Shown: positions 1 to 64,000 of the stretch, piece by piece | Layout of the letters: each line of letters begins with the position of its first letter | How positions within the stretch are numbered: the first letter of the stretch is position 1 | Origin: an uncultured Bacteroidota bacterium | GTDB lineage: Bacteria > Bacteroidota > Bacteroidia > B-17B0 > Aurantibacillaceae | Length of the DNA stretch: 64,000 nt | Direction of reading: 5' to 3' | NCBI GenBank assembly: GCA_937873155.1 | Contig: CALMVZ010000035.1 | Span: 1 to 64,000, forward strand | Position numbers and translations under genes: made by a program | The notes under the pieces: generated by a model | Told to the model about the DNA's origin: nothing | The model's input: the letters and a program-made list of their open reading frames with translations, nothing else | Databases searched by the model: none

Positions 1-391
1 TTCAGGTATATTTTCCATCAATCGCTTACATTTTAGGTTCACCCACACTTACAATTCACACACTCCATATATTTTTTAGGGCACTTCGACTTTTGCGGTC
101 ATCCCCTAAACATATAATTCCGGCACTTGATGTTTTTACTTCAGCAGTGCTCACCACACTAAAAACTAAGCAACAATGTGCAGATTCCTTCCTTCGGTTA
201 GGAATGACAGAATCAGTTGGACATTTGAATTTGTTTGGGTAATTATCTGAATTGCACCCTCCCCCGCTCCTTATTTCAATTACAACTTCACCTGTTTAGT
301 TTAAACATCCTAAAGTTTAAAACTGTATCTGAATGTAATACTGTAATTGGTATTCTTTAATAAATTTGATAAACCCTATAAATTTAAAATT
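1..391. other. non-coding left edge with one short palindrome
   Basis: No convincing gene is seen in this stretch. On the minus strand an ATG at base 18 could open a gene (MENIPE...) running off the left edge, but six codons cannot prove it. At 184-205 there is a short imperfect inverted repeat (ATTCCT ... AGGAAT with a TTCGG-containing centre), of the kind scattered between Bacteroidota genes. The right end holds a -7-like box for the next gene. Confidence 0.4.
361..368 (+). promoter_or_regulatory. -7 box TAAATTTG upstream of the DUF1761 gene
   Basis: The octamer matches the Bacteroidota vegetative -7 consensus TAnnTTTG exactly and ends 23 bases before the ATG at 392. No clear -33 TTTG is present at the usual distance. 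Its position argues against the longer reading frame that opens at 347. Confidence 0.4.
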
Positions 392-889
392 ATGCATATC
401 AACATTATTGCAGTATTAATAGCCGCCGTTATCCCAATGGTAATTGGCTTCATCTGGTATAACCCAAAAGTTTTTGGAACAGCATGGATGGCCGCATCAG
501 GAATGACCCCTGAAAAAGCAAAACAATCGAACATGGCAGTTGTATTCGGGGTTTCTTTTTTAATGAGCTTCTTATTAGCTTTCTCAATTCAATTCATGGT
601 GATCCATCAATTCCACGTAACTTCGTTATTCTTTAAATTACCAATTGATGACGTGAACAGCCCGGAAGGAGCGCTTTACAAACAGGTAATGGATCTTTTA
701 GGTGGCAGCTGGCGTACATTTAAACACGGAGCATTACATGGTTTCATTGGTGGTTTATTCATTGCATTACCGATCTTGTGTACTAACGCATTATTTGAAG
801 GAAAAGGATTTAAATACATTATGATCAACGCAGGTTACTGGATCGTTACCATGATGATCATGGGCGGAATTATCTCCGCAATGGTATAA
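392..889 (+). CDS. DUF1761-like small integral membrane protein
   Basis: A protein of 165 residues with about four hydrophobic helices (roughly residues 5-25, 50-72, 115-135 and 145-163). The N-terminal pattern, a helix ending in GFIWYNPKVFG followed by W(M)xxSGMTPEKA, is typical of the DUF1761 family of small bacterial membrane proteins of unknown function. The frame is open from 347, but the ATG at 392 gives the family-like N terminus (MHINIIAVLIAA) and lies just behind a -7 box at 361-368. The next gene starts 4 bases after the stop, so the two are probably cotranscribed. The family call is from memory of the sequence pattern; the function is unknown. Confidence 0.8.
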   Translation: MHINIIAVLIAAVIPMVIGFIWYNPKVFGTAWMAASGMTPEKAKQSNMAVVFGVSFLMSFLLAFSIQFMVIHQFHVTSLFFKLPIDDVNSPEGALYKQVMDLLGGSWRTFKHGALHGFIGGLFIALPILCTNALFEGKGFKYIMINAGYWIVTMMIMGGIISAMV

Positions 890-893
890 TTTA

Positions 894-1934
894 ATGAACC
901 GTTCTGTTTTTATAAAGTACTTTTTAATTTTAGGAATGCAGGGAGTTGTTTTAACTTCCTGCATTTTTCCTTTACGCTCTTTCGATAAAAGTAAAGCGCC
1001 AAAACCTCCCGATTATTCAAAAACTGAAACATGGGCCGCATTACCAACAAAAAAAGATAACGCCGATCTCACGATCCCCGGAACTAAAGTCGAAGACAAA
1101 CAAACTGAAGCGAAGGTTGATGTATTCTTTATTCACCCCACCACCTACCGTATCGGGTTTAAATGGAACGCAAAAATGAGTAAACGGAAAATAAATAAAC
1201 GTACCGACAGATTGACCCTGCGCTACCAGGCCAGTGTTTTCAATGGTTCAGCTAAAGTTTATGTTCCCCGTTACCGGCAAGCTTCTCTGGTTACCTATCT
1301 CGATAAAAAAGGAAATGCACCGAAAGTTTTTAATTTAGCTTACCGGGATGTGAGACAAGCATTCTTATATTATTTAAAGAATTTCAATAACGGCAGGCCT
1401 TTCATTATTGCTTCACATAGCCAGGGAACCGATCATGCGATCCGTTTAATAAATGAATTCATAAAAAAAGACTCTGCGCTGTACAAACAATTCGTTACAG
1501 CTTATGTAATGGGCAGGCCGGTTTCAAAAGGGACCATTACAACTATCCCTCAATGTAAAAAAGCGGATGATTGCGGATGTTTCAATACATGGAACGCTGT
1601 GCCGTGGGGAGAAAAATTATTATTCCGGCAGGATGCAGGACAACTGATCGCAAATAATCCGCTTAACTGGAAAACAGATACAACTTATGCGCCTGCTTCA
1701 ATGAATAAAGGCAGCCTTCCGCGCAATTATAAGGGCATTGATACTTGTATAGCCGACGCAAAAATCGTTGAGAACGGGTTATTGTGGGTTCACCGCCCTT
1801 TAAATAAAACTAATAAGGATTACCTGTATATAAAGTCTGAAAGCTTCCACGTTTTAGAATACAGTTTGTTTTACATGAACATCCGTGAAAATGTAAAACT
1901 TAGGGTCGACACATGGTCAGATAAAAATAAATAA
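894..1934 (+). CDS. DUF3089 family lipoprotein, putative alpha/beta hydrolase
   Basis: The N terminus is a lipoprotein signal with lipobox LTSC (Cys23), so the protein is probably envelope-anchored. The body has the DUF3089 signature: VDVFFIHPTTY near residue 80, a conserved RYRQAS stretch, and a serine-hydrolase elbow ASHSQGT with Ser176 as the likely nucleophile. DUF3089 proteins have a lipase-like alpha/beta hydrolase fold; substrates are unknown. Length (346 residues) is normal for the family. It follows the DUF1761 gene by 4 bases, suggesting one transcript. A lipid or ester substrate is possible, but nothing in the sequence decides this. Confidence 0.82.
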   Translation: MNRSVFIKYFLILGMQGVVLTSCIFPLRSFDKSKAPKPPDYSKTETWAALPTKKDNADLTIPGTKVEDKQTEAKVDVFFIHPTTYRIGFKWNAKMSKRKINKRTDRLTLRYQASVFNGSAKVYVPRYRQASLVTYLDKKGNAPKVFNLAYRDVRQAFLYYLKNFNNGRPFIIASHSQGTDHAIRLINEFIKKDSALYKQFVTAYVMGRPVSKGTITTIPQCKKADDCGCFNTWNAVPWGEKLLFRQDAGQLIANNPLNWKTDTTYAPASMNKGSLPRNYKGIDTCIADAKIVENGLLWVHRPLNKTNKDYLYIKSESFHVLEYSLFYMNIRENVKLRVDTWSDKNK

Positions 1935-2039
1935 GCGTTTTACCGTTAAACGGCATCGATTAACCATTCGTAAGTTATTAATAACGTGTGTTATAATTCG
2001 TTTCTGAAAATGAACCCTTTTTAGTATCTTCAAAACATT

Positions 2040-2480
2040 ATGCACCATTTTAATGTACGGGTATATGGCATCCTGATCAACGAAGGAAAGGTATTGGTAT
2101 CAGACGAATACATTAAAGGTAAATTGATCACTAAATTTCCGGGAGGCGGCTTAGAATTCGGTGAAGGAATAGCTGATTGTGTGATCCGTGAGTTTAAAGA
2201 AGAATTAAATTTAAAGGTGAGCATCATCCGCCATTTTTATACCACCGATTTTTTTGTTACGTCTGCCTTCAATACCAACAGCCAGGTGATAAGCATTTAT
2301 TATTTGGTAAAAGCTGATGAACCGATGAAATTCAAAGTCAGTACAAAAGAATTCGATTTTGTAAAAAAAGCAGGAGCGCAGTCCCTGAGATGGATACCAC
2401 TGGATGATATTAAAGAAAGTAATTTTACATTTGTAATTGATAAAAAAATAGCAGAACTATTAACTGAAACTGAATTATGA
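2040..2480 (+). CDS. NUDIX hydrolase
   Basis: A 146-residue single-domain NUDIX protein. The box starts at the GGGLEFGE segment and continues to REFKEELNL, fitting Gx5Ex7REUxEExGU apart from Asn in place of the last Gly. The glutamates that bind Mg2+ are all present. Family members cleave a nucleoside diphosphate linked to another moiety; the substrate cannot be read from the sequence. The ATG at 2040 lies a few bases after a -7-like TAGTATCTTC (2023-2032), so the leader is short. The stop overlaps the next start in an ATGA (2477-2480), indicating translational coupling. Confidence 0.9.
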   Translation: MHHFNVRVYGILINEGKVLVSDEYIKGKLITKFPGGGLEFGEGIADCVIREFKEELNLKVSIIRHFYTTDFFVTSAFNTNSQVISIYYLVKADEPMKFKVSTKEFDFVKKAGAQSLRWIPLDDIKESNFTFVIDKKIAELLTETEL

Positions 2481-2926
2481 TACAACGCGTACAAACTTTA
2501 TTTCTATTGGGGATCACCATCCTTTCTTCTCTTTTGATCTTTATTCCATTCAAGGAATACCGGGAAGCGGACTCCTCTTATCTTTTATGTTTAATGCCTG
2601 GGTGTTTAAGCACGATGGTAAAGCCTTTTATTTATGTACCGATGGTGCTTAATTTTGTTATCCTGGCACTTTCTCTTTTTACTATTTTCAAGTATAAGAA
2701 CAGAAAACAGCAAATGAAATTCAGTCAGCTTTTAATGGTTCTTTCTGCTCTGCTCATCGGAAGCCTGTTTGTTATGGATTTTATCAAGGGTTCATCAACT
2801 ACAATGGTCGCCGATTATAAAATAGCCTCTTTCTTTCCAATTATAAATGCAGTATTAGCTTTCCTCGCCCGCATGTTCATTAAAAAAGATGAAGAACTGG
2901 TTAGAAGCGCCGACAGGATCAGATAG
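2477..2926 (+). CDS. DUF4293 family membrane protein
   Basis: A 149-residue protein beginning MIQRVQTLFLLG, the typical start of the Bacteroidota-specific DUF4293 family. Four transmembrane helices are visible (about residues 5-25, 50-73, 80-100 and 110-130), with a charged C-terminal tail (KKDEELVRSADRIR). The gene overlaps the NUDIX stop by four bases, and its own TAG is followed directly by the ATG of the SpoIIE gene, so the three form a tight operon. Function is unknown. Confidence 0.85.
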   Translation: MIQRVQTLFLLGITILSSLLIFIPFKEYREADSSYLLCLMPGCLSTMVKPFIYVPMVLNFVILALSLFTIFKYKNRKQQMKFSQLLMVLSALLIGSLFVMDFIKGSSTTMVADYKIASFFPIINAVLAFLARMFIKKDEELVRSADRIR

Positions 2927-5173
2927 ATGATTTGGAGAAAAAATATATTCTTTTTCATTACTTTATTCGCTGTCGGGAATCTGTTCTCTATACATGATTC
3001 ATTAATAAACCGCATTAATTTTGACAGATCAGGAAGAAGCCGGATCAACATAAATATTGACGGCGGTGATAAGAATGACAAGTCCATTGATCTGAATTGG
3101 CTGTATTTCGGATCTGATACAAAACAGGCCAAATTCAATTCACTTACTGACAGCGGATTTACTGTTATCACTGAAACCCAATTACAGATAATTGATGACG
3201 ATGATGACGAACCAAGGCCCAACCGGATCGAATTTAATAATATCGCCTGGTACAAATTGTATTTTAAAGTTGGTTTAAATGAAGTGGGTAAGATCCATAA
3301 CATTTTTGTTTCACAGGTTGGCGCCTCAGAATTCTATTTGGATGGTAAACTAATTAAGTCGTTCGGAGAGATCCATGAGAACGGAGAAACAAAACGATCT
3401 GTTTTCGTGAACGAAGAACTCGTCCAGTATTTCCTGGATGATACCCTGGTCCATGCCCTGTCGATCCGGTACTCCTGCCCTGATTATTCATCCTCTTACA
3501 ATTACAAAGAGCGTAAAATCGGTCCTGATATACTCCTTGCCGGGTCAGAAGAGAAGAATTCGAGAAGTCACATGTTCAATCTCATTTACAGCATCACAAA
3601 TATGCTGGCAGCTTTCTTCTTTGCGCTTTTCAGTATCCACTTAGTGATATTTTTATTTTACCGCGAAAAAACATTCAATCTTTATTACGCGTTATTCCTT
3701 CTTTTCCTTTCACTGAGCTTCTTCGAATTCTATTTTGTGAATTATATAGAAAGTGCTGAAACCTATTTATGGGTCAGTAATATTGATGGTATCTTCTTCC
3801 CGGCCTGTTGTTTTTTCCTGGTTACGTTGTTGAATAAATTACTGAACGAGAAAAGGACCAAACACTACATTTTTCTTTGTGTGATGATGATCGCACTGGT
3901 GGTCGATCTTCTTTTTTTCAGGAGGATCTCCGGAATGCTGACCACTTCAATAATATTTTATACGTACTTCAATACCCTTGCCCATTCAATAGTAGGCATC
4001 AAACGGAAAATACCTTCATCCAAGTTCTTAGGCTGGGGAATATTAAGTTTTACTATTTCAATTGTTTTGATGATCGTTATTGCTATCCTGGTCTCAACAG
4101 TATTTAAAGGTGTTGGTGGCGACCTGGTGACTTTCATTATGGCATTCTTAGCAACTACGGGTATTCTTAGTATTCCTTTGTCGATGACGGCTTACCTTGC
4201 TTATGATTTTGCGCGGACCAATAAATCTTTATCCGATCAATTAAAAGCGAATGAATCATTACACGCTGAGAAACAAGAGATCCTTTCTAACCAGAATAAA
4301 GTTTTAGAGACACAGGTAGCTGAGCGGACCAAAGAGATCGGTGAACAAAATAAAGTTTTAGAGCATCAGAAAAAAGAAATTACAGATAGTATTAATTATG
4401 CCAGGCGGATCCAGCAGGCATTGCTTCCTGAAATTGAAACTATCAAAGCAGCTTTGCCCAATAGTTTTGTTTATTATGTGCCTAAAGATATTGTAAGCGG
4501 TGATTTTTATTTTTTCAACTCTTTCTCAAAAACAGAAGATCATCCGGGAAGAAAAGGTAAACTTGAAGAAGCCGGTTTATTTATAGCCGCTGCAGATTGT
4601 ACAGGGCATGGCGTACCGGGCGCTTTAATGAGCATGATAGTTCACGAAAAATTAGAGAACGCGGTAAAATATCACGGTGAGCCTGGCGAAATCTTGCACA
4701 GCGTAAATAAACAAGTAAAAGATGCGCTTAAACAACACCAAACAGATGCATCACGGGATGGTTGTGATATTGCTTTATGTAAAATCCAGGGAACAACTTT
4801 AACTTATGCGGGTGCGTACCGGCCGTTATACTTGTTTTATAAGAACGGTGAATTCAAAGAAATAAAAGCAACTAAAACAGCCATTGCCGGATTAACTCCT
4901 TACGAACAAGTCTTCGAACAACACCGGTTTGATACCAAAGAATTGAAAGCCGTTTATATGTTCAGCGATGGTTTTGCTGATCAGTTCGGGGGGCAAAAAT
5001 CAAAAAAACTGACCACTAAAAAATTCAAAGAATTGCTTCATTCTATCGTAAATTCCCCTATAAATGATCAAAATGCCGAATTAGCCTCATTTTTTAACAA
5101 ATGGAGAGGAAATGTAGAGCAAATTGACGATGTGCTGGTGATCGGAATAACCTTTCCGAGAGGCTTTAAATAA
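2927..5173 (+). CDS. 7TM sensor SpoIIE-type (PP2C) protein phosphatase
   Basis: 748 residues in clear order: a signal-like helix (1-21), an extracytoplasmic beta-rich domain (about 22-215) resembling 7TMR-DISM sensors, seven hydrophobic helices (about 216-432), a coiled coil (about 435-490) ending in the linker KKEITDSINYARRIQQALLP, and a SpoIIE/PP2C catalytic domain (about 500-745). Metal-binding motifs are present: SGDFYFF, AADCTGHGVPGALMSM and MFSDGFADQFGG. Such phosphatases dephosphorylate Ser/Thr on regulatory proteins, often anti-sigma antagonists. An acidic run (DDDDDEP) lies in the sensor domain. It is the last gene of the NUDIX-DUF4293 operon. A second phosphatase with the same linker and catalytic domain but a propeller sensor lies at 43160-46348. 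Signal and target are unknown. Confidence 0.88.
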   Translation: MIWRKNIFFFITLFAVGNLFSIHDSLINRINFDRSGRSRININIDGGDKNDKSIDLNWLYFGSDTKQAKFNSLTDSGFTVITETQLQIIDDDDDEPRPNRIEFNNIAWYKLYFKVGLNEVGKIHNIFVSQVGASEFYLDGKLIKSFGEIHENGETKRSVFVNEELVQYFLDDTLVHALSIRYSCPDYSSSYNYKERKIGPDILLAGSEEKNSRSHMFNLIYSITNMLAAFFFALFSIHLVIFLFYREKTFNLYYALFLLFLSLSFFEFYFVNYIESAETYLWVSNIDGIFFPACCFFLVTLLNKLLNEKRTKHYIFLCVMMIALVVDLLFFRRISGMLTTSIIFYTYFNTLAHSIVGIKRKIPSSKFLGWGILSFTISIVLMIVIAILVSTVFKGVGGDLVTFIMAFLATTGILSIPLSMTAYLAYDFARTNKSLSDQLKANESLHAEKQEILSNQNKVLETQVAERTKEIGEQNKVLEHQKKEITDSINYARRIQQALLPEIETIKAALPNSFVYYVPKDIVSGDFYFFNSFSKTEDHPGRKGKLEEAGLFIAAADCTGHGVPGALMSMIVHEKLENAVKYHGEPGEILHSVNKQVKDALKQHQTDASRDGCDIALCKIQGTTLTYAGAYRPLYLFYKNGEFKEIKATKTAIAGLTPYEQVFEQHRFDTKELKAVYMFSDGFADQFGGQKSKKLTTKKFKELLHSIVNSPINDQNAELASFFNKWRGNVEQIDDVLVIGITFPRGFK

Positions 5174-5208
5174 AGCCTGAAACTTGCTGATTTTCACATA
5201 GTGACACC

Positions 5209-5234
5209 TTTGGTTTAATATTTTTACTATCTTG
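5209..5234 (+). promoter_or_regulatory. weak promoter before the M23 peptidase gene
   Basis: TTTG at 5209-5212 and TATCTTG at 5228-5234 resemble the Bacteroidota -33 and -7 elements, but the spacer (15 bases) is shorter than usual. Just upstream, at 5162-5177, a small hairpin (GGCTTTAAATAAAGCC) spans the stop codon of the phosphatase gene without a following T run. Confidence 0.25.
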
Positions 5235-5254
5235 TCACTCGCAAAAACATCCCG

Positions 5255-6214
5255 TTGCTAAAGATAAGAACATACCCATTGTTTTTTCTGTTGGTCGTAA
5301 AGTTGTCTTTAGGCCAAAACAACTTCTCCTTTACCCAAAACTTAACGTCAAAAGTAAATACAGGTGGAACGCCACCAACCGGTCCGGTCAATAAAAAACA
5401 ATTAATAAAGATCGTTGATTCGCTTTTGAATTTAGAATTCGTTGATTCACGCGAGATCGAATTAATAAGTTATTATAACACGCTAATTACAACTTCCGAT
5501 TCAAGCAAGACAGTCCGTTTATCGGATCTTAATTTTTACGAGGACCTGGATGAATCGATCATCTTCCCCCCGGCTTCCGATAAAGATATTTCCGAGTCGT
5601 TGGTATTAGAGATCGAAAGTGATGCGATGAGTTATTTTACAGTGCCGCGTGCCGGCGTTGTAACATCGTTATATGGCTGGCGCGATAAACGGATGCACAA
5701 AGGAGTTGATGTGGACCTGAATAAAGGCGATCATGTTGTGGCGGCATTCGATGGCAAAGTCCGTATTGCTGAACGTCGCGGTGGTTATGGCAATGTAGTT
5801 GTGATCATGCATCCAAACGGTTTGGAAACAGTATATGCGCATTTAAGCAAGATAAAAGTAAAAGAAGGACAAGTGGTTCTATCCGGACAAATGATCGGTT
5901 TAGGGGGAAGTACAGGACACAGTACCGGTTCCCATTTACATTTTGAAGTGAGATACAAAAGCCATGCTTTGAACCCTTCTACATTTATATCGTTCGAAGA
6001 AAATAAATTAATGGATAATGTTATTGTGCTGAAGAAAACACGTAACGGAGTGAATGCTTATCCTATCGGAGCAGGTTTCCATACAGTTCAAAAAGGTGAA
6101 AGCTGGAACCTGATAGCAAAAAAATACGGAATGAAGGGGAAAGAATTATGTACCCTTAACGGTACACAGAAACGTTACTACTTAAAGCCTGGCCAAAAGA
6201 TCCGTGTCAACTAA
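5255..6214 (+). CDS. M23 peptidoglycan endopeptidase with C-terminal LysM
   Basis: 319 residues with a signal peptide (cleavage likely after LSLG, before QNN). The LytM/M23 zinc peptidase domain covers about residues 130-245 and keeps both ligand motifs: HKGVD (His148, Asp152) and HLHFE (His227, His229). A LysM domain follows (about 268-318: FHTVQKGESWNLIAKKYG). The enzyme should cut peptide crosslinks in periplasmic peptidoglycan while LysM holds it on glycan. The start codon is TTG at 5255: no ATG gives an intact signal peptide. It ends four bases before the following hydrolase ATG (6219), so the two are probably cotranscribed. Confidence 0.9.
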   Translation: MLKIRTYPLFFLLVVKLSLGQNNFSFTQNLTSKVNTGGTPPTGPVNKKQLIKIVDSLLNLEFVDSREIELISYYNTLITTSDSSKTVRLSDLNFYEDLDESIIFPPASDKDISESLVLEIESDAMSYFTVPRAGVVTSLYGWRDKRMHKGVDVDLNKGDHVVAAFDGKVRIAERRGGYGNVVVIMHPNGLETVYAHLSKIKVKEGQVVLSGQMIGLGGSTGHSTGSHLHFEVRYKSHALNPSTFISFEENKLMDNVIVLKKTRNGVNAYPIGAGFHTVQKGESWNLIAKKYGMKGKELCTLNGTQKRYYLKPGQKIRVN

Positions 6215-6218
6215 TCCC

Positions 6219-7526
6219 ATGAAAAGAATTTCTATTATTTGCCTTTTGCTGATCACCATGTTCAGTAAAGGTCAAACTGTTGCTCAGCTTTCAGAATCTT
6301 TCCTTCAAAAAGTGATCCGTAATCATTTTGATAGTTGTCAAAGTTATTTTGATACTTCTGTAATTGATGATATCAACCCGGAAGTCATTCAAAGTATCTG
6401 GGAAAAAATTCCGCAATATGTAGGGGAATACAAATCTTATGAAGACATCAGAACAGAGAGACCTGATACCACCGATATTGTTCTCATCCGTTGTGTATTC
6501 GAGAAAACGAAGCTCGACATGAAATTTGCCTATAACAGGAATAAAAAAATAATTGGCGTGTTCTTCGTTCCTCCAAGAAGTAAAACAGCTTACAATCTTC
6601 CCGATTATTATGAAGTATCAAAACAATATGAAAATAAGATCCCTGTAAAGACAGGAACAATGGAACTTCCCGGTGTTTTGTGTGTTCCGAATAATATAAC
6701 AGATCCCCCGGTGGTTCTATTACTTGCAGGGTCAGGACCAAATGATAAAGATGAAACTATTGGCCCGAACAAACCATTAAAGGATCTTGCTGTTGGTTTA
6801 GCTTCAAACGGGATCGCCAGTTACCGTTATGATAAACGCGCTCATGTATACGCTTCGAAAATGGATATGAACAAGACGGGTTTATATGAAGAGGTTGTTG
6901 AAGACGCCTTGAATGCTATAAAATTATTGAGAGCAAATCCTGTGACAAAAAATTCTAAGATCATTGTTGCCGGGCATAGTCTTGGTGCATTTTGCGCTCC
7001 ATGGATTGCATCAAAAAGTAAAGAAGTAAGCGGGGTTATTATGCTGGCCGGCCCGGCTCGACCGTTAGAAGACTTAGCAGATGAACAAATAGAGTATTTA
7101 TTATCGGATAAATTCCCGCCTGAAAAAGTAAAAGAGCGGTTAGCAGAGTATAAAAAACATACTGATCTTGTCCGTGATCCAAAAAAATTAAAGAAGGCTG
7201 AAGCAAGCGAATTGCCGTTTGGTTTACCAAGTTACTATTGGCAATCGGTAAAAAAATATGATCATATCGGAACGGCGAAAAAATTAAAGCAGCCTGTATT
7301 TGTTATCCAGGGGGAAAGGGATTACCAGGTGAAGATGGCCGATTTCAATATCTGGAAAAAAGAATTGGAGAACGATCCTAAAAATAAATTCAGATCTTAC
7401 GAAGGATTGAATCACTTACTTCAAAAAGGAGATAAACCATCGAAACCCGAAGAGTACAATGAACCCGGTAACGCTGATGTAAAAGTGATCAGGGATATTA
7501 TTGAGTTTGTGAAGGGTATTAAGTAA
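6219..7526 (+). CDS. secreted alpha/beta hydrolase with N-terminal DUF3887
   Basis: 435 residues from the ATG at 6219 (MKRISIICLLLITMFSKGQ, a signal peptide); a GTG at 6204 in the same frame is less likely because it would add residues before the signal. An N-terminal DUF3887-like region (about 25-125) is followed by an alpha/beta hydrolase core: VVLLLAGSGPNDKDE for the oxyanion region, AGHSLGA with Ser254 as nucleophile, QGERDYQV for the acid and EGLNHLL for the histidine. This layout is common in secreted Bacteroidota and Firmicutes hydrolases acting on small esters or acyl groups. It is adjacent to the M23 peptidase; whether they cooperate is unknown. Confidence 0.85.
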   Translation: MKRISIICLLLITMFSKGQTVAQLSESFLQKVIRNHFDSCQSYFDTSVIDDINPEVIQSIWEKIPQYVGEYKSYEDIRTERPDTTDIVLIRCVFEKTKLDMKFAYNRNKKIIGVFFVPPRSKTAYNLPDYYEVSKQYENKIPVKTGTMELPGVLCVPNNITDPPVVLLLAGSGPNDKDETIGPNKPLKDLAVGLASNGIASYRYDKRAHVYASKMDMNKTGLYEEVVEDALNAIKLLRANPVTKNSKIIVAGHSLGAFCAPWIASKSKEVSGVIMLAGPARPLEDLADEQIEYLLSDKFPPEKVKERLAEYKKHTDLVRDPKKLKKAEASELPFGLPSYYWQSVKKYDHIGTAKKLKQPVFVIQGERDYQVKMADFNIWKKELENDPKNKFRSYEGLNHLLQKGDKPSKPEEYNEPGNADVKVIRDIIEFVKGIK

Positions 7527-7548
7527 ATGCTTAGCCGGGACATATTAA

Positions 7549-7893
7549 TTAGATCATGCAGTTAATAGCGACCGCTACTACCATGATATTAATGAACATG
7601 GTGACAAAAGATTTCAGAAACGGAAAGATCATAAAGCAATATACCAACATTCCTATGCCAACTATTAATGTTAGTAAAGGGGCGTACTGAACATTGTTCT
7701 GTAACATCAGATAACAAACGCCTGATAGAATTCCGGAAAGCATTAACACATGTCCGTCCATCAATAAGCGTAATAGGTCACGGTCGTATGGTCCTTTATG
7801 ATTTTTGATCACGAATATATCATGAAGTAAGCCCATGATAAAATTCCAACCCGCAGCAATTAAGATCCAATATATAGAGAAGATATAATTCAT
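7549..7893 (-). CDS. hypothetical small membrane protein (114 aa)
   Basis: A 114-residue protein with four likely transmembrane helices (about 3-25, 44-63, 70-88 and 90-112) and one short polar loop (IKNHKGPYDRDLLRLL). I do not recognise a family. It is convergent with the upstream hydrolase gene (stops 22 bases apart) and stands alone on the minus strand. Length, hydrophobic pattern and clean frame support a real gene. Confidence 0.65.
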   Translation of the reverse strand: MNYIFSIYWILIAAGWNFIMGLLHDIFVIKNHKGPYDRDLLRLLMDGHVLMLSGILSGVCYLMLQNNVQYAPLLTLIVGIGMLVYCFMIFPFLKSFVTMFINIMVVAVAINCMI

Positions 7894-8008
7894 TGATTAA
7901 TTTTCAATAAATGTAGTAAATAATAAGACTGGTATTTCCCTGCTTTTACAAAAGGCGACCTTCAATTATGAGCGGTTTCTTTAATTCCCTTTGATAACCG
8001 GAATTAAT

Positions 8009-8069
8009 ATTCTCCTCAGAGGAGAAAGTGTCTGCCTTTGGAAGACAAAAGAGGTCATTCGTAGGAAGC
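8009..8069 (+). repeat. REP-like element, copy 1 (degenerate)
   Basis: It contains a first hairpin TTCTCCTCAGAGGAGAA (8010-8026), a decayed second hairpin (GTCTGCC ... AGAC) and the tail ACAAAAGAGGTCATTCGTAGG. The same arrangement occurs at 9785-9846, 9956-10006 and inverted at 10091-10138. Copies in intergenic DNA on both strands suggest a mobile or recombining palindromic element. Confidence 0.65.
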
Positions 8070-8179
8070 GGCTTAGCAGTAAATAAAATTTATTTTCAAA
8101 ACAATATCTTCGAAGAGAGTACTCATTAAAAAAACATTTCGTTTCTAAAAACCTCACCATCCCGGCTGGCCGGGACTTG

Positions 8180-8195
8180 CTCTCCTCAAGGAGAG
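8180..8195 (-). repeat. REP-like element, half copy
   Basis: CTCTCCTCAAGGAGAG is a perfect palindrome matching the first hairpin of the neighbouring repeat family. It ends about 10 bases before the stop of the HNH gene and could also act as a weak terminator. Confidence 0.4.
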
Positions 8196-8205
8196 AAGAA
8201 TTCCT

Positions 8206-8538
8206 CTATTGCTTTTTCGGGGTGCTCAAAGGAGCAAGTACAGAACATTTCCAGTCTAAACGGTTCTCTTTTGCCATATTATGTTTCCAGAATAAGACCT
8301 GGAGATTTTCCGGTTCATCCCCTCCTCCATTTGTAACAGGGTTGATATGATCTATCTCCCAACCGTAATTAGAGCTCCGGTTGCCGTGTTCATCCCATTT
8401 AATATGTTTGCCGCAAAGATCAACTCTCCATTCTTCTTTCGAAAAACCTTCGCGCTCTTTTGCTTTTGCCCAAACTTCTTTCAAAACTTTAAGCGACCAT
8501 GGATCTCCGTTCTTATCTGTATTGTGCCTTCTTTCCAT
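8206..8538 (-). CDS. HNH endonuclease domain protein
   Basis: A 110-residue protein with a compact HNH nuclease motif in its second half: WEIDHINPVTNGGGDEPENL (Asp-His, Asn) followed by FWKHNMAKENR (His). A Cys-Gly-Lys pair (DLCGKHI) lies before it, but no full zinc knuckle is visible. HNH domains cut DNA, but isolated ones of this size also occur as general accessory proteins. It follows the DUF1801 gene by 9 bases on the same strand and is surrounded by palindromic repeats, which suggests an accessory location. Target and role are unknown. Confidence 0.8.
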   Translation of the reverse strand: MERRHNTDKNGDPWSLKVLKEVWAKAKEREGFSKEEWRVDLCGKHIKWDEHGNRSSNYGWEIDHINPVTNGGGDEPENLQVLFWKHNMAKENRLDWKCSVLAPLSTPKKQ

Positions 8539-8547
8539 ACCGCTAAT

Positions 8548-8913
8548 TTATTTTTTCTTTTCTTTTAATTTGTTCTCGGCCAAACGCATTTTTATTATTT
8601 TATTCACCAAAGCTGCCGGAATTGGTTTTTCGGGAGTGAAATGAATGCCGGATTTACTATATGTGAATTTTGCAAGCTCCTTTTCCAGTTTATCAAGTAC
8701 TGAACCACTCCACGCAAAATAAGTACAATGGTTTTTAAAAGCTGCAAAACCCACTACAGCCCTTCCGTTCAGTTTAAAACAAGGGATGCCATAACTGATC
8801 ACTTCTTCGGCTTTCGGTAACGTCTTTAAAATAATATGGCGCAGTTTTTCAAGTACTTCCCTTTTATCAGTTGAAACATCTGCAAGATAATTATCGATAG
8901 GATTAACTTTCAT
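8548..8913 (-). CDS. DUF1801 (YdhG/YjbR-like) domain protein
   Basis: 121 residues from the ATG at 8913. The frame extends to a TTG at 8922, but that codon lies inside the -7 box at 8920-8927 and cannot be the start. DUF1801 features are clear: IDNYLADVSTDKREVLEKLR, EEVISYGIPCFKLNG, the central FAAFKNHCTYFAWSG, and a C-terminal Lys-rich helix. Proteins of this fold are small cytosolic proteins of unknown biochemical function (one relative, FrataxiN-like YdhG, is named only by fold). It appears to be the first gene of a two-gene unit with the HNH gene. A distant second DUF1801 protein is at 41619-42011. Confidence 0.85.
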   Translation of the reverse strand: MKVNPIDNYLADVSTDKREVLEKLRHIILKTLPKAEEVISYGIPCFKLNGRAVVGFAAFKNHCTYFAWSGSVLDKLEKELAKFTYSKSGIHFTPEKPIPAALVNKIIKMRLAENKLKEKKK

Positions 8914-8919
8914 TAACAC

Positions 8920-8948
8920 CAAAGATAATAATTCTGTGAATGATACAA
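8920..8948 (-). promoter_or_regulatory. vegetative promoter of the DUF1801-HNH unit
   Basis: On the minus strand, TATCTTTG (8920-8927) matches the -7 consensus exactly and TTG (8946-8948) sits 18 bases upstream as the -33. The box ends 6 bases before the ATG, so the transcript should be leaderless or nearly so. Confidence 0.6.
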
Positions 8949-9020
8949 CTTTTTACATAAGTTATATAACGGTTTCGATCAGGCACAAGAGCACCTTTAC
9001 CGTATAAATAAACAAGTATT

Positions 9021-9263
9021 ATGAAAACAATAATTTTAGCAGCCACAGCGCTGATCCTCGCGGGAACGACCACATCGTGCAAAAAGGATTATGTTTGCAA
9101 ATGCTCCAAGACCTATACAACCGGCAGTGGTAGTTCTACTTCTGATTATTCAACTTATACTTATAAAGAGAACAGAAAAAGAGCTGAAGACCGCTGCAAT
9201 GAGAACGCCAGCACAGGAACCGATCTTTTTGGTGACTACAGTATAAACTGTGCGATCCAATAA
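9021..9263 (+). CDS. small Cys-rich lipoprotein (CKKDY family, copy 1)
   Basis: 80 residues with a lipoprotein signal (lipobox TTSC, Cys20) and a mature part beginning CKKDYVCKCSKTYTT. Further cysteines lie near residues 59 and 77, so disulphides are possible in the periplasm. The Thr/Ser/Gly-rich middle is followed by KENRKRAEDRCNEN. The protein at 10182-10445 is a diverged paralogue with the same CKKDY-C-C start and a KYAREKC segment in place of RAEDRC. No function is known. Confidence 0.7.
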   Translation: MKTIILAATALILAGTTTSCKKDYVCKCSKTYTTGSGSSTSDYSTYTYKENRKRAEDRCNENASTGTDLFGDYSINCAIQ

Positions 9264-9437
9264 TAAAAGATATGTTTAGTGGGGTTGTTGATCACCGCTT
9301 TGTCAGGTTGGCATTACGGACATTCAGAAATATGGATATTTCCCAACCTTCTGTCCATAACCAACGAAATGGTAGGCGAGTCTGTTATCCGTTGAACGGT
9401 CGTTAATTAATTCCACTAAACGTTCTTAAACTTTTTG

Positions 9438-9764
9438 ATGCATTTGTTTTATTTAGCCACTTCCCTTTTTGTGATCACAACTTTAATGGGAATGCATCTT
9501 TCTTCCTGCGTTTTCCTCGAAAGGAATAAACCGTGGTGGGTAATTATTTTTCACGGTATTTTAAGTATCACGGCATTTACTATTTTAATTACTCAATATC
9601 CTGAAACGATCATGAGTATTTTTTTATTCTTTCTCGCTACCGGATTCGGGATTTGTTTACTTTATCAACATATTACCGGCCGGCCTTTCACAAAATGGTT
9701 CTGTTTCGCACATGCTGTTCTTTCTATTGCGGGATGTGTATTTCTTATAAGATTTGTACTATGA
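9438..9764 (+). CDS. hypothetical small membrane protein (108 aa)
   Basis: 108 residues from the ATG at 9438 (a TTG three bases earlier is in frame). Four hydrophobic helices cover most of the chain (about 3-22, 34-50, 57-76 and 88-107), with short loops such as LERNKPWW and ITGRPFTKW. I do not recognise a family. Upstream, at 9341-9368, a poor match to the ECF promoter motif of this window is seen but it is 73 bases from the start. Confidence 0.6.
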   Translation: MHLFYLATSLFVITTLMGMHLSSCVFLERNKPWWVIIFHGILSITAFTILITQYPETIMSIFLFFLATGFGICLLYQHITGRPFTKWFCFAHAVLSIAGCVFLIRFVL

Positions 9765-9784
9765 TCAGAAGTAACGGGATTTCC

Positions 9785-9846
9785 TTCTCCTTGAGGAGAA
9801 GTTGTCTGCCAAAGGCAGACAAATGAGGTCACAGTAGGAAGCTGCC
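9785..9846 (+). repeat. REP-like element, copy 2
   Basis: Two perfect hairpins in series: TTCTCCTTGAGGAGAA (9785-9800) and GTCTGCCAAAGGCAGAC (9804-9820), then the tail AAATGAGGTCACAGTAGGAAG, shared with copy 1. Confidence 0.75.
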
Positions 9847-9955
9847 CCCATATATATCTTCGAAGATATCACTTTCTTGAAGCAACATTTTTTTCCAATG
9901 ACCTAACCCGCTACACATGGCTATGTATTTAGTGAAGTGAGTAGAATTTACGGTT

Positions 9956-10006
9956 ACCCTTCTCCCTGTGGGAGAAGGTGTCTGCCTGGGCAGACGGATG
10001 AGGGTT
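9956..10006 (+). repeat. REP-like element, copy 3
   Basis: Hairpins TTCTCCCTGTGGGAGAA (9960-9976) and GTCTGCCTGGGCAGAC (9980-9995), followed by GGATGAGGGTT. It is the inverted partner of the copy at 10091-10138. Confidence 0.75.
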
Positions 10007-10090
10007 AAAAAAGAAACAGTTTAACCGTAAAAGCAATCGTCTCAAAACCTGTTCAGAAGAGTTCGGTCAATCTCATCGGCATTCCTTTTC

Positions 10091-10138
10091 AAACCCTCAC
10101 CCGTCCGCAAGCGGACACCCTCTCCCACAGGGAGAGGG
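10091..10138 (-). repeat. REP-like element, copy 4 (inverted)
   Basis: Read on the minus strand it has the same order as copies 2 and 3: a CCCTCTCC/GGAGAGGG hairpin (10118-10138), a GTCCGC/GCGGAC hairpin (10103-10116) and GGGTGAGGGTTT. It ends 44 bases before the next lipoprotein start. Confidence 0.75.
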
Positions 10139-10181
10139 AAAATGTTGATCCTTTTAGTATCTTAGCTTCAAAATCATACAA

Positions 10182-10445
10182 ATGAAAAATCTTATCCTCC
10201 TGGCTTTTGCCGTAACATTCATTACTTCTTGCAAAAAAGATTATACCTGCACTTGTACAAATTCAACAGTTACAACAACCAGTTCAGGACCTGTACACTC
10301 AAGCGGTGAATCAACCATGAAATTCTCTAAAGTGAGTAAAAAATATGCGAGAGAGAAATGTATATCAACCACTGATGTTCAAACTACAGGAAGTGGCGTT
10401 AATGAAGTAAAAGTTGAGAAGATCAGCGGCTGTGTGCTGAGTTAA
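10182..10445 (+). CDS. small Cys-rich lipoprotein (CKKDY family, copy 2)
   Basis: 87 residues with signal peptide and lipobox ITSC (Cys17), then CKKDYTCTCTNSTV. It is a paralogue of the protein at 9021-9263: both have the CKKDY(V/T)C(K/T)C start, a Ser/Thr-rich middle, a basic segment before a Cys (KKYAREKC) and a last Cys near the C terminus. A signal-like TAGTATCTTAG precedes it. The amidohydrolase gene starts 9 bases after its stop, so they may share a transcript. Function is unknown. Confidence 0.7.
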   Translation: MKNLILLAFAVTFITSCKKDYTCTCTNSTVTTTSSGPVHSSGESTMKFSKVSKKYAREKCISTTDVQTTGSGVNEVKVEKISGCVLS

Positions 10446-10454
10446 CTTTAAGAT

Positions 10455-11597
10455 ATGAAAAAACTTATTTTATACTTTACTCTTCTGATCTTAGTTTCAT
10501 GTTCTCCTAAACGTGAGAATGTAACTGTTATTAGTGATGTGGGGATCTTTGATGGCAATACCTATAAGCCAAATATGCATCTTGCTTTCGACAGTGATGG
10601 TATTATTGAGATCAGCAGTGAGCCTATTGAATTTAAAGGCGCAACGGTCATCGATGGCAAAGGAAAAACAATTATACCCCCACTCCTTAACGCACATGTG
10701 CACGCCTGGAACAAAGGTCATTTAAAAGAAGCCCAGGATGCCGGTGTCTTTGCATTATTAGATATGCACAATACTGATGAAACTGCAAAGGCGATGAGAG
10801 ATCTAAGAAATCATATCGTATACGCACATTATTATTCCTCAGGTCCGGGTGCTACTGTTCCGGGCGGACACGGTACTGAATATGGTTTTTATGTGCCGAC
10901 TATAAACGATTCGGTTTCTCCAGAAAAATTCACTTTAGACAGGATCAAAAATGGCGCGGATTATATAAAGATACTCCGTGAACCAATAATGAATACTATT
11001 GATTTTAAACAAACTGATGAAGTAATTAGAACTGCTCATGCCGGTAAAAAATTAGTTGTAGCGCATGTTTCATTTCCGGAGGATGCTGCAAGGTTAGGCG
11101 CTCAACAGATCGACGGTTTTGCGCATCTTTGGTTCAGTAAACCAAGAGCTAATGCAGGACAATGGGATAGTATCTTAAAAAGTAAAGCTTTTGTGATCCC
11201 TACCCTATATGTAACCAAAAAAGTATTGGAAGAATGGGAACAACGTCCATGGAGAGATGAATGGCTGGAGTTTGAAGATGTTTTGAAAGAAGTAAAACTG
11301 GCGTATGATAAAGGCATGATCATTCTAGCAGGGACAGATGCACCGAATAATGATTTTAATTTCGGAACTGATCTTTATGAAGAACTTAAATTATTATCGA
11401 AGGCCGGCATCCCGAATATAGATGTACTAAAAGCCGCAACAACAAACATCAGCACCTGTTTTAAATTAAAAGAGTTTGGCGTATTAGAAAAAGGAAAGCC
11501 CGCAAGTTTTATTTTAATTCATGGAAATCCCCTGAACAACATCAATGATATTGAAAAGATGGAACAGATCTGGAAATTGGGAAGGGAGATAAAGTAA
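10455..11597 (+). CDS. amidohydrolase family lipoprotein
   Basis: 380 residues with a lipoprotein signal (LVSCS, Cys16). The metal-dependent amidohydrolase (TIM-barrel) ligands can be followed: HVH (His81, His83), Lys in DYIKIL as the bridging carbamylated lysine, His in VVAHV, His in GFAHLW, and Asp in LAGTDAP. Small flanking beta strands at both ends (VGIFDG..., GKPASFILIHGNPL) form the typical composite domain. It resembles the imidazolonepropionase/prolidase-like branch; the substrate is unknown. Lipid anchoring suggests action on a periplasmic or external amide. It follows the small lipoprotein by 9 bases. Confidence 0.85.
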   Translation: MKKLILYFTLLILVSCSPKRENVTVISDVGIFDGNTYKPNMHLAFDSDGIIEISSEPIEFKGATVIDGKGKTIIPPLLNAHVHAWNKGHLKEAQDAGVFALLDMHNTDETAKAMRDLRNHIVYAHYYSSGPGATVPGGHGTEYGFYVPTINDSVSPEKFTLDRIKNGADYIKILREPIMNTIDFKQTDEVIRTAHAGKKLVVAHVSFPEDAARLGAQQIDGFAHLWFSKPRANAGQWDSILKSKAFVIPTLYVTKKVLEEWEQRPWRDEWLEFEDVLKEVKLAYDKGMIILAGTDAPNNDFNFGTDLYEELKLLSKAGIPNIDVLKAATTNISTCFKLKEFGVLEKGKPASFILIHGNPLNNINDIEKMEQIWKLGREIK

Positions 11598-11694
11598 ATT
11601 TGCCAATGAGTCGATTGGGCAATGTGATAATGAATTAGGTTACGATTTTCATTTTTACCCGATTATAGCTATCGGGCCGTGCTAACGAGCAATT

Positions 11695-13209
11695 TTATTT
11701 ATTCATTACTCGACTTATACGTTTAAGTTTTTCAATTACTTCTGAAGCGCTTCCTTTAAACTCCTCTTTAGCTGTTTCTTCTTCTTCAGCTATCCAAGTT
11801 TTGACTTCATTTAGTAAGTTCTTTTTAGCAATTCTTCTTTTTTGCTTTTCATTTATCATTAATACTTCTTTTACTTTATCCTCAAATCTTTTAGGATAAT
11901 ATTTTTCAAAATCATGTTCAGTAAATTGGTTAAAATTAGATTTATCCCAGCCACTTTTTGAATAAGTTTCTTTCATTTTAGTAATTATCTTATCTTCCTC
12001 CTCTCCTGAATCTATTAGCACCCAAACTTTATTTTTGTAAGTAGGTTCTAGATGTAAGAACACAAACAATTTATTAAAATCATCAAATTTTGGTTCAATA
12101 TTAGATGAGCCTCCCGCAGAAAATGTTTTAATTTTTCCTTTTAATGGTTTAACGAACCAGTCAATAAAATAATCCCTTATTAGAACTTCCGCCGAAGACT
12201 CTTCTAAAAACAACCAACCTTTCCATAAATCAAAATCAAAGAAATCATAACCTAAATCCTCCAATACTTCTCTTCTAACATTTGAGTCATCCGGAATTTC
12301 TGTTAATTTTGAAATAAACAAGTTCGGTCTTTCATTATCTCTTTCGTCATTTGAAACCTTAAATACCTTTGAGTTTTTCACACCACCTAAATATTTCATT
12401 ACAATATTTGAATGTGTAGAAATAAAAAATTGATTTGTTGTTGATTTTTCAATAATTAAATTTAAAAGAGCCTTTAGTGCTTTAGGATGAATATCGTTCT
12501 CAGGTTCTTCTATTAGAAATATTTTATTTTCTGCGACGCATAAATCTGCGATAAGTCCAACTATATTTACAACTCCTTCTCCCATAGCTGTTAAAGGAAT
12601 ATGTTCTAAATTATGAACATAATAAACAGCTTGCTTTCCTGCTCCTTTTGCAATCGTTGAAATCTCAAATCCTAATATGTTTTTACAAGCATCAACATAT
12701 TGTTTATTTGCAGGTTGAAATTGCGGTGTAACTAATCTATCTATTTTTGAGTAAAGATTGCTAAAATTACCAGAAACGGAATTAGCATTATCTTCATTGA
12801 TGTTGTCATTATATTGAACGGATTTTCTTTTAGACAAATATGGGTAAATTAAATTATAAGGTTCAGTTTCTGGTATTCTTTGAAAACCACCGGTACTTCC
12901 ATTCAAAAAATAATGCGTTCTGTTTGTTCCTTTTAATGTCATATAAAGCCTAACACTAGAATTATTAACCTGAATGTAGGGCGGATGCCCCCCTTCAATG
13001 AATAATTCAATTTCACCCTCACTTCGCTTAATTGTAATATCATTAACATTAAGCGCTTTTTCTCTCTGAAGTAAAAAAATTGAGTTTAATATAGTAGACT
13101 TTCCTGAATTATTAGATCCAATAAAAATATTGATATTTCTTGAAAGTTCTTTTTTACCTAAATTTTTATAGCCTCTAACGTTTCTTAAATCTATACCTGT
13201 TATTTTCAT
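11695..13209 (-). CDS. OLD-family ATPase with C-terminal TOPRIM-like region
   Basis: 504 residues. The N-terminal ABC-type ATPase has Walker A GSNNSGKST (about residues 31-39), Walker B IFLIEEPENDIHP and the switch FISTHSN. The C-terminal third looks like a TOPRIM nuclease domain: LFLEESSAEVLI for the catalytic glutamate strand and VWVLIDSGEEEDKI for the acidic motif, the latter not a standard DxD. This matches OLD-family overcoming-lysogenization-defect proteins and GajA. No UvrD-like or GajB partner lies nearby, so it would be a stand-alone (class 1) form. The gene is visibly more A+T-rich than its neighbours and starts only about 15 bases behind the terminator of dnaK. Anti-phage or DNA-processing roles are possible; none is shown. 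Confidence 0.82.
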   Translation of the reverse strand: MKITGIDLRNVRGYKNLGKKELSRNINIFIGSNNSGKSTILNSIFLLQREKALNVNDITIKRSEGEIELFIEGGHPPYIQVNNSSVRLYMTLKGTNRTHYFLNGSTGGFQRIPETEPYNLIYPYLSKRKSVQYNDNINEDNANSVSGNFSNLYSKIDRLVTPQFQPANKQYVDACKNILGFEISTIAKGAGKQAVYYVHNLEHIPLTAMGEGVVNIVGLIADLCVAENKIFLIEEPENDIHPKALKALLNLIIEKSTTNQFFISTHSNIVMKYLGGVKNSKVFKVSNDERDNERPNLFISKLTEIPDDSNVRREVLEDLGYDFFDFDLWKGWLFLEESSAEVLIRDYFIDWFVKPLKGKIKTFSAGGSSNIEPKFDDFNKLFVFLHLEPTYKNKVWVLIDSGEEEDKIITKMKETYSKSGWDKSNFNQFTEHDFEKYYPKRFEDKVKEVLMINEKQKRRIAKKNLLNEVKTWIAEEEETAKEEFKGSASEVIEKLKRISRVMNK

Positions 13210-13223
13210 TCTGCTATTTTAAC

Positions 13224-13258
13224 AAAAAAAACCGGTACTTCAATTAAAGTACCGGTTC
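13224..13258 (-). terminator. intrinsic terminator of dnaK
   Basis: Read on the minus strand, an 11-base perfect stem (AACCGGTACTT and its complement, 13230-13257) is followed by a run of seven to eight T (13224-13230). It lies 142 bases after the dnaK stop and immediately before the OLD gene. Confidence 0.85.
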
Positions 13259-13293
13259 CATAAATTTATTTTTTCTATTTGCTGCCTCAAGCA

Positions 13294-13314
13294 GATCCTG
13301 AAACAAGTTCAGGA
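13294..13314. repeat. REP-like palindrome ATCCTGAA...TTCAGGAT
   Basis: An 8-base perfect inverted repeat with a 5-base loop (ACAAG). It is one of three different palindromes lined up between the dnaK stop and its terminator. Confidence 0.6.
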
Positions 13315-13347
13315 TGACCTGCTGTCTATCATCAGCGTTGCATTGTC

Positions 13348-13367
13348 ATTCTGACGAAAGTCAGAAT
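13348..13367. repeat. REP-like palindrome ATTCTGAC...GTCAGAAT
   Basis: An inverted repeat with arms ATTCTGAC and GTCAGAAT and a four-base loop. It is a second type of intergenic palindrome in the dnaK 3' region. Confidence 0.6.
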
Positions 13368-13370
13368 CCC

Positions 13371-13405
13371 AAGTAAGATGCCGGCCAAGCCGGCTAATCT
13401 TACTT
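13371..13405 (-). repeat. hairpin overlapping the dnaK stop codon
   Basis: Outer arms AAGTAAGAT (13371-13379) and ATCTTACTT (13397-13405) enclose a GC-rich inner stem GCCGGC/GCCGGC (13380-13394, loop CAA). The dnaK stop (13400-13402) lies inside the outer arm, so the last codons and the stop would be paired in the mRNA. Confidence 0.7.
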
Positions 13406-15316
13406 GACCTCTTCGTAATTCACATCCTGAACATTATCACCACTGCTTTGGTTATTGTTGGTGTTGTCCTGGTCTGTGTTTTGAGTGGTGTCGCCGCCTT
13501 CTTTTTTCTGATCGTTCATGGCTGCATGCATTTCCTGTGAAGCGGCCTGCCATGCTGCGTTCATTGCTGTCATTGCTGTATCTACTTTAGAGATATCTTT
13601 TGCGCCGTGAGCGGCTTTCAGATCTGCTAAAGCAGTTTCAATGGTTCCTTTTTTATCAGCAGGCAATTTATCACCGTATTCTTTCAGTTGCTTTTCAGTC
13701 TGGAAGATCATCTGGTCAGCCTGGTTCAGTTTTTCCACTTCTTCTTTAGCCTTTGCATCAGCATCAGCATTTGCTTCTGCCTCACGCTTCATACGGTCGA
13801 TCTCTTCTTTACTTAATCCTGAAGAAGCTTCGATACGGATGTTTTGAGCTTTTCCTGTTGCTTTATCTTTTGCAGATACGTTCAGGATACCGTTCGCATC
13901 AATATCAAATGTTACTTCGATCTGAGGCACTCCACGCGGAGCCGGCATGATACCATCTAAGTTAAACTGACCAATTGTTCTGTTATCTTTTGCCATCGGG
14001 CGCTCACCCTGCAATACATGTAATTGTACACTTGGCTGGTTATCGCTCGCGGTTGAGAAGGTTTCAGTTTTCTTGCTCGGGATAGTTGTATTCGCTTCAA
14101 TTAATTTAGTGAACACACCACCGTAAGTTTCGATACCTAAGCTCAGAGGAGTTACGTCTAACAAGAGGACGTCTTTTACTTCGCCGGTTAATACACCACC
14201 CTGGATCGCTGCACCAATTGCAACTACTTCATCCGGGTTAACACCTTTGCTAGGCGCTTTTCCAAAGAATTTTTCTACAGCAGCCTGTACAGCAGGGATA
14301 CGTGTTGAACCTCCTACTAAAATGATCTCATCAATATCAGAGTTTGATAAACCTGCATTTTTCATTGCTGATTTACAAGGCTCGATAGTACGCTGGATCA
14401 ATTTATCTGCTAACTGTTCGAATTTTGCACGGGTCAATGATTTCACTAAGTGTTTAGGGATTCCATTTACCGGCATGATGTATGGTAAGTTGATCTCTGA
14501 TGTTGTTGTGCTTGATAATTCGATCTTCGCTTTTTCAGCAGCTTCTTTCAAACGCTGTAAAGCCATCGGGTCCTGGCGCAAGTCAATACCTTCATCTTTT
14601 TTGAATTCATCAGCTAACCAATCAATGATCACCTGGTCGAAGTCATCACCACCTAAGTGTGTATCACCATCAGTAGATTTTACTTCGAATACACCATCAC
14701 CTAATTCAAGAACTGAAACGTCATGTGTACCACCACCGCAGTCGAACACAACAATTTTCATGTCCTTCCCTTTTTTATCCATACCATAAGCTAATGCAGC
14801 CGCAGTTGGTTCGTTGATGATACGTTTTACTTTTAAGCCTGCGATCTCGCCCGCTTCTTTTGTAGCCTGGCGTTGTGAGTCGTTAAAGTAAGCCGGTACA
14901 GTGATAACTGCTTCGGTTACTTCTTGCCCTAAATAATCTTCAGCTGTTTTTTTCATTTTTTGTAAAATGATAGCTGAAATTTCCTGCGGCGTATATTTTC
15001 TGTCGTCGATCTGTACACGTGGTGTATTGTTATCGCCTTTTACTACTGCGTAAGGTACACGGGTCACTTCACCTGATATTTCATCAAATGTATGTCCCAT
15101 GAAACGTTTAATTGAATAAACGGTTTTCTTAGGGTTAGTAATGGCCTGGCGCTTTGCAGGATCTCCTACTTTACGCTCGCCGCCTTCAACAAACGCTACA
15201 ACCGATGGCGTTGTTCTTTTTCCTTCATTGTTCGCGATCACTACTGATTCGCTGCCTTCCATAACTGCCACACAGCTATTGGTTGTTCCAAGGTCTATTC
15301 CGATTATTTTTCCCAT
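13400..15316 (-). CDS. dnaK: chaperone protein DnaK (Hsp70)
   Basis: A full-length 638-residue Hsp70. The ATPase domain opens with [20 protein letters not shown] and carries the phosphate-2 loop [15 protein letters not shown] and the adenosine motif [13 protein letters not shown]. The substrate-binding domain is recognised by [17 protein letters not shown], and the C-terminal lid ends in a Gln/Asn/Asp-rich tail and NYEEVK rather than EEVD. It refolds and holds unfolded cytosolic proteins with DnaJ and GrpE, neither of which is in the window. The ATG at 15316 is the family start. A perfect 15-base palindrome at 15446-15460 may be an operator, and the 3' end has a hairpin on the stop followed by two palindromes and a terminator. 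Confidence 0.98.
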
Positions 15317-15320
15317 GTTT

Positions 15321-15357
15321 TTAAGTTCAAAGTTTAAGGTTTAAAGTTCAAAGTTTG
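15321..15357. repeat. imperfect AAGTTCAAAGTTT direct repeats
   Basis: AAGTTCAAAGTTTAAGG is followed by a second AAGTTCAAAGTTT within 37 bases, in the dnaK leader. Low-complexity repeats of this type are common between Bacteroidota genes; an effect on expression is not evident. Confidence 0.5.
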
Positions 15358-15445
15358 CGCTTATTCCTATAAACCGTTTGTTATTTGTTTAGTTACATCC
15401 CCATTATGTCAATCATTGTGCCAAATTGTTAAAACGGGGTGTAAA

Positions 15446-15460
15446 CTGACAGGCTGTCAG
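15446..15460 (-). promoter_or_regulatory. candidate dnaK operator palindrome
   Basis: CTGACAGGCTGTCAG is a perfect palindrome about 130 bases upstream of the dnaK start. A further CTGACA lies near 15484. The position and symmetry suit a regulator dimer, but it does not match the CIRCE element and no binding protein is known here. Confidence 0.4.
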
Positions 15461-15555
15461 ACCCTAAAATAAATGCTAAATAACTGACACTAAAGCACTG
15501 GAAATAAGGGTCACTTCGACAGGCTCAGTAGCCGGATTTGTTTTTTGTATGGTGC

Positions 15556-15572
15556 CTGAACTGCCAGTTCAG
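15556..15572. repeat. palindrome CTGAACTGCCAGTTCAG
   Basis: A perfect 17-base palindrome 32 bases after the stop of the minus-strand lipoprotein gene. It could be a REP unit or part of a transcription end; there is no clear T run. Confidence 0.45.
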
Positions 15573-15603
15573 AAGTCTGCGATAGTCGAAGATAACATTA
15601 TAG

Positions 15604-16722
15604 TTAATTGCAGGTTCCGGCAAATACGGTACCGTCGCTCTTCATAAATACAAGGTTACAGTACGGAGCTGTGGTAGCCAGGTAATCGTAAGTATTAGCG
15701 TGCGGATGTTTTGGTGCATAGAAATTGGCACGGCAACTAAAGATACCGTATCCGCCATTACTGATATTTGAATAAGTTGGTTTGTCCTGCGCTATCGATG
15801 TGGAAGGCGCATTTACTTTTATAAAATCAGCGTATTCCTGCGTGGCATTGGTGAGTATGTATTCGATGTATTCTAATCTTCTCTTTAAGAAATTAGGAGG
15901 ATTACCTTTTTTGGTGAGTTCGAGGTAAATAAAATTAAAGTAATTAGCAGATGTATAAGTAAAAGCTAGTTTCTCACCGCCATCTAAATTGGTACTGCTG
16001 ATGCGTGAGAATTCATAATCAATAGTTTGTTTTATAGAATCAGTACCGCTGATGTTACAATAATCTACATAGTGCATACGGATGATACATGAGTAATCCC
16101 GTGCTTTCGGAAGCGAATAGAATGTTACGCTTCGCGGCGCGGTAGGACTGGAAAGATCGAGATAATCAGAAGGAATATTTGTGGGCGAATAAGCTACCGG
16201 ATAATACTTAGGCCCCAATGGCTGAATGATACCCGGAGTTAAGATCGGTCCGATCATACTACATGTAGAAGTGAATTCGTTTCCGGTCTTGGTATTCTGT
16301 ATCTTCAAAGTGTATTCACCGTCAGTATAAAGCTTATCATTGGTGAACCATAAACGCTGGTTAGTATTGAACGGGCCGGATTTTAACTGAATGACCGTGT
16401 CACTAAGAACGATCTCTGTTTTTAGCGGATCGCCAATTGTAGTGCCTGCAACGAGGCCTCCGAATGTACGTGTTAAAGTAACTCTTAATATTCCGGGACC
16501 ATAATTAGTTGAATCCTGGACTGTGGCCATTACAAATGCGTCGCCTTCGCCTAAAAATATCCTGTTGATACGTATATAATTCCTGTTTTGTGTTGGGTCT
16601 AAGATGGCATAAACTGAAACGGTTTCCCTGTAAGGGGCAAGAATATTAAGTTCATTCTTACAAGAATTGAAGAGCATGATAACTACTGCAAAAACGGGTA
16701 CCAGTTTTGTTGAAAAACGCAT
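15604..16722 (-). CDS. predicted lipoprotein, DUF4249-like
   Basis: 372 residues from the ATG at 16722 with lipobox FNSC (MRFSTKLVPVFAVVIMLFNSC). The frame is open to 16809, but a perfect -7 box TATCTTTG lies at 16727-16734, so the shorter form is the real one. The mature part starts KNELNILAPYRETVSVYAILDP and is mainly beta, resembling the Bacteroidota DUF4249 lipoproteins that often accompany TonB-dependent receptors; the assignment is tentative. No receptor gene is beside it. It precedes no other gene closely. Confidence 0.7.
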   Translation of the reverse strand: MRFSTKLVPVFAVVIMLFNSCKNELNILAPYRETVSVYAILDPTQNRNYIRINRIFLGEGDAFVMATVQDSTNYGPGILRVTLTRTFGGLVAGTTIGDPLKTEIVLSDTVIQLKSGPFNTNQRLWFTNDKLYTDGEYTLKIQNTKTGNEFTSTCSMIGPILTPGIIQPLGPKYYPVAYSPTNIPSDYLDLSSPTAPRSVTFYSLPKARDYSCIIRMHYVDYCNISGTDSIKQTIDYEFSRISSTNLDGGEKLAFTYTSANYFNFIYLELTKKGNPPNFLKRRLEYIEYILTNATQEYADFIKVNAPSTSIAQDKPTYSNISNGGYGIFSCRANFYAPKHPHANTYDYLATTAPYCNLVFMKSDGTVFAGTCN

Positions 16723-16726
16723 GGTG

Positions 16727-16734
16727 CAAAGATA
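16727..16734 (-). promoter_or_regulatory. -7 box TATCTTTG, near-leaderless start
   Basis: An exact match to TAnnTTTG ending 5 bases before the ATG of the DUF4249-like gene (16722). The -33 is weak. The mRNA would begin at or within a few bases of the start codon. Confidence 0.5.
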
Positions 16735-16864
16735 AGGGTTTAAATGGGAAATGTAAAAGGGATGATGGAAAATGGACTTATTTTTCAGGGAAATTATATA
16801 AGTGGTCATTTTTAACCACAGATAGCGCAGATTATTACGTTGTATGGTTGTTAAACTGAAGTTT

Positions 16865-16904
16865 ATCTGTGTTAATCTGTGTTAATCTGTGTTAATCTGT
16901 GTCG
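16865..16904. repeat. 10-base tandem repeat ATCTGTGTTA, four copies
   Basis: Three exact copies and one imperfect copy of ATCTGTGTTA lie between two minus-strand genes. An opposing ACCACAGAT motif lies at about 16814-16822. Period equals about one helical turn. Similar (T)AATCTGTG repeats are a known type of intergenic filler, so no role is assumed. Confidence 0.75.
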
Positions 16905-16928
16905 TCTGCGGCTAGGTTTTCGTGCAGT

Positions 16929-17528
16929 TTACTTGATAGTATAACCAAAACTGAAACCTGCCCACGGGAAAATGGGATACTCTTCGATTGGCCCCCTGGC
17001 ATATGGCGCATAGGAATAATGAGTGGAGTTATACATCTCACCCTTGTGTTTTATACCCCAATCAATATCAATTAAACCGACAGTTGGCGTTAAAGTTAAC
17101 CTAAAGAAAAAACCACCATCTCTTCTTTGAATACGATAACCAATTTTAGGAGTAAAATAGAAATAGTTGTCTGTTGTATTTACAAGGGCATTATCGGATA
17201 AATAAGTTTTTGAGGTAATTGATAAATAAGTTAATCCGGTACCAAGTTCAAGATGATGATTCTTTTTACCAAAGATCCAGTTATAAGAAACAGGAGTGCC
17301 GACAACAAACATGTTCATTGAATTAAGGGTGGGAAGCAATGCAATGCCTGCGGTAAAGGAAGTCTTTATTTTTTTATCGATGCGATATAAACGATCAAAT
17401 GATAATGAATTAAAAATGCCTTGCCCGGCATACTCGATATAGATTGTATTACGTTTTACAGGAACTTCCTGGGCAACCGATGACAGTTGCATAACAATTA
17501 CAAATAGAAAAATTCCGGACTTTTTCAT
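16929..17528 (-). CDS. hypothetical outer-membrane beta-barrel-like protein
   Basis: 199 residues with a signal peptide (MKKSGIFLFVIVMQLSSVAQ, cleavage after VAQ). The rest alternates hydrophobic and polar residues in short strands (NTIYIEYAGQG, KIKTSFTAGIALLP, HHLELGTGLTYLSI, DNYFYFTPKIGYRI, GFFFRLTLTPTVGL) and ends in FSFGYTIK, as small outer-membrane barrels do. The family is not identified. It lies 36 bases after the stop-distal end of the glycan operon on the same strand but has its own function unknown. Confidence 0.65.
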   Translation of the reverse strand: MKKSGIFLFVIVMQLSSVAQEVPVKRNTIYIEYAGQGIFNSLSFDRLYRIDKKIKTSFTAGIALLPTLNSMNMFVVGTPVSYNWIFGKKNHHLELGTGLTYLSITSKTYLSDNALVNTTDNYFYFTPKIGYRIQRRDGGFFFRLTLTPTVGLIDIDWGIKHKGEMYNSTHYSYAPYARGPIEEYPIFPWAGFSFGYTIK

Positions 17529-17564
17529 TAATATAAATGTACAGATTTAACCCTAATAAAAATG

Positions 17565-18860
17565 TTAATTCTTTAGCGTTTCGTGCAGTTTTACATAGAG
17601 GTCTTTCCATCCCGGTGCTATTGTATCTGAAAAACTACGGTCGTGGATAACAGTAATGAACAAGCCGTTCACTGATCTTACCATTGCTGCGATATCCGTT
17701 AATTGACCGAGTGCATGGGTAGCTGATATTTTCTGATGATCATAAAAAGCGCCGTCCATAGCCGCAAAAGGAACCGCTAATAATGGTAATTCACTTTCAG
17801 TTTCAAAGTCGTAATAATAAAAAGGTAAAGTTGTGGCAGCCCTGAATCCGGTTTTTTCTGACCAGCCCATTGTAAAATCGAATTTAATGCCTGCCTTTAT
17901 TAGTTGTTTTGGAGTGGTTTTAATATTAAAACGTAAAAAATGCTGCCGCGATGCAATAATTTCCGTTCCTGAATTCTTCGAAAGGAGTTTATGTTCTTCT
18001 TCCAATAATTTTGAATTAACAGATGAATCGTAAGAAGGATGCAATCCGAAAGTAATATTCCTGTACTTTAAAAAGCGTAACAATTTTAAAAACGCAGGAT
18101 GATTGGGATCGATGGTGCGATCGTATTTTGTATTATTCCTGTAAAGGAAAAAATAAATTACCGGCACATTGTATTTTTCAGAAGTATCAACCTGGAGATC
18201 GTAAGCATCAAAAGGATCTTTATGTTCTCCGAAAATAGCAGAATACCTTTCTCCGACCCCTACAAAGTCCATTCTTGCCAGATCTTTCAGCGCCCCTCCT
18301 ATTTGCCTGTAAAACGGTTTGGCCTGATATGCATAAACATTATCCACATCAATAGTTGAAATGAATTTGAATTTACGCTCAGGGAATTTTAAAGCTTGAA
18401 ACTTTGCAGATAACATCAATTTTAATTCGGCTATCCAGATATCAACCAAAGGGGCGTTAAATACTATTTCAGGAACAAACCTTCCGTGTGCATCAGTTCT
18501 TGCCAACAACCACTCTTCGCACCGGGAAATATGGTAAAATACAGATGAAAAAGTATCGAAGGAATCATTTGTGTATTCTAATTCAGGTTTTTTAAGTTCT
18601 TTGCTGTTTAACAAACCATCCGGGTTAACATTTAAAGCATTCTCAAATGTCTTTACAGAATAATTTATTTTAACAAGTTTGGATTGAAGAAACTCGCTTT
18701 CATTTTCGGTAAGAATATAATTACATAACAAACCCTGGTTGAAAATGAATTTACAAACGTAACTTAAACGCGGTGTAACTTTCGGTGAATAAATAATAAT
18801 AGTTGCAGGTTCGGAAGCTCCTTCAAACAAAAATCCTTTTAATTCGTTCAAACTGCCCAT
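17565..18860 (-). CDS. polysaccharide deacetylase family protein with DUF7033-like N terminus
   Basis: 431 residues. The N-terminal 110 residues resemble DUF7033, and the rest is a CE4-like NodB fold: TIDVDN carries the Asp pair, FGLHPSYDS the His motif, and the C-terminal strands follow (FTMGWSEKTGFRAATTLPF, and VIHDRSF). Such proteins remove N- or O-acetyl groups from glycans, but the unusual spacing means activity is not certain. It is the last gene of the glycan operon and its ATG overlaps the epimerase stop by one base. It likely trims the surface glycan or a precursor built by its neighbours. Confidence 0.8.
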   Translation of the reverse strand: MGSLNELKGFLFEGASEPATIIIYSPKVTPRLSYVCKFIFNQGLLCNYILTENESEFLQSKLVKINYSVKTFENALNVNPDGLLNSKELKKPELEYTNDSFDTFSSVFYHISRCEEWLLARTDAHGRFVPEIVFNAPLVDIWIAELKLMLSAKFQALKFPERKFKFISTIDVDNVYAYQAKPFYRQIGGALKDLARMDFVGVGERYSAIFGEHKDPFDAYDLQVDTSEKYNVPVIYFFLYRNNTKYDRTIDPNHPAFLKLLRFLKYRNITFGLHPSYDSSVNSKLLEEEHKLLSKNSGTEIIASRQHFLRFNIKTTPKQLIKAGIKFDFTMGWSEKTGFRAATTLPFYYYDFETESELPLLAVPFAAMDGAFYDHQKISATHALGQLTDIAAMVRSVNGLFITVIHDRSFSDTIAPGWKDLYVKLHETLKN

Positions 18861-19951
18861 TAAAACTTTTTTATAGCTTCGAATGCACGTTCAGTAGCTT
18901 TTCCGTCCCACATTGGAGGAATCTGCCCTTTTTTATAGGTCCCCGCCTCTACCTGCGAAATATAATTTAAAATAGTTTTCACTTCAAACGGAACGAGCGT
19001 GTTAGTCCCTAATGTGACAGTGATCGGCCGTTCTGTATTCGGACGTAATGTGAAGCACGGTACTTGTAAAAATGTGGTTTCTTCCTGTATACCGCCGCTG
19101 TCAGTTAAAATGAATTTACTGTACTTAATTAATTTCTGGAAAGCAAAATAATCAAGGGGTTCAGTGAATATCAATCCTTCAATGCTTTCAAACTCTTCTT
19201 TCAGGCCGAGATATTCCATGTTCTTTGTTGTTCTCGGATGAACAGGAAAAACGATCTTATAGTTTTTATTAACTTCTTTCAATATCTCAAGTAATTTCCC
19301 TAATCCTTCAGCATTGTCAACTGTAGCGGGACGATGCATTGTAATAAGGACAAATTGTTTTTTATTCACTTTCAGATCTTCAAGAACAGGTGATGCTTCT
19401 ATTTCTTTATTGAATGCCACCATTGTATCAATCATCGTATTACCAACGAAAAATACACTGTCTTTAGTATGGCCTTCTTTAATTAAATTATCGTAACCGC
19501 TTTGTTCGGTTACAAAGAAGTAATCCGTTACTTTATCAGTTAATATCCGGTTGTGCTCTTCCGGCATGGTTTCATCGTAACTACGCAGGCCACTTTCCAG
19601 GTGCGCTAATTTTATACCACAATTCTTGGCGGCGTTAGCTCCGGCAAGCGTTGAATTCACATCACCAACTACAACCATCAGATCCGGCTTGAAAGTGGTT
19701 TTAATTAAATTCTCAAGGTTTTTTGCTATCTCTGCAATAAGTTCCTCACGGTTCAGGCCTTGGGTAGTATCTAAAAAGTAGTCAGGCGTTAAATTGAATT
19801 GTTTAAAGAACACATTCGCCATTTTATCATCGAAATGTTGCCCGGTATGAACTATTTTCAGATCATGGCCATGCTGCAAGGCAACTTTTTTGAATTGAGT
19901 TACCTTTATAAAATTAGGACGTGTGCCTACTATGACAAGAATTTTTTTCAC
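18860..19951 (-). CDS. wecB: UDP-N-acetylglucosamine 2-epimerase (non-hydrolysing)
   Basis: About 363 residues, the usual size. Family motifs are complete: KKILVIVGTRPNFIK, HTGQHFDDKM, VVGDVNSTLAG, HLESGLRSYDETMPEEHNR (catalytic Asp/Glu/His region), VGNTMIDT, and LTDSGGIQEE. It converts UDP-GlcNAc to UDP-ManNAc for surface polysaccharide. No ATG is available: GTG at 19951 gives the standard MKKILVIVG start, while a TTG at 19960 overlaps the methyltransferase stop (TTGA). Both are possible; the GTG form is listed. Tight spacing on both sides shows translational coupling within the operon. Confidence 0.93.
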   Translation of the reverse strand: MKKILVIVGTRPNFIKVTQFKKVALQHGHDLKIVHTGQHFDDKMANVFFKQFNLTPDYFLDTTQGLNREELIAEIAKNLENLIKTTFKPDLMVVVGDVNSTLAGANAAKNCGIKLAHLESGLRSYDETMPEEHNRILTDKVTDYFFVTEQSGYDNLIKEGHTKDSVFFVGNTMIDTMVAFNKEIEASPVLEDLKVNKKQFVLITMHRPATVDNAEGLGKLLEILKEVNKNYKIVFPVHPRTTKNMEYLGLKEEFESIEGLIFTEPLDYFAFQKLIKYSKFILTDSGGIQEETTFLQVPCFTLRPNTERPITVTLGTNTLVPFEVKTILNYISQVEAGTYKKGQIPPMWDGKATERAFEAIKKF

Positions 19952-19956
19952 AATGA

Positions 19957-20622
19957 TCAAGAGCTTAAAGCTATTAAAAAATAATTGGGTTTACCAATTT
20001 TGAAAAGGGATTGCAATTTATTCAGAAAATTAAGGTAAACCGACCAGAACACAGAAAAGAGTTTAACATCTGTCCTGTTGTAATGATGCGTATAACAAAC
20101 AGGTTTTATCAATTCCGTTTTAAAACCATAACCAACGAAAAATGACGCAATATCTTTTTCTTCCAGTATCAGTTTATTCTCATTCGTGTTTTGCGACTGG
20201 AACCATTTAAAATTTTTGCCTTGTGTATTTGGAATAATGATAATAAGTTGGGCATTGTTTTTGCTCACACTTTGCTTCAGTGTTTTAAGGATCTGGTCAT
20301 ACCCTTCCAGTAAAAATAAAGAGTTGATGATACAGAACACGTCAAATTGAGGATGTGAATTCAAAACTGCCTCAATGGTATTTACTTCATAAGTTAATTT
20401 TGGTCCGGAGAAATTAGAAGCGGCTCTTTTTATTGCGTCCACAGAACTATCCGCCGCGATCACTTTTCCCCCTATTTGCGAAAGATGCCAGGCTGTTTCA
20501 CCATTCCCGCACGGGCAATCAATTATTGTTTTACACGACCTTCCCGTATCTAATAAATAGGAAATGACATCTTTCGCAAAAGCCGCCTGGGGATAATTAT
20601 ATTTTAAAAGCGCTTTAGCCAT
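19957..20622 (-). CDS. class I SAM-dependent methyltransferase
   Basis: 221 residues with a Rossmann-type methyltransferase core: IIDCPCGNGETAWHL is motif I (SAM binding), KVIAADSS the acidic loop and FDVFCIINSLFLLEGY motif IV. A C-terminal segment (FWSVYLNFLNKLQSLF) may attach it to the membrane. In a glycan operon it probably methylates a sugar or lipid-linked intermediate. Its ATG (20622) overlaps the preceding glycosyltransferase stop by 8 bases. The substrate cannot be read from the sequence. Confidence 0.82.
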   Translation of the reverse strand: MAKALLKYNYPQAAFAKDVISYLLDTGRSCKTIIDCPCGNGETAWHLSQIGGKVIAADSSVDAIKRAASNFSGPKLTYEVNTIEAVLNSHPQFDVFCIINSLFLLEGYDQILKTLKQSVSKNNAQLIIIIPNTQGKNFKWFQSQNTNENKLILEEKDIASFFVGYGFKTELIKPVCYTHHYNRTDVKLFSVFWSVYLNFLNKLQSLFKIGKPNYFLIALSS

Positions 20623-21880
20623 TGATCGCTTTTATTAATGTTTTAGTGATATGGCCAACCTCAAAAGAGTGAATATCAACATCCGGATTTGATGTAAATT
20701 CCTTAAGGTCATTATTGATAAGGAAATAATAGAATGAATCTTCCAGTTCTTTTGGTTCAAATAAAAAGCCGATACCATTAGTAGTAATATAATCCGAAGC
20801 GTGCCCTTTATTTCCAAAATACAAAATTGGTTTGCGGAAATACAGATATTCGTAAAACTTAGTATTTAATGCGTGATGATGGTCCTGCGCAGAGAACAAT
20901 AAACAAAAATCCGCCTGGCTGATCTTTTCGTGTACCTCTTTTTGGGGCACATCCCCATGGAATTTAATAGCGCTGCAATTTGAATTTTTTAGTTCCTCAA
21001 TCGCTTTATGATCCATATTTCCATAGAGATCAAACGACAATCTTTTATAAAGATCAGGATGCGAAGCTTCAAGTTTCTTCAGAGTGTTAACTAAAGGTTT
21101 CAACAGATAGATCAGGTTCGGGTAGAACGAACCTGTATAAACAAACCGAACAATATCAGAAGGCGGTGTAGATGATGCGGTAAACTCATAATCATCATTG
21201 TCAAATCCGTTCGGTAAATGAACGAATGAAGCTTCTGTAAAAATTTTCTTTTTTAATAGTTCAAGACTTTGTTGATTCACATCCAGAACAACATCAGCCG
21301 CTAACAACACTTGTTTTTCAAATTCCGATTCTGCTGCAAGATCTGAAGAGCTTATATTCGCAAAACCATGATACGACCTATTATCTGTCCAGGGATCACG
21401 ATAATCTACACAGAATTTAAGGCCGGGATATTTTTTCTTTAATGGTAAAAGATAATACGCCAGTTTGTATGGAGGAATCGTTACAATAAGCGTATTTATT
21501 TTATTAATTGAGATCAGCTTATCAGCTTCGCGCAATAAAGTATCTTTCACAAACCAGATCTTATCCTGTTTGTTTCCTTTAATGAATAATTTTGCCCCTA
21601 TCGTCAGTATCTTGTAGATGAGCTTCTCAAAAAAATTGGCCGGGTAAAAACTAAAGACCTTTGATAAACCCAACGGGAAAGTAGTGATCTTGATCTTTTT
21701 ATCCCTTACATCATTGATCCAGGCAGACGTTTTATTAGAAGTGTTCTCTGCTGCCAATACATGCACATTAAAATTATTTTTAGCCAGATGCTTGGCAAAT
21801 TTTGCCCAACGCCTTCCTCCTATTCCCGGGAAAGACGGAAAAGAAAAACAAACGATCAATATGTTCTGTTTATTTTCCAA
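20615..21880 (-). CDS. GT4-like glycosyltransferase
   Basis: 421 residues in two Rossmann halves. The N-terminal half begins NILIVCFSFPSFPGIGGRRW and contains the acceptor-side DYRDPWTDN; the C-terminal half has VYTGSFYPNLIYLLKP and ALNTKFYEYLYFRKPILYFG, the GT4 nucleotide-sugar E-x7-E-like region. It is clearly a paralogue of the N-terminal half of the fusion protein at 22987-25302 (shared GIGGRRWAKFAK, LAAEN/IAAEN and TKFYEY/TKFCEY segments). It should add a sugar to the growing glycan; donor and linkage are unknown. The start overlaps the amidotransferase stop by 11 bases. Confidence 0.87.
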   Translation of the reverse strand: MENKQNILIVCFSFPSFPGIGGRRWAKFAKHLAKNNFNVHVLAAENTSNKTSAWINDVRDKKIKITTFPLGLSKVFSFYPANFFEKLIYKILTIGAKLFIKGNKQDKIWFVKDTLLREADKLISINKINTLIVTIPPYKLAYYLLPLKKKYPGLKFCVDYRDPWTDNRSYHGFANISSSDLAAESEFEKQVLLAADVVLDVNQQSLELLKKKIFTEASFVHLPNGFDNDDYEFTASSTPPSDIVRFVYTGSFYPNLIYLLKPLVNTLKKLEASHPDLYKRLSFDLYGNMDHKAIEELKNSNCSAIKFHGDVPQKEVHEKISQADFCLLFSAQDHHHALNTKFYEYLYFRKPILYFGNKGHASDYITTNGIGFLFEPKELEDSFYYFLINNDLKEFTSNPDVDIHSFEVGHITKTLIKAING

Positions 21881-22985
21881 CCAGTTTTTTCAGGGGTTTA
21901 AATAATTTTACCGCTTTGAAATACATTTCCCAATATCTCTGAACCGTTGGGTAATCGCTGTGCTTTTTAATTGGGGCTTTCATGTAAGCTTCAAACTCTG
22001 CTTCAGTGAAACCAAACTTCTTTAAAACATACTCCTTATCCTCAGCGCACTGCTTATCATCATATGCCGGCAGTGAATATTCTTTTAAAGCTTCTTCCCT
22101 TGTCATTAATCCGGCCTGAACTAAAACTGAAAGATGGAACTGCCGTTTATCAAAACCAAATTTTTCCTTTAGTATATATCCCTGGTAAAAACGCGTGAAG
22201 ATGTTTTCGTAATGTTTACCGCCATAATCGCGCCATCCTAATTCTTTTGTGATCAGTTCTTTTACTTTCTTCTTATCGTAATCTGTATAATTCAACAATG
22301 AAACATACTTCAGTTTCCTGTCAACCATCCTTTGCTTGATGAATGAAAAATACGGGAAGGTTTTAAATGGAACTTTGCCAAACCGATTATGGATGGCTTT
22401 AATGTTCACAATATCCATTTTAGCGTGACGCCAGCTTTTTGGTAAATAAGTTCCTTCGGTAATTACATTATGTCCCGTCAGAACATGTTTTATACTGTAT
22501 TTCAAAGCAGCTTTATGTGCGGTTAAGATCAGGGCATAATCATAAGGCAATTCAATATCCACCACACCTGCTTTGAAAAATGAAAGCTGGATGTCTTTTA
22601 TTTCTTCCCAATCTAAAACCAAAGTATACAGATCAAAACCTGTACGTTCGCATATATTCTCAATGTTCTTAACTGAGAGTTCTGAATTCCATCCGTTATC
22701 ACAATGCACCAATAAAACCCTTAAACCGTTTTGTTTAGCCACCCACGCGAGATAAGTACTGTCAACACCACCACTAACGCCAATGATACAATCGTATTTT
22801 TTTCCTTTTCCTGCAGTTTTTATTTCATTCACAGTTTCCTCAAAATGTTTTTTTGCAGCTTCACCTTTAGGCAATTTAGCGAATGCAGTATCAAAACTAT
22901 GACAATGATTACAAATACCATTCTCATCAAGAATGAGATCCGGATCGTTAACATTATCCATTATACATCTTTTACAGGTTTTCAT
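21870..22985 (-). CDS. N-acetyl sugar amidotransferase (WbpG-like)
   Basis: 371 residues. The N-terminal zinc-type motif CKRCIMD...CNHCH is followed by the PP-loop ATP site GVSGGVDSTYLAW and a conserved TGHNVITEG segment, as in WbpG/PseA-like enzymes that turn an N-acetyl group into an acetamidino group on nucleotide-activated sugars. Characterised WbpG systems take ammonia from HisH/HisF-type partners; none is in the window, although a glutamine-hydrolysing asnB is two genes upstream. Length is typical. It starts one base after the fusion gene ends. Confidence 0.88.
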   Translation of the reverse strand: MKTCKRCIMDNVNDPDLILDENGICNHCHSFDTAFAKLPKGEAAKKHFEETVNEIKTAGKGKKYDCIIGVSGGVDSTYLAWVAKQNGLRVLLVHCDNGWNSELSVKNIENICERTGFDLYTLVLDWEEIKDIQLSFFKAGVVDIELPYDYALILTAHKAALKYSIKHVLTGHNVITEGTYLPKSWRHAKMDIVNIKAIHNRFGKVPFKTFPYFSFIKQRMVDRKLKYVSLLNYTDYDKKKVKELITKELGWRDYGGKHYENIFTRFYQGYILKEKFGFDKRQFHLSVLVQAGLMTREEALKEYSLPAYDDKQCAEDKEYVLKKFGFTEAEFEAYMKAPIKKHSDYPTVQRYWEMYFKAVKLFKPLKKLVGK

Positions 22986-22986
22986 C

Positions 22987-25302
22987 TTAATTGATCATTT
23001 TTTTATAGTCTGTATTCAACTCATATCTGCCTTTTGCATATTTGAGAAACTGGCCTAAGGTATCTACATTATGTTTGCTCATCATTTTGGGATGCGAAAT
23101 AAAATGCATGAAGTCATTTTCATCCACAAAATCTTCGTAGGCTTTTTTTGTAAAGTAGGTCATTAATTCAACCGAAACCATTTCTTTTTTGTCTGCTGTT
23201 TCCCAGTCAAAATTCTGGATCTTACGTATAACACTTGCTTCCCCGTCAACTGCACTGAAACCATCTCCAAAGCTTCTCCGGTTCGTATACCACATGTATT
23301 TGTGAAGGAAACGGTTCAGGAACCGGTTGCGGTTACTATTGTTCAGTGTGCTTATTACAAATTCTTTGAAAGGCCCGTTAACATCGGTCTTTTCAACTTC
23401 ATTCGAAAAAGAATAAATGTTCTGCAAAGGTATCTTTGAAAAATCATAAAAAATATTTTTGCCTTGCATCTTAAAGCCGCGCAAAGCCGAAAAATCATTT
23501 ACGAGACCATATTTTTCAAAATGCGGACGGAGTTCAGAAAAAGGCTGCAGGCACCAGCCGCCCGCCCTGTACGAATCGACCGGATAATCAACTCCTGCTT
23601 CTTTCTTTAGCTGGTTTATCAGATCAATTGAAAAAGAAAATAATTCGTCTCGCTCTTTTTCAGGGATCACATGTAAACGGTAATATTCTGCCGATTCCAA
23701 ACGCCATTGATCCAGTTTTTTATCATACACAGCATCACGCCAGTGCGGATGTAAATGCGGAAATATGTAATGACCGTCTTTCAAAACTTCTGTCAGTTGG
23801 TTTTTGATGAGGCGGAGATCTTCTTTGCATTCAGCTTCATTGCTTTCGGTTAATTTTTTGAGATAGGTCGTATCAACGAAGAAGATCGCTTTCTTAAAAT
23901 TATTTTCCCTGAAAATATTCAATAACAATGCAGTAGGTTTAAGGATACAATTCTTTGCTGTTCCGCTTCTTTTCCCGAGGTACAATTCATAATCAAAGGT
24001 AAGAAGAACATTACGTTCGTTAATTGCATTCTTTACAGGAAGCGGCTCTTCAATAATATCAGAAAGTTGGTTTGTGATATGAGGAATAGAAAAAGTTCTT
24101 ATATCAAAGGCTGAATCCCAGTGATAGGCTTTTTCGTTAAGGGTTGCAAGGATGATGCTTTTTAGGTCGACCAATGCATTTTCAGGGTCTACCCAATAAC
24201 CGAGTTGGTTCTTTACTATGAATTCAGATGCTGCACCTTTGTGAGAAACAACTACTATCTTTTTCTTCTGTGAAATATATTCACAAAACTTTGTACTCAA
24301 AGCGAAATTGTATACATCGTTCAGGAATAACATACAATAGTGAGCGTTGGCGATCCTTGAATAAACCCCATTGAGATCGAGCGAACCTGTGAATTTAAAG
24401 ATCTCGTTGACTTTATTTTCATTTACCAGGGAAAGGTATTTCTCAGGAAAACGGCCGATGAATTCAAACTCTAGTTTATTGAAGAGATCCGGATCTGATA
24501 TCTTCAAAGCTGCCAGTGTTTTTACAAAAGGCTCAATGATGTAGCCTAAATTAATATAAAGTGTTCCTGTAAAAACAAATTTTATTTTATCCTCAGCTAT
24601 CTTTTGCGTGAGATCCAAACCTTCAAAATCTTCAGGGTCATAACCGTTCGGTATCACTTCGAATTTTTTCTGAATGGTAAGCGAACTGAAATAATTATTC
24701 AGATCGTTGGCAACACTGATTACTTTGTCAGCTAAAAGAACTGTTTGCTTCTCATAGCGCTTCTCAACTATCTTCCTGTCTAACGGCAAACTGGTAAATG
24801 ATGAGATCTCGACATCTTCAGTCCAGAGATCGCGGAAATCAACTAAAAATTTTATACTTGGAAATTTATGTTTTAGTTTTACAACGTAATTCGATAAACG
24901 GAACGGCCCGGATGTAACAATAACACAATCGATCTTTTTCTCTGAAATAAGCCGGGCCACCTCATTGTTTATTTGCTTTTCCCAAAAAATCGACCGGTCG
25001 AAAAAATTTCCTTTATCGAGCAGCTTCAGTAAATTGAGATTAAAAAAATAAAGTGCTTTATTGAAGAGATCATTTTTAGGGAACGCTATGCTTTTCGGAA
25101 AATTATAGGGCAATGAAATTACTTTGATGCCCTCTATGTCTTTATTCCAGGCAGATTCTTCCTTAGTTACATTCTCGGCCGCTATCACGGTAATATCATG
25201 GCCCATCCGCTTCAGGTACTTGGCAAACTTAGCCCATCTCCGGCCGCCAATACCTGATGTTGGAGGAAATAAATGAGATATGATGAGAATGTTTTTGCCC
25301 AT
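22987..25302 (-). CDS. fusion: GT4-like glycosyltransferase plus polysaccharide deacetylase-like domain
   Basis: 771 residues. Residues 1 to about 415 form a GT4-like glycosyltransferase (ISHLFPPTSGIGGRRWAKFA, VDFRDLWTED, FTGTLYINLGYIIEPF, STKFCEYISQKKKIVVV). From about residue 430 a second domain begins NVLLTFDYELYLGKRSGT and continues with FPHLHPHWRDA and YRAGGWCLQPFSELR, which resembles the CE4/NodB deacetylase-like fold with Asp and His metal ligands. The combination could couple sugar addition with deacetylation of the same glycan. It is the first gene of the six-gene glycan unit, 79 bases after asnB. Its GT half is a paralogue of the protein at 20615-21880. Confidence 0.85.
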   Translation of the reverse strand: MGKNILIISHLFPPTSGIGGRRWAKFAKYLKRMGHDITVIAAENVTKEESAWNKDIEGIKVISLPYNFPKSIAFPKNDLFNKALYFFNLNLLKLLDKGNFFDRSIFWEKQINNEVARLISEKKIDCVIVTSGPFRLSNYVVKLKHKFPSIKFLVDFRDLWTEDVEISSFTSLPLDRKIVEKRYEKQTVLLADKVISVANDLNNYFSSLTIQKKFEVIPNGYDPEDFEGLDLTQKIAEDKIKFVFTGTLYINLGYIIEPFVKTLAALKISDPDLFNKLEFEFIGRFPEKYLSLVNENKVNEIFKFTGSLDLNGVYSRIANAHYCMLFLNDVYNFALSTKFCEYISQKKKIVVVSHKGAASEFIVKNQLGYWVDPENALVDLKSIILATLNEKAYHWDSAFDIRTFSIPHITNQLSDIIEEPLPVKNAINERNVLLTFDYELYLGKRSGTAKNCILKPTALLLNIFRENNFKKAIFFVDTTYLKKLTESNEAECKEDLRLIKNQLTEVLKDGHYIFPHLHPHWRDAVYDKKLDQWRLESAEYYRLHVIPEKERDELFSFSIDLINQLKKEAGVDYPVDSYRAGGWCLQPFSELRPHFEKYGLVNDFSALRGFKMQGKNIFYDFSKIPLQNIYSFSNEVEKTDVNGPFKEFVISTLNNSNRNRFLNRFLHKYMWYTNRRSFGDGFSAVDGEASVIRKIQNFDWETADKKEMVSVELMTYFTKKAYEDFVDENDFMHFISHPKMMSKHNVDTLGQFLKYAKGRYELNTDYKKMIN

Positions 25303-25381
25303 ACAAGACGTTAATATCCGATAAATTACAATGTGTTCCTGCCTCTGAAAAAAGAGGTTATTAAGAGCTAAATGTTAAGAT

Positions 25382-27223
25382 TTAGCCGTTGGTTTTAAAC
25401 CATGCCCCCAATGAATATTTAAGAAAATCGTCAGAACATTGCATTTTTTTAATGTCCTCGGGCAAATAATTCAAATACGACTCAAAAGCAGGTTTATTTT
25501 TACTGATCCAGAGGTTTTGCGGAGTGGTATATCCTTTTTTGTCCTTACGGTAACGGATCGCTTCAGGCATAACCGGCATTGCTTCACGCAAGATCCATTT
25601 TTGCCAGCCATCTTTTATCTTCAGATCATTGGAAGTACTGAAACAAAAATTCACTAAACGGTAATCGAGGAAGGGATGACGGGTCTCTAATCCGAATGCC
25701 ATTCCATCACGGTCATCAGAGCGTAAATACGTTGGTAAAGTAAATTCAAGGAGATCCATTTTTAGCAGATCAACCAGCTTATCTGCGCGGTTCCATTTAT
25801 TGCTAAGGTCATTTCCTAAATTAGCCAGGCCGGCTTTGAATTTCAGTGAGAGTTTTACTTCGTTAATGATCTTTTTATGTACTTCATTCTTATCGATACC
25901 CTTTAACTCAGCATATTTTTTCAGAAGCGATAGATATTTGAAGATCTTACCGCTTAAAATTAGCTGGCGGCAATACCTGTAAAAATGATGGTGATAACCG
26001 GCTAAGATCTCGTCACCACCCTGCCCGATCAACAGTACTTTTACTTTTTGTTCATTCACCATTCTTGCCACACACCATTCGGCATAGTAAGAAGTAGTTT
26101 GTACAGGAAAATCCTGGTGATAGATATGCTTTTCGAAATCGTTTATATTGAACTGTTCTAACGGATTTACATAATGTGACTTGATCTTAAGATCTTTCTC
26201 TATCAATTTAATGAATTCAGATTCGTCACCGTCCATACCCGGAAAAATGGCAGAAAATGTAGAGAGATCCGGCGTTCCGTTATTGCTTAATAATTTATAT
26301 GCTGTATAAAGTACCGAGCTCGAATCCAATCCGCCGGAACTTGCGAATCCGACAGGAACATCACTTCTCAACCGCAATTTTATAGCGCTTTCAAACAGCG
26401 AAACGAATTCTTCAATACTATTTGAATTTTCGGTCACAGTGTTTTCGATCTCGTAATAAGATGAACCCTTTAATTCTGTTGAACTTTGAAGATCTATGGT
26501 TGAATAACAAGAAGGTTTGAAACGGTTAATTTCTTTGTAAAATGTTTGCTGATCGTAATCCAGGTAATGATCTTTCAGAAATACTTCAACGGCTTTTTTA
26601 TTTAAAGTTAAACTTACATTAAATTCTTTAACTTGTTTAATTTCAGAAGTCAGAATGAGTTTATCTCCGTCATTAATATAATACAAAGGCTTAACGCCGA
26701 AGCGGTCATTTGCAACAAATAAGCCTTTCGATTTAGCGTTGTAGATCACAATAGAGAACATCCCGTTGAACTTCTCCACACATTTCGGTCCCCATTGCTC
26801 ATAAGCCGCGTGTATAACTTCGGTATCTGAATCTGTTTTGAATTTTATTCCGGCTGACCTTAACTCTTCCTTTAACTCAATATAATTATAGATCTCACCA
26901 TTAAAAACGATCCAGTTGCCATTTGGATGATACATCGGCTGGTGACCGTTAGTACTAACATCAATGATACTTAATCGCCTGTGACCAAGAATAAGATCAA
27001 AATTCAAGCCTTGCGCTTCATCAATTGAAACTTTATGCTCTGGTGAACCGTTGGGGGTTTCATTTGTAATTAAATTATGGAATTCGCCGGTTTTTGAATT
27101 AATAAGCACAACGCCTTCCCCATCAGGTCCACGGTGTTTTATCTTTTGTAAAGCGTTTAGAGATCGTTTTAATTCTGTTCCTGAAATGCCGTTGCGGTTA
27201 AAGTATACTAATATGCCGCACAT
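25382..27223 (-). CDS. asnB: asparagine synthase (glutamine-hydrolysing)
   Basis: 613 residues beginning MCGILVYF, so Cys2 is the glutaminase nucleophile. The class II glutaminase domain (to about residue 220, with LGHRRLSIID and NGEIYNYIEL) precedes the synthetase domain with PP-loop ASSGGLDSSSV and GQGGDEILAGYHHH. It may make asparagine, but asnB-type enzymes inside glycan operons often amidate sugar acids or supply nitrogen. It is 3 bases from the DUF4270 gene and 79 bases before the glycan genes, supporting a shared role with the WbpG-like enzyme. That functional link is inference. Confidence 0.92.
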   Translation of the reverse strand: MCGILVYFNRNGISGTELKRSLNALQKIKHRGPDGEGVVLINSKTGEFHNLITNETPNGSPEHKVSIDEAQGLNFDLILGHRRLSIIDVSTNGHQPMYHPNGNWIVFNGEIYNYIELKEELRSAGIKFKTDSDTEVIHAAYEQWGPKCVEKFNGMFSIVIYNAKSKGLFVANDRFGVKPLYYINDGDKLILTSEIKQVKEFNVSLTLNKKAVEVFLKDHYLDYDQQTFYKEINRFKPSCYSTIDLQSSTELKGSSYYEIENTVTENSNSIEEFVSLFESAIKLRLRSDVPVGFASSGGLDSSSVLYTAYKLLSNNGTPDLSTFSAIFPGMDGDESEFIKLIEKDLKIKSHYVNPLEQFNINDFEKHIYHQDFPVQTTSYYAEWCVARMVNEQKVKVLLIGQGGDEILAGYHHHFYRYCRQLILSGKIFKYLSLLKKYAELKGIDKNEVHKKIINEVKLSLKFKAGLANLGNDLSNKWNRADKLVDLLKMDLLEFTLPTYLRSDDRDGMAFGLETRHPFLDYRLVNFCFSTSNDLKIKDGWQKWILREAMPVMPEAIRYRKDKKGYTTPQNLWISKNKPAFESYLNYLPEDIKKMQCSDDFLKYSLGAWFKTNG

Positions 27224-27226
27224 GGT

Positions 27227-28588
27227 TTATTTATCGTAAGGAAAACGGATAAAGGTTAATTTGAAAGTAGGTTTATAAAGTACGTTGGCCACGCCTCCGA
27301 AAATAGCGCGCTCAGCTTTATCATCACGTCTTGGTACAGCGAACCTGTCGGTATTTGCAACCACTAAATAAAAACCATAATTTTTAACTTTCTTCGATAC
27401 TATATCCTGCATATGACGGGAAATATTGAACACATATTGTTTATTGATAGGATCATAAGAACCTCCAAATCTCAGAAGGTCTGTAGTAAAGAATTGATCT
27501 TTAATATAGATCTCACGCCCGGCTTCATCACATGCTACCATTGAGATCATATTGGGTGGTTCGTAATTTCCGGTGGTGGTAGTAAAAGTAGGATCGATCT
27601 TGAATATTAATTCAGCCCGGTTAACGGCGATCGGACATGAATCAGCATAATTAGTAACAAAAGGTAATCGTATAACTGTTTTAGCCCCGCCTACTCCTTT
27701 AATAAAAAAATTCTGTTTTCCTTTAGTTGTATCAGAACCATCTAATTGATCAATCAATAAATTATTTCCGCCTGATAAAGGGTCGTAATCAACGTGATTA
27801 AAACGTGATGCATTATCACCACTGAAAGGTAAACGGTATGTTTTTGGTTCTTTACCTGCTGACGGGGAGCCATTATGGTAATACAGGTATACGCCGGAAG
27901 TAGAATTATCAAGATCCATCTTCATTAAAGAACCTTGCGCTGTTGGGGATAAGCTTGTATTTTTAGTTGTAATATAAAATCCTTTATAAGTACTTTGAAA
28001 AACAGAATTGTTTACCAGGTATTGGGGGTTATTTAAAATAGCAGCTGCAAAAGTTGAGTTCAAAGGTAAACGGATCGTATAAAAACTACCTGTCTTTGAT
28101 ACACGGCGCATCACATCAGAAACCGTAGTGCTGCTGTGAGCGATATTATCATCCATATAATAAGAGGCTGTTCTGTCTATCATCTGTGTTAATTGATGGA
28201 CCTGGTAACGTAATGCAACTGTAGTATCACCAACATGATTTTGTGTGAAGGTCAAAATTATTTCAGATGAATCTAAAACTGCATCATCGCCAAAAGAAAC
28301 ATTGGAAACATTATTCGGCATCGAAAAATTAGTATATATCCCAATGTTTGTTCTTCCGAAAACAGGATCCTGGTTAGATCCTAAATATTTAAATTGATCC
28401 TGGTAAGTACGGACTGAATCATAACCAATGGTATGCATTTCCATTGTTGATGTATCGGATACAACTGCGAATAATCCATCGGCTTCATCCTGAACATCTG
28501 TTCCTAATGGCGTCTCAGGTTTCTTTTTACATGAAACTGCAGCACTGATCAGTAGCGTTAAAAAACTATATTTTAATAATGAGTTCAA
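27227..28588 (-). CDS. DUF4270 family lipoprotein
   Basis: 453 residues with lipobox AVSC (Cys20), CKKKPETPLGTDVQ. The mature part shows DUF4270 features: an early SVRTYQDQFKYLGSNQDPVFGRTNIGIYTNFSMP-like region (given here only in part), VLDSSEIILTF, and repeated beta segments with PKTYRLPF and RLPFVTNYADSCPIAVNRAEL. The family is restricted to Bacteroidota, is outer-membrane associated and of unknown function. In many Bacteroidota the gene sits beside the short glycogen synthase, as here. The asnB gene follows 3 bases after its stop. Confidence 0.85.
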   Translation of the reverse strand: MNSLLKYSFLTLLISAAVSCKKKPETPLGTDVQDEADGLFAVVSDTSTMEMHTIGYDSVRTYQDQFKYLGSNQDPVFGRTNIGIYTNFSMPNNVSNVSFGDDAVLDSSEIILTFTQNHVGDTTVALRYQVHQLTQMIDRTASYYMDDNIAHSSTTVSDVMRRVSKTGSFYTIRLPLNSTFAAAILNNPQYLVNNSVFQSTYKGFYITTKNTSLSPTAQGSLMKMDLDNSTSGVYLYYHNGSPSAGKEPKTYRLPFSGDNASRFNHVDYDPLSGGNNLLIDQLDGSDTTKGKQNFFIKGVGGAKTVIRLPFVTNYADSCPIAVNRAELIFKIDPTFTTTTGNYEPPNMISMVACDEAGREIYIKDQFFTTDLLRFGGSYDPINKQYVFNISRHMQDIVSKKVKNYGFYLVVANTDRFAVPRRDDKAERAIFGGVANVLYKPTFKLTFIRFPYDK

Positions 28589-28720
28589 GGTTATTTAAGA
28601 GTGTCTAAAAGTAACAAAAGAATATTAGGTCAACAAAGCACGGGAATGGAAATTAGCTTTATTTATGAAGAAGGGTTGTTAGTTTAAAAACGCAGCTTTT
28701 CAGTTTAAATTGTGTCGCAT

Positions 28721-28780
28721 AAAAAACCCCGCCCTTCGTCAATCCCGATAACTATCGGGACAATGATGACAGGCGGGGTT
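28721..28780 (-). terminator. intrinsic terminator of the glycogen synthase gene
   Basis: Read on the minus strand, AACCCCGCC and GGCGGGGTT form a stem closing a loop that carries a second hairpin (TCCCGATA/TATCGGGA), ending in six T (28721-28726). It lies 20 bases after the glycogen synthase stop. Confidence 0.85.
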
Positions 28781-28799
28781 TTAATTATTAATATTTTTT

Positions 28800-29633
28800 T
28801 TAAGCGGTTGCTCCAACCGGCTCTTCTAATACTACATCATAGAAATCGTTACATGCATCCATGTATTCGGTCTCATTTTTATAGCTTAAGAACGGTTTGC
28901 CTGATTTCTTGATACATTTTTCGATCTCAGGATTAATGTTTTCACTTCCCTGGATAACACCATCAGCAAATTCAAGAGCTTGTTTTACGAAATTAACGTA
29001 ATTGATGTCTTCAGAGATATGCTTAAGGTCTTTCTTGTTGAAACCATCGAACGCTAACTTATCAGTTAACTTTTTGCTCAATGTTTTCGGGAATTCGTCC
29101 TCATAAACCGATACGATCAATTTGGTATCAGCAAATAAAGGATCTTCTGAATAATACTTTTTAATGTACAATGGCATTAATGAAGTGAACCAGCCGTGGC
29201 AATGGATAACATCCGGAGCCCAGCCCAGTTTTTTAACAGTTTCAACAACACCGCGTACAAAGAACATGGCTCTTTCATCGTTATCATCAAAGAACTTACC
29301 CGATGTTTTGTCGGTTAAGATTGATTTACGCTGAAAGAACTCTTCATTATCAATAAAATAAACCTGCATTCTCGCGCTTGGGATAGAAGCCACTTTAATA
29401 ATTAACGGATGGTCAACATCGTTAATTACCAGGTTCATTCCCGAAAGGCGAATAACTTCGTGCAGCTGGTGACGGCGCTCGTTAATGCAGCCGTACTTGG
29501 GCATGAAGGTTCTTATCTCTTTTCCTCTTTCTTGTATTGCTTGTGGCAATTTCCTCGAAATTTTACCAACAAATGTCTCATCAAGATAAGGGGTAATCTC
29601 TTGAGAAACGAAAAGAACTTTAGCCTTTTTCAT
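28800..29633 (-). CDS. glycogen synthase, GT5 N-terminal half only
   Basis: 277 residues that match the ADP/UDP-glucose glycogen synthase N-terminal domain: KVLFVSQEITPYLDE, RTFMPKYGCINER, VYFIDNEEFF and WAPDVIHCHGWFTSLMPLYIKK. The C-terminal GT-B half normally needed for donor binding is missing, and the frame ends cleanly before a terminator. This short form is widespread in Bacteroidota, so it is not a fresh truncation. Activity as a synthase is doubtful. It is divergent from panC and has a good vegetative promoter. A tail ends VVLEEPVGATA. Confidence 0.85.
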   Translation of the reverse strand: MKKAKVLFVSQEITPYLDETFVGKISRKLPQAIQERGKEIRTFMPKYGCINERRHQLHEVIRLSGMNLVINDVDHPLIIKVASIPSARMQVYFIDNEEFFQRKSILTDKTSGKFFDDNDERAMFFVRGVVETVKKLGWAPDVIHCHGWFTSLMPLYIKKYYSEDPLFADTKLIVSVYEDEFPKTLSKKLTDKLAFDGFNKKDLKHISEDINYVNFVKQALEFADGVIQGSENINPEIEKCIKKSGKPFLSYKNETEYMDACNDFYDVVLEEPVGATA

Positions 29634-29663
29634 AAATTACGGAAGGGGGTTTTTAATTATATA

Positions 29664-29695
29664 CAAAAGTAATAAAAAATATCGCTAATTTCAAA
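29664..29695 (-). promoter_or_regulatory. vegetative promoter of the glycogen synthase gene
   Basis: On the minus strand TTTG (29692-29695), a 20-base spacer and TACTTTTG (29664-29671) match the Bacteroidota TTTG-N19/21-TAnnTTTG pattern completely. The leader to the ATG at 29633 is about 25 bases. Confidence 0.75.
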
Positions 29696-29733
29696 GTAAA
29701 TGAGAAGGAAATAGTAGCTTTAAGCCGTTTTTT

Positions 29734-30579
29734 ATGATAATTAAACGTAATAAAGCTGAATTAGCTGAAATACTTGAAAAAGAACGCCAAAAAGGGAAGA
29801 AAATTGGCTTTGTTCCCACTATGGGAGCTCTGCACGAGGGTCATCTTTCCCTGATCCAGGCCTCACTTCAGAATTCGGATATCACCGTTTGCAGCATTTT
29901 CGTAAATCCCACACAATTCAACGATCCAAAAGATCTGGAGCGTTACCCCAAGATGCCTGAAAAAGATGCCCAAATGCTCGAAAAAGCAGGCTGTCACATT
30001 TTATTTTTACCGGAAGTTGCCGAGATATACCCTGAAAAGGATACCCGTGTATTTAAATTCGGCATTTTGGATGAAATATTGGATGGAGCCCGCCGTCCCG
30101 GTCATTTTAACGGAGTAGCCCAGGTTGTAAGCATTCTTTTCGATATAGTAAAACCCGATAAAGCATTCTTTGGTTCAAAAGACTACCAGCAAGTTATGGT
30201 TATCAAGGAGTTAGTGAAGCAATTGAAACTAGATATTGAAGTGGTAGCTTGCCCGACCTTAAGGGAACCTGATGGCTTGGCTATGAGCTCAAGGAACATG
30301 CTCTTAGACCCGGAAGAAAGAAAGGCCGCGAGCCTTATTCCTTTGATCATGCAGGATGCAAAAAGATTGAAATACGAAGGAAAAAGCATTCAGGAGATCA
30401 AGGATTTTGTGAATGAAAAACTGAGTCATAACAAACTTTATAGATTGGATTATTACGAGATCTGTAACGCTTCCGACCTTTCTCCGTTAAATTCACTAAA
30501 TAATAGTGTCAGATCAATCAGTTTGATAGCCGTTTTTGTTGGAAAAATCAGATTAATTGATAACTTAGCTTTGGATTAA
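29734..30579 (+). CDS. panC: pantothenate synthetase
   Basis: 281 residues, normal length. The HIGH-type motif PTMGALHEGHLSLI, the substrate region VNPTQFNDPKDLERYP, RPGHFNGVAQVV, FGSKDYQQ and TLREPDGLAMSSRN (KMSKS-like) are all present. It joins pantoate and beta-alanine with ATP to form pantothenate in the cytosol. It is divergent from the glycogen synthase gene, as in many Bacteroidota; panD is not adjacent. The ATG at 29734 follows TAGCTTTA, a weak -7-like box. The stop is 7 bases before the ECF-type promoter of the sigma gene. Confidence 0.96.
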   Translation: MIIKRNKAELAEILEKERQKGKKIGFVPTMGALHEGHLSLIQASLQNSDITVCSIFVNPTQFNDPKDLERYPKMPEKDAQMLEKAGCHILFLPEVAEIYPEKDTRVFKFGILDEILDGARRPGHFNGVAQVVSILFDIVKPDKAFFGSKDYQQVMVIKELVKQLKLDIEVVACPTLREPDGLAMSSRNMLLDPEERKAASLIPLIMQDAKRLKYEGKSIQEIKDFVNEKLSHNKLYRLDYYEICNASDLSPLNSLNNSVRSISLIAVFVGKIRLIDNLALD

Positions 30580-30585
30580 AATAAT

Positions 30586-30613
30586 ACCCAACCTTTACGT
30601 ATTACCATACGTA
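30586..30613 (+). promoter_or_regulatory. ECF-type promoter site 1 (sigma factor gene)
   Basis: ACCCAACC (30586-30593) and CGTA (30610-30613) are separated by 16 bases. The AAC plus CGT pairing is the usual look of ECF sigma promoters. The CGT begins 30 bases before the sigma gene ATG, so it points to autoregulation. Four more sites with the same geometry follow in the next 7 kb. Confidence 0.7.
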
Positions 30614-30639
30614 CTCATTAATAGAACAAACCATTCCAA

Positions 30640-31206
30640 ATGATCGTTCGGCCTAACCTTATAAAAGAATGCATTAACCGTAACAGGAAGGCTGAATATG
30701 AATTGTATAAAGTGACGTATAGTTATTTAATGAGTATTTGCATCCGTTACACCAAGAACCAGGACCAGGCTAAAGAACAGCTTAACATGGGCTTTTTAAA
30801 GATACTGAACAATCTTGAAAAATACAGCGAGGAAGTTCCTTTCAAGGCGTGGATCCGCAAGATCATGATCAATACTCTTATTGATGAATACAGGAAACAC
30901 AAAAAACAAAGTGAGGTAATTGATTTCGTTGATGAATATTATGAAACGAGCAGTTACTCGGAACAAAATACGGCACTTGATAAAATAAGTACTGACCAGA
31001 TCCATACGCTTATTTCGAAATTACCGCCTATGGCACAACAGGTATTCAACATGTTTGTGGTGGATGGTTATTCGCATAAAGAGATCGGAGAAATTTTAGG
31101 AATTGAAGAGGGCACTTCAAAATGGCACTTAAATTCTGCCCGACAGAAATTAAAAGAAATGTTAGAACACTTAGTAACACCCGCTAAACTACAACACCAT
31201 GGTTGA
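30640..31206 (+). CDS. ECF RNA polymerase sigma factor
   Basis: 188 residues with sigma region 2 (YSYLMSICIRYTKNQDQAKE, FLKILNNLEKY) and region 4 (LPPMAQQVFNMFVVDGYSHK, EIGEILGIEEGTSKWHLNSA with the recognition helix). No region 3 is present, as for ECF group sigma factors. It should direct RNA polymerase to special promoters; the repeated ACCCAAC-N17-CGT motif is the obvious candidate. Its last bases overlap the next gene start (ATGGTTGA), so sigma and anti-sigma are translationally coupled. The upstream copy of the motif suggests positive feedback. Confidence 0.92.
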   Translation: MIVRPNLIKECINRNRKAEYELYKVTYSYLMSICIRYTKNQDQAKEQLNMGFLKILNNLEKYSEEVPFKAWIRKIMINTLIDEYRKHKKQSEVIDFVDEYYETSSYSEQNTALDKISTDQIHTLISKLPPMAQQVFNMFVVDGYSHKEIGEILGIEEGTSKWHLNSARQKLKEMLEHLVTPAKLQHHG

Positions 31207-32788
31207 TTTTGACAAATTTGAAAAGAATGTAAAGGACAATTACGGCAATCAGCAGTTCCCGTTTGATGAAGCAAATTGGGAGAAGGCCGCTAAACTGATA
31301 GATGCATCGCGCAAAGGAAAGAACCGCGGCGGTATCTTCTTTTTATCAGCAGTAGCCATATTGTGCACCTCCGGCCTTGTTTATTATTTTGGTTTTAGCG
31401 ACAGTTCGAACGCCCTGAAAGGAAAGGATATTGCAATTAACCAGGTTGTAACGGAACAACAGACTATAAATTCCGGTAATTCAAGTCCGGCTTCAACTGA
31501 GAATACACCTGTTTCAGGTAACGAGGAGAATACTAAACTTTCAAATGGTTCTTCAGCTTCAAATGAAACAACGAATGATAACAGCACTATTACTAATTCT
31601 TCGGTTTCAAAAAATAAATTAAAAAATAATAAACCTTCTTCTTTAAATACTTCTGTAAATTCTGCTGCTACTAAAACTGCTGATAATAACACTTCTTCAC
31701 ATAACGAAACAAAGTCTGAAGAAAAAACAACGTCTACCCCATCGACAACAAATTCTGAAACTAAAGCAAATTCAACCGCTGCAAATACTAAACCAAAGAA
31801 TAATACCAATAACACGCCTGCAAAATCAACTCCGAATAAGAACACTACCCCTCCTGTTTTAGGAAGCAATAATTCTGCTCAAACTCCTAAAACAGTTATA
31901 GAACCTAACGTTGCAGGAACCGGCGGTAATTCAGAAAAATCAGGAACGCCTTCAAATGAAAATAAAACCGTTGTTATTAAAACGAATCCTGTTGCAACAG
32001 ATTCTTCTTCGAATGTTGTAACGGCAACAGTTAAGCCGACTGAAAGCGTAGTTGATTCTGTTCCGCCAATGCGGAAATCACGCGCCGATTCTCTGGCAGC
32101 AATGATGCCTAAAGGCGATGGCGTTTCTTATGCTACAAACGTAAAAGATAAACCTAATGCTAAAAACATCCTCTTCTTAGAAGCAGGTACAACCTATTTA
32201 TTAGGATGGAACGGCGGCGGAAAAAATGAAGCCGGTGGTTTTAATGTATTGGCAGGGGTAAACTTCCAGCACTTCTTTACAGGTGCTATCGGAGCACAGA
32301 TCGGGATACAATATAATACCATAAGTAATTTAACCAATAGCACTCATACCATAAGCACAGTTAAATATGACTTTGGCATGGAACAAGATGTGACAGAAAT
32401 TAAATATCAGAAATTACATTATCTGGTTGCGCCGGTACGTTTAACTTACGTACATAAAGATAATACATTCAGTATCGGAGCTAACGTGGCTTATTTATTG
32501 AACAGCGACAGTAAAAAAGAAAAGTATAAAACATACAGCAGTGATCCGAATGCTAATAAAAAAGATCTGACATCGACCAAAGAAACTGGTTATGTAAAAG
32601 GATTCAATCCTTATGATGTTCAGTTGGCATTAGGATACAAAAGAAAGATCTATAAAGGACTAAGCGCCGGCGCTGATGTGTTTTATGGTTTAACTGACAC
32701 TAAAGATAACAGCTTCTTTAAATCTAACGCTTTCGACAGGAACGTTGGTGTTAAAGTGAGTTTGTGTTACGATTTATTCAAAAAATAA
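31199..32788 (+). CDS. putative dual membrane-spanning anti-sigma factor (Dma-type)
   Basis: 529 residues with four zones. Residues 1-43 are a charged cytoplasmic segment (FPFDEANWEKAAKLIDASRK). Residues 45-65 form one transmembrane helix (IFFLSAVAILCTSGLVYYFG). Residues about 66-320 are a disordered Ser/Thr/Asn/Lys-rich linker long enough to cross the periplasm. From about 322 a beta-barrel-like domain follows (NILFLEAGTTYLLGW ... VKVSLCYDLFKK). No signal peptide is present. This is the layout reported for Dma anti-sigma factors of Bacteroides thetaiotaomicron, which span both membranes and hold a partner ECF sigma. The gene overlaps that of the sigma factor by 8 bases. The assignment rests on architecture and context; the short N terminus would have to bind the sigma. 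An ordinary barrel protein with an N-terminal anchor is the alternative. Confidence 0.75.
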   Translation: MVDFDKFEKNVKDNYGNQQFPFDEANWEKAAKLIDASRKGKNRGGIFFLSAVAILCTSGLVYYFGFSDSSNALKGKDIAINQVVTEQQTINSGNSSPASTENTPVSGNEENTKLSNGSSASNETTNDNSTITNSSVSKNKLKNNKPSSLNTSVNSAATKTADNNTSSHNETKSEEKTTSTPSTTNSETKANSTAANTKPKNNTNNTPAKSTPNKNTTPPVLGSNNSAQTPKTVIEPNVAGTGGNSEKSGTPSNENKTVVIKTNPVATDSSSNVVTATVKPTESVVDSVPPMRKSRADSLAAMMPKGDGVSYATNVKDKPNAKNILFLEAGTTYLLGWNGGGKNEAGGFNVLAGVNFQHFFTGAIGAQIGIQYNTISNLTNSTHTISTVKYDFGMEQDVTEIKYQKLHYLVAPVRLTYVHKDNTFSIGANVAYLLNSDSKKEKYKTYSSDPNANKKDLTSTKETGYVKGFNPYDVQLALGYKRKIYKGLSAGADVFYGLTDTKDNSFFKSNAFDRNVGVKVSLCYDLFKK

Positions 32789-32815
32789 TCCTTCGTCCTG
32801 AGCTTGCCGAAGGAT
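32788..32815. repeat. REP-like palindrome ATCCTTCG...CGAAGGAT
   Basis: An inverted repeat with arms of 8 bases and loop TCCTGAGCTTGC, starting at the last base of the anti-sigma stop codon. Short relatives of CTGAGC(T/C)TG(C/T)CGAAG also occur at 15513 (inverted) and 38230. Confidence 0.6.
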
Positions 32816-32852
32816 CAGGATGATAAACAATATTAAGAATAAGAAAAAAGAA

Positions 32853-33974
32853 ATGAAAACACGTGTACTGATCACAACATTAACGTTAGCCGCTTTAATT
32901 TTTAGCTGTAAAAAGAAAGAGTTACCTGTTGCCGAAGAGGGAAATTCACCTCAATTCTATTTTACCGGTAAGGTAAATGGCTCTGATGTTATGTTAGAGG
33001 CCGGTGTAAATGATTATTACATGTTTTCAGGGTATACACAAAATTCAACAACGAATGTTTACGGATTTAAAGCGGCGTTAAAACAAAATAATTGTACAAC
33101 GTGCAACAATAGTATCGAAATCGAGATCAACGATCATCGTTATAGTACTTATAATGGCCCATCAGGAATAGACTCTGCTTTTCAATCTACTTTCTATCCG
33201 TATTGTATGGGGAGCTGGGCGCCTGTTTCATACAGCGTATCGTATTATCCGATCTTTAACAATTCGCCTATAAGTTACTTATGGAATTGGGGTGATGGCG
33301 ACACCTCATCTGCTCCGATTGGTACACATGTTTACAGGCATTCAGGTAATTACAATGTTAGTTTAACTATTGTAGATCAGTTTTCGTGTACCAATTCAGT
33401 AAGCAATATGCAAACGGTTGGTCTTTCTGATAACTCATGTCAAACCACAATTACTGTAACATCGACTTCCACTTTAAATGCAACCTATTCACATTCTACA
33501 ATCGGCACTCCTCCGTATAATTTCTTATGGGATTTTGGTGACGCTTCCCCTACTTCAACTTTAACTACGCCTTCCCATACATATGCTTCACAAGGCCGCT
33601 ATCCTGTTTCATTACGTGTTATCGACGCTGCGAATGATACCGCATTTGCCAATGTAAATTATGTGACCTCGGGAAGTAATATGTGTACAACAAATTATCT
33701 TAAATTAGGTGATGGGGGCGTATTTAACGGTGATGGCCGATCGAACGTTATTATTAAGTGGACAGATTCGAACGGAACCGTATATACTTCTAATCATACC
33801 TCACAACCAACAAGTAGTTATTTTAAGATCCTTGGGGTAAGTGATTATCATACCAATGAGAACGGACAAAAGACAAAAAAACTACACGTACAGTTCAAAT
33901 GTATGGTATATAATGGCTCTGCAAGTATGCTCATCGAGAACGGTAAAGCTGTTGTTGTAGTGGCCTATAAATAA
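32853..33974 (+). CDS. PKD-domain lipoprotein
   Basis: 373 residues from the ATG at 32853 (MKTRVLITTLTLAALIFSC, lipobox IFSC); the frame opens at 32820, but the 11 extra residues come before a normal signal. Two PKD-type Ig folds are seen: ISYLWNWGDGDTSSAPIGTH and PYNFLWDFGDASPTSTLTTP. It has no T9SS sorting domain, so it should stay attached to the membrane by lipid. It is 64 bases behind the anti-sigma gene with no promoter of its own visible, so it probably belongs to the same operon. The cysteines (CTTCNN) near residue 83-86 may form disulphides. Ligand and role are unknown. Confidence 0.75.
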   Translation: MKTRVLITTLTLAALIFSCKKKELPVAEEGNSPQFYFTGKVNGSDVMLEAGVNDYYMFSGYTQNSTTNVYGFKAALKQNNCTTCNNSIEIEINDHRYSTYNGPSGIDSAFQSTFYPYCMGSWAPVSYSVSYYPIFNNSPISYLWNWGDGDTSSAPIGTHVYRHSGNYNVSLTIVDQFSCTNSVSNMQTVGLSDNSCQTTITVTSTSTLNATYSHSTIGTPPYNFLWDFGDASPTSTLTTPSHTYASQGRYPVSLRVIDAANDTAFANVNYVTSGSNMCTTNYLKLGDGGVFNGDGRSNVIIKWTDSNGTVYTSNHTSQPTSSYFKILGVSDYHTNENGQKTKKLHVQFKCMVYNGSASMLIENGKAVVVVAYK

Positions 33975-34010
33975 TGACTCGGAACTCACCACAAGTTTTT
34001 TTTAATGAAT

Positions 34011-34038
34011 ACCCAACCTTTTAAAATTACCTGCCGTA
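34011..34038 (+). promoter_or_regulatory. ECF-type promoter site 2 (short unit)
   Basis: ACCCAACC (34011-34018) and CGTA (34035-34038), 16-base spacer, same geometry as site 1. It is followed by GGTTTTATAAG, similar to the sequence after site 3. No gene start lies at the expected distance. Confidence 0.65.
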
Positions 34039-34043
34039 ATGGT

Positions 34044-34119
34044 TTTATAAGTGAATAAGACGCTTGTTTAGCAATAAACACGCAGAAAAAAGCAGCTTTT
34101 GGGATGGGGCTGCTTTTTT
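34044..34119 (+). ncRNA. candidate short RNA from ECF site 2
   Basis: Start is estimated a few bases after the CGTA at 34035-34038; the end is the terminator at 34086-34119. The product would be roughly 75 nt. The only frame is a GTG followed by five codons and a stop (GTGAATAAGACGCTTGTTTAG is near that point), so a peptide is unlikely. It may be a small RNA or a cassette that lost its gene. Confidence 0.35.
34086..34119 (+). terminator. terminator A (short unit 1)
   Basis: AAAAAAGCAGC and GCTGCTTTTTT pair around a loop of 12 bases with GGGATGGG. The same loop and T tract recur at 34389-34422. Confidence 0.8.
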
Positions 34120-34148
34120 CGTTATAAGGAATGAATAGAAGAACATTT

Positions 34149-34222
34149 GAACATCAGAACAATTGAACGTTGAAGTAGCCAGATTCGGGTAAAAACTTCT
34201 TAATTCTATTGTTCTGATGTTC
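34149..34222. repeat. 15-base inverted repeat GAACATCAGAACAAT
   Basis: The exact complement pair at 34149-34163 and 34208-34222 is separated by 44 bases, between the two short units. Related GAACATTTGAAC sequence precedes the left arm. It may be REP-like; transcription through it would fold into a long hairpin. Confidence 0.6.
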
Positions 34223-34278
34223 TATTATTCAATTGTTCACGAAACCGATGATTTTAACAAATAAAATCCCTAACCCCT

Positions 34279-34306
34279 ACCCAACCTTTCCTTTTTTGCC
34301 ACCGTA
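34279..34306 (+). promoter_or_regulatory. ECF-type promoter site 3 (short unit)
   Basis: ACCCAACC (34279-34286) and CGTA (34303-34306), 16-base spacer. The following CGTATAGTTGTATAAG closely resembles the same region of site 5. Confidence 0.65.
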
Positions 34307-34311
34307 TAGTT

Positions 34312-34422
34312 GTATAAGAAAGTCCTTACTTCGACTCATAATATAGCTTAATATAAAAAACGGGGTAAGTTTTGTTAGTTTGTTTTGTAAAAAAGCTGCC
34401 TTTGGGATGGGGCGGCTTTTTT
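34312..34422 (+). ncRNA. candidate short RNA from ECF site 3
   Basis: Start is estimated from the CGTA at 34303-34306 and the end from the terminator at 34389-34422, giving about 110 nt. No ATG-initiated frame of useful length is present. It shares its terminator sequence with short unit 1 but not the body, so a common ancestor followed by body loss or divergence is likely. Confidence 0.35.
34389..34422 (+). terminator. terminator B (short unit 2)
   Basis: AAAAAAGCTGCC pairs with GGCGGCTTTTTT around TTTGGGATG. It is nearly identical to terminator A, including the GGGATGGG loop. Confidence 0.8.
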
Positions 34423-34502
34423 ATTATAATCCCTTTCCTATAGTTACATCGGTTTGTACGTTAATAACAAATTTGAACTTTATTACGGCTTTTGACTCCA
34501 AA

Positions 34503-34530
34503 ACCCAACCTGTTTTGGTTTGTATTCGTT
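34503..34530 (+). promoter_or_regulatory. ECF-type promoter site 4 (PKD T9SS gene)
   Basis: ACCCAACC (34503-34510) and CGTT (34527-34530), 16-base spacer. The CGT begins 29 bases before the ATG at 34556. Confidence 0.65.
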
Positions 34531-34555
34531 ATCTTTAATAAGTAATACATATTGC

Positions 34556-36994
34556 ATGAAAAAAACTCTACTTATTTTATCAGCTTTATTCTTAACCTTT
34601 TTAGTTAAGTCGCAATGTAATGCGGGTTTTGTTCTGACGCAGAATGCCGGAGGTAATGTTACTTTTACGAGTACTTCTACCGGTACAAACACTTCTACTT
34701 ATTATCAATGGAATTTCGGTGATGCCACAAATTGGAACGGATCAGGCCTTACTAATGTTTCCCATACTTATCCAACCAACGGTAATTATACGATCACCTT
34801 AACTATTTCTAATTTTTCTTTGTGTACAAGCACATCTACTCAGGTTATCAGCGTAACGAATTCACCTTGTACTGTTGCGATTAATTCTTCATTTACTTTC
34901 ACCACAGGCGCAGGTGGTAATGTTAATTTTACAAGCACATCAACCGGTACAAATGTAAGTTCAACGTATTTATGGAATTTCGGTGATGGAAATACCACTA
35001 CTGTAATGAACCCTTCACATACTTACACCAGTAATGGTAATTTTTTAGTGTATTTAAGTGTTGCTAACGGAGCATGTACTGACAGCTCCTGGTCGAATGT
35101 TCCTGTTTCAACTGCACCTTGTAGTTTAACCCCGAGCTTTACTTTTTCGAATACATCAAGCGGACAATATTATTTCGTGAGCACGTCAACCGGAACTACA
35201 TCCGGAACAACTTATTCATGGGATTTTGGCGACGGCAGTCCTTTTGGAACCTTTAACCCTATCTACCATAATTACGTAGCGAATGGAACATATACTGTTA
35301 CTTTATATCTCACCAATCCATCTGCAAGTGTAACAACATGTACGGCAAGTGTATCAAATACAGTATTGGTTTCAACTACTCCATGTACAGCCGGGGTCAA
35401 TGCTTCTTTCACATTTACTAATACAGGAGGTGGTAATGTCAACTTTACCAGTACATCAACAGGGACAACCGTAAGTTCAATTTATCAATGGAATTTTGGT
35501 GACGGGAATACAAGTACCACAATGAATCCGTCACATACGTATACTGCCAATGGTAATTTTGGGGTTATGTTATCGGTAAGCAATAGCTCTGTTTGTGCAG
35601 ATAGTGCCTATCAAAATGTTCCTATTACTACTTTACCTTGTACCCTCACGCCAAGTTTTACGTATTCAAATACATCGAGCGGGCAATTCTATTTTGTGAG
35701 TACTTCAACGGGGACCAGCAGCAGCACTGCATATACATGGGATTTTGGTGATGGTAATTTTGGCTATACAAATCCGGTTTATCATACTTATGCTTCCAAC
35801 GGAACTTATACTGTTATTTTGTACCTGAATAACACATTCACAACATCAAGTACATGTACAGCTTCTACAAGTCAAACTGTTTTAGTTTCAACCTCACCTT
35901 GTACAACAGCAGTTAACGCTTCCTTTACATTTACCAATACTGGAGGTGGTAATGTCAATTTTACGAGTACATCGACCGGCACCACTGCAGGCTCAACTTA
36001 TCTGTGGAATTTTGGTGATGGGAATACCGGTACAACCATGAATCCTTCCAATACTTATACTGTGAATGGTAATTATAATGTTTATTTAAAAGTCACGAAC
36101 GGAACTTGTGCAGATAGTGTGTGGAATAGTGTCATGATCTCAACTTTACCTTGTAGTATAACACCGAGCTTTACATATTCAAACTCATCAAGCGGACAAC
36201 TTTATTTCACAAGTACATCTACAGGAGTTGGCCCGGGTGCATCTTATTATTGGGATTTTGGTGATATGAGTTATGGATTTACGAATCCGATCTATCATAC
36301 TTATGCTTCTAACGGAAGTTACAGCGTAACTTTAGTGGTGACAAATACACCTTCTTCATCAGCTTGTTCGGCTTCTGTAACTATTCCGGTTACTATTACA
36401 ACTACATCATGTGTTGCTAATCCAAGTTTCTATTTAGCGAAGAGTACTAGTACAACAACTAATTTATGGTTTGCTTACCCGACCTATCCGGCAAATATTA
36501 CAAATGCATTCTGGGATTGGGGTGATGCAACAAGCAGTACAGGATTATACCCTTCACACATTTATGCTTCAACGGGGTGGTATAACATTTGTTTGACTGT
36601 AACAGTTAATTGTGTAGCTACAGGATCAATGTGTGTTATGTCTAATATTTACAGGGTACAGGCAGAAGCAGGTGCCGCAGGAATTGCACAGATAAATGTT
36701 ATAAATACAGCCGTTGGTGTCCAGGAATTAAAATCTAACAATGGCGGATTCAGTATTTATCCGAATCCGAATCATGGTATGTTCAGTTTAGCATTAGATC
36801 CTTCTTATAATAATGAAGCTTCGGGTGTAATAGTTTACAATATGCTTGGAGAAGTTATTTATACAGCGAAATACGAACGAAATGAAGGCTTAATTAAAGA
36901 GATAGATCTGGGTCATATACCAAGCGGTGCTTATTTTATGCAATTAAATACAGCTAAAGGTAATTTCTCTAAAAAACTAATAATTAATAAGTAG
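34556..36994 (+). CDS. secreted eight-PKD repeat protein with T9SS sorting domain
   Basis: 812 residues from the ATG at 34556 (signal peptide MKKTLLILSALFLTFLVKSQ). An in-frame TTG at 34520 lies upstream of the promoter CGTT and is excluded. Eight PKD-type repeats follow, each with a (W)(N/D)FGD core. They form alternating A (GGGNVNFTSTSTGT, WNFGDGN) and B (SSGQ(F/Y/L)YF, WDFGD) units, and the A-B pair of about 170 residues is repeated three times with high similarity. The last 80 residues are a T9SS type A sorting domain (YPNPNHGMFSLAL ... SGAYFMQLNTAKG). It should be exported across the outer membrane and anchored or released there. It belongs to the ECF regulon by its promoter. Confidence 0.88.
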   Translation: MKKTLLILSALFLTFLVKSQCNAGFVLTQNAGGNVTFTSTSTGTNTSTYYQWNFGDATNWNGSGLTNVSHTYPTNGNYTITLTISNFSLCTSTSTQVISVTNSPCTVAINSSFTFTTGAGGNVNFTSTSTGTNVSSTYLWNFGDGNTTTVMNPSHTYTSNGNFLVYLSVANGACTDSSWSNVPVSTAPCSLTPSFTFSNTSSGQYYFVSTSTGTTSGTTYSWDFGDGSPFGTFNPIYHNYVANGTYTVTLYLTNPSASVTTCTASVSNTVLVSTTPCTAGVNASFTFTNTGGGNVNFTSTSTGTTVSSIYQWNFGDGNTSTTMNPSHTYTANGNFGVMLSVSNSSVCADSAYQNVPITTLPCTLTPSFTYSNTSSGQFYFVSTSTGTSSSTAYTWDFGDGNFGYTNPVYHTYASNGTYTVILYLNNTFTTSSTCTASTSQTVLVSTSPCTTAVNASFTFTNTGGGNVNFTSTSTGTTAGSTYLWNFGDGNTGTTMNPSNTYTVNGNYNVYLKVTNGTCADSVWNSVMISTLPCSITPSFTYSNSSSGQLYFTSTSTGVGPGASYYWDFGDMSYGFTNPIYHTYASNGSYSVTLVVTNTPSSSACSASVTIPVTITTTSCVANPSFYLAKSTSTTTNLWFAYPTYPANITNAFWDWGDATSSTGLYPSHIYASTGWYNICLTVTVNCVATGSMCVMSNIYRVQAEAGAAGIAQINVINTAVGVQELKSNNGGFSIYPNPNHGMFSLALDPSYNNEASGVIVYNMLGEVIYTAKYERNEGLIKEIDLGHIPSGAYFMQLNTAKGNFSKKLIINK

Positions 36995-37013
36995 TACCTA
37001 AAACAAAAACAAC

Positions 37014-37085
37014 ATGAAAAAGTACATTCTGTCAATAGGGATCATCATTTTTACAATTGTTGCCCTGTTTGTTGGTTTCTCGTAG
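37014..37085 (+). pseudogene. 23-codon signal-peptide remnant of a lipoprotein gene
   Basis: ATG at 37014 opens MKKYILSIGIIIFTIVALFVGFS, then TAG. The lipoprotein at 37202-38173 starts MKKGIASIGIITFIVIALVIGFSCKKK, so the TAG falls exactly where the lipobox Cys should be. Eleven bases later comes an 18-base sequence (37096-37113) identical to the 3' end of the lipoprotein gene (38183-38200), and both lead into a terminator. This looks like a copy that lost its body by internal deletion. A short membrane peptide expressed with the PKD gene cannot be excluded. Confidence 0.65.
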
Positions 37086-37107
37086 AGTGTATCGTTCTAA
37101 AACTTAC

Positions 37108-37139
37108 AAAGCCTCCCCTTGAGCAGGGAGGCTTTTTTA
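37108..37139 (+). terminator. terminator of the PKD unit
   Basis: AAAGCCTCCC (37108-37117) pairs with GGGAGGC plus TTT (37126-37135) around an 8-base loop, followed by six T. It lies 10 bases before the next promoter region. Confidence 0.85.
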
Positions 37140-37148
37140 TTTGCAAGT

Positions 37149-37176
37149 ACCCAACTAGTTATCGGAAGTTAGCGTA
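37149..37176 (+). promoter_or_regulatory. ECF-type promoter site 5 (lipoprotein gene)
   Basis: ACCCAACT (37149-37156) and CGTA (37173-37176), 16-base spacer. The CGT begins 29 bases before the ATG at 37202. CGTATAGTT is identical to site 3. Confidence 0.65.
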
Positions 37177-37201
37177 TAGTTATTTAACCAAACCTAAAAA
37201 C

Positions 37202-38173
37202 ATGAAAAAAGGAATTGCATCAATAGGAATAATAACCTTCATCGTAATAGCCCTTGTTATTGGCTTTTCCTGCAAGAAGAAAACTGAAACACTTTCTGAT
37301 CCTGAACCGCCAATATCATCAACTCCGGTTGATAATTACTCTTCATTGCAGGACTTCTATAATCAAAATGGTGTGCAACTTCAAACATTTACTTTAAATG
37401 CTGCCACAGGTGGAACTTTTGTGTCAAATAAATCAACTACAATAAACATCCCGGCTAACGCTTTTATGGATGCATCCCTTAATACAGTAACAGGAATTGT
37501 TGCAATAGAATTCAAAGATATTTATAAAAAAAGCGACATGTTATTTTCGAACGTGGGTACAAGCACAAATTATTGCCTTTTAAAGTCTGCCGGAGAATTT
37601 TTTATCAGAGCAAGTACCGTGAGCGGTCCGGTTGATATTTCAGGCCTAAAAAAATTAACCATAGAACAACCTGTACAGCCACTTGCTGTTGCAGACGGAT
37701 CAATGGCAGCTTTTGGTGCAAACGATACTTTAGGCACTGCGGGAGCTTGGTATACCGATGGAAGTTATTCTTTACTGGTTAATACCACAAAATATATTTT
37801 CGATATGTATTCGTTCAATACGCCACTAATAAACGGTTCCTGGTGTAATAGTGATAACCCTTACTATTTTGGCATGTATCCGCAAACTACTTTAACTGCT
37901 GCTAAAACCGGAACTTTTTCAGGGATGGTGGATGTTTTTTTAGTATTTAAAAATGTAAGCAGTATGGTTCATGTGTATAAATCGGGCGCCAACTATCCTT
38001 ATAATTATGCTCCGGTTGGCTTACCTTGTTCTGTAGTAGCCATCGGAGTAAACGGTGGTAAGCTTTATTCGTCAATTAATACGATCACGATTTCTGCTAC
38101 ACAAACTGTAAATTTTAACTTAACAGAAACTACTACAGGAGCGTTTCAAGCTGCTATAATTGCTTTGAATTAA
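37202..38173 (+). CDS. hypothetical lipoprotein of the ECF regulon
   Basis: 323 residues, lipobox GFSC (Cys24), MKKGIASIGIITFIVIALVIGFSC. A segment after about residue 75 (INIPANAFMDASLNTVTGIV) resembles the start of ZU5-like or carboxypeptidase-like beta domains that are common in Bacteroidota lipoproteins; the rest is beta-rich with no recognised family. It carries its own copy of the ECF promoter motif and its own terminator, so it is a one-gene unit. Its signal peptide and 3' end also occur in the remnant just upstream. Surface or periplasmic location is likely; function is unknown. Confidence 0.75.
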   Translation: MKKGIASIGIITFIVIALVIGFSCKKKTETLSDPEPPISSTPVDNYSSLQDFYNQNGVQLQTFTLNAATGGTFVSNKSTTINIPANAFMDASLNTVTGIVAIEFKDIYKKSDMLFSNVGTSTNYCLLKSAGEFFIRASTVSGPVDISGLKKLTIEQPVQPLAVADGSMAAFGANDTLGTAGAWYTDGSYSLLVNTTKYIFDMYSFNTPLINGSWCNSDNPYYFGMYPQTTLTAAKTGTFSGMVDVFLVFKNVSSMVHVYKSGANYPYNYAPVGLPCSVVAIGVNGGKLYSSINTITISATQTVNFNLTETTTGAFQAAIIALN

Positions 38174-38194
38174 TAATTTCAGTCTAAAACTTAC

Positions 38195-38223
38195 AAAGCC
38201 CTTCAGAAATGAGGGGCTTTTTT
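38195..38223 (+). terminator. terminator of the lipoprotein gene
   Basis: AAAGCCCTTC and GAGGGGCTTT pair with one wobble around AGAAAT, followed by a T run. The preceding 18 bases match the remnant unit at 37096-37113. Confidence 0.8.
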
Positions 38224-38261
38224 ACTTGTGCTGAGCCTGCCGAAGAATTGGTTAAATTTCC

Positions 38262-38269
38262 TATTTTTG
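38262..38269 (+). promoter_or_regulatory. -7 box TATTTTTG before glyS
   Basis: An exact TAnnTTTG match 16 bases before the glyS ATG. The -33 is unclear because a CTGAGCCTGCCGAAG repeat (38230-38245) occupies the region. Confidence 0.5.
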
Positions 38270-38285
38270 TGCTTTAATTTGAATT

Positions 38286-39830
38286 ATGTCACAGAAACCA
38301 GAAGATTTTTTTAAGAACATCATCTCTCATTGTAAAGAGTACGGTTATATTTTCCCAAGCAGCGAAATTTACGACGGATTAAGCGCCGTTTACGATTACG
38401 GTCAATACGGTGCTGAACTAAAAAAGAACTTACGCGAATATTGGTGGAAAGCCATGGTTCAAATGCACGAGAATATTGTCGGGATAGATGCTGCGATCTT
38501 CATGCACCCTACTACATGGAAAGCGAGCGGACATGTAGATGCATTTAATGATCCTTTAATTGATAATAAAGATTCTAAAAAAAGATACCGTGCTGATGTT
38601 CTGATCGAAGAACACGTTGCTAAAATTGAAGATAAGATCAATAAAGAAGTTGAAAAAGCCGCAAAACGTTTCGAGAATTTTGATGCAGCAATGTTCAAAA
38701 GCACTAACGCGCGTGTAAAAGAATACCAGGATAAAATTGATAACATTAACACGCGTTTCAAAACGGCATTGAATGAAAATAATTTAGCAGAAGTAAAACA
38801 AATTATTGTTGATTGTGAAATTGTTTGTCCGATCAGCGGTTCGCGTAACTGGACAGATGTACGTCAGTTCAATCTGATGTTCTCTACTTCCATGGGTTCT
38901 GTTGCTGAAGAAGGGAATTTAATTTATTTACGTCCTGAAACCGCACAAGGTATTTTCGTTAACTATTTGAACGTACAAAAGACAGGAAGGATGAAAATCC
39001 CTTTTGGTATTGCACAAACAGGAAAGGCTTTCCGTAACGAGATCGTGGCGCGACAATTTATTTTCCGTATGCGTGAATTTGAACAAATGGAAATGCAATT
39101 CTTCGTGAAACCGGGAACTGAAATGCAATGGTATGAATACTGGAAGACCGCACGTTTGAAATGGCATAACAGCCTGGGTTTAGGAAATGACAATTACCGT
39201 TACCATGATCATTTAAAATTAGCGCACTACGCAAACGCCGCTTGTGATATCGAATTCAAATTTCCGTTTGGTTTCAAAGAATTAGAAGGGATACATTCAA
39301 GAACCGATTTCGACTTAAAACAACACGAACAATACAGTGGAAAAAAATTACAGTACTTCGATCCGGAGGAAAACAAAAGTTATGTTCCTTATGTTGTAGA
39401 GACATCAGTTGGCTTGGATCGTTTATTTTTATCTATACTTTCTGCAGGCTATAAGGAAGAACCTTTAGAAGGCGGCGATACAAGAACTGTATTAAGCCTC
39501 CCTCCTGCTCTTGCCCCAATTAAATGTGCTATTTTCCCATTAGTAAAAAAAGATGGCCTGCCTGAATTAGCAGAAAAGATAGTTAAAGAATTAAGAATGG
39601 ATCACAATGTGATCATGGATGAAAAAGACACGGTGGGTAAACGTTATCGCCGGCAGGATGCGATCGGAACACCGTATTGCATCACAGTTGATCATCAAAG
39701 CTTAGAAGACCAGACGGTAACCATCCGTGATCGCGATACAATGAAACAAGACCGTGTTAAGATCGCAGACCTTTCTAAAATTTTGGATGAAAAAGTAAGC
39801 TGGAAGAGTTTACTAAAGCATCTCGCCTAA
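38286..39830 (+). CDS. glyS: glycyl-tRNA synthetase (single-chain, class II)
   Basis: 514 residues of the dimeric (alpha2) type found in Bacteroidota, Actinobacteria and eukaryotes. Class II motifs are visible: motif 1 region YDGLSAVYDYGQYGAELKKN, motif 2 NEIVARQFIFRMREFEQME, motif 3 VVETSVGLDRLFLSIL, and the anticodon-binding domain from about residue 415 (LPPALAPIKCAIFPLVKKDG). It charges tRNA-Gly with glycine in the cytosol. The insertion between motif 1 and 2 is of usual size. The ATG at 38286 is preceded by a -7 box. A MATE gene follows after 6 bases. Confidence 0.97.
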   Translation: MSQKPEDFFKNIISHCKEYGYIFPSSEIYDGLSAVYDYGQYGAELKKNLREYWWKAMVQMHENIVGIDAAIFMHPTTWKASGHVDAFNDPLIDNKDSKKRYRADVLIEEHVAKIEDKINKEVEKAAKRFENFDAAMFKSTNARVKEYQDKIDNINTRFKTALNENNLAEVKQIIVDCEIVCPISGSRNWTDVRQFNLMFSTSMGSVAEEGNLIYLRPETAQGIFVNYLNVQKTGRMKIPFGIAQTGKAFRNEIVARQFIFRMREFEQMEMQFFVKPGTEMQWYEYWKTARLKWHNSLGLGNDNYRYHDHLKLAHYANAACDIEFKFPFGFKELEGIHSRTDFDLKQHEQYSGKKLQYFDPEENKSYVPYVVETSVGLDRLFLSILSAGYKEEPLEGGDTRTVLSLPPALAPIKCAIFPLVKKDGLPELAEKIVKELRMDHNVIMDEKDTVGKRYRRQDAIGTPYCITVDHQSLEDQTVTIRDRDTMKQDRVKIADLSKILDEKVSWKSLLKHLA

Positions 39831-39836
39831 TTTATT

Positions 39837-41216
39837 GTGTCGAATTTTAAAAGGATAATCAACGCCATTAAATTATCGCTCAACGGCGAGCAGCAGGATT
39901 ATACCCAAGGTAGTATTCCCAAGGCTGTATTTCTTCTTGCAGTGCCCATGATCCTTGAATTAAGTCTCGAAAGCGTATTTGCTGTTGTGGATATGTTCTT
40001 CGTTAGTAAACTCGGACAGAATGCCATTGCAACGGTTGGGTTGACTGAATCTGTTATTACAATTATTTATTCAGTCGCGATAGGACTTAGTACCGCTGCA
40101 ACTGCTATTATCGCGAGGCGTATCGGAGAAAAAAATCCGGAAGAAGCCGCGCATGCAGGCGCTCAATCGCTGATAGTCGCTTTGATAGTAACTGTTATTT
40201 TAAGTATTCCCGGTTTTATTTTCGCAGGTGAGATCTTAGGATTAATGGGTGCCAGCGAAGAAGTGATCAGGGACGGAACTACTTTTACACGTATCATGCT
40301 TGGCGGAAGTATGGCGATCATTATGTTATTCTTAATAAACGGGATCTTCCGTGGTGCTGGAGATGCAGCTATGGCCATGAAAAGTTTATGGATCGCGAGT
40401 ATCCTGAATATTATTTTATGTCCGGTCATGATCCACTTCTTCGGTTTAAAAGGTGCGGCCATTGCAACAGTGATCGGCAGGAGTTCAGGCGTGTTATACC
40501 AGTGTTATCATTTATTTAAAGGCAGCGGAATTTTAAAATTCAGCAGAGTTCATTTTAAATTTGATAATGCCATCATAAAGTCTATCATCAATATTGGCTG
40601 GCCTGCTACTTTCCAATTTGTGATAGCCAGTGGCAGTTGGATCATTTTAGCAAGACTTGTTGCAGAAACAGGCGGAACGACTGCTTCTGCAGGATACCAG
40701 ATTGCAATAAGAAATGTTGTATTCTTTATTTTACCGGCATGGGGTTTGAGTAATGCCGCCGCAACTTTGGTCGGACAAAATCTTGGTGCCAAACAACTGG
40801 ATCGCGCCGAACAAAGTGTAATGCTTACCGCAAAATACAATGCGATCTTCATGGCATTTGTGATGGTACTTTTCGTATTCTTATCAAGACCGATCATCAG
40901 GATATTTACAGCAGATCCTGAAGTAATAAATTATGGCGCGCGGGCACTTCAGATAATTGGTACCGGCTACATTTTTTATGGCATTGCAATGGTTATGACC
41001 CAGGCTTTAAATGGCGCAGGCGATACCAAAACACCAACCATTATTAATTTCGTTTGCTTCTGGCTCATCCAGGTACCGCTCGCCTATTTCCTTGCTAAGG
41101 GACTAGATATGAATTCGACCGGTGCTTTCATCGCTATCCCTGTTGCAGAAACTGTTCTTGCCCTTATCTCGTGGTATTTCTTTAAAAAAGGAAAATGGAA
41201 ACAAATTAAGGTGTAA
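39837..41216 (+). CDS. MATE family efflux transporter
   Basis: 459 residues with twelve hydrophobic helices in two halves. The MATE pattern is clear: VPMILELSLESVFAVVDMFF, a second half beginning INIGWPATFQFVIASGSWII, and the repeated NGIFRGAGDAAMAMK / ALNGAGDTKTPTIIN segments. It exports drugs or metabolites in exchange for Na+ or H+. The start is GTG at 39837, six bases after the glyS stop, and no ATG is better placed. It may be cotranscribed with glyS. Substrate is unknown. Confidence 0.93.
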   Translation: MSNFKRIINAIKLSLNGEQQDYTQGSIPKAVFLLAVPMILELSLESVFAVVDMFFVSKLGQNAIATVGLTESVITIIYSVAIGLSTAATAIIARRIGEKNPEEAAHAGAQSLIVALIVTVILSIPGFIFAGEILGLMGASEEVIRDGTTFTRIMLGGSMAIIMLFLINGIFRGAGDAAMAMKSLWIASILNIILCPVMIHFFGLKGAAIATVIGRSSGVLYQCYHLFKGSGILKFSRVHFKFDNAIIKSIINIGWPATFQFVIASGSWIILARLVAETGGTTASAGYQIAIRNVVFFILPAWGLSNAAATLVGQNLGAKQLDRAEQSVMLTAKYNAIFMAFVMVLFVFLSRPIIRIFTADPEVINYGARALQIIGTGYIFYGIAMVMTQALNGAGDTKTPTIINFVCFWLIQVPLAYFLAKGLDMNSTGAFIAIPVAETVLALISWYFFKKGKWKQIKV

Positions 41217-41226
41217 AAGTTAATTT

Positions 41227-41412
41227 ATGAATGTGCAAAAAAAATTTAAGGGTTTAGTCACAGGGGTTTTTATCCTTAGCTCTATTGTTGTGGTCTTAGG
41301 TTTAGTTTTGAAATTATCAGGCTATCAACTCTATCATACTGTTTTAATAAGCGGCTTGGGTTTTGGAGTTTTAGGGATCGCTATTTACTTTATGGAGGTC
41401 CGGAATAAATGA
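41227..41412 (+). CDS. small two-helix membrane protein, tandem copy 1
   Basis: 61 residues with two helices (about 10-30 and 37-55), MNVQKKFKGLVTGVFILSSI and LKLSGYQLYHTVLISGLGFG, ending MEVRNK. It starts 10 bases after the MATE stop. A close relative follows at 41429-41608. No family is known to me. Confidence 0.6.
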   Translation: MNVQKKFKGLVTGVFILSSIVVVLGLVLKLSGYQLYHTVLISGLGFGVLGIAIYFMEVRNK

Positions 41413-41428
41413 TCCGTTAATTAAGAAG

Positions 41429-41608
41429 ATGAAAAATAAATTTCGTGCTTTAATGGTAGGTGTTTTTATTTTTGGTTCCCTTTTGATCGGGGCAGGGATT
41501 ACTTTAAAATTATCAGGTGTACCATTTTATCCATCAGTCTTAATTAGCGGTATCGCTTTTGATCTATTAGGAGCCATTATTTATTTTCTTGCAATAAGAA
41601 ACAAATGA
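41429..41608 (+). CDS. small two-helix membrane protein, tandem copy 2
   Basis: 59 residues, just below the length usually reported. MKNKFRALMVGVFIFGSLL, LKLSGVPFYPSVLISGIAFD and the ending FLAIRNK align with the copy at 41227-41412 along the whole chain (shared GVFI, LKLSG, VLISG, RNK). The two are 16 bases apart. This is a tandem duplication. Function is unknown. Confidence 0.65.
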   Translation: MKNKFRALMVGVFIFGSLLIGAGITLKLSGVPFYPSVLISGIAFDLLGAIIYFLAIRNK

Positions 41609-41618
41609 TAATATAGTT

Positions 41619-42011
41619 ATGAATAAAGACATAAAAGTATATAACGACGCCCAGTTAACGAATGATAAAGCGATTTGTAATTTATTAGCCAAAGAAATTG
41701 ATGCTAATTTAACTAAAGCGGAAAATAAGGTCTGGCATGCGCATCCTGTGTGGTTCTTAGATGGTAATCCGATAGTTGGTTATAGCAAACAAAAAGCCGG
41801 TATCCGATTGATGTTCTGGAGCGGCGCAAGTTTTGATGAAGATGGATTGGAACCGGGAACAGGGAAATTCAAAGACGCTTCTGTAACTTATAATTCTATT
41901 GAAGAGATCAGCATAAAGGACCTGAAAAGATGGATCACGAAATCAAAAAAGATCCAATGGGATTATAAGAATATTGTTAAGCGCAAAGGAAAGCTGGAAC
42001 GTCTTAAATAG
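41619..42011 (+). CDS. DUF1801-like domain protein
   Basis: 130 residues. The ANLTKAENKVWHAHPVWFLDG segment, the central GIRLMFWSGASFDEDGLEPG and the C-terminal basic region fit the YdhG/DUF1801 type. It is only distantly related to the protein at 8548-8913. It lies 10 bases after the second small membrane protein and may share its transcript. Function is unknown. Confidence 0.75.
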   Translation: MNKDIKVYNDAQLTNDKAICNLLAKEIDANLTKAENKVWHAHPVWFLDGNPIVGYSKQKAGIRLMFWSGASFDEDGLEPGTGKFKDASVTYNSIEEISIKDLKRWITKSKKIQWDYKNIVKRKGKLERLK

Positions 42012-42121
42012 TCTTTATTTAATAATTTTAACGTTTCACAGTCAAAGTAAAGAAAGCTAGACCACAGCTATCTTTAATCCTCTGTTGTCGAAAACCAAAA
42101 GGTAAAGGATAAACGCGTATC

Positions 42122-42129
42122 TAACTTTG
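42122..42129 (+). promoter_or_regulatory. -7 box TAACTTTG before the leucine-rich T9SS gene
   Basis: An exact TAnnTTTG match 20 bases before the ATG at 42150. No perfect -33 TTTG is found at the normal distance. Confidence 0.5.
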
Positions 42130-42149
42130 GTGTATTAAAAACTACACAA

Positions 42150-43157
42150 ATGAAAACGAATTTATTCTCGATCATCTTACCGGTAATTATTGGTTTAAGC
42201 AATTTTGTAAATGCACAAAATGTGATCATCCCTGATGCAAATTTTAAAAATTATCTGATCAGCGTTCCGGCAATTAACACAAATTCTGACGGACAAATAC
42301 AAGTCAGCGAGGCCGCTGCTTTTTCAGGAACAATAAATGCAAGCTATAAGAATATCTCTGACCTATCAGGGATAGAAGCTTTTACTGCACTTACCGGGCT
42401 CGACTGCTCTAACAATCAACTAACCGGACTCGATTGCACATTTAATACTTCGCTTAAAACATTAGCTTGCCGGAATAATCAATTAACAGGTTTGAATGTT
42501 ATGTCTAATTCACTGCTCACCTCTATTTCCTGTGAGAATAATTTGCTTCCTAACCTTAACATTGCGAACAATACAGCGCTTATTGCAGTTTCATGCGGTA
42601 ATAATCAGTTGCCAAGCCTGTTCCTTGATAATAATACATCGCTTCAGTATTTATACTGCCAGGACAATCAACTAACATCATTATACTTACATCAGCATTT
42701 AGCCCTTAAGGAGTTGCGTTGTAACAACAATCAATTAGCGATCCTGAATGTGAAGAACGGCAACAACTCTAACTTTACTGCTTTTCATGCTTACAATAAT
42801 TCAAATCTAACTTGTATCACCGTGGATAATGTAGGTTATTCCAATTCAAATTGGTCAGCAGGAAAAGATGCAGCAGCAGTATTCAGTACAGATTGTCTGA
42901 ATTTAGGAGTTGCAGGTGTTGAGATCGGCGACGAAGGTTATTTTGTTTATCCGAATCCGTCGAATGGGATTTTTACGATCCGATCAAATGGTGATCAAAT
43001 TGTTAACCTTTATGATGTGAATGGTAAAAGCGTATTCAATAAGAATATAGCAGGAACAACTGCTATTAACGCGCAGGAACTTAATGAAGGCATTTATACT
43101 TTAGTTTTAAGTTCAGAGGCGGGTGTTTCAACTAAAAAAGTTGTGATTGCGAGATAA
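42150..43157 (+). CDS. leucine-rich-repeat-like secreted protein with T9SS sorting domain
   Basis: 335 residues with a signal peptide (cleavage after NAQ). Residues about 70-225 contain a run of about seven short leucine-rich repeats of 21-23 residues with an asparagine ladder and cysteines (LDCSNNQLTGLDC, LACRNNQLTGLNV, ISCENNLLPNLNI, LYCQDNQLTSLYL, LRCNNNQLAILNV). The C terminus is a T9SS type A sorting domain (YFVYPNPSNGIFTI ... GIYTLVLSSEAG). It should be displayed on the cell surface and may bind protein or glycan ligands. It is convergent with the phosphatase gene, with 2 bases between stops. Confidence 0.85.
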   Translation: MKTNLFSIILPVIIGLSNFVNAQNVIIPDANFKNYLISVPAINTNSDGQIQVSEAAAFSGTINASYKNISDLSGIEAFTALTGLDCSNNQLTGLDCTFNTSLKTLACRNNQLTGLNVMSNSLLTSISCENNLLPNLNIANNTALIAVSCGNNQLPSLFLDNNTSLQYLYCQDNQLTSLYLHQHLALKELRCNNNQLAILNVKNGNNSNFTAFHAYNNSNLTCITVDNVGYSNSNWSAGKDAAAVFSTDCLNLGVAGVEIGDEGYFVYPNPSNGIFTIRSNGDQIVNLYDVNGKSVFNKNIAGTTAINAQELNEGIYTLVLSSEAGVSTKKVVIAR

Positions 43158-43159
43158 GA

Positions 43160-46100
43160 CTAAATCCTGACACCTATTACCAAAAGATCATCTACCTGCT
43201 CGTAATTGCCTTTCCATGCATTTATCTTTTCGCTTACGAGTTTTTGTTGTTCGTCAACCGGTAAATGCATGATCTCTTTTAAGAATTGTTTCATGTTCTT
43301 TGTCATGAATTTTTTGCCATCCGGACCACCGAACTGATCAGGGAATCCATCACTGGTTAAATAAACAACATCATTCGTGTTTAGCAATATCTCATTCTGA
43401 TCATATTCAAAATTCAGAGGTGTGAAACTCGCAATACTTGCTTTGGTCGGTTTAACTTCTACAAATTCTTTAGTGTCACCTTTTATGATCCAAAGCGGGC
43501 GGTTAGCGCCTGTATAAATTATTTTCTTTGTTTTAGAATTGTAACGGATCAAAGCGATCTCCATCCCATCCCTGTTGGTTCCTTCTTCTAATGTTTCCTG
43601 CTTCAATACTTTTTTTATAGCGTTGTTGGCATTAAATAAAACTTTTGCGGGAGAATTATCGCGCAAAGCAGATTCGGTTAATTTTTCAGCACAGATCGTA
43701 CTCATGAACGCACCTGGAACACCATGACCTGTACAATCTGCACAAGCTATCAGGAACTCGTCATTATTTATTTTATGGAACCAATAGAAGTCACCACTTA
43801 CAATATCTTTCGGCTGGAAGAAAACGAAAACATCCTTATAAGCCTGCTTAATTTCAGATACTGAAGGTAAAATTGAGCTTTGAATTCGCTGTGCATAGTT
43901 AATACTATCGGTGATCTCTTGTTTCTGATGTTCGAGAAGTTTTACCTGTTCTGCAATTGTTGATGTTCTTTGTTTAATTACATTTTCCAGTTTTAAATTC
44001 TGTTCTATCAGGCGTTTCGAATTTAATTTGATAACTATGAACAAGAACAACAGGAACAAAATACCGTAAGCTAAATAAGCCCAGATAGTACGGTACCATG
44101 GCGGTAAAACTTTAAAAGGGAAATGAATTTCAAGGATATCCTTATTCAGGTCGCATCTGGCTTTGATATGGAAAACGTAATCACCTTCATGGAGATTGGT
44201 TGTCTTAATAATATTTTGTGTACTCCAATTTCCGTATTCCGTTTCGTCACTGCCTTCCATATAATAACTGAATTCAACTGCATTCTTATTTTCAAAACAG
44301 TTGTAGCCTGCAAAGAAAGTAAGCTGGTTATTTTCATATAGTACTTCAAAATCTTTACCACTCAGGTCATCTTTGAAAGAATAATTATCAATTATAGTGT
44401 CTTTCTTCGCTATTACCCAATTGAAAAAGAAACTGAACTGCCTGTCGAGTTTTTGATTTAATTTGTTCATTAAGAACAATCCTTCGTCTGTACAAATGAA
44501 TGTTGTTTTGTTTTCACTGTCGTAAGTGATAACGTTCACTTTCGTATCTTTTAGTTTATTGGTGATCTCATTATTTATAAAGCAACGGCCATTATCATTA
44601 CTTATGTAGATCACTTTATTCTCTACTTTATTGAGTTTTTTATTTTCAAATGATTGCGAACAGATTAAGTCGCCAACTAACTCAGCACCCCTGAATACCT
44701 CTGTTCCTTTAGTAAGCGGATAAAAGGTCTTTGATTTTTCGCAAAAGAAACGGTCGGTCTTTTCCCTTCTCACTGTATAAATTCCGCTATCGGTACCTAT
44801 CAATAATTTATTATCATAGCTGAAAACGTAATTCTCGCCAAACATCTCAGGAAGCCCTTCCCGTTTTTGAATAGAATCTAACAGAAATGAATTATAATAG
44901 TTCAGGTAATAGATGCCATTACTCTCACATCCGAAATAAATATTCTTATTATAATCTGAAGCAAGACTCTTTACCGGGATATTTAATTGGTAGGTTTTTA
45001 TATAAGTTAGTTTTTTCTCTATATAACTAAACACATCTACGCCTTCGTCGGTGCCGGCATAGATCAATTCAGGTTTATAAGGATCACACAAAATACAAAA
45101 TGTATTCTTCTCACTTTTTTGTGAAATCGTTTTGCCATCGTAAATAAAAAGACCTTTTAAAGTAGAAATGAATAATTCATTATTGATCTTTGATAATCCC
45201 CAGCTTTGTGTATTGAAATCCTGTAACATCCGGAAAGAAGTTTCCTTATCGTTAATGAACTGAACGCCTTTATCTGTACTTACATATAAATTATTGTTAT
45301 AATAACACGCACCGGTAACTAAGCCGGAAATACCATTCTGCCTGTCATACTTGTAAAGTTTTGAATTCAATTCAATAAATGAAGTTCCATAGTAAGTTGC
45401 TAACCATAAATTTCCGTTCACATCCTGGAAACCTGCTTTTACATTATCTTCATAGATTCCGGTTTTTGAATTGAAACGTTTTACCATTTCTAAATTCTTA
45501 TTTATTAAGAAGGCGCCTTTTTTGTTTGTAGTGATAATAAAATTACCATCACGCAATTGACAGCCATGATTGAATTCCGATTCAATCAATTCATCATTGA
45601 TAGCACAGGGCCACTTTTCAAATTTCGTTTTAGCGGGGTTTATTGAATCATAGGTCACTTTGTAAATTCCGTCCCCCCTGTAACCAACAGCATAAGTTGT
45701 GGCGTTGATCTTATATGAGAAAAAAGCTTTTTTGGAAACAAGATCTTCTGTATTTACAACATATTGAAGAACCCCGTTATCAAGCACCATTAAATTATTA
45801 TCAAGGTCTGTAACAAATAAATGTTTACCAATTGTAAGCGCCCGGATATTAAACGAGTTTTGAGGCGAGAAAGCTTTATAGGAATTTCCTTTTTTCTCAA
45901 TTAGTTTATCAGCGGATAAAAAATAAAGATTACCATTGTGATTAATGATCTGTTTAATTGGTTCATGCGGCTGATCATTAGGATTTGATAAATTAGCTTT
46001 AAGCGCAATGGGTTTATAACTTCCCCTTTTATCTTTTTCCATCATAAAGAACTCACCATCCTCTGCCCCTACATAAATAGTGCCGTCTGCGTCACTGATA

Positions 46101-46348
46101 ATACTGTAAGCCGTGTACTGTTGAGGCAAGGTTTTCGTATACCAATTCAAACCGTCAAATGTCAATACCCCGAACTGACCTGCAATAAAGATCCGGCCTT
46201 CTTTATCCTGCGCTACTCCATTGGTATTAGGGCCCGCATTATAATCCTTGGGGAGATAATTATGGATAAAATACTCACCTTTTTGAGCTAACAATTGTGT
46301 TTGTGTGAACACAATGAAAAACAACAGATATTTAAAGATTTTGGGCAA
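43160..46348 (-). CDS. propeller-sensor SpoIIE-type protein phosphatase
   Basis: 1062 residues. A signal peptide (1-21) is followed by a large two-component-regulator-type beta-propeller (about 25-640, with many (D)xxGNLWLATYYG-like blades), a Y_Y_Y-type Ig fold (about 650-735: EFSYYMEGSDETEYGNW), one transmembrane helix (about 740-765), a coiled coil ending KQEITDSINYAQRIQSSILP and a PP2C/SpoIIE domain with SGDFYWF, CADCTGHGVPGAFMSTIC and YLTSDGFPDQFGG. It is like a hybrid two-component sensor in which the kinase part is replaced by a phosphatase. The catalytic part is a paralogue of the 7TM protein at 2927-5173. It probably relays an external signal to anti-sigma or partner-switch proteins. 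Confidence 0.88.
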   Translation of the reverse strand: MPKIFKYLLFFIVFTQTQLLAQKGEYFIHNYLPKDYNAGPNTNGVAQDKEGRIFIAGQFGVLTFDGLNWYTKTLPQQYTAYSIISDADGTIYVGAEDGEFFMMEKDKRGSYKPIALKANLSNPNDQPHEPIKQIINHNGNLYFLSADKLIEKKGNSYKAFSPQNSFNIRALTIGKHLFVTDLDNNLMVLDNGVLQYVVNTEDLVSKKAFFSYKINATTYAVGYRGDGIYKVTYDSINPAKTKFEKWPCAINDELIESEFNHGCQLRDGNFIITTNKKGAFLINKNLEMVKRFNSKTGIYEDNVKAGFQDVNGNLWLATYYGTSFIELNSKLYKYDRQNGISGLVTGACYYNNNLYVSTDKGVQFINDKETSFRMLQDFNTQSWGLSKINNELFISTLKGLFIYDGKTISQKSEKNTFCILCDPYKPELIYAGTDEGVDVFSYIEKKLTYIKTYQLNIPVKSLASDYNKNIYFGCESNGIYYLNYYNSFLLDSIQKREGLPEMFGENYVFSYDNKLLIGTDSGIYTVRREKTDRFFCEKSKTFYPLTKGTEVFRGAELVGDLICSQSFENKKLNKVENKVIYISNDNGRCFINNEITNKLKDTKVNVITYDSENKTTFICTDEGLFLMNKLNQKLDRQFSFFFNWVIAKKDTIIDNYSFKDDLSGKDFEVLYENNQLTFFAGYNCFENKNAVEFSYYMEGSDETEYGNWSTQNIIKTTNLHEGDYVFHIKARCDLNKDILEIHFPFKVLPPWYRTIWAYLAYGILFLLFLFIVIKLNSKRLIEQNLKLENVIKQRTSTIAEQVKLLEHQKQEITDSINYAQRIQSSILPSVSEIKQAYKDVFVFFQPKDIVSGDFYWFHKINNDEFLIACADCTGHGVPGAFMSTICAEKLTESALRDNSPAKVLFNANNAIKKVLKQETLEEGTNRDGMEIALIRYNSKTKKIIYTGANRPLWIIKGDTKEFVEVKPTKASIASFTPLNFEYDQNEILLNTNDVVYLTSDGFPDQFGGPDGKKFMTKNMKQFLKEIMHLPVDEQQKLVSEKINAWKGNYEQVDDLLVIGVRI

Positions 46349-46361
46349 AATACGAATTTAC

Positions 46362-46394
46362 AAAAAAAGCCCTGAAGTACGGAGACTTCAGGGC
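46362..46394 (-). terminator. terminator of the first SBBP gene
   Basis: On the minus strand GCCCTGAAGT and ACTTCAGGGC (46369-46394) form a stem with loop ACGGAG-like bases and are followed by seven T (46362-46368). It lies 29 bases after the SBBP stop. Confidence 0.85.
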
Positions 46395-46422
46395 CTTAAG
46401 TATTCGTGAAAAACAAGTGTTT

Positions 46423-49400
46423 TTATCTGTCGATAACCACTTTTTTGATAGCAATGGTCTTATCGTTCTGTTTAATGGCCACAATATAAACCCCACCGCT
46501 TAATTCAGAGGTATTTATTACCAAGTGCTGGTTCAATGAACGGGTTTGATAAACCACCTGGCCTAAAGCATTCAATATTTCTATCGAAGTTTCTGCTTTA
46601 GTAATACTATTAAGGTCAATATTTAAAACATCGTTAGCCGGATTCGGATAAACATTGATCTTAGTATTCAATGTAAAACCGCCAATGTTTGTTGCTAATT
46701 TATCGTTCGACTGGTTACTCTTGGTCTTAGTTTTTACAACCAGAGTTGAAAGATTAGGATCGTATTTAGCCGTGGTGTTACAGTTAAACCCGACTGCATC
46801 CACGAACCATTTTACGTTCAATGGCCAGTACGATGCATAGAACGGATCATTAGCTAAATTACCAACAGTACTTGCGATCAAAGTTTCGGTACCCGTAGAA
46901 ACCATTCTGCGTTTTACGTTATACAATGATATAGGTGGAACACTTGCTTCAATGGCATAACTGTTCCAGTTAAAGTTTCCGTTCATCTGGTCCTGGATAA
47001 AAATAGTTTCGTGCCATTTACTCATGGCGCTATAATTACCGCAGGTATCACGGATCTGTAATTTGTATTTGTAATAAGTTAAATTAGGATCGCCGTTAGC
47101 AGGGCCAACACTTCTGTTTGTATCCACATACATACTGTAAACTGATTTATGGAGAGATGCGATCCGTTTGTACGTATTCAAACTTGTTTCACGGTAAACA
47201 ATAAAGCTATCTGCTGAAGGATAATTTGTTTTATCATAATAGATCTCATTATTGAATCCTAAACTATCTACAGTCACCTGGCAAATATCCGGTGTTGGAG
47301 GTTTAATAATTGTTACGGTAAAGTTACCGCCACCATTACAACCGTTGATTGAAGTTGCATTTATTGTATAAGTAGTACTTGTGGTTGGAGTAGCTGCAAT
47401 GGTCGGACTAACAATATTTCCGGGCATCCATGTGTACGAAGCAGCGCCACTTGCTGTTATAGTTTGTGTTTTATTTAAACAAATAACATTTGTACCTGAA
47501 ACCGTAACTGTAGGATTTGGCGCCTGGTTAACTGTAATGGTTGCAGTATTTGTGCAACTTGAAACTGCAGTTCCCCAAACTGTATAGTTTGCTGAAGCGG
47601 TAGGTGTGAATGGCACTGTATTACTTACACCGCTGCTCCAGGTATAAGTATTAGCACCGGAACCGCTAAGCGTTAATAAGCTTCCTGAACATACTGCTGT
47701 TGGAGAAGCAATGGGAACAATGGTGGGTTTAGGAGTAACAGTTATATTATTCACATAAGATGTAGTAGTTCCGCAAGCGTTAGTTGCTGTTACAATAATA
47801 CTGAAAGATGTACTGCCTGTAAAACTCATGCTTGTTGTTGTTCCTGTAGCAGGACTAAAACCAACTCCTGTTGCTCCTGCAACACTCCAGCCATAATTAG
47901 TTACCGGCTGAACGGAAGCAGCAGTTAAAGTAAGAGGTGAAGTTGTAGGCGTCCCGGCACAGATCGAATAATTAGAAGCCGTTGTAGTGATCGTTGTAGG
48001 AAGTGTACAGCCTAATTTATGAATGAAGGCATCGGTTGCGCTTCCACCGGTTGTAGTAAAATTTGAAACGCCCGGCCCCGGATCCATATCGCAGTTAGTG
48101 AAGTAATTTCCGGTGGTATAAATATATCCTGATGCATCAAGATCAATATCCGATGAATAATCCCCGGCCGAACTTCCCCAGGTCTGAACCCATGTCAGAT
48201 CTCCGAGGGGATTCAGTTTAAACACATAACAATCACTATTAGGACTGCCTATAGTTTGTATAGTATAGGTACCAGGTCCCGGATCAAAATCAACATAATC
48301 ATTAAAGCTTCCTGTAACATAAATATTTCCTGCGGGATCAAGTCTTATCTCTGAAGCGTTATCGCTGCTTGGCCCGCTGAATTGCTTTGCAAAAACGTAA
48401 TTCAAACTGCTGGTTAATTTTGTAACATAAATATCGCCGCTTCCTGCACTTGCCAGATTTGCCTGTGCAAAACCGGGATCCATATCACACAATCCATCGA
48501 AAGCACCGGTTATATATACATTCTCAGAAGCGTCAAGTTCAATCCCTGAACCACTTTCGCTCAACGTCCCTCCCATAACCGCATTCATTTGAAAACCACC
48601 GGCTGTTGCTAATTTCACGACAAAAATATCGCTGCCACCTGAAGTATTTTCAGTTCCACAAGAACAGAAAGGAGATAATTCAGCTCCTGTTCCAGAGAAA
48701 TATCCTGTAAAATATACACTTGTACCTGCGCTATTCACTTTCACATCAGAACCCTGGTCACCTGCAGTTCCACCCATTGTAGCGCCCCACGCAAAAGCGC
48801 CTGTATTAGTCAGTTTAAGAACAAAAATATCTTGTCCTCCATAAACAGGAGCTGTGTATGTTCCTGCTCCCGGATCAAGATCCGGGATGCCCGACACCTG
48901 ACCTGTTACATACATATTACCCGTTGCGTCCAGATCGATCGCATTTGGAAAATCTGAAACCGTACTTCCAATACGCCATGCGCCTAAATAATTTCCATTG
49001 TTATCCAGTTTCAGAATGTAAGCATCATTTGAACCTGCGGACACAAGATTGTTAACGCCGGCGCCCGGATTAAAATCAGTTGTTCCGTAAAATGAGCCCA
49101 CAATATGAATATTTCCCGACGCATCAATTTCGATATCTGAAGCCGTTTCATATTGTCCTGCGATACCGATCTGTCTTGCCCAAACAAGATTTCCGGCAGA
49201 AGTTAATTTTACAATGTAAACATCATTTGATGTTCCGGCTGCAGTCATATTAAACGTTCCGGCATTCGGATCAAAATCAGCCGTACCTGAAAAAGATCCG
49301 GCACAGATCACATTTCCGCTCGGATCTATCGCTATCGATCTACCGTCTTCATAACCTATACCGCCCCATTTCTTTGCCCAAACGAAATTTTGAGAAAAAA

Positions 49401-49482
49401 GTTGAGTTGATAAACAAAAAAAGCACGCTATAAAAGTTAAAGTAGCTATACTGAATTTAGAGTTGAATAAATGTTTTTTCAT
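46423..49482 (-). CDS. SBBP-repeat secreted protein with T9SS sorting domain (copy 1)
   Basis: 1019 residues with a signal peptide. About nine SBBP-type beta-propeller repeats (roughly residues 30-495) each carry the pattern of ASGNIYVTGxF, DxDPGxGT and YVxKLT. Then come Ig-like segments (about 500-740), a beta region (PDICQVTVDSLG ... WHETIFIQDQMNGNFNWNSY) and a T9SS type A sorting domain (INVYPNPANDVLNIDL ... GGVYIVAIKQND). It should be exported to the surface. The C-terminal about 330 residues are nearly the same as in the protein at 52926-55661. It follows the LytTR regulator gene, and its promoter has a 21-base-period repeat, so it is probably controlled by that system. Confidence 0.88.
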   Translation of the reverse strand: MKKHLFNSKFSIATLTFIACFFCLSTQLFSQNFVWAKKWGGIGYEDGRSIAIDPSGNVICAGSFSGTADFDPNAGTFNMTAAGTSNDVYIVKLTSAGNLVWARQIGIAGQYETASDIEIDASGNIHIVGSFYGTTDFNPGAGVNNLVSAGSNDAYILKLDNNGNYLGAWRIGSTVSDFPNAIDLDATGNMYVTGQVSGIPDLDPGAGTYTAPVYGGQDIFVLKLTNTGAFAWGATMGGTAGDQGSDVKVNSAGTSVYFTGYFSGTGAELSPFCSCGTENTSGGSDIFVVKLATAGGFQMNAVMGGTLSESGSGIELDASENVYITGAFDGLCDMDPGFAQANLASAGSGDIYVTKLTSSLNYVFAKQFSGPSSDNASEIRLDPAGNIYVTGSFNDYVDFDPGPGTYTIQTIGSPNSDCYVFKLNPLGDLTWVQTWGSSAGDYSSDIDLDASGYIYTTGNYFTNCDMDPGPGVSNFTTTGGSATDAFIHKLGCTLPTTITTTASNYSICAGTPTTSPLTLTAASVQPVTNYGWSVAGATGVGFSPATGTTTSMSFTGSTSFSIIVTATNACGTTTSYVNNITVTPKPTIVPIASPTAVCSGSLLTLSGSGANTYTWSSGVSNTVPFTPTASANYTVWGTAVSSCTNTATITVNQAPNPTVTVSGTNVICLNKTQTITASGAASYTWMPGNIVSPTIAATPTTSTTYTINATSINGCNGGGNFTVTIIKPPTPDICQVTVDSLGFNNEIYYDKTNYPSADSFIVYRETSLNTYKRIASLHKSVYSMYVDTNRSVGPANGDPNLTYYKYKLQIRDTCGNYSAMSKWHETIFIQDQMNGNFNWNSYAIEASVPPISLYNVKRRMVSTGTETLIASTVGNLANDPFYASYWPLNVKWFVDAVGFNCNTTAKYDPNLSTLVVKTKTKSNQSNDKLATNIGGFTLNTKINVYPNPANDVLNIDLNSITKAETSIEILNALGQVVYQTRSLNQHLVINTSELSGGVYIVAIKQNDKTIAIKKVVIDR

Positions 49483-49499
49483 GGTGAAATTTTAAGTAC

Positions 49500-49567
49500 T
49501 AAAGTTAGGTAATTTCAAACGATTAGCAGGAGTTTTGGAACTAACGTAAGGAAATAAAGAAGTTACG
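49500..49567 (-). promoter_or_regulatory. candidate LytTR operator and promoter, SBBP copy 1
   Basis: On the minus strand, CGTAACTTC (49559-49567) and CGTTAGTTC (49538-49546) match in 7 of 9 positions with a 21-base period. A -7-like TAACTTTA lies at 49500-49507. The CG of the near repeat is 38 bases from the box edge, as in SBBP copy 2. Confidence 0.5.
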
Positions 49568-49676
49568 CTTAATTTTTTAATAGAAAACAGAACTGTTTAA
49601 TACTGAATATCAACATGTTGTGGTTTTAAAAACGAAACTTACAAAAATCTTGATTATTAACGAACGTATTAACTGA

Positions 49677-50417
49677 TCAGGCCTTATTAAAGAGTTTTAG
49701 GAACTCGTCTTTTTTTCTGAAAGAAACATCTGCAGTAGTATCATTTGATAATAATACCTGGCTTTCTGTCTTCAGGAATTTCTTTACATGATCTAAATTA
49801 ATGATCCACGATTTATGGGTCCGGAAAAATAAATTACTATTCAATAACTCTTCAAATTCACCAATGTTCTTGGTGGATAATGACCTTAAACCGCTATTGG
49901 TAACGATCTTTGTATACTTTCCATCCGCTTCAAGGCTAATAATATCACTAACATTAATGAAAGCATATCCTTCAACTGAAGGGATCGCTATTTTCTGCAA
50001 ATTATTATCCTTCGATTTCAGATTGTCCATCAGCACATTTACATTCTGACCTGAAGTTCCTTTCTTTTCTTTTTCGAGTTTAGAAACAACACTCACTACC
50101 TCCTGTATAACCACCGGTTTCAATAAAAAATCGTAGCAAGAACTTTTAATTGCTTTTAAGGCATATTTTTCGTGCGCTGTTGTGAACACAACTTCAAATT
50201 CGGGAGAAGAAAAATAATTAAACAGGTCAAATCCCGTTTCAGAACCAATTTCCACATCGAGAAATACCAATTGCGGGGATCTTGAATTGATCAACTGAAC
50301 AGCATCACTGATGTTACCTGCAGATCCTACAATTTGTAATTGCGGACAATATTTTTTAAGGATTGTTTCTAAGGTATCGATACAACCTTTATCATCATCA
50401 ACAATAATGCAATTCAT
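49677..50417 (-). CDS. LytTR-type response regulator (copy 1)
   Basis: 246 residues. The receiver domain has CIIVDDDKG, VFLDVEIG with the phospho-acceptor Asp and LLKPVV; the C-terminal LytTR DNA-binding domain is from about 145 (IPSVEGYAFINVSDIISLEA, RTHKSWIINLDHVKKF). Such regulators bind direct repeats with a period of about two helical turns and activate nearby genes. Its partner kinase is the next gene upstream, one base apart. A pair of the same kind is at 55819-58543. Confidence 0.95.
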   Translation of the reverse strand: MNCIIVDDDKGCIDTLETILKKYCPQLQIVGSAGNISDAVQLINSRSPQLVFLDVEIGSETGFDLFNYFSSPEFEVVFTTAHEKYALKAIKSSCYDFLLKPVVIQEVVSVVSKLEKEKKGTSGQNVNVLMDNLKSKDNNLQKIAIPSVEGYAFINVSDIISLEADGKYTKIVTNSGLRSLSTKNIGEFEELLNSNLFFRTHKSWIINLDHVKKFLKTESQVLLSNDTTADVSFRKKDEFLKLFNKA

Positions 50418-50418
50418 A

Positions 50419-52314
50419 TCAGTATTTGTAATTTAAAGGTAAATAAAACTTTATCTCGGTTCCGCGGGCAAGTATTGGTTTCGACTTAATTTCAAATTTG
50501 ATATTGCCCGATTCTCTTTCGGTCATGAATAACAATTGCAGTCTGGATTGAATTATTTTCAGGGCATGCGAATTTTTCATAACAGAATCATCTTTCGCAT
50601 CAAACCCCTGCCCGTTATCTATAATGACTATTCTGAGAAGATCATTTTCAATTGAAATAATAAGTGAAATACAGGCATCATTTATCTTTTGTAATCCTCC
50701 ATGTTTAATAGAATTCTCAATAAAAGGCTGGATCATCATCGGAGGAACTAAAATATTTTCATGGTCTTCCGGGCACTCTACTTCGAATTTTAAACCATTA
50801 ACGAATTTCTGTTTTTCAAATTCTACGTATGTCTTTAAATAATTAATTTCTGTATCAAGCGTGATATGATCGTTTTCTGAATTATTAAGTGTCTGCCTCA
50901 TCAGCTGAGAAAGCAACTGAAGCCTGTCTATGGTCTTATCCTTATTATCATTTAAAACAGAACCCTGAATACTGTTCAATGCATTAAAAACGAAATGCGG
51001 GTTCATTTGACTCTGATACTTTGAAATTAATTTCGATTGTTCACTTAATTGCTCCCCTTGTCTTTGGATCTCAATATTCTTTTCCTGCAATTTCTTATTT
51101 GTTCTCGACAGGAAAAAAGCCAGCCATACCAGAAGTAAAACAACAATGACTACTGAAAGAAGAATAACCAATAACCTTGTTTTGGTTGCGGCGTCCTTCT
51201 CTAATTGCAATTCCTGGATCTTATTATCTGTACTTAATTTAACTATTTCATTCTCTTTCTTCTCTGTTTCGTATTGTGTTTTTAATTCTTCCATTTGAAT
51301 AGCATGATTCTGTTCCAGAAGGGAATCTTTTAATGCAGCATGTTTCTTTAAGTACAATAGTTCATTCGCCGGATCATTTAACTCAGAATAAATTTGAGCT
51401 TTGATCTGATAACTGTTAAGCAAATTATCTTTGAAGGAATTCTCTTTATTAATGTCTTCCGACAGATCAGCATAATAAAGAGCTTTTTTATGATCTTTCG
51501 TCCGCATACAAAGTTCCGACAGATTTGAATAAGCAATGGAAATATATTCCGGCAAACCAAGGCTCTTATAGATGTCAAGCGATTTTTGTGTATAACGAAT
51601 GGAAAATGGATAATTTGCCATTTCACCGTAAGCGGCTCCAATATTTGTATACACTAACCCCAGGTCGAAATTCTTTTTGCTTGTATCCATTAAAACCAGC
51701 GCTTTATTACAATAAAATAAAGTGCTGTCGAATAAGCCAAGAGTAAGAAACGTGTTGGTTAAATTTATGTAGGAGCCGATCAGATCTGCCTGAACAACAT
51801 CCCTGCCTTTATGTAAACGGTAATAATCTTCATCCATCTTAACCGCTTTACGGATATAAAAAAGAGCATCTTTATTGTTTCCTATCGAATTCAATATCTG
51901 GCTTAAAGAACCATATAACTTTGAAGTATTCACGGTGTCTTTAAATTTTTCGAAGATCCTGATGTTCTTCAGGCAGTTTTCAATCGCATCACTGAATTTT
52001 CCCTGCTGATAATCGATATGGCTGATCGTATTATAACTCATACCTCTTTGCTTTTCATAAAATGGTAAAAGCTGTTTGGTTTGTTTTTCAACTTCACTTA
52101 TTTCTTGCAAAGCGCTATCGGCATACTTTCTTGCTATCGGATGATTGGTTTGGGAATAGATTATCGCTAATTGATTATAGGCGTCTATTCTTAATGTATC
52201 TATATCAGAAGTCCTGAGAACAGATCTCCACATATCTGCGCTCTCCTGGCTTCTTGAATCAATAAAGGAAACAAGGATCAAAAAGGTTAAAATATGACGC
52301 TTTAGGTTTGCCAA
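50419..52314 (-). CDS. TPR histidine kinase of LytS/YehU type (copy 1)
   Basis: About 631 residues from a TTG at 52314 (MANLKRHILTFLILVSFIDS, signal-like); another TTG at 52353 would add 13 residues and no ATG exists. TPR-type helices (about 40-360) precede a transmembrane helix (about 378-400), a coiled coil and a His_kinase domain (YQSQMNPHFVFNALNSIQGS with the phospho-His) and HATPase motifs (PFIENSIKHGG, NGQGFD). The layout, periplasmic TPR sensor plus LytS-like kinase, is common in Bacteroidota. It phosphorylates the LytTR regulator next to it. Confidence 0.9.
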   Translation of the reverse strand: MANLKRHILTFLILVSFIDSRSQESADMWRSVLRTSDIDTLRIDAYNQLAIIYSQTNHPIARKYADSALQEISEVEKQTKQLLPFYEKQRGMSYNTISHIDYQQGKFSDAIENCLKNIRIFEKFKDTVNTSKLYGSLSQILNSIGNNKDALFYIRKAVKMDEDYYRLHKGRDVVQADLIGSYINLTNTFLTLGLFDSTLFYCNKALVLMDTSKKNFDLGLVYTNIGAAYGEMANYPFSIRYTQKSLDIYKSLGLPEYISIAYSNLSELCMRTKDHKKALYYADLSEDINKENSFKDNLLNSYQIKAQIYSELNDPANELLYLKKHAALKDSLLEQNHAIQMEELKTQYETEKKENEIVKLSTDNKIQELQLEKDAATKTRLLVILLSVVIVVLLLVWLAFFLSRTNKKLQEKNIEIQRQGEQLSEQSKLISKYQSQMNPHFVFNALNSIQGSVLNDNKDKTIDRLQLLSQLMRQTLNNSENDHITLDTEINYLKTYVEFEKQKFVNGLKFEVECPEDHENILVPPMMIQPFIENSIKHGGLQKINDACISLIISIENDLLRIVIIDNGQGFDAKDDSVMKNSHALKIIQSRLQLLFMTERESGNIKFEIKSKPILARGTEIKFYLPLNYKY

Positions 52315-52483
52315 ACTTCTATAAATGTAAAGAATAAAGGCTTTAAAAGCCAATAAGAAGCTTGTCTGCCACGTGTTATTGAAAGGATTGGGAATAAATT
52401 CCCTGCTAAATATTTTGGGTTCTTCTCAAATAAATAGCTCGGGGCTTTATTAACTAAATAGAATATAACCTATTTATACTCCT

Positions 52484-52815
52484 TTAATTATTCGCTATAA
52501 CTACTTTCTTGGCAGCAATTGTTTTATTGTTCTGAATAACATTTACCAAGTAAACACCTTCAATTGAACTTGTATTAATGTTCAAATATTGGTTCTGTGC
52601 TTTTGTTGAATAAACCAATTGTCCTATAACATTTCTGATATACGCACTTTATATCTGTAATAAGTTGAATTAGGATCGCCGTTAGCCGGACCCATGCTTC
52701 TATTTGTATCAACATACATACTAAATGCTGTATGCGATACACCTCCGATACGGGTATAAACATTTGAAATCGTTTCCATGTACACTAAACCCCCATTTAA
52801 CTGATAGGCAAACAT
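52484..52815 (-). pseudogene. decayed third SBBP/T9SS gene (C-terminal remnant)
   Basis: Two pieces of a relative of the SBBP proteins lie here. The first (52815 down to about 52630) reads NVYTRIGGVSHTAFSMYVDT, which matches NVYTRIAALKYSNFSMYIDT of copy 2. The second (about 52640 to 52484, other frame) reads IRNVIGQLVYSTKAQNQYLN and INTSSIEGVYLVNVIQNNKT to a stop, matching the T9SS sorting domain. A deletion joins the beta region to the sorting domain with a frameshift at KVRIS. The SBBP repeats are absent and no promoter is seen, so the gene is inactive. Confidence 0.85.
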
Positions 52816-52838
52816 TTAAAATAATTTGAGAAAATAAA

Positions 52839-52888
52839 GAACCCCGCGAAAATTATTTGGGCTCTATTCAAATAAGATCGCGGGGTTC
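52839..52888 (-). terminator. terminator of the second SBBP gene
   Basis: On the minus strand GAACCCCGCGA pairs with TCGCGGGGTTC (52839-52849 and 52878-52888) around a long loop, followed by CTTTATTTTC. It lies 38 bases after the stop of SBBP copy 2. Confidence 0.75.
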
Positions 52889-52925
52889 CGGCTAAAAAAA
52901 GTAATCAACCTACATGTTACTTTTT

Positions 52926-55661
52926 TTATTTCTCTACAACTACTTTTTTAGTTGCAATCACCTTAGAATTCTGAATGATGTTTAGTATATAAACTCCTCC
53001 TGCAATTGAACCGGTATTAATATTCAAATACTGGTTCAGGGATCCTACGCTGTAAACAACTTGTCCTAATACATTTCTTATCTCGACTATAACTTCTGAT
53101 TTGCTCAAGCCATTCAGATCAACATTAATAAAGTCGCGCGCAGGATTTGGATATACTTTTATAACATTAGAAAGATCGTAACCTTCAATTCCCATAATGA
53201 TCTTATCATTCGACTGGTTACTCTTGGTTTTTGTTTTGGTAACTAAGATCTGGTTGTTGTTACCATATTTTGGCGGTGCAATGAGGGTCGGCGTACAATT
53301 AAATCCGATCGCATCAACGAACCATTTGATATTAGTTGGCCAAACTGTATTATAATTAGGATCAGTAGCTAAATTACCGCCTGTGCTCACCACTAAAGTT
53401 TCAGTTCCTGTTGTTAGATCCCTGCGTTTTAAATTGTAAGAAGATACTGGAGATGCGGATGATTCGATCGCATAACTGTTCCAGTTAAAATTACCGTTCA
53501 TCTGATCCTGCACAAAAATGGTTTCATGCCATAAACTCATCGGGCTTACATTACCGCATGAATCTTTTATCTGCAATTTATATTTGTAATAGGTCAGATT
53601 TGGATTTCCGTTAAACGGACCAATACTTCTGTTCGTATCAATATACATGCTGAAATTTGAATATTTCAAAGCTGCTATCCTTGTGTAAACATTAGTACTT
53701 GTTTCACGGTAAACAACAAAACTATCTGCCTGAGGGTATAATGTTTTTTCCCAGTATATCTCGTTATTATTTCCCAGGCTGTCAACTGTTACCTGACAGA
53801 TATCAGGGGTTTGTGCGTAAGAAGAAACGTTGACCGTACTTGATTTGATGCAGCCGTTACTTAATGTTACATTAACAGTATAAGTGGTAGGTGTTCCTGC
53901 AGTAACTGTGGGATTTAAAACTGAGGCGCTGCTTAAATTTGTGGCCGGGCTCCAAACTACTGACGCCGGTGAAGCAGGATTACAAGTCGCATTGATAACA
54001 GCTTTCTGCTTACATAACATATTTAGGTTGGAACCGGCACTTAAACTCGCTGGTAAAAAGGTGACACTGAAAGTTGCAGGAGTTCCTACACAAGATCCGG
54101 AAGTGCCTGTTACAGTATAATTCGTGCTTACTGTCGGGGATATAGCAATTGTAGTTGTTGTTGCTCCTGTGCTCCAGCTATATGTGGCAGCCCCGGAAGC
54201 CGTTAGTGTTACAGATGAACCCTGGCATACCGAAGAAAATCCGCTCACACCTGTTGTTAAACATCCTATCTTTCCAAGGAACATATCTACACCGCCCGCT
54301 GAAGATACTGAGTAAGTTCCAAAAGTTGTGGTACCTCCTATAGATCCTCCCGCATATACATTTCCTACAGGATCAGAAACGATAGTACCGCCGTTCTCAT
54401 TTCCGTTTCCTCCTGCTTTTGTTGACCACAACACTGATCCTGTAGCACTATATTTAGCAACGAATGCATCGGTGCTTGTTCCGGGATTAGAGTTAGTTAA
54501 ATTAGTGCTTCCGGCTGCAATAACTGTTCCTGAAAAAGTTCCGCTCATATAAGCATTACCGCTTGCGTCAGTGGTTACGTCGTAACCATAGTCATCATTT
54601 CCTCCTCCTACTTTTGCCGCCCATTGTGCCGTTCCGGATGTATTATATTTAGCGATGAACGCATCATAATTTCCGTAAGGTGTTAATGTTGTTGTACCTA
54701 CTATCATGTTTGCAGCCTGGTAAGTTCCTGAAACATACACATTGGAAGATGCATCAGTAGTGATCCCACCGGTAAAATCTCCGCCGGCAGTTGAACCGAA
54801 ACCACGGGCCCATTGAAATGTACCTAAGCTGTTATATTTTGCTATATAAAGATCTCGCAAACCATAACTGGTTAAAGTTGTTGTTCCAATAACGGTTGTT
54901 GGGGTGGTTACTGACCCTTGATAATCGCCAAAAATATATGCATTCCCTGAAGGATCAACTGCGATTCCTTGTCCCCAATCATCACAGCTTGATGAACCGG
55001 TTGTTCTCGCCCATTGGAAAACACCAGTGTTACCTATCTTAGCAATATAAATATCCTCATTACCTGTTGCGCTCGTATTAGTTAGAGTTGCAGTTCCGAT
55101 AACTAAGGTAGGATCATTATAAGTTCCCGTAATATAAATTGCAGAAGTAGCTTGTGAATATTCACATCCTCCGGCGAATTCATTATTCACTCCGCCATAT
55201 CCGTTCAGCCATTGCGGAACGCCTGAGGCATCAATACAAGTTAAATAAAGATTGTTAGTGCCGGAACCCGGATTTCCATAAGTAAACGGGGGTAATGATA
55301 AAGATGGACTTGTATAAGTTCCAAAAACATAAACACGTCCTGCATTATCACAACTGATCCCTGAAACACCTTCATTAGAACTTCCGCCAATACGTTGTAC
55401 CCACATCACAGAGCCTGACGGGTTAACTTTTGCAACATAGACATCGAAACCTGAAGCGCCGGAATTATTTACAGTAACTGTTCCAATATTAATGGAGATG
55501 CTATTGAATGTACCTGCCACAAAAACATTTCCGGAAGGATCCACACAGGTTTCATAACCCTGATCGCTTGCGGTGCCTCCTCCACTCATAGCCCATTGCC
55601 AGGATTGGGAATAATTAAAATAACTGATGAATAAGAATAATAAAACTAATGACTTCTTCAT
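52926..55661 (-). CDS. SBBP-repeat secreted protein with T9SS sorting domain (copy 2)
   Basis: 911 residues from the ATG at 55661 (MKKSLVLLFLFISYFNYSQS, signal peptide); the longer frame to 55700 adds 13 residues ahead of a normal signal. About eight to nine SBBP repeats (about 25-470) have the forms ASGNAYMSGTFSGT and DAFIAKYNTSGTAQWA. An Ig-like zone, the beta region NNEIYWEKTLYPQADSFVVY and a T9SS sorting domain (VYPNPARDFINVDLNGL ... GGVYILNIIQNSK) follow. It is a paralogue of the protein at 46423-49482 and lies directly after the second LytTR gene on the same strand. Surface location is likely. Confidence 0.88.
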   Translation of the reverse strand: MKKSLVLLFLFISYFNYSQSWQWAMSGGGTASDQGYETCVDPSGNVFVAGTFNSISINIGTVTVNNSGASGFDVYVAKVNPSGSVMWVQRIGGSSNEGVSGISCDNAGRVYVFGTYTSPSLSLPPFTYGNPGSGTNNLYLTCIDASGVPQWLNGYGGVNNEFAGGCEYSQATSAIYITGTYNDPTLVIGTATLTNTSATGNEDIYIAKIGNTGVFQWARTTGSSSCDDWGQGIAVDPSGNAYIFGDYQGSVTTPTTVIGTTTLTSYGLRDLYIAKYNSLGTFQWARGFGSTAGGDFTGGITTDASSNVYVSGTYQAANMIVGTTTLTPYGNYDAFIAKYNTSGTAQWAAKVGGGNDDYGYDVTTDASGNAYMSGTFSGTVIAAGSTNLTNSNPGTSTDAFVAKYSATGSVLWSTKAGGNGNENGGTIVSDPVGNVYAGGSIGGTTTFGTYSVSSAGGVDMFLGKIGCLTTGVSGFSSVCQGSSVTLTASGAATYSWSTGATTTTIAISPTVSTNYTVTGTSGSCVGTPATFSVTFLPASLSAGSNLNMLCKQKAVINATCNPASPASVVWSPATNLSSASVLNPTVTAGTPTTYTVNVTLSNGCIKSSTVNVSSYAQTPDICQVTVDSLGNNNEIYWEKTLYPQADSFVVYRETSTNVYTRIAALKYSNFSMYIDTNRSIGPFNGNPNLTYYKYKLQIKDSCGNVSPMSLWHETIFVQDQMNGNFNWNSYAIESSASPVSSYNLKRRDLTTGTETLVVSTGGNLATDPNYNTVWPTNIKWFVDAIGFNCTPTLIAPPKYGNNNQILVTKTKTKSNQSNDKIIMGIEGYDLSNVIKVYPNPARDFINVDLNGLSKSEVIVEIRNVLGQVVYSVGSLNQYLNINTGSIAGGVYILNIIQNSKVIATKKVVVEK

Positions 55662-55718
55662 TGGTTTTAAATTAACTGCTTGTAGTAGGTTTTTTTGCAT
55701 GATAATTTAGTTTTATAC

Positions 55719-55790
55719 CAAATTTATATCAAAGCTGAACCCCAAAAACAAAGAGTTACAATTCGGTAAGATCGACTTACAATTCGGTAA
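55719..55790 (-). promoter_or_regulatory. LytTR-type operator (two exact 14-base repeats) and promoter, SBBP copy 2
   Basis: TTACAATTCGGTAA occurs exactly twice (55756-55769 and 55777-55790), period 21 bases. The -7 box TAAATTTG on the minus strand (55719-55726) matches the consensus and lies 30 bases from the near repeat, 57 bases before the ATG. The site sits between the LytTR gene and the SBBP gene. Confidence 0.65.
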
Positions 55791-55818
55791 TACAGGTGGG
55801 GATTAGGTAGTTATAAGG

Positions 55819-56586
55819 CTATAAATTCCTTATTTTTTCAAGGACCTGGTCCTTTTTACGGCGGGCTATTGGTACTTCAGAACCATCATTCAATAATAAG
55901 AAACCGCCTTCTTTTTTGATGTAGGATTTTACCTGTTTTAAATTGACTAGATGAGATTGATGGATCCGTTCAAAGCCAAAATCCTTCAACATATCATCAT
56001 ATTCCTTTATGGTCTTTGAGATCATTAAAGGTTTTCCGGTCGTAAAATAGAAAGTGGTATAATTATGTTCAGCTTCACACCGTATTATTTCGCTCACTTC
56101 ACAAATTCGCATTTCACCGGAAGTGGATAAACAGATCTTCTTTTCTACATCTGTTTTCGCAACGTTATCTAATAATACTTTGTATTGATTCTCGGTGCCT
56201 TGTGCCGCAATTAACTGTCCGGCCTTATTTACAGCATCTGTCAATTCATCTTTCACAATTGGCTTCAATAAATAATCAATAGCGCTAAAACGAAAAGCCT
56301 GAATTGCGAACTCATTGAACCCGGTAGTGAAAATAATTCTCAGCTTTAATGAAGGATCATTTTCAGCATCAGTTTGAAGTAATTTAAGAAGATCAAAAGC
56401 ACTGCCGTCCGACAATTGAATGTCCAGGAAAATGATCTCAGGTTTTAATTTATTGATAAGTTCCCTGGCGGTTTTTACACTTCCGGCGTCTCCTAGTAAC
56501 TTCACTTGCGGACAAGAAGATGCCAATACGGATTTAAATGCCGATAAGAATAAATTTTCGTCTTCTATGATGACTGCGGTAAACAA
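55819..56586 (-). CDS. LytTR-type response regulator (copy 2)
   Basis: 255 residues. The receiver domain shows AVIIEDENLF, IIFLDIQLSDGSAFDL (phospho-acceptor Asp) and LLKPIV; the LytTR domain has ICEVSEIIRCEAEHNYTTFY and RIHQSHLVNLKQVKSYIKKE. It is a paralogue of the regulator at 49677-50417. The kinase gene ends 13 bases upstream, and the direct-repeat operator lies directly downstream, in front of the SBBP gene. This supports the idea that it controls that gene. Confidence 0.95.
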   Translation of the reverse strand: MFTAVIIEDENLFLSAFKSVLASSCPQVKLLGDAGSVKTARELINKLKPEIIFLDIQLSDGSAFDLLKLLQTDAENDPSLKLRIIFTTGFNEFAIQAFRFSAIDYLLKPIVKDELTDAVNKAGQLIAAQGTENQYKVLLDNVAKTDVEKKICLSTSGEMRICEVSEIIRCEAEHNYTTFYFTTGKPLMISKTIKEYDDMLKDFGFERIHQSHLVNLKQVKSYIKKEGGFLLLNDGSEVPIARRKKDQVLEKIRNL

Positions 56587-56599
56587 GTCTTAAACAAAT

Positions 56600-58543
56600 T
56601 TAAACATATTCCAAAGGAAACACCAATTCAACAGTGGTCCCTGAACTCTCTCCATTATTTTCATGAACATTAATGCGGATCTTTTCATCGTTCTTTGAAT
56701 TAATGATCTCTTTACGCTCCTCAGTGATCGTCATGGCCAAAGATTTTTTCTTCTTATCAAAGATACTTTTTCTCTTTTTTGATTCGGCAATACCAATTCC
56801 GTCATCAGCTATCCTGCACACCAATTCTTCCTTCTCATTAAGATCAAATGAAACAAATACATTTCCCTTTCCTTCTTTAGGGATAACGCCATGCAATATG
56901 GCATTCTCAACAAAAGGCTGAACAAACATTGGCGGAAGAGCAACCGTTCCATCAACATTATCCCCTACTTCAACCGTATAATTGAACTTATTATCAAAAC
57001 GTAATTGCTGCAAATGAAGATATACTTTCAACATTCTCGCTTCCTGGTCAACCGAAACCAATTGCTCTCGCGATTGTTCCAGGTTGTACCTGATAAGTTT
57101 CGAGAATACACCTAAATATTCAATAGCTTTTTCTTTTTCATTCTCGGCAACAAAACCGCTAATGGATCCTAACGAATTAAAGATAAAATGCGGATTCATC
57201 TGGTTGGCCAATGCATTTCGTTCTAATTCAAAATTCTTCCGCTCCAGTGCATTTTTTTTCTGTAATTGCCTGCGGTTATATAATAATATGAAAACAACTG
57301 CAAGTGCGATCAGGATCGCAATACTTCCAAGGATCAACTGGTTTCGTTTCTGGTTTTGAGTGTCTTTGATCTTTTGATCGGCTTTAAGTTGATTTAATTC
57401 CGCTTCTTTCTTTTGGGTATTGTATTTTGTTTCTAATTCAGCGACTGATTTTTTAACAGATTCACTCTGTATACTGTCTTCCATTGCTTTGAATAATTTA
57501 TAATAATCGTAAGCAGCGGCATAGTTTTTGGTTTTTTCTGAAATTCTTGATAATCCCTGGTAAGCATTCTTAATATTAAGTTTGCTGTTTATTTCTTTTG
57601 CAAGAGCCAATTGTTTATTATAACAATCAAAAGCTTTTCCGGGTTGGTTAATTGAATCGTAAATATTTCCCAGCGAACTATTGATCTCGGCTATATATCT
57701 TTTATCCGACATCTCTTCAAATAGAACAAGTGCTTTATTCAGATTTTCTAATGCTTTTGGATAATCACGATTAACAATATAAATTTCTGCGAGGTTTGAT
57801 ACATTGATAGCTATCCCTTGTTTATCGCCAATTTCCTCACTGATCTTAATGGCCCGGTTAAAATAGGATAATGCTTTTTCATTGTCTTTTAATTGCAGGT
57901 AAGCCATTCCAATATTAGTGGTCACCTCAGATATAAAGAATTTATAGGCCTCAATTCCATTTAATTTTAACGCTTTCTGATAATAGTCAAGAGCCGTTTT
58001 ATAATTACCCTGTAGAAAATAAATATTGGCGATGGAAATAAGCGAAATGCCAGTACCATGAATATCTTTTATTTCCTCGCGGATCTTTAAAGCCTCAAAG
58101 TATTTTTCTATCGATTTTGAATACTCACCAAGATCGCAATAAACAATTCCCATATTACTGGTCACGTCCGCTATTCCTTTTTTATCGCCGAGTTCCATCT
58201 TTATCTGAAGAGCTTTATTATAGTAATCCATTACATCCGAATAACTATGCTTGTTCATCAGGAGTACTCCCGTGAGATGATAAGCATTTCCAAGCCCCTT
58301 CTTATAATTAATATTTTTCGAAAGACTTTGCGCTTCTAAAAGGTCGTCCAGTCCGTTATTATAATCACGCGATTTAATTCTGAAACCGCCAATAGTATTC
58401 AATTGGTCTACTTTATTGCTGTCGTTTGCCGATTTAGAAATTAATTTTTGCAAAGAATCTATCTCTCTTTGAAATTGGGCAAAAGAGACTAGATAACTTA
58501 GGTTTAGTATGGCGAATACCAATAGATACTTCTTCGCTGACAT
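56600..58543 (-). CDS. TPR histidine kinase of LytS/YehU type (copy 2)
   Basis: 647 residues from the ATG at 58543 (MSAKKYLLVFAILNLSYLVS signal peptide); a TTG at 58558 is less likely. About eight TPR repeats (about 70-360, e.g. NMGIVYCDLGEYSKSIEKYF and NIANIYF-like turns), a transmembrane helix (about 390-410), a coiled coil and the kinase domain with NQMNPHFIFNSLGSISGFV and the ATP-binding PFVENAILHG and ADDGIGI. It pairs with the LytTR regulator at 55819-56586. The TPR part would sit in the periplasm and could sense a protein ligand. Confidence 0.92.
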   Translation of the reverse strand: MSAKKYLLVFAILNLSYLVSFAQFQREIDSLQKLISKSANDSNKVDQLNTIGGFRIKSRDYNNGLDDLLEAQSLSKNINYKKGLGNAYHLTGVLLMNKHSYSDVMDYYNKALQIKMELGDKKGIADVTSNMGIVYCDLGEYSKSIEKYFEALKIREEIKDIHGTGISLISIANIYFLQGNYKTALDYYQKALKLNGIEAYKFFISEVTTNIGMAYLQLKDNEKALSYFNRAIKISEEIGDKQGIAINVSNLAEIYIVNRDYPKALENLNKALVLFEEMSDKRYIAEINSSLGNIYDSINQPGKAFDCYNKQLALAKEINSKLNIKNAYQGLSRISEKTKNYAAAYDYYKLFKAMEDSIQSESVKKSVAELETKYNTQKKEAELNQLKADQKIKDTQNQKRNQLILGSIAILIALAVVFILLYNRRQLQKKNALERKNFELERNALANQMNPHFIFNSLGSISGFVAENEKEKAIEYLGVFSKLIRYNLEQSREQLVSVDQEARMLKVYLHLQQLRFDNKFNYTVEVGDNVDGTVALPPMFVQPFVENAILHGVIPKEGKGNVFVSFDLNEKEELVCRIADDGIGIAESKKRKSIFDKKKKSLAMTITEERKEIINSKNDEKIRINVHENNGESSGTTVELVFPLEYV

Positions 58544-58724
58544 AAAGTAAATATACAAAAGAATATCATAACAGGTTGACAGATAGCTTTTTTATTGCAG
58601 TAATTAAAGTTACTTTATAAGTGAGAACCGGTTTTCTTTTTAGCCCGATCGTGTTAATTACTTTTACGATTCGCTTCTTTAAAACACCCCTCAATAAGTA
58701 TTTTTAATGCATACAAATTCAGCA

Positions 58725-59903
58725 ATGTCAGATATAGCCCATTACTTCACGCCAATTAATTTTGAGCAAGTGACCGAGAACAAAGAATTACAGGAAGGTC
58801 AGCTTGGAAAAGATTTTTCTGTTTTCAAAGAAGGTTCCGATTTTCCTGAGTTGGAGAATATTGATATTGCTATTATTGGTGTTTGTGAAGACCGCAATGC
58901 AACTAATAACCAAGGTTGTTCTTTAGCTCCTGATACAGTCCGTAACTTCTTATACAGTTTATATAGCGGCAGCTTTGAATCGAAAGTAGCTGATCTCGGA
59001 AATATCACTGAAGGACATACAGTTGATGATACTTATTTTGCATTGAAGAGTTGTATTGATCATTTAGTAAGAAAAAATATCATTCCGGTTATAATCGGTG
59101 GCAGCCAGGATCTTACTTACGCTCAATTTTTAGGGTACAAAGATCTTGAACAAACCATAAATATTGCTTCTATCGATTCGGTTTACGATCTTGGAAATCC
59201 AGAAGAAGAGATCACTAACACTTCTTACCTTGGAAAAATTATTTTACACCAGCCGAATTATTTATTCAATTATAGCAATATCGGCTATCAAACTTATTTA
59301 GTTAGCCCGGCCTCAACAGCCATGATGACCAAATTATATTTTGATTCGTACCGTTTAGGCCAGATCCGTGATAAAATTGAAGATGCTGAACCGATCATCC
59401 GCCAGGCTGATATGCTGAGTTTTGATATTACTTCAATAAAACATGCGGACGCACCTGCTAATCCTAATGCATCACCTAATGGCTTGTATGCTGAAGAGGC
59501 TTGCCAGATCATGCGTTATGCCGGCATGAGTGATAAATTAACTTCTTTAGGGATCTATGAGATCAATCCTGCTTTTGATGTTTCAGGAAAAACCTCTCAT
59601 TTAGCTGCACAGATGATCTGGTGTTTCATGGACGGGTTTTATAATCGCAAAAATGATTTTCCTTCGCGTACTAATCCTGAATACCTGCGTTTCAATGTTG
59701 TATTGCAGGATGAGAAATATGAGATCAATTTCTATAAAAGCAAGAAAAGCGATCGTTGGTGGATGGAAATCCCATACCCGCCTCACAAAGGATTAAAATT
59801 CGAACGTCATACTTTGATCCCATGTTCTTACAAAGATTATGAGATGGCAGTAAAGAACGAAATTCCTGACCGGTGGTGGCAGACTTATCAAAAGCTATCT
59901 TAA
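58725..59903 (+). CDS. arginase/formimidoylglutamase-fold protein with lost metal ligands
   Basis: 392 residues from the ATG at 58725. The frame also has an ATG at 58707, but a TATTTTTA -7-like box ends one base before it (58699-58706), which favours the second start; the choice is not certain. The ureohydrolase fold is recognisable, but key Mn2+ ligands differ: GGSQD instead of GGxHD, IDSVYD instead of DAHxD, SFDITSI instead of SFDxDxxDP. Only the Asp residues of the last two motifs remain, so hydrolysis of formimidoylglutamate or arginine is doubtful. The EINPAFD segment is kept. Related proteins are widespread in Bacteroidota and may have another role. Confidence 0.8.
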   Translation: MSDIAHYFTPINFEQVTENKELQEGQLGKDFSVFKEGSDFPELENIDIAIIGVCEDRNATNNQGCSLAPDTVRNFLYSLYSGSFESKVADLGNITEGHTVDDTYFALKSCIDHLVRKNIIPVIIGGSQDLTYAQFLGYKDLEQTINIASIDSVYDLGNPEEEITNTSYLGKIILHQPNYLFNYSNIGYQTYLVSPASTAMMTKLYFDSYRLGQIRDKIEDAEPIIRQADMLSFDITSIKHADAPANPNASPNGLYAEEACQIMRYAGMSDKLTSLGIYEINPAFDVSGKTSHLAAQMIWCFMDGFYNRKNDFPSRTNPEYLRFNVVLQDEKYEINFYKSKKSDRWWMEIPYPPHKGLKFERHTLIPCSYKDYEMAVKNEIPDRWWQTYQKLS

Positions 59904-59911
59904 AGGAAATA

Positions 59912-60007
59912 TTCAGGGCTAAAGCCCTATACATAATTATCTTAATAACCCCGGGCTTAAGTCCGGGGTTATTTGTATCCGAAAACAAATGGGGCTTTAG
60001 CCCTGAA
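59912..60007. repeat. 96-base palindromic element with 16-base terminal inverted repeats
   Basis: TTCAGGGCTAAAGCCC (59912-59927) and its exact complement (59992-60007) bracket an inner palindrome (59944-59973) with arms AATAACCCC and GGGGTTATT. It fills the gap after the arginase-fold gene. The form is that of a MITE or REP-type unit; the inner hairpin may also end transcription. Confidence 0.75.
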
Positions 60008-60063
60008 GTAAATCCCCTTGTTTACGGTAAGTAAGATTGAAAGTCCTTTTGTACTTTCATAGC

Positions 60064-60801
60064 ATGAGATCATTTCTGTTTTCCTTAAGTCTTTTAGTTT
60101 CTTCTGTTTTGTTTTCTCAAAAAATAAATACTGGAGCAGATGTTATAACTGCCATGTACAAAAAATACGATGGCGGAAAAAAATGGTATAAACATTTCAG
60201 TTTTACGCAGGATGCCGTTTTTTACAGGAATGATTCTGCTGTTAAGACCGAAGTATGGCATGAGATCGGTAAATTTCCGGGATATCTTGCTATTAAGTAT
60301 GATACAAAAGACAGTAAGAACGGGGTGATCTTTGCAGTGAATAAAGTATATTCTATTAAAGATGGTGTTGCTAAAGAACCTAGGAATTTTATTCATGATC
60401 TTATCTTGGTTGGCTTTGATGTTTATTTTTTAAAGCCGGAAAGAACTGCTCATCTCCTCGATTCTATGGGTTATAACTTAAAAGAGATACATGAAGATGT
60501 ATTTGAAGGAAGAAAAGTTTATGTTGTAGGGGCGCAGCCGGGTGATGACAAGACCCCGCAATTTTATATCGACGCAGAGCGCTTGTACATGAGCCGGATC
60601 ATTTACAAAAAGAATAATCATATCACTGATTGTGTTTTTGCTGACTATGAAAAAGTAGAAGGAAATTGGGTGGCTAAGAAAGTGATATTCAAAAATGACG
60701 GAAAATTGATGCTAATAGAGAAGTATTATGACCTTAAATTCCCTAAAGATCTGGATCCGGATATCTTTAATCCTGACAAGTTCACTCAGGCAAAGTGGTG
60801 A
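60064..60801 (+). CDS. LolA-like periplasmic/outer-membrane protein
   Basis: 245 residues from the ATG at 60064 (MRSFLFSLSLLVSSVLFSQ signal peptide); a TTG at 60037 lies ahead of the signal. The mature chain is beta-rich with alternating strands (WYKHFSFTQDAVFYRND, YLAIKYDTKD, KVYVVGAQPGD, QFYIDAERLYMSRIIYKKNN), the pattern of LolA/LolB-like and DUF6503-type proteins that hold lipid moieties. Length fits. The lipid carrier role is inferred from fold resemblance only. Confidence 0.7.
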   Translation: MRSFLFSLSLLVSSVLFSQKINTGADVITAMYKKYDGGKKWYKHFSFTQDAVFYRNDSAVKTEVWHEIGKFPGYLAIKYDTKDSKNGVIFAVNKVYSIKDGVAKEPRNFIHDLILVGFDVYFLKPERTAHLLDSMGYNLKEIHEDVFEGRKVYVVGAQPGDDKTPQFYIDAERLYMSRIIYKKNNHITDCVFADYEKVEGNWVAKKVIFKNDGKLMLIEKYYDLKFPKDLDPDIFNPDKFTQAKW

Positions 60802-60949
60802 TTTACTCAACAAAGGACTCTCATTTTGACCCTATTACTAAAATTGAAGTTATTAATACGTAATTGTTACAATCCCAGGCAGTTTTAGTTTTTTAGTCAC
60901 ATGAAAATTTTGTAGATTCACTTTCAGGTTTTACAAAACTACACCCTGT

Positions 60950-61978
60950 TTGAAACAAGGCTTTAATAATTATAAAATTTTTTTATTAGTTTTAGTTATC
61001 TTAGCGAGTTCTCTAAGTGTCAGATCTGCTTTATGTGTTGCTTTAGGGAATGGCGATTGGAATACTGCCGCTAATTGGTCTTGTGGTGTTAAACCCGCAT
61101 GCGGTGATTCTATTGTAATTCCTGTTGGCATTACAGTTACAATAACAACCCAGCAAGATTATACTGCATGCGGAACAGGTCCGGATCTTGTAATTTATGG
61201 CACTTTAAAATTTGATAACGGTAATAAATTAAGATTGCCTTGCAATTCGCAGATCTACATCATGCCCGGTGGAAGTATTCAACCCGGCACCGGTGGTGGT
61301 AATTCAAACAATATTGAAATTTGCGGTGATGTTTTGTGGAAAGCCGGTGACGGCCCATTAACCGGTCCATCTTGCTTACCAGCAACATCACCGTTCTGTA
61401 ATAGCGTTGTTCTTCCTGTCGAACTTGTAAGTTTTACAGGTGACGCTAAAGATGGATTTGTTGATCTCAACTGGATCACCGCAACTGAACGCAATTCATC
61501 GCATTTTGATATTGAAAGAAGTTCGGATGCCTCGGCCTTTGAAAAAACAGGCACTGTCCTTTCAAAAGCAATCGGCGGGAATAGTAACGCTGCTATAGCC
61601 TATAACACAACTGATAATTTACCAGTTGGCAAGGTAATTTATTACAGGTTAAAACAGGTAGATACAGATAATACTTTTGCTTATAGCGGCATAATCTCTG
61701 TGAATTATATCAAATCAAAGAATTTAAAGTTCGTTGTTTATCCTAATCCTAATAAAGGTGAGTTTACCGCTGATATTTCAGGCCTCGAGAATAATCACGA
61801 AATTGAGATCAGTTTGAAGGATTCTAACGGAAAAATAATCTATCATTCATCGTTCTTTATCCAGGATCAGGGATCAAAACTGAATATTGTTCCTGAAAAC
61901 AAATTATCTAATGGGATCTACATCTGTACCCTTACTCTTGAGGGCATCGAATACAACGTTAAAGTTGTTGTGAATTAA
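60950..61978 (+). CDS. secreted protein with T9SS sorting domain
   Basis: 342 residues starting at TTG 60950 (MKQGFNNYKIFLLVLVILAS signal peptide; no ATG is better). Residues about 30-130 have a beta-helix-like part (GDWNTAANWSCGVKPACGDS, VIPVGITVTITTQQDY) seen in many T9SS cargo proteins. A middle Fn3-like region starts LPVELVSFTGDAKDG. The end is a type A sorting domain (FVVYPNPNKGEFTADISGL ... LSNGIYICTLTLEGI). It is convergent with the AAA ATPase gene, overlapping it by 4 bases. Function on the surface is unknown. Confidence 0.85.
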   Translation: MKQGFNNYKIFLLVLVILASSLSVRSALCVALGNGDWNTAANWSCGVKPACGDSIVIPVGITVTITTQQDYTACGTGPDLVIYGTLKFDNGNKLRLPCNSQIYIMPGGSIQPGTGGGNSNNIEICGDVLWKAGDGPLTGPSCLPATSPFCNSVVLPVELVSFTGDAKDGFVDLNWITATERNSSHFDIERSSDASAFEKTGTVLSKAIGGNSNAAIAYNTTDNLPVGKVIYYRLKQVDTDNTFAYSGIISVNYIKSKNLKFVVYPNPNKGEFTADISGLENNHEIEISLKDSNGKIIYHSSFFIQDQGSKLNIVPENKLSNGIYICTLTLEGIEYNVKVVVN

Positions 61979-63120
61979 CGCCTGAAATAAACCTTTATCA
62001 GCCAGGTTTTATAAAGAGGATCAATGAATTCAAGTGAACCAACTGTATCAATTATTTCCTTATTCTCTAAAGCTTCTCTGATACGAATCACATTGGCTGA
62101 TGTTCCCAGTTTGTAGGTTGATATACTTGCAGCTGAGCTGAATTGTTTAACGTTATCACACATAGCCTTTAAGAAATTTAGTTGGTTATTTGTGAGGTTA
62201 TCCGTTTCGCGTTGATATAAAATAGTACTGTGATCTAACAGGTTTTGCAAAGCACGGTCGATGGTCTTATCAGTACATTCCTTTTGTGTAAGCAGCCAGG
62301 TTTGCTGCGATAATTGCTGAACGAAGTATGGATGGTTTTCCATCGCTTGTGCAATTCGTAAAGCTTGAGAAGGTAGTATGTTCTTGCCTGTTTCCCTGAA
62401 TCTTTTTTTAATAAAACTTACCCAATACTGTTCTTTTATCTTTTCGAGGAAGATAACATCTCCGAATTTATAGAAGGGTTTTGACGGGCTTGAGAACAAT
62501 TCCATCAATAGATGACGCTTACTGCCATATAAACAATAGGAAGTATGTTTATGGTGCTGCCAATGCGCTCTTAACTTTTTCTGGAACGCTAAAGGATCAT
62601 CAAAAAAAGAAATATTCTGGAATTCGTCGATACAGACTACTAATTTTATCTTTTTAGCCTTGCAAATAGTTTCAGCAAGATTTAATATTTCTTCGGGAGC
62701 TTTCTTAATTTCTTTCCAGTCTAAGCCAATAGAAAAATCATTATCAGGATTTAACCCTACTGTAAATTGTGGGATTATCTTTTTGAATAGTTTTTTAGCC
62801 TGCTCCACTCGCTCTTCCCACTTAGTAGAAGTCACTTTGATCAGCTCTTTCACATAAGCTTCATAGAATTCCTGCTCTGTGCGGATATTGAACAGGTCGA
62901 TAAAACAATAACGGATGTTCTTATCCTTATTCCTTGGATGCTCGGTTACCTTTTTTACTAATGAGGATTTACCCCACCGGCGCGGTGATATGAGTATAGT
63001 ATTGATCCCGACATGGAAATTCTGAAGGAGCTGCGTGGTCTCTTTCTCACGGTTAGTGAAATCCGGACCGCTGGCAATTTTCCCGAACATAAAAGGCGCT
63101 TTATCCCTGTCGTCATTCAT
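61975..63120 (-). CDS. AAA-type ATPase (STAND/ATPase_2-like)
   Basis: 381 residues. Walker A is ISPRRWGKSSLVKKV (about residues 42-56), and Walker B is KLVVCIDEFQNISFF (about 162-176). An arginine-containing region (KKRFRETGKNILPSQALRI) and a winged-helix-like C-terminal part (LTNNQLNFLKAMCDN ... SSAASISTYKLGTSANVIRI) complete the STAND-type layout of PF01637-like ATPases. Such proteins act in regulation, defence or as mobile-element accessory proteins; the role here is unknown. A symmetric array of GTAAC motifs lies directly upstream. Its end overlaps the neighbouring T9SS gene by 4 bases. Confidence 0.82.
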   Translation of the reverse strand: MNDDRDKAPFMFGKIASGPDFTNREKETTQLLQNFHVGINTILISPRRWGKSSLVKKVTEHPRNKDKNIRYCFIDLFNIRTEQEFYEAYVKELIKVTSTKWEERVEQAKKLFKKIIPQFTVGLNPDNDFSIGLDWKEIKKAPEEILNLAETICKAKKIKLVVCIDEFQNISFFDDPLAFQKKLRAHWQHHKHTSYCLYGSKRHLLMELFSSPSKPFYKFGDVIFLEKIKEQYWVSFIKKRFRETGKNILPSQALRIAQAMENHPYFVQQLSQQTWLLTQKECTDKTIDRALQNLLDHSTILYQRETDNLTNNQLNFLKAMCDNVKQFSSAASISTYKLGTSANVIRIREALENKEIIDTVGSLEFIDPLYKTWLIKVYFRR

Positions 63121-63130
63121 CCCACAAATA

Positions 63131-63197
63131 TAAGTAACTTTTATGTAACTTACAAAATACTAAGTTACATTTTTGTAAGTTACAATTTTGTTACTTT
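63131..63197 (-). promoter_or_regulatory. symmetric GTAAC array upstream of the AAA ATPase
   Basis: GTAAC lies at 63134 and 63145 (11 bases apart), GTTAC (its complement) at 63164, 63179 and 63190 (last two 11 apart). TGTAACTTACAAAA (63144-63157) has a perfect inverted copy at 63171-63184. It is between the ATPase start and the pnp terminator and looks like an operator for a multimeric regulator, perhaps the ATPase itself. Confidence 0.5.
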
Positions 63198-63210
63198 TTT
63201 AACTAAGGGC

Positions 63211-63244
63211 AAAAAAAGAGCCTTACCGGTGAGGTAAGGCTCTT
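63211..63244 (-). terminator. intrinsic terminator of pnp
   Basis: On the minus strand AAGAGCCTTAC pairs with GTAAGGCTCTT (63216-63226 and 63234-63244), loop CGGTGAG, followed by seven T (63211-63217). It lies 20 bases after the pnp stop. Confidence 0.9.
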
Positions 63245-63263
63245 AATATTGAATAAGGACAGA

Positions 63264-64000
63264 TTATTTATTCTCTGTAGTTTCCTTTTCAGGCTTTGGC
63301 AACAATACCTTACGTGATAATTTATACTTCTTGGTCTTAGGATCATTACCCATGAACTTCACTTGTATCTTATCCCCTTCTTTTAATACACCTTCCAACG
63401 TATCTAAACGTTTCCAGTCTACTTCACTGATATGTAATAAACCTTCTTTACCGGGTAAGAACTCTACGAACGCACCATAAGGCATGATGGTCTTAACTGT
63501 TGCATCATAAACCTCTCCCTCTTCAGGAACAGCAACAATACCTTTGATACGCGCCATTGCAGCATCAATATAAGCTTTATTCTCACCAAACACTTCCACA
63601 ATGCCTTTGTTATCCACTTCGGTAATTGTAATTGATGTATTAGTAGCTTTTTGCATTTCCTGGATCACTTTTCCACCAGGGCCGATAATTGCTCCAATGA
63701 ATTCACCGGGGATCTCGATCTTCGCGAAACGTGGCGCATGTGGTTTGTAATCTGCATTCGGAACAGAAAGCGTTTTAAGGATCTCTCCTAAAATATGTAA
63801 ACGGCCTTCTTTAGCTTGATTTAAAGCCTGCTCCATTACTTCGAATGGTAAACCATTTACTTTAAGATCCATCTGTACAGCAGTAATACCATCTTTAGTA
63901 CCACACACTTTAAAATCCATATCTCCTAAATGATCTTCATCACCCAGGATATCAGATAATACAGCGTAATTATTTTTGTCATCTGTAATTAATCCCATTG
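63264..64000 (-). CDS. pnp: polynucleotide phosphorylase, C-terminal part (runs off the edge)
   Basis: The last 244 residues of pnp are visible; the rest lies beyond the right edge. The second RNase PH-like core ends with [20 protein letters not shown] and [15 protein letters not shown]. The KH domain is [20 protein letters not shown] and the S1 domain runs from [21 protein letters not shown] to [11 protein letters not shown]. The enzyme degrades RNA from the 3' end with phosphate. The stop is followed by a strong terminator. Nothing can be said about the N-terminal half. Confidence 0.97.

Follow-up and report, generated by a model that had tools for sequence, protein, structure and literature searches.

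In a 64,000-nt stretch of an uncultured Bacteroidota genome (the window), a local ECF sigma factor and a Dma-type anti-sigma factor likely control five promoters that drive their own operon, two predicted small RNAs, a PKD protein and a putative lipoprotein. The switch for this gene set is probably a membrane-spanning stress sensor. The evidence is comparative and consists of the promoter sites, their placement and conservation, the architecture of the encoded proteins and the conserved terminator-ended RNAs.

Five copies of a probable ECF promoter within 6.6 kb

The motif ACCCAAC-N17-CGT has five exact matches in the window against 0.03 expected, and a count of five was reached in 0 of 100 shuffles. 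An earlier note on this DNA had reported the five + strand copies, and all of its coordinates (starts at 30586, 34011, 34279, 34503 and 37149) proved correct. The C of CGT lies 24 bases past the first A in five of five copies, and the CGT-to-ATG distances are 30 (sigma), 29 (PKD/T9SS) and 29 (lipoprotein gene), both as claimed there. A matrix trained only on 59 sites that precede the sigma gene in genomes outside the window's own genus placed the five sites at ranks 1–5 of the window scan (24.8, 22.9, 17.5, 16.4 and 12.0 bits). The next-best site, at 9341, scored 9.7 bits, in agreement with the claim that the window holds no further good copy.

30586..30612, + strand: promoter 1, exact motif, 22.9 bits; upstream of the sigma gene (putative autoregulation), same place in 63 of 80 related loci
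34011..34037, + strand: promoter 2, exact motif, 17.5 bits; before RNA A
34279..34305, + strand: promoter 3, exact motif, 24.8 bits; before RNA B
34503..34529, + strand: promoter 4, exact motif, 16.4 bits; C of CGT 29 nt before the PKD/T9SS ATG
37149..37175, + strand: promoter 5, exact motif, 12.0 bits; C of CGT 29 nt before the lipoprotein ATG

The whole genome (4.85 Mb) contains 10 exact copies, and the reversed pattern occurs three times. Of the 10 exact copies, 5 are clustered in these 6.6 kb. Partly against the promoter reading, 3 of the 5 outside the cluster lie inside ORFs, the other two being intergenic. A longer pattern with up to two mismatches showed no excess across the genome (15 versus 17 for the reversed control); degenerate copies are therefore indistinguishable from background.

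Proteins of the operon and of promoters 4 and 5

30640..31206, + strand: ECF sigma factor of 188 aa; above-cut-off Pfam matches to Sigma70_r2 and Sigma70_r4_2, NCBIfam sigma70-ECF
31199..32788, + strand: Dma-type anti-sigma factor (predicted), 529 aa; Pfam OMP_b-brl_2, AlphaFold2, Foldseek
32820..33974, + strand: third operon gene, PKD-domain protein; Pfam PKD_4 and PKD, lipobox-like start by eye
34556..36994, + strand: 812-aa PKD-repeat protein carrying a T9SS sorting tail; Pfam Por_Secre_tail and eight PKD_4 stretches, TIGR04183
37202..38173, + strand: putative 323-aa lipoprotein; lipobox-like start as judged by eye, without a hit in Pfam or NCBIfam

The first protein carries sigma regions 2 and 4 only (Pfam, NCBIfam), as an ECF sigma factor does. 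Its ORF (30640–31206) overlaps the dma ORF (31199–32788), and a long ORF directly follows the sigma gene in 74 of 81 loci (the window plus the best 80 of 575). The strongest hydrophobic stretch of this ORF starts at residue 43–68 in 71 of the 74; in the three exceptions (L140, L141 and L148) it starts at 120–158. AlphaFold2 modeling of the window protein gave a helical N-terminus with a membrane helix at 44–66, matching a hydrophobic stretch at 46, then a tether (67–322) that is neither helix nor strand and mostly has pLDDT under 50, and finally a barrel (323–528) of high pLDDT. Foldseek matches of the barrel include the OmpA-like barrels OmpA, Ail and NspA. Judged by sequence and model, the partner at 31199–32788 is a Dma-type anti-sigma factor, predicted to hold the sigma factor. 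Its Dma character was absent from the earlier note.

Predicted small RNAs behind promoters 2 and 3

The two gene-less sites, promoters 2 and 3, had been passed over in the earlier note; each is followed by an ORF-free stretch ending in a terminator.

34044..34122, + strand: RNA A, predicted small RNA; estimated to start some 7 nt past CGT, terminator hairpin at about 34085–34120
34312..34424, + strand: RNA B, predicted small RNA; stem arms 34325–34333/34361–34369, terminator hairpin at about 34387–34424

RNA A folds with a z of -4.85 (0 of 200 shuffles as good) and has counterparts in L076 (genome G002) and L077 (G004). RNA B (z -3.20; 3 of 200 shuffles) occurs in four genomes of this genus, and its stem shows compensatory changes among them; its homologues in G002 and G004 extend over the whole length and that in G003 over 28–113, so that conservation reaches well beyond the terminator. 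The RNA B model, R1, matched L167, a locus of a fourth species outside the training set, at 93.4 bits. Nine of nine pairs of the L167 5' stem are kept through three two-sided changes and one one-sided change when the register is set by hand, a setting that favors pairing. RNAfold on L167 alone predicts the same pairing; in the covariance-model alignment the stem is shifted and one pair broken, and the MAFFT alignment breaks the register. The L077 stem has nine pairs only with one bulged U, one pair being otherwise broken, and the three-sequence RNA B alignment by itself contains no pair changed on both sides. Weak R1 matches comprised RNA A, L060 and L061 (27–40 bits) and the terminators of L058, L059 and L078 (25.5 bits). 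We claim no homology between RNA A and RNA B beyond the terminator.

A different RNA (family 2) occupies the same slot in eight genomes of another genus, always with the promoter directly upstream (8 of 8), and its conservation extends across about 100 nt. Its model, R2, gave eight strong matches, of which six are training sequences met again. The four weakest genome matches (41.7–42.9 bits) lack the promoter and were taken as chance. Automatic labeling assigned ten sites as sRNA (the second sites of L076 and L077, and L095, L097, L099, L100, L101, L105, L113 and L154). Four more, namely those of L078 and L079 and the first ones of L076 and L077, received the label ORF because of an ATG inside or before the hairpin, and were read by hand as RNAs. 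That two genera hold different RNAs in this one place suggests that the slot, rather than any one RNA, is conserved.

An Rfam scan of the window gave no match at the gathering threshold, and a scan of eight loci gave just two matches that reached it, a small SRP RNA (L113) and a tRNA (L154); the best weak matches reached 23 and 22.4 bits, and Bacteroides RNA models appeared only far below threshold. The L113 SRP RNA lies outside the candidate stretch, further downstream.

Target searches by seed and duplex yielded nothing convincing. For the shared 12-nt loop, the reverse complement occurred four times in seven genomes, always in RNA B itself. In eight genomes the family-2 seed complement (11 nt) matched 37 times and its reversed control 16 times; seven of those 37 lie in the RNAs themselves, and among the matches listed (30 of 37 fetched as loci) no gene carried a start-proximal site in two or more genomes. 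A family-2 seed site inside a coding stretch is common to L206 and L224. A duplex scan of 29 window-gene start regions against three RNA versions (87 tests, accessibility ignored) reached a best z of -4.1, for full RNA B with the glycosyltransferase-like minus-strand ORF starting at 25302; this duplex was not taken as evidence. Pairing with the RNA's own sigma or dma start gave no signal in four family-2 loci.

With a promoter upstream, their own terminator, no ORF and conservation beyond the terminator, the stretches resemble sigma-dependent small RNAs, and promoters 2 and 3 appear to start conserved predicted small RNAs, not protein genes. Alternatively, the ECF regulon could be right and the RNA-like stretches could be the end of the operon transcript plus an attenuated PKD/T9SS leader, without function in trans. 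We regard this as unlikely. It agrees with G001 (L079), where a terminator-ended stretch directly precedes the PKD/T9SS gene, with the target searches having found none, and with the lack, by eye, of a terminator between the third gene and promoter 2, such that the operon transcript may share the hairpin. It does not sit well with the conservation of RNA B far past its terminator (G002, G004 and G003) and its covarying 5' stem, or with the roughly 100 conserved nt of the family-2 RNA. Moreover, in the window a separate promoter, promoter 4, stands between RNA B and the PKD gene, and in G002 and G003 the gene that comes after RNA B encodes a tRNA ligase, not the PKD protein.

The motif follows the sigma gene in relatives

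Sigma-homologue loci were compared as the best 80 of 575 confirmed, a set enriched in near relatives and including several paralogues from a single assembly; counts of 80 refer to L076–L155 only, which have genomes in common with L056–L075. The core motif was found just upstream of the sigma gene in 63 of these 80 loci, compared with 69 of 5294 control windows, and five of the remaining 17 carry TGT in place of CGT at unchanged spacing. Orientation was strongly biased across the 80 loci (109 + versus 2 -). Among sites downstream of the sigma start, 25 of 32 lie at 3–4 kb, past the operon. A second site was absent in 43 of the 80 loci with enough sequence, and other lineages either have a protein gene after the second promoter or lack that promoter. 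In 80 related genomes, 55 sites were detected versus 7 for the reversed control. The spacer is free between the fixed boxes; as sites were chosen by their boxes, only the spacer is informative.

The earlier proposal of an ECF promoter used by the neighboring sigma factor is borne out by these counts (63 of 80 loci, 55 versus 7 sites, 109:2 strand bias). AAC and CGT boxes in front of the sigma gene itself point to autoregulation, and comparison strongly supports the motif as the promoter used by the ECF sigma factor whose gene starts at 30640; we infer that this factor binds it. It is quite unlikely that the motif is instead used by another ECF sigma factor, or several, with the local one as only one target. 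The genome does hold 17 sigma-like matches, one site adjoins another sigma/anti-sigma pair, and part of PMC9723704 discusses overlapping use of a CGT-box motif by several ECF factors; against this, the motif accompanies this sigma gene across many genomes (63 loci among the best 80 of 575), as autoregulation would, and the five sites cluster at the local operon. A classical transcription factor operator or a repeat family, to which the three exact genome copies inside ORFs might point, is very improbable given the fixed 17-base spacing, the free spacer between fixed boxes (by which sites were chosen), the 109 to 2 orientation bias (best 80 of 575 loci) and the fixed 29–30 nt that separate each of the three gene-linked copies from its ATG.

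Proposed mechanism

In the regulon that we favor, the Dma-type protein would reach from the cytoplasm across the inner membrane, its disordered tether leading on to an outer-membrane barrel. A change in the outer membrane, the presumed signal, would make it release the sigma factor. Once freed, the sigma factor would transcribe its own operon via promoter 1, the two putative small RNAs via promoters 2 and 3, the T9SS-exported PKD surface protein via promoter 4 and the lipoprotein gene via promoter 5. Because a sigma factor alone can only activate, we infer that the RNAs, most likely by base-pairing, would form the repressing arm of the response. RNA genes under the sigma promoter would offer a concrete, testable repression route, and the defined promoter ACCCAACCTTT-N13-CGT makes a high-confidence regulon listable in relatives.

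Comparison with known systems

Enterobacterial sigma-E is an envelope-stress sigma factor whose regulon includes the repressing small RNAs MicA, RybB and MicL. We tentatively consider a similar design here, in which an anti-sigma factor spanning both membranes would read the outer membrane, the sigma factor would build surface proteins, and fast-evolving RNAs placed directly behind the sigma/Dma operon would act on existing mRNAs, silencing those of outer-membrane proteins. The likeness is one of design only and no homology is claimed: the sigma-E system has another anti-sigma factor, another motif, RNAs away from the sigma operon, and Hfq use.

Dma anti-sigma factors were described only recently. 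As in the Dma/Das systems of Bacteroides thetaiotaomicron, in the portion of the account drawn on here (PMC13088901), an ECF sigma gene is followed by its anti-sigma factor in a three-gene operon, and the anti-sigma factor combines an N-terminal part, one membrane helix, a disordered tether and a C-terminal barrel; the third gene here, a PKD protein, differs. The same portion describes no promoter motif or RNA gene, whereas here the sites can be listed and RNA genes lie behind the operon. When Dma2 is lost, expression of its operon rises, as expected under autoregulation, and several PULs go down, with direct versus indirect repression of glycan loci by Das2 left open in that portion (PMC13088901). 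If the sigma-E-like reading were true, the RNAs would provide a route by which Dma loss lowers transporter expression, the point left open for Dma2.

In being short, single-stranded at the 5' end and closed by a terminator hairpin, the predicted RNA A and RNA B resemble FopS/GibS of B. thetaiotaomicron, base-pairing repressors of SusC-type transporters; the FopS RNAs are described as having housekeeping promoters, unlike the putative sigma promoters here (PMC11697453, relevant sections). Another related regulon is that of Flavobacterium psychrophilum SM6 (PMC9723704, relevant sections), with an ECF CGT box, a sigma/anti-sigma operon, T9SS components and the putative regulatory RNA Rfp11. That regulon contains T9SS machinery, whereas here it is T9SS cargo, and its RNA (at 182564) and sigma gene (at 2057098) are not neighbors, unlike here. 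Dma/ECF21 systems and one ECF-promoter-driven RNA in Flavobacterium (PMC9723704, same sections) are known already; small RNA genes wired behind a sigma/Dma operon look new.

Promoter motif within the genus and beyond

Sequence comparison across relatives argues that the promoter motif ACCCAAC-N17-CGT belongs to the ECF sigma gene. The features concerned are as follows.

30586, + strand, motif copy (promoter 1)
30640..31206, + strand, ECF sigma gene
31199..32788, + strand, Dma-type anti-sigma gene
32820..33974, + strand, third gene of the operon
34011, + strand, motif copy (promoter 2)
34044..34122, behind promoter 2, predicted small RNA (RNA A)
34279, + strand, motif copy (promoter 3)
34312..34424, behind promoter 3, predicted small RNA (RNA B)
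34503, + strand, motif copy (promoter 4)
37149, + strand, motif copy (promoter 5)

The five copies counted in the earlier note were recovered, all on the + strand against 0.03 expected, and CGT was confirmed to precede the ATG by 30 bases at the sigma gene and by 29 at both the PKD/T9SS gene and the lipoprotein gene. The exact motif occurs 10 times in the 4.85 Mb genome vs. 3 times for the reversed pattern; three of the five copies outside the cluster lie in ORFs and two are intergenic. A longer pattern with up to two mismatches gave no excess in this genome (15 vs. 17 for the control), and trust is therefore restricted to near-perfect sites.

A sigma homologue of some sort (E <=0.001) was detected in all 60 related genomes searched, and a close one (64-90% identity) in six of the seven remaining genus members. 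When genome contigs were scanned, 575 relatives were confirmed, the best 80 of which were retained as loci. In 63 of these 80, the core motif C[AC]AAC-N17-CGT occurs within the 300 bases that precede the sigma match, compared with 69 of 5294 control windows of 310 bases. Five of the remaining 17 (L083, L087, L094, L116, L122) carry CCAAC-N17-TGT instead; the other 12 are distant (46-55% identity). Nine of these 12 have Saprospiraceae or Saprospirales in their titles, and L155 has just 43 bases of upstream sequence.

A matrix was built on 59 upstream sites, excluding the five genus loci; as these sites had been picked for carrying the core motif, the matrix knew the pattern in advance, though not the window. 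Its top five matches in the window are exactly the five reported copies. Over the 80 loci, it scores >=14 bits at 109 + strand sites and 2 - strand sites; three mononucleotide shuffles gave 3, 0 and 6. Of the 109, 65 are upstream of the sigma gene, 12 further upstream and 32 downstream, 25 of the latter being located 3-4 kb on, past the operon. A stricter pattern found 55 sites in 80 related genomes vs. 7 for the reversed control, distributed over 24 genomes. Among 30 of these that were read (L005, L156-L184), the site is followed by the sigma gene in 7, a terminator-ended stretch in 6, another ORF in 14 and no ORF of 40 codons in 3; by eye, 13 of the 14 other ORFs start like a secreted protein or lipoprotein.

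Predicted small RNAs behind the operon

Promoters 2 and 3 precede no gene; they are followed by stretches of ~79 nt and ~113 nt, respectively, both of which terminate in a strong hairpin and T run. Fold z-scores were -4.85 (0/200 shuffles as good) and -3.20 (3/200). Both hairpins share TTTGGGATGGGG, found nowhere else in the window with one mismatch allowed (0.24 expected; 2/100 shuffles reach two places). No part of the window reached an Rfam threshold, weak matches falling far below. An imperfect inverted repeat was seen by eye between RNA A and RNA B (~34135-34240: ...GAACATTTGAACATCAGAACAATTGAAC... / ...GTTCTGATGTTC...CAATTGTTC), and different repeats occupy this interval in G002 and G004.

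DNA searches indicate that RNA B is conserved, with matches in six of the eight genus genomes, its own included. Identity is 95% in G002, 90% in G004 and 91% over positions 28-113 in G003, and the match is confined to the terminator part in G006 and G007. It was not found by this search in G001 and G005, where the second site is followed by another terminator-ended stretch and a protein gene, respectively. In the window and G002, the block is flanked by the operon on one side and a class II tRNA ligase gene on the other; in G003, an 82% complete genome in which no close sigma homologue was found, its neighbours are a PKD/T9SS gene and the same ligase gene; in G004 it lies 5' of a PKD gene, and the ligase gene was not seen. 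The fourth sequence, L167 (G003), is recovered by a three-species model with a score of 93.4 bits and an E-value of 1e-15; its 5' stem, in a hand-set register, keeps 9/9 pairs relative to the window, with three changed two-sided and one one-sided.

In L095, L097, L099, L100, L101 and L105, six of the 80 loci, a second conserved RNA of ~100 nt lies behind the second promoter; it comprises TCTGTGTT repeats and a terminator whose stem has two-sided changes at four pairs. Its model matches 12 of 87 family genomes, eight strongly (71-117 bits), all in one genus with one match per genome; six of the eight are training sequences again, with identical scores, and G068 and G101 are new. The promoter is directly upstream in 8/8 strong matches, with a mean majority identity of just 62% in the spacer between its boxes.

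Sites scoring >=12 bits were also counted behind the dma region: there are 36 of them, distributed over 30 of the 80 loci, and 43 loci that have enough sequence lack any. Script and hand reading identified a terminator-ended stretch in 12 loci (L095, L097, L099, L100, L101, L105, L076-L079, L154 and, provisionally, L113); the rest with such a site have mostly an ORF, in several by eye a PKD-repeat protein. Thus the slot recurs, and the RNA is what fills it in particular lineages.

Further terminator-ended stretches with a common GTCATAGTGTTTG box occur just past the operon in L065, L090 and L107, possibly another RNA family, with weak promoter matches in L090 and L107. L113 (~8138-8262, upstream of an SRP RNA gene) and L124 (~4310) have in common a stretch with a terminator and a possible covarying hairpin (CCAAYTGAAA ... 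TTYAGTTGG).

Other predicted regulon members

In the own genome, one protein (L014) is encoded downstream of a site with one mismatch. It shares 43% identity with a protein preceded by an exact site in L158 (G068) and 40% with another such protein in L179 (G064), and is probably a conserved regulon member. These homologous secreted proteins span two genera, with long leaders of 131-175 nt. A T9SS-tail protein (Por_Secre_tail in the G000 copy) has a site upstream in G000, G002 and G004, and adjoins another sigma/anti-sigma pair in G000 and G002. On contig C27 of the own genome (L240:2457-5937), a second sigma/anti-sigma pair precedes two tandem secreted proteins, the first with a confirmed T9SS tail and one motif copy 5' of it.

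Very short hydrophobic ORFs were also observed at 37014-37085 (+, 23 codons) and in L057 (23), L115 (27) and L118 (30), in the last three directly behind a promoter site (+6690, +3349 and +3173 from the sigma start). Those of the window and L057 both end in GFS and resemble a lipoprotein signal peptide cut before cysteine.

Dma-type partner and proposed working

In the 529-residue anti-sigma product, the most hydrophobic stretch is found at residue 46, and the C-terminal part contains an OMP_b-brl_2 domain. AlphaFold2 modeling (30 sequences, mean pLDDT 64.6, pTM 0.46) placed helices at 4-15, 24-39 and 44-66, with moderate confidence for these N-terminal helices, left residues 67-322 devoid of helices and strands, and predicted a high-confidence barrel at 323-528, which Foldseek matched to OmpA, Ail and NspA. 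Published Dma proteins are described alike, their genes sharing a three-gene operon with that of an ECF21 sigma factor (PMC13088901). The modeled partner fits the Dma plan, and sigma binding is predicted.

Together, an autoregulated ECF regulon of Dma type is well supported by the comparative sequence evidence. Most likely, the barrel end would sample the outer membrane or surface, a signal would cause the Dma N-terminus to release the sigma factor, and the freed factor would switch on its own operon, the RNAs and surface proteins. Since a sigma factor can only activate, the RNAs could be its means of repression; target scans found no target. In Bacteroides thetaiotaomicron, Dma2 loss lowers several PULs by an unexplained route (PMC13088901), which leaves an opening for such RNA-mediated repression.

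Comparison with known systems

The new, testable feature is the predicted small RNA genes wired behind the sigma/Dma operon. In the open-licence literature, we found no paper placing small RNA genes next to this operon or giving this motif for it. According to PMC7366714, no ECF motif was known in B. thetaiotaomicron at that time, and two ECF factors were later tied to another motif (PMC12596196). For Flavobacterium psychrophilum, PMC9723704 reports a CGT-box motif together with T9SS genes, an operon of sigma and anti-sigma genes, and a single putative RNA, Rfp11; an ECF-promoter-driven RNA is therefore not new as such in this phylum. The predicted target of the B. thetaiotaomicron RNA BTnc353 is the anti-sigma gene BT_4721 (PMC10861873), the reverse of the direction proposed here. 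The FopS RNAs, which repress SusC transporters, have housekeeping promoters instead (PMC11697453).
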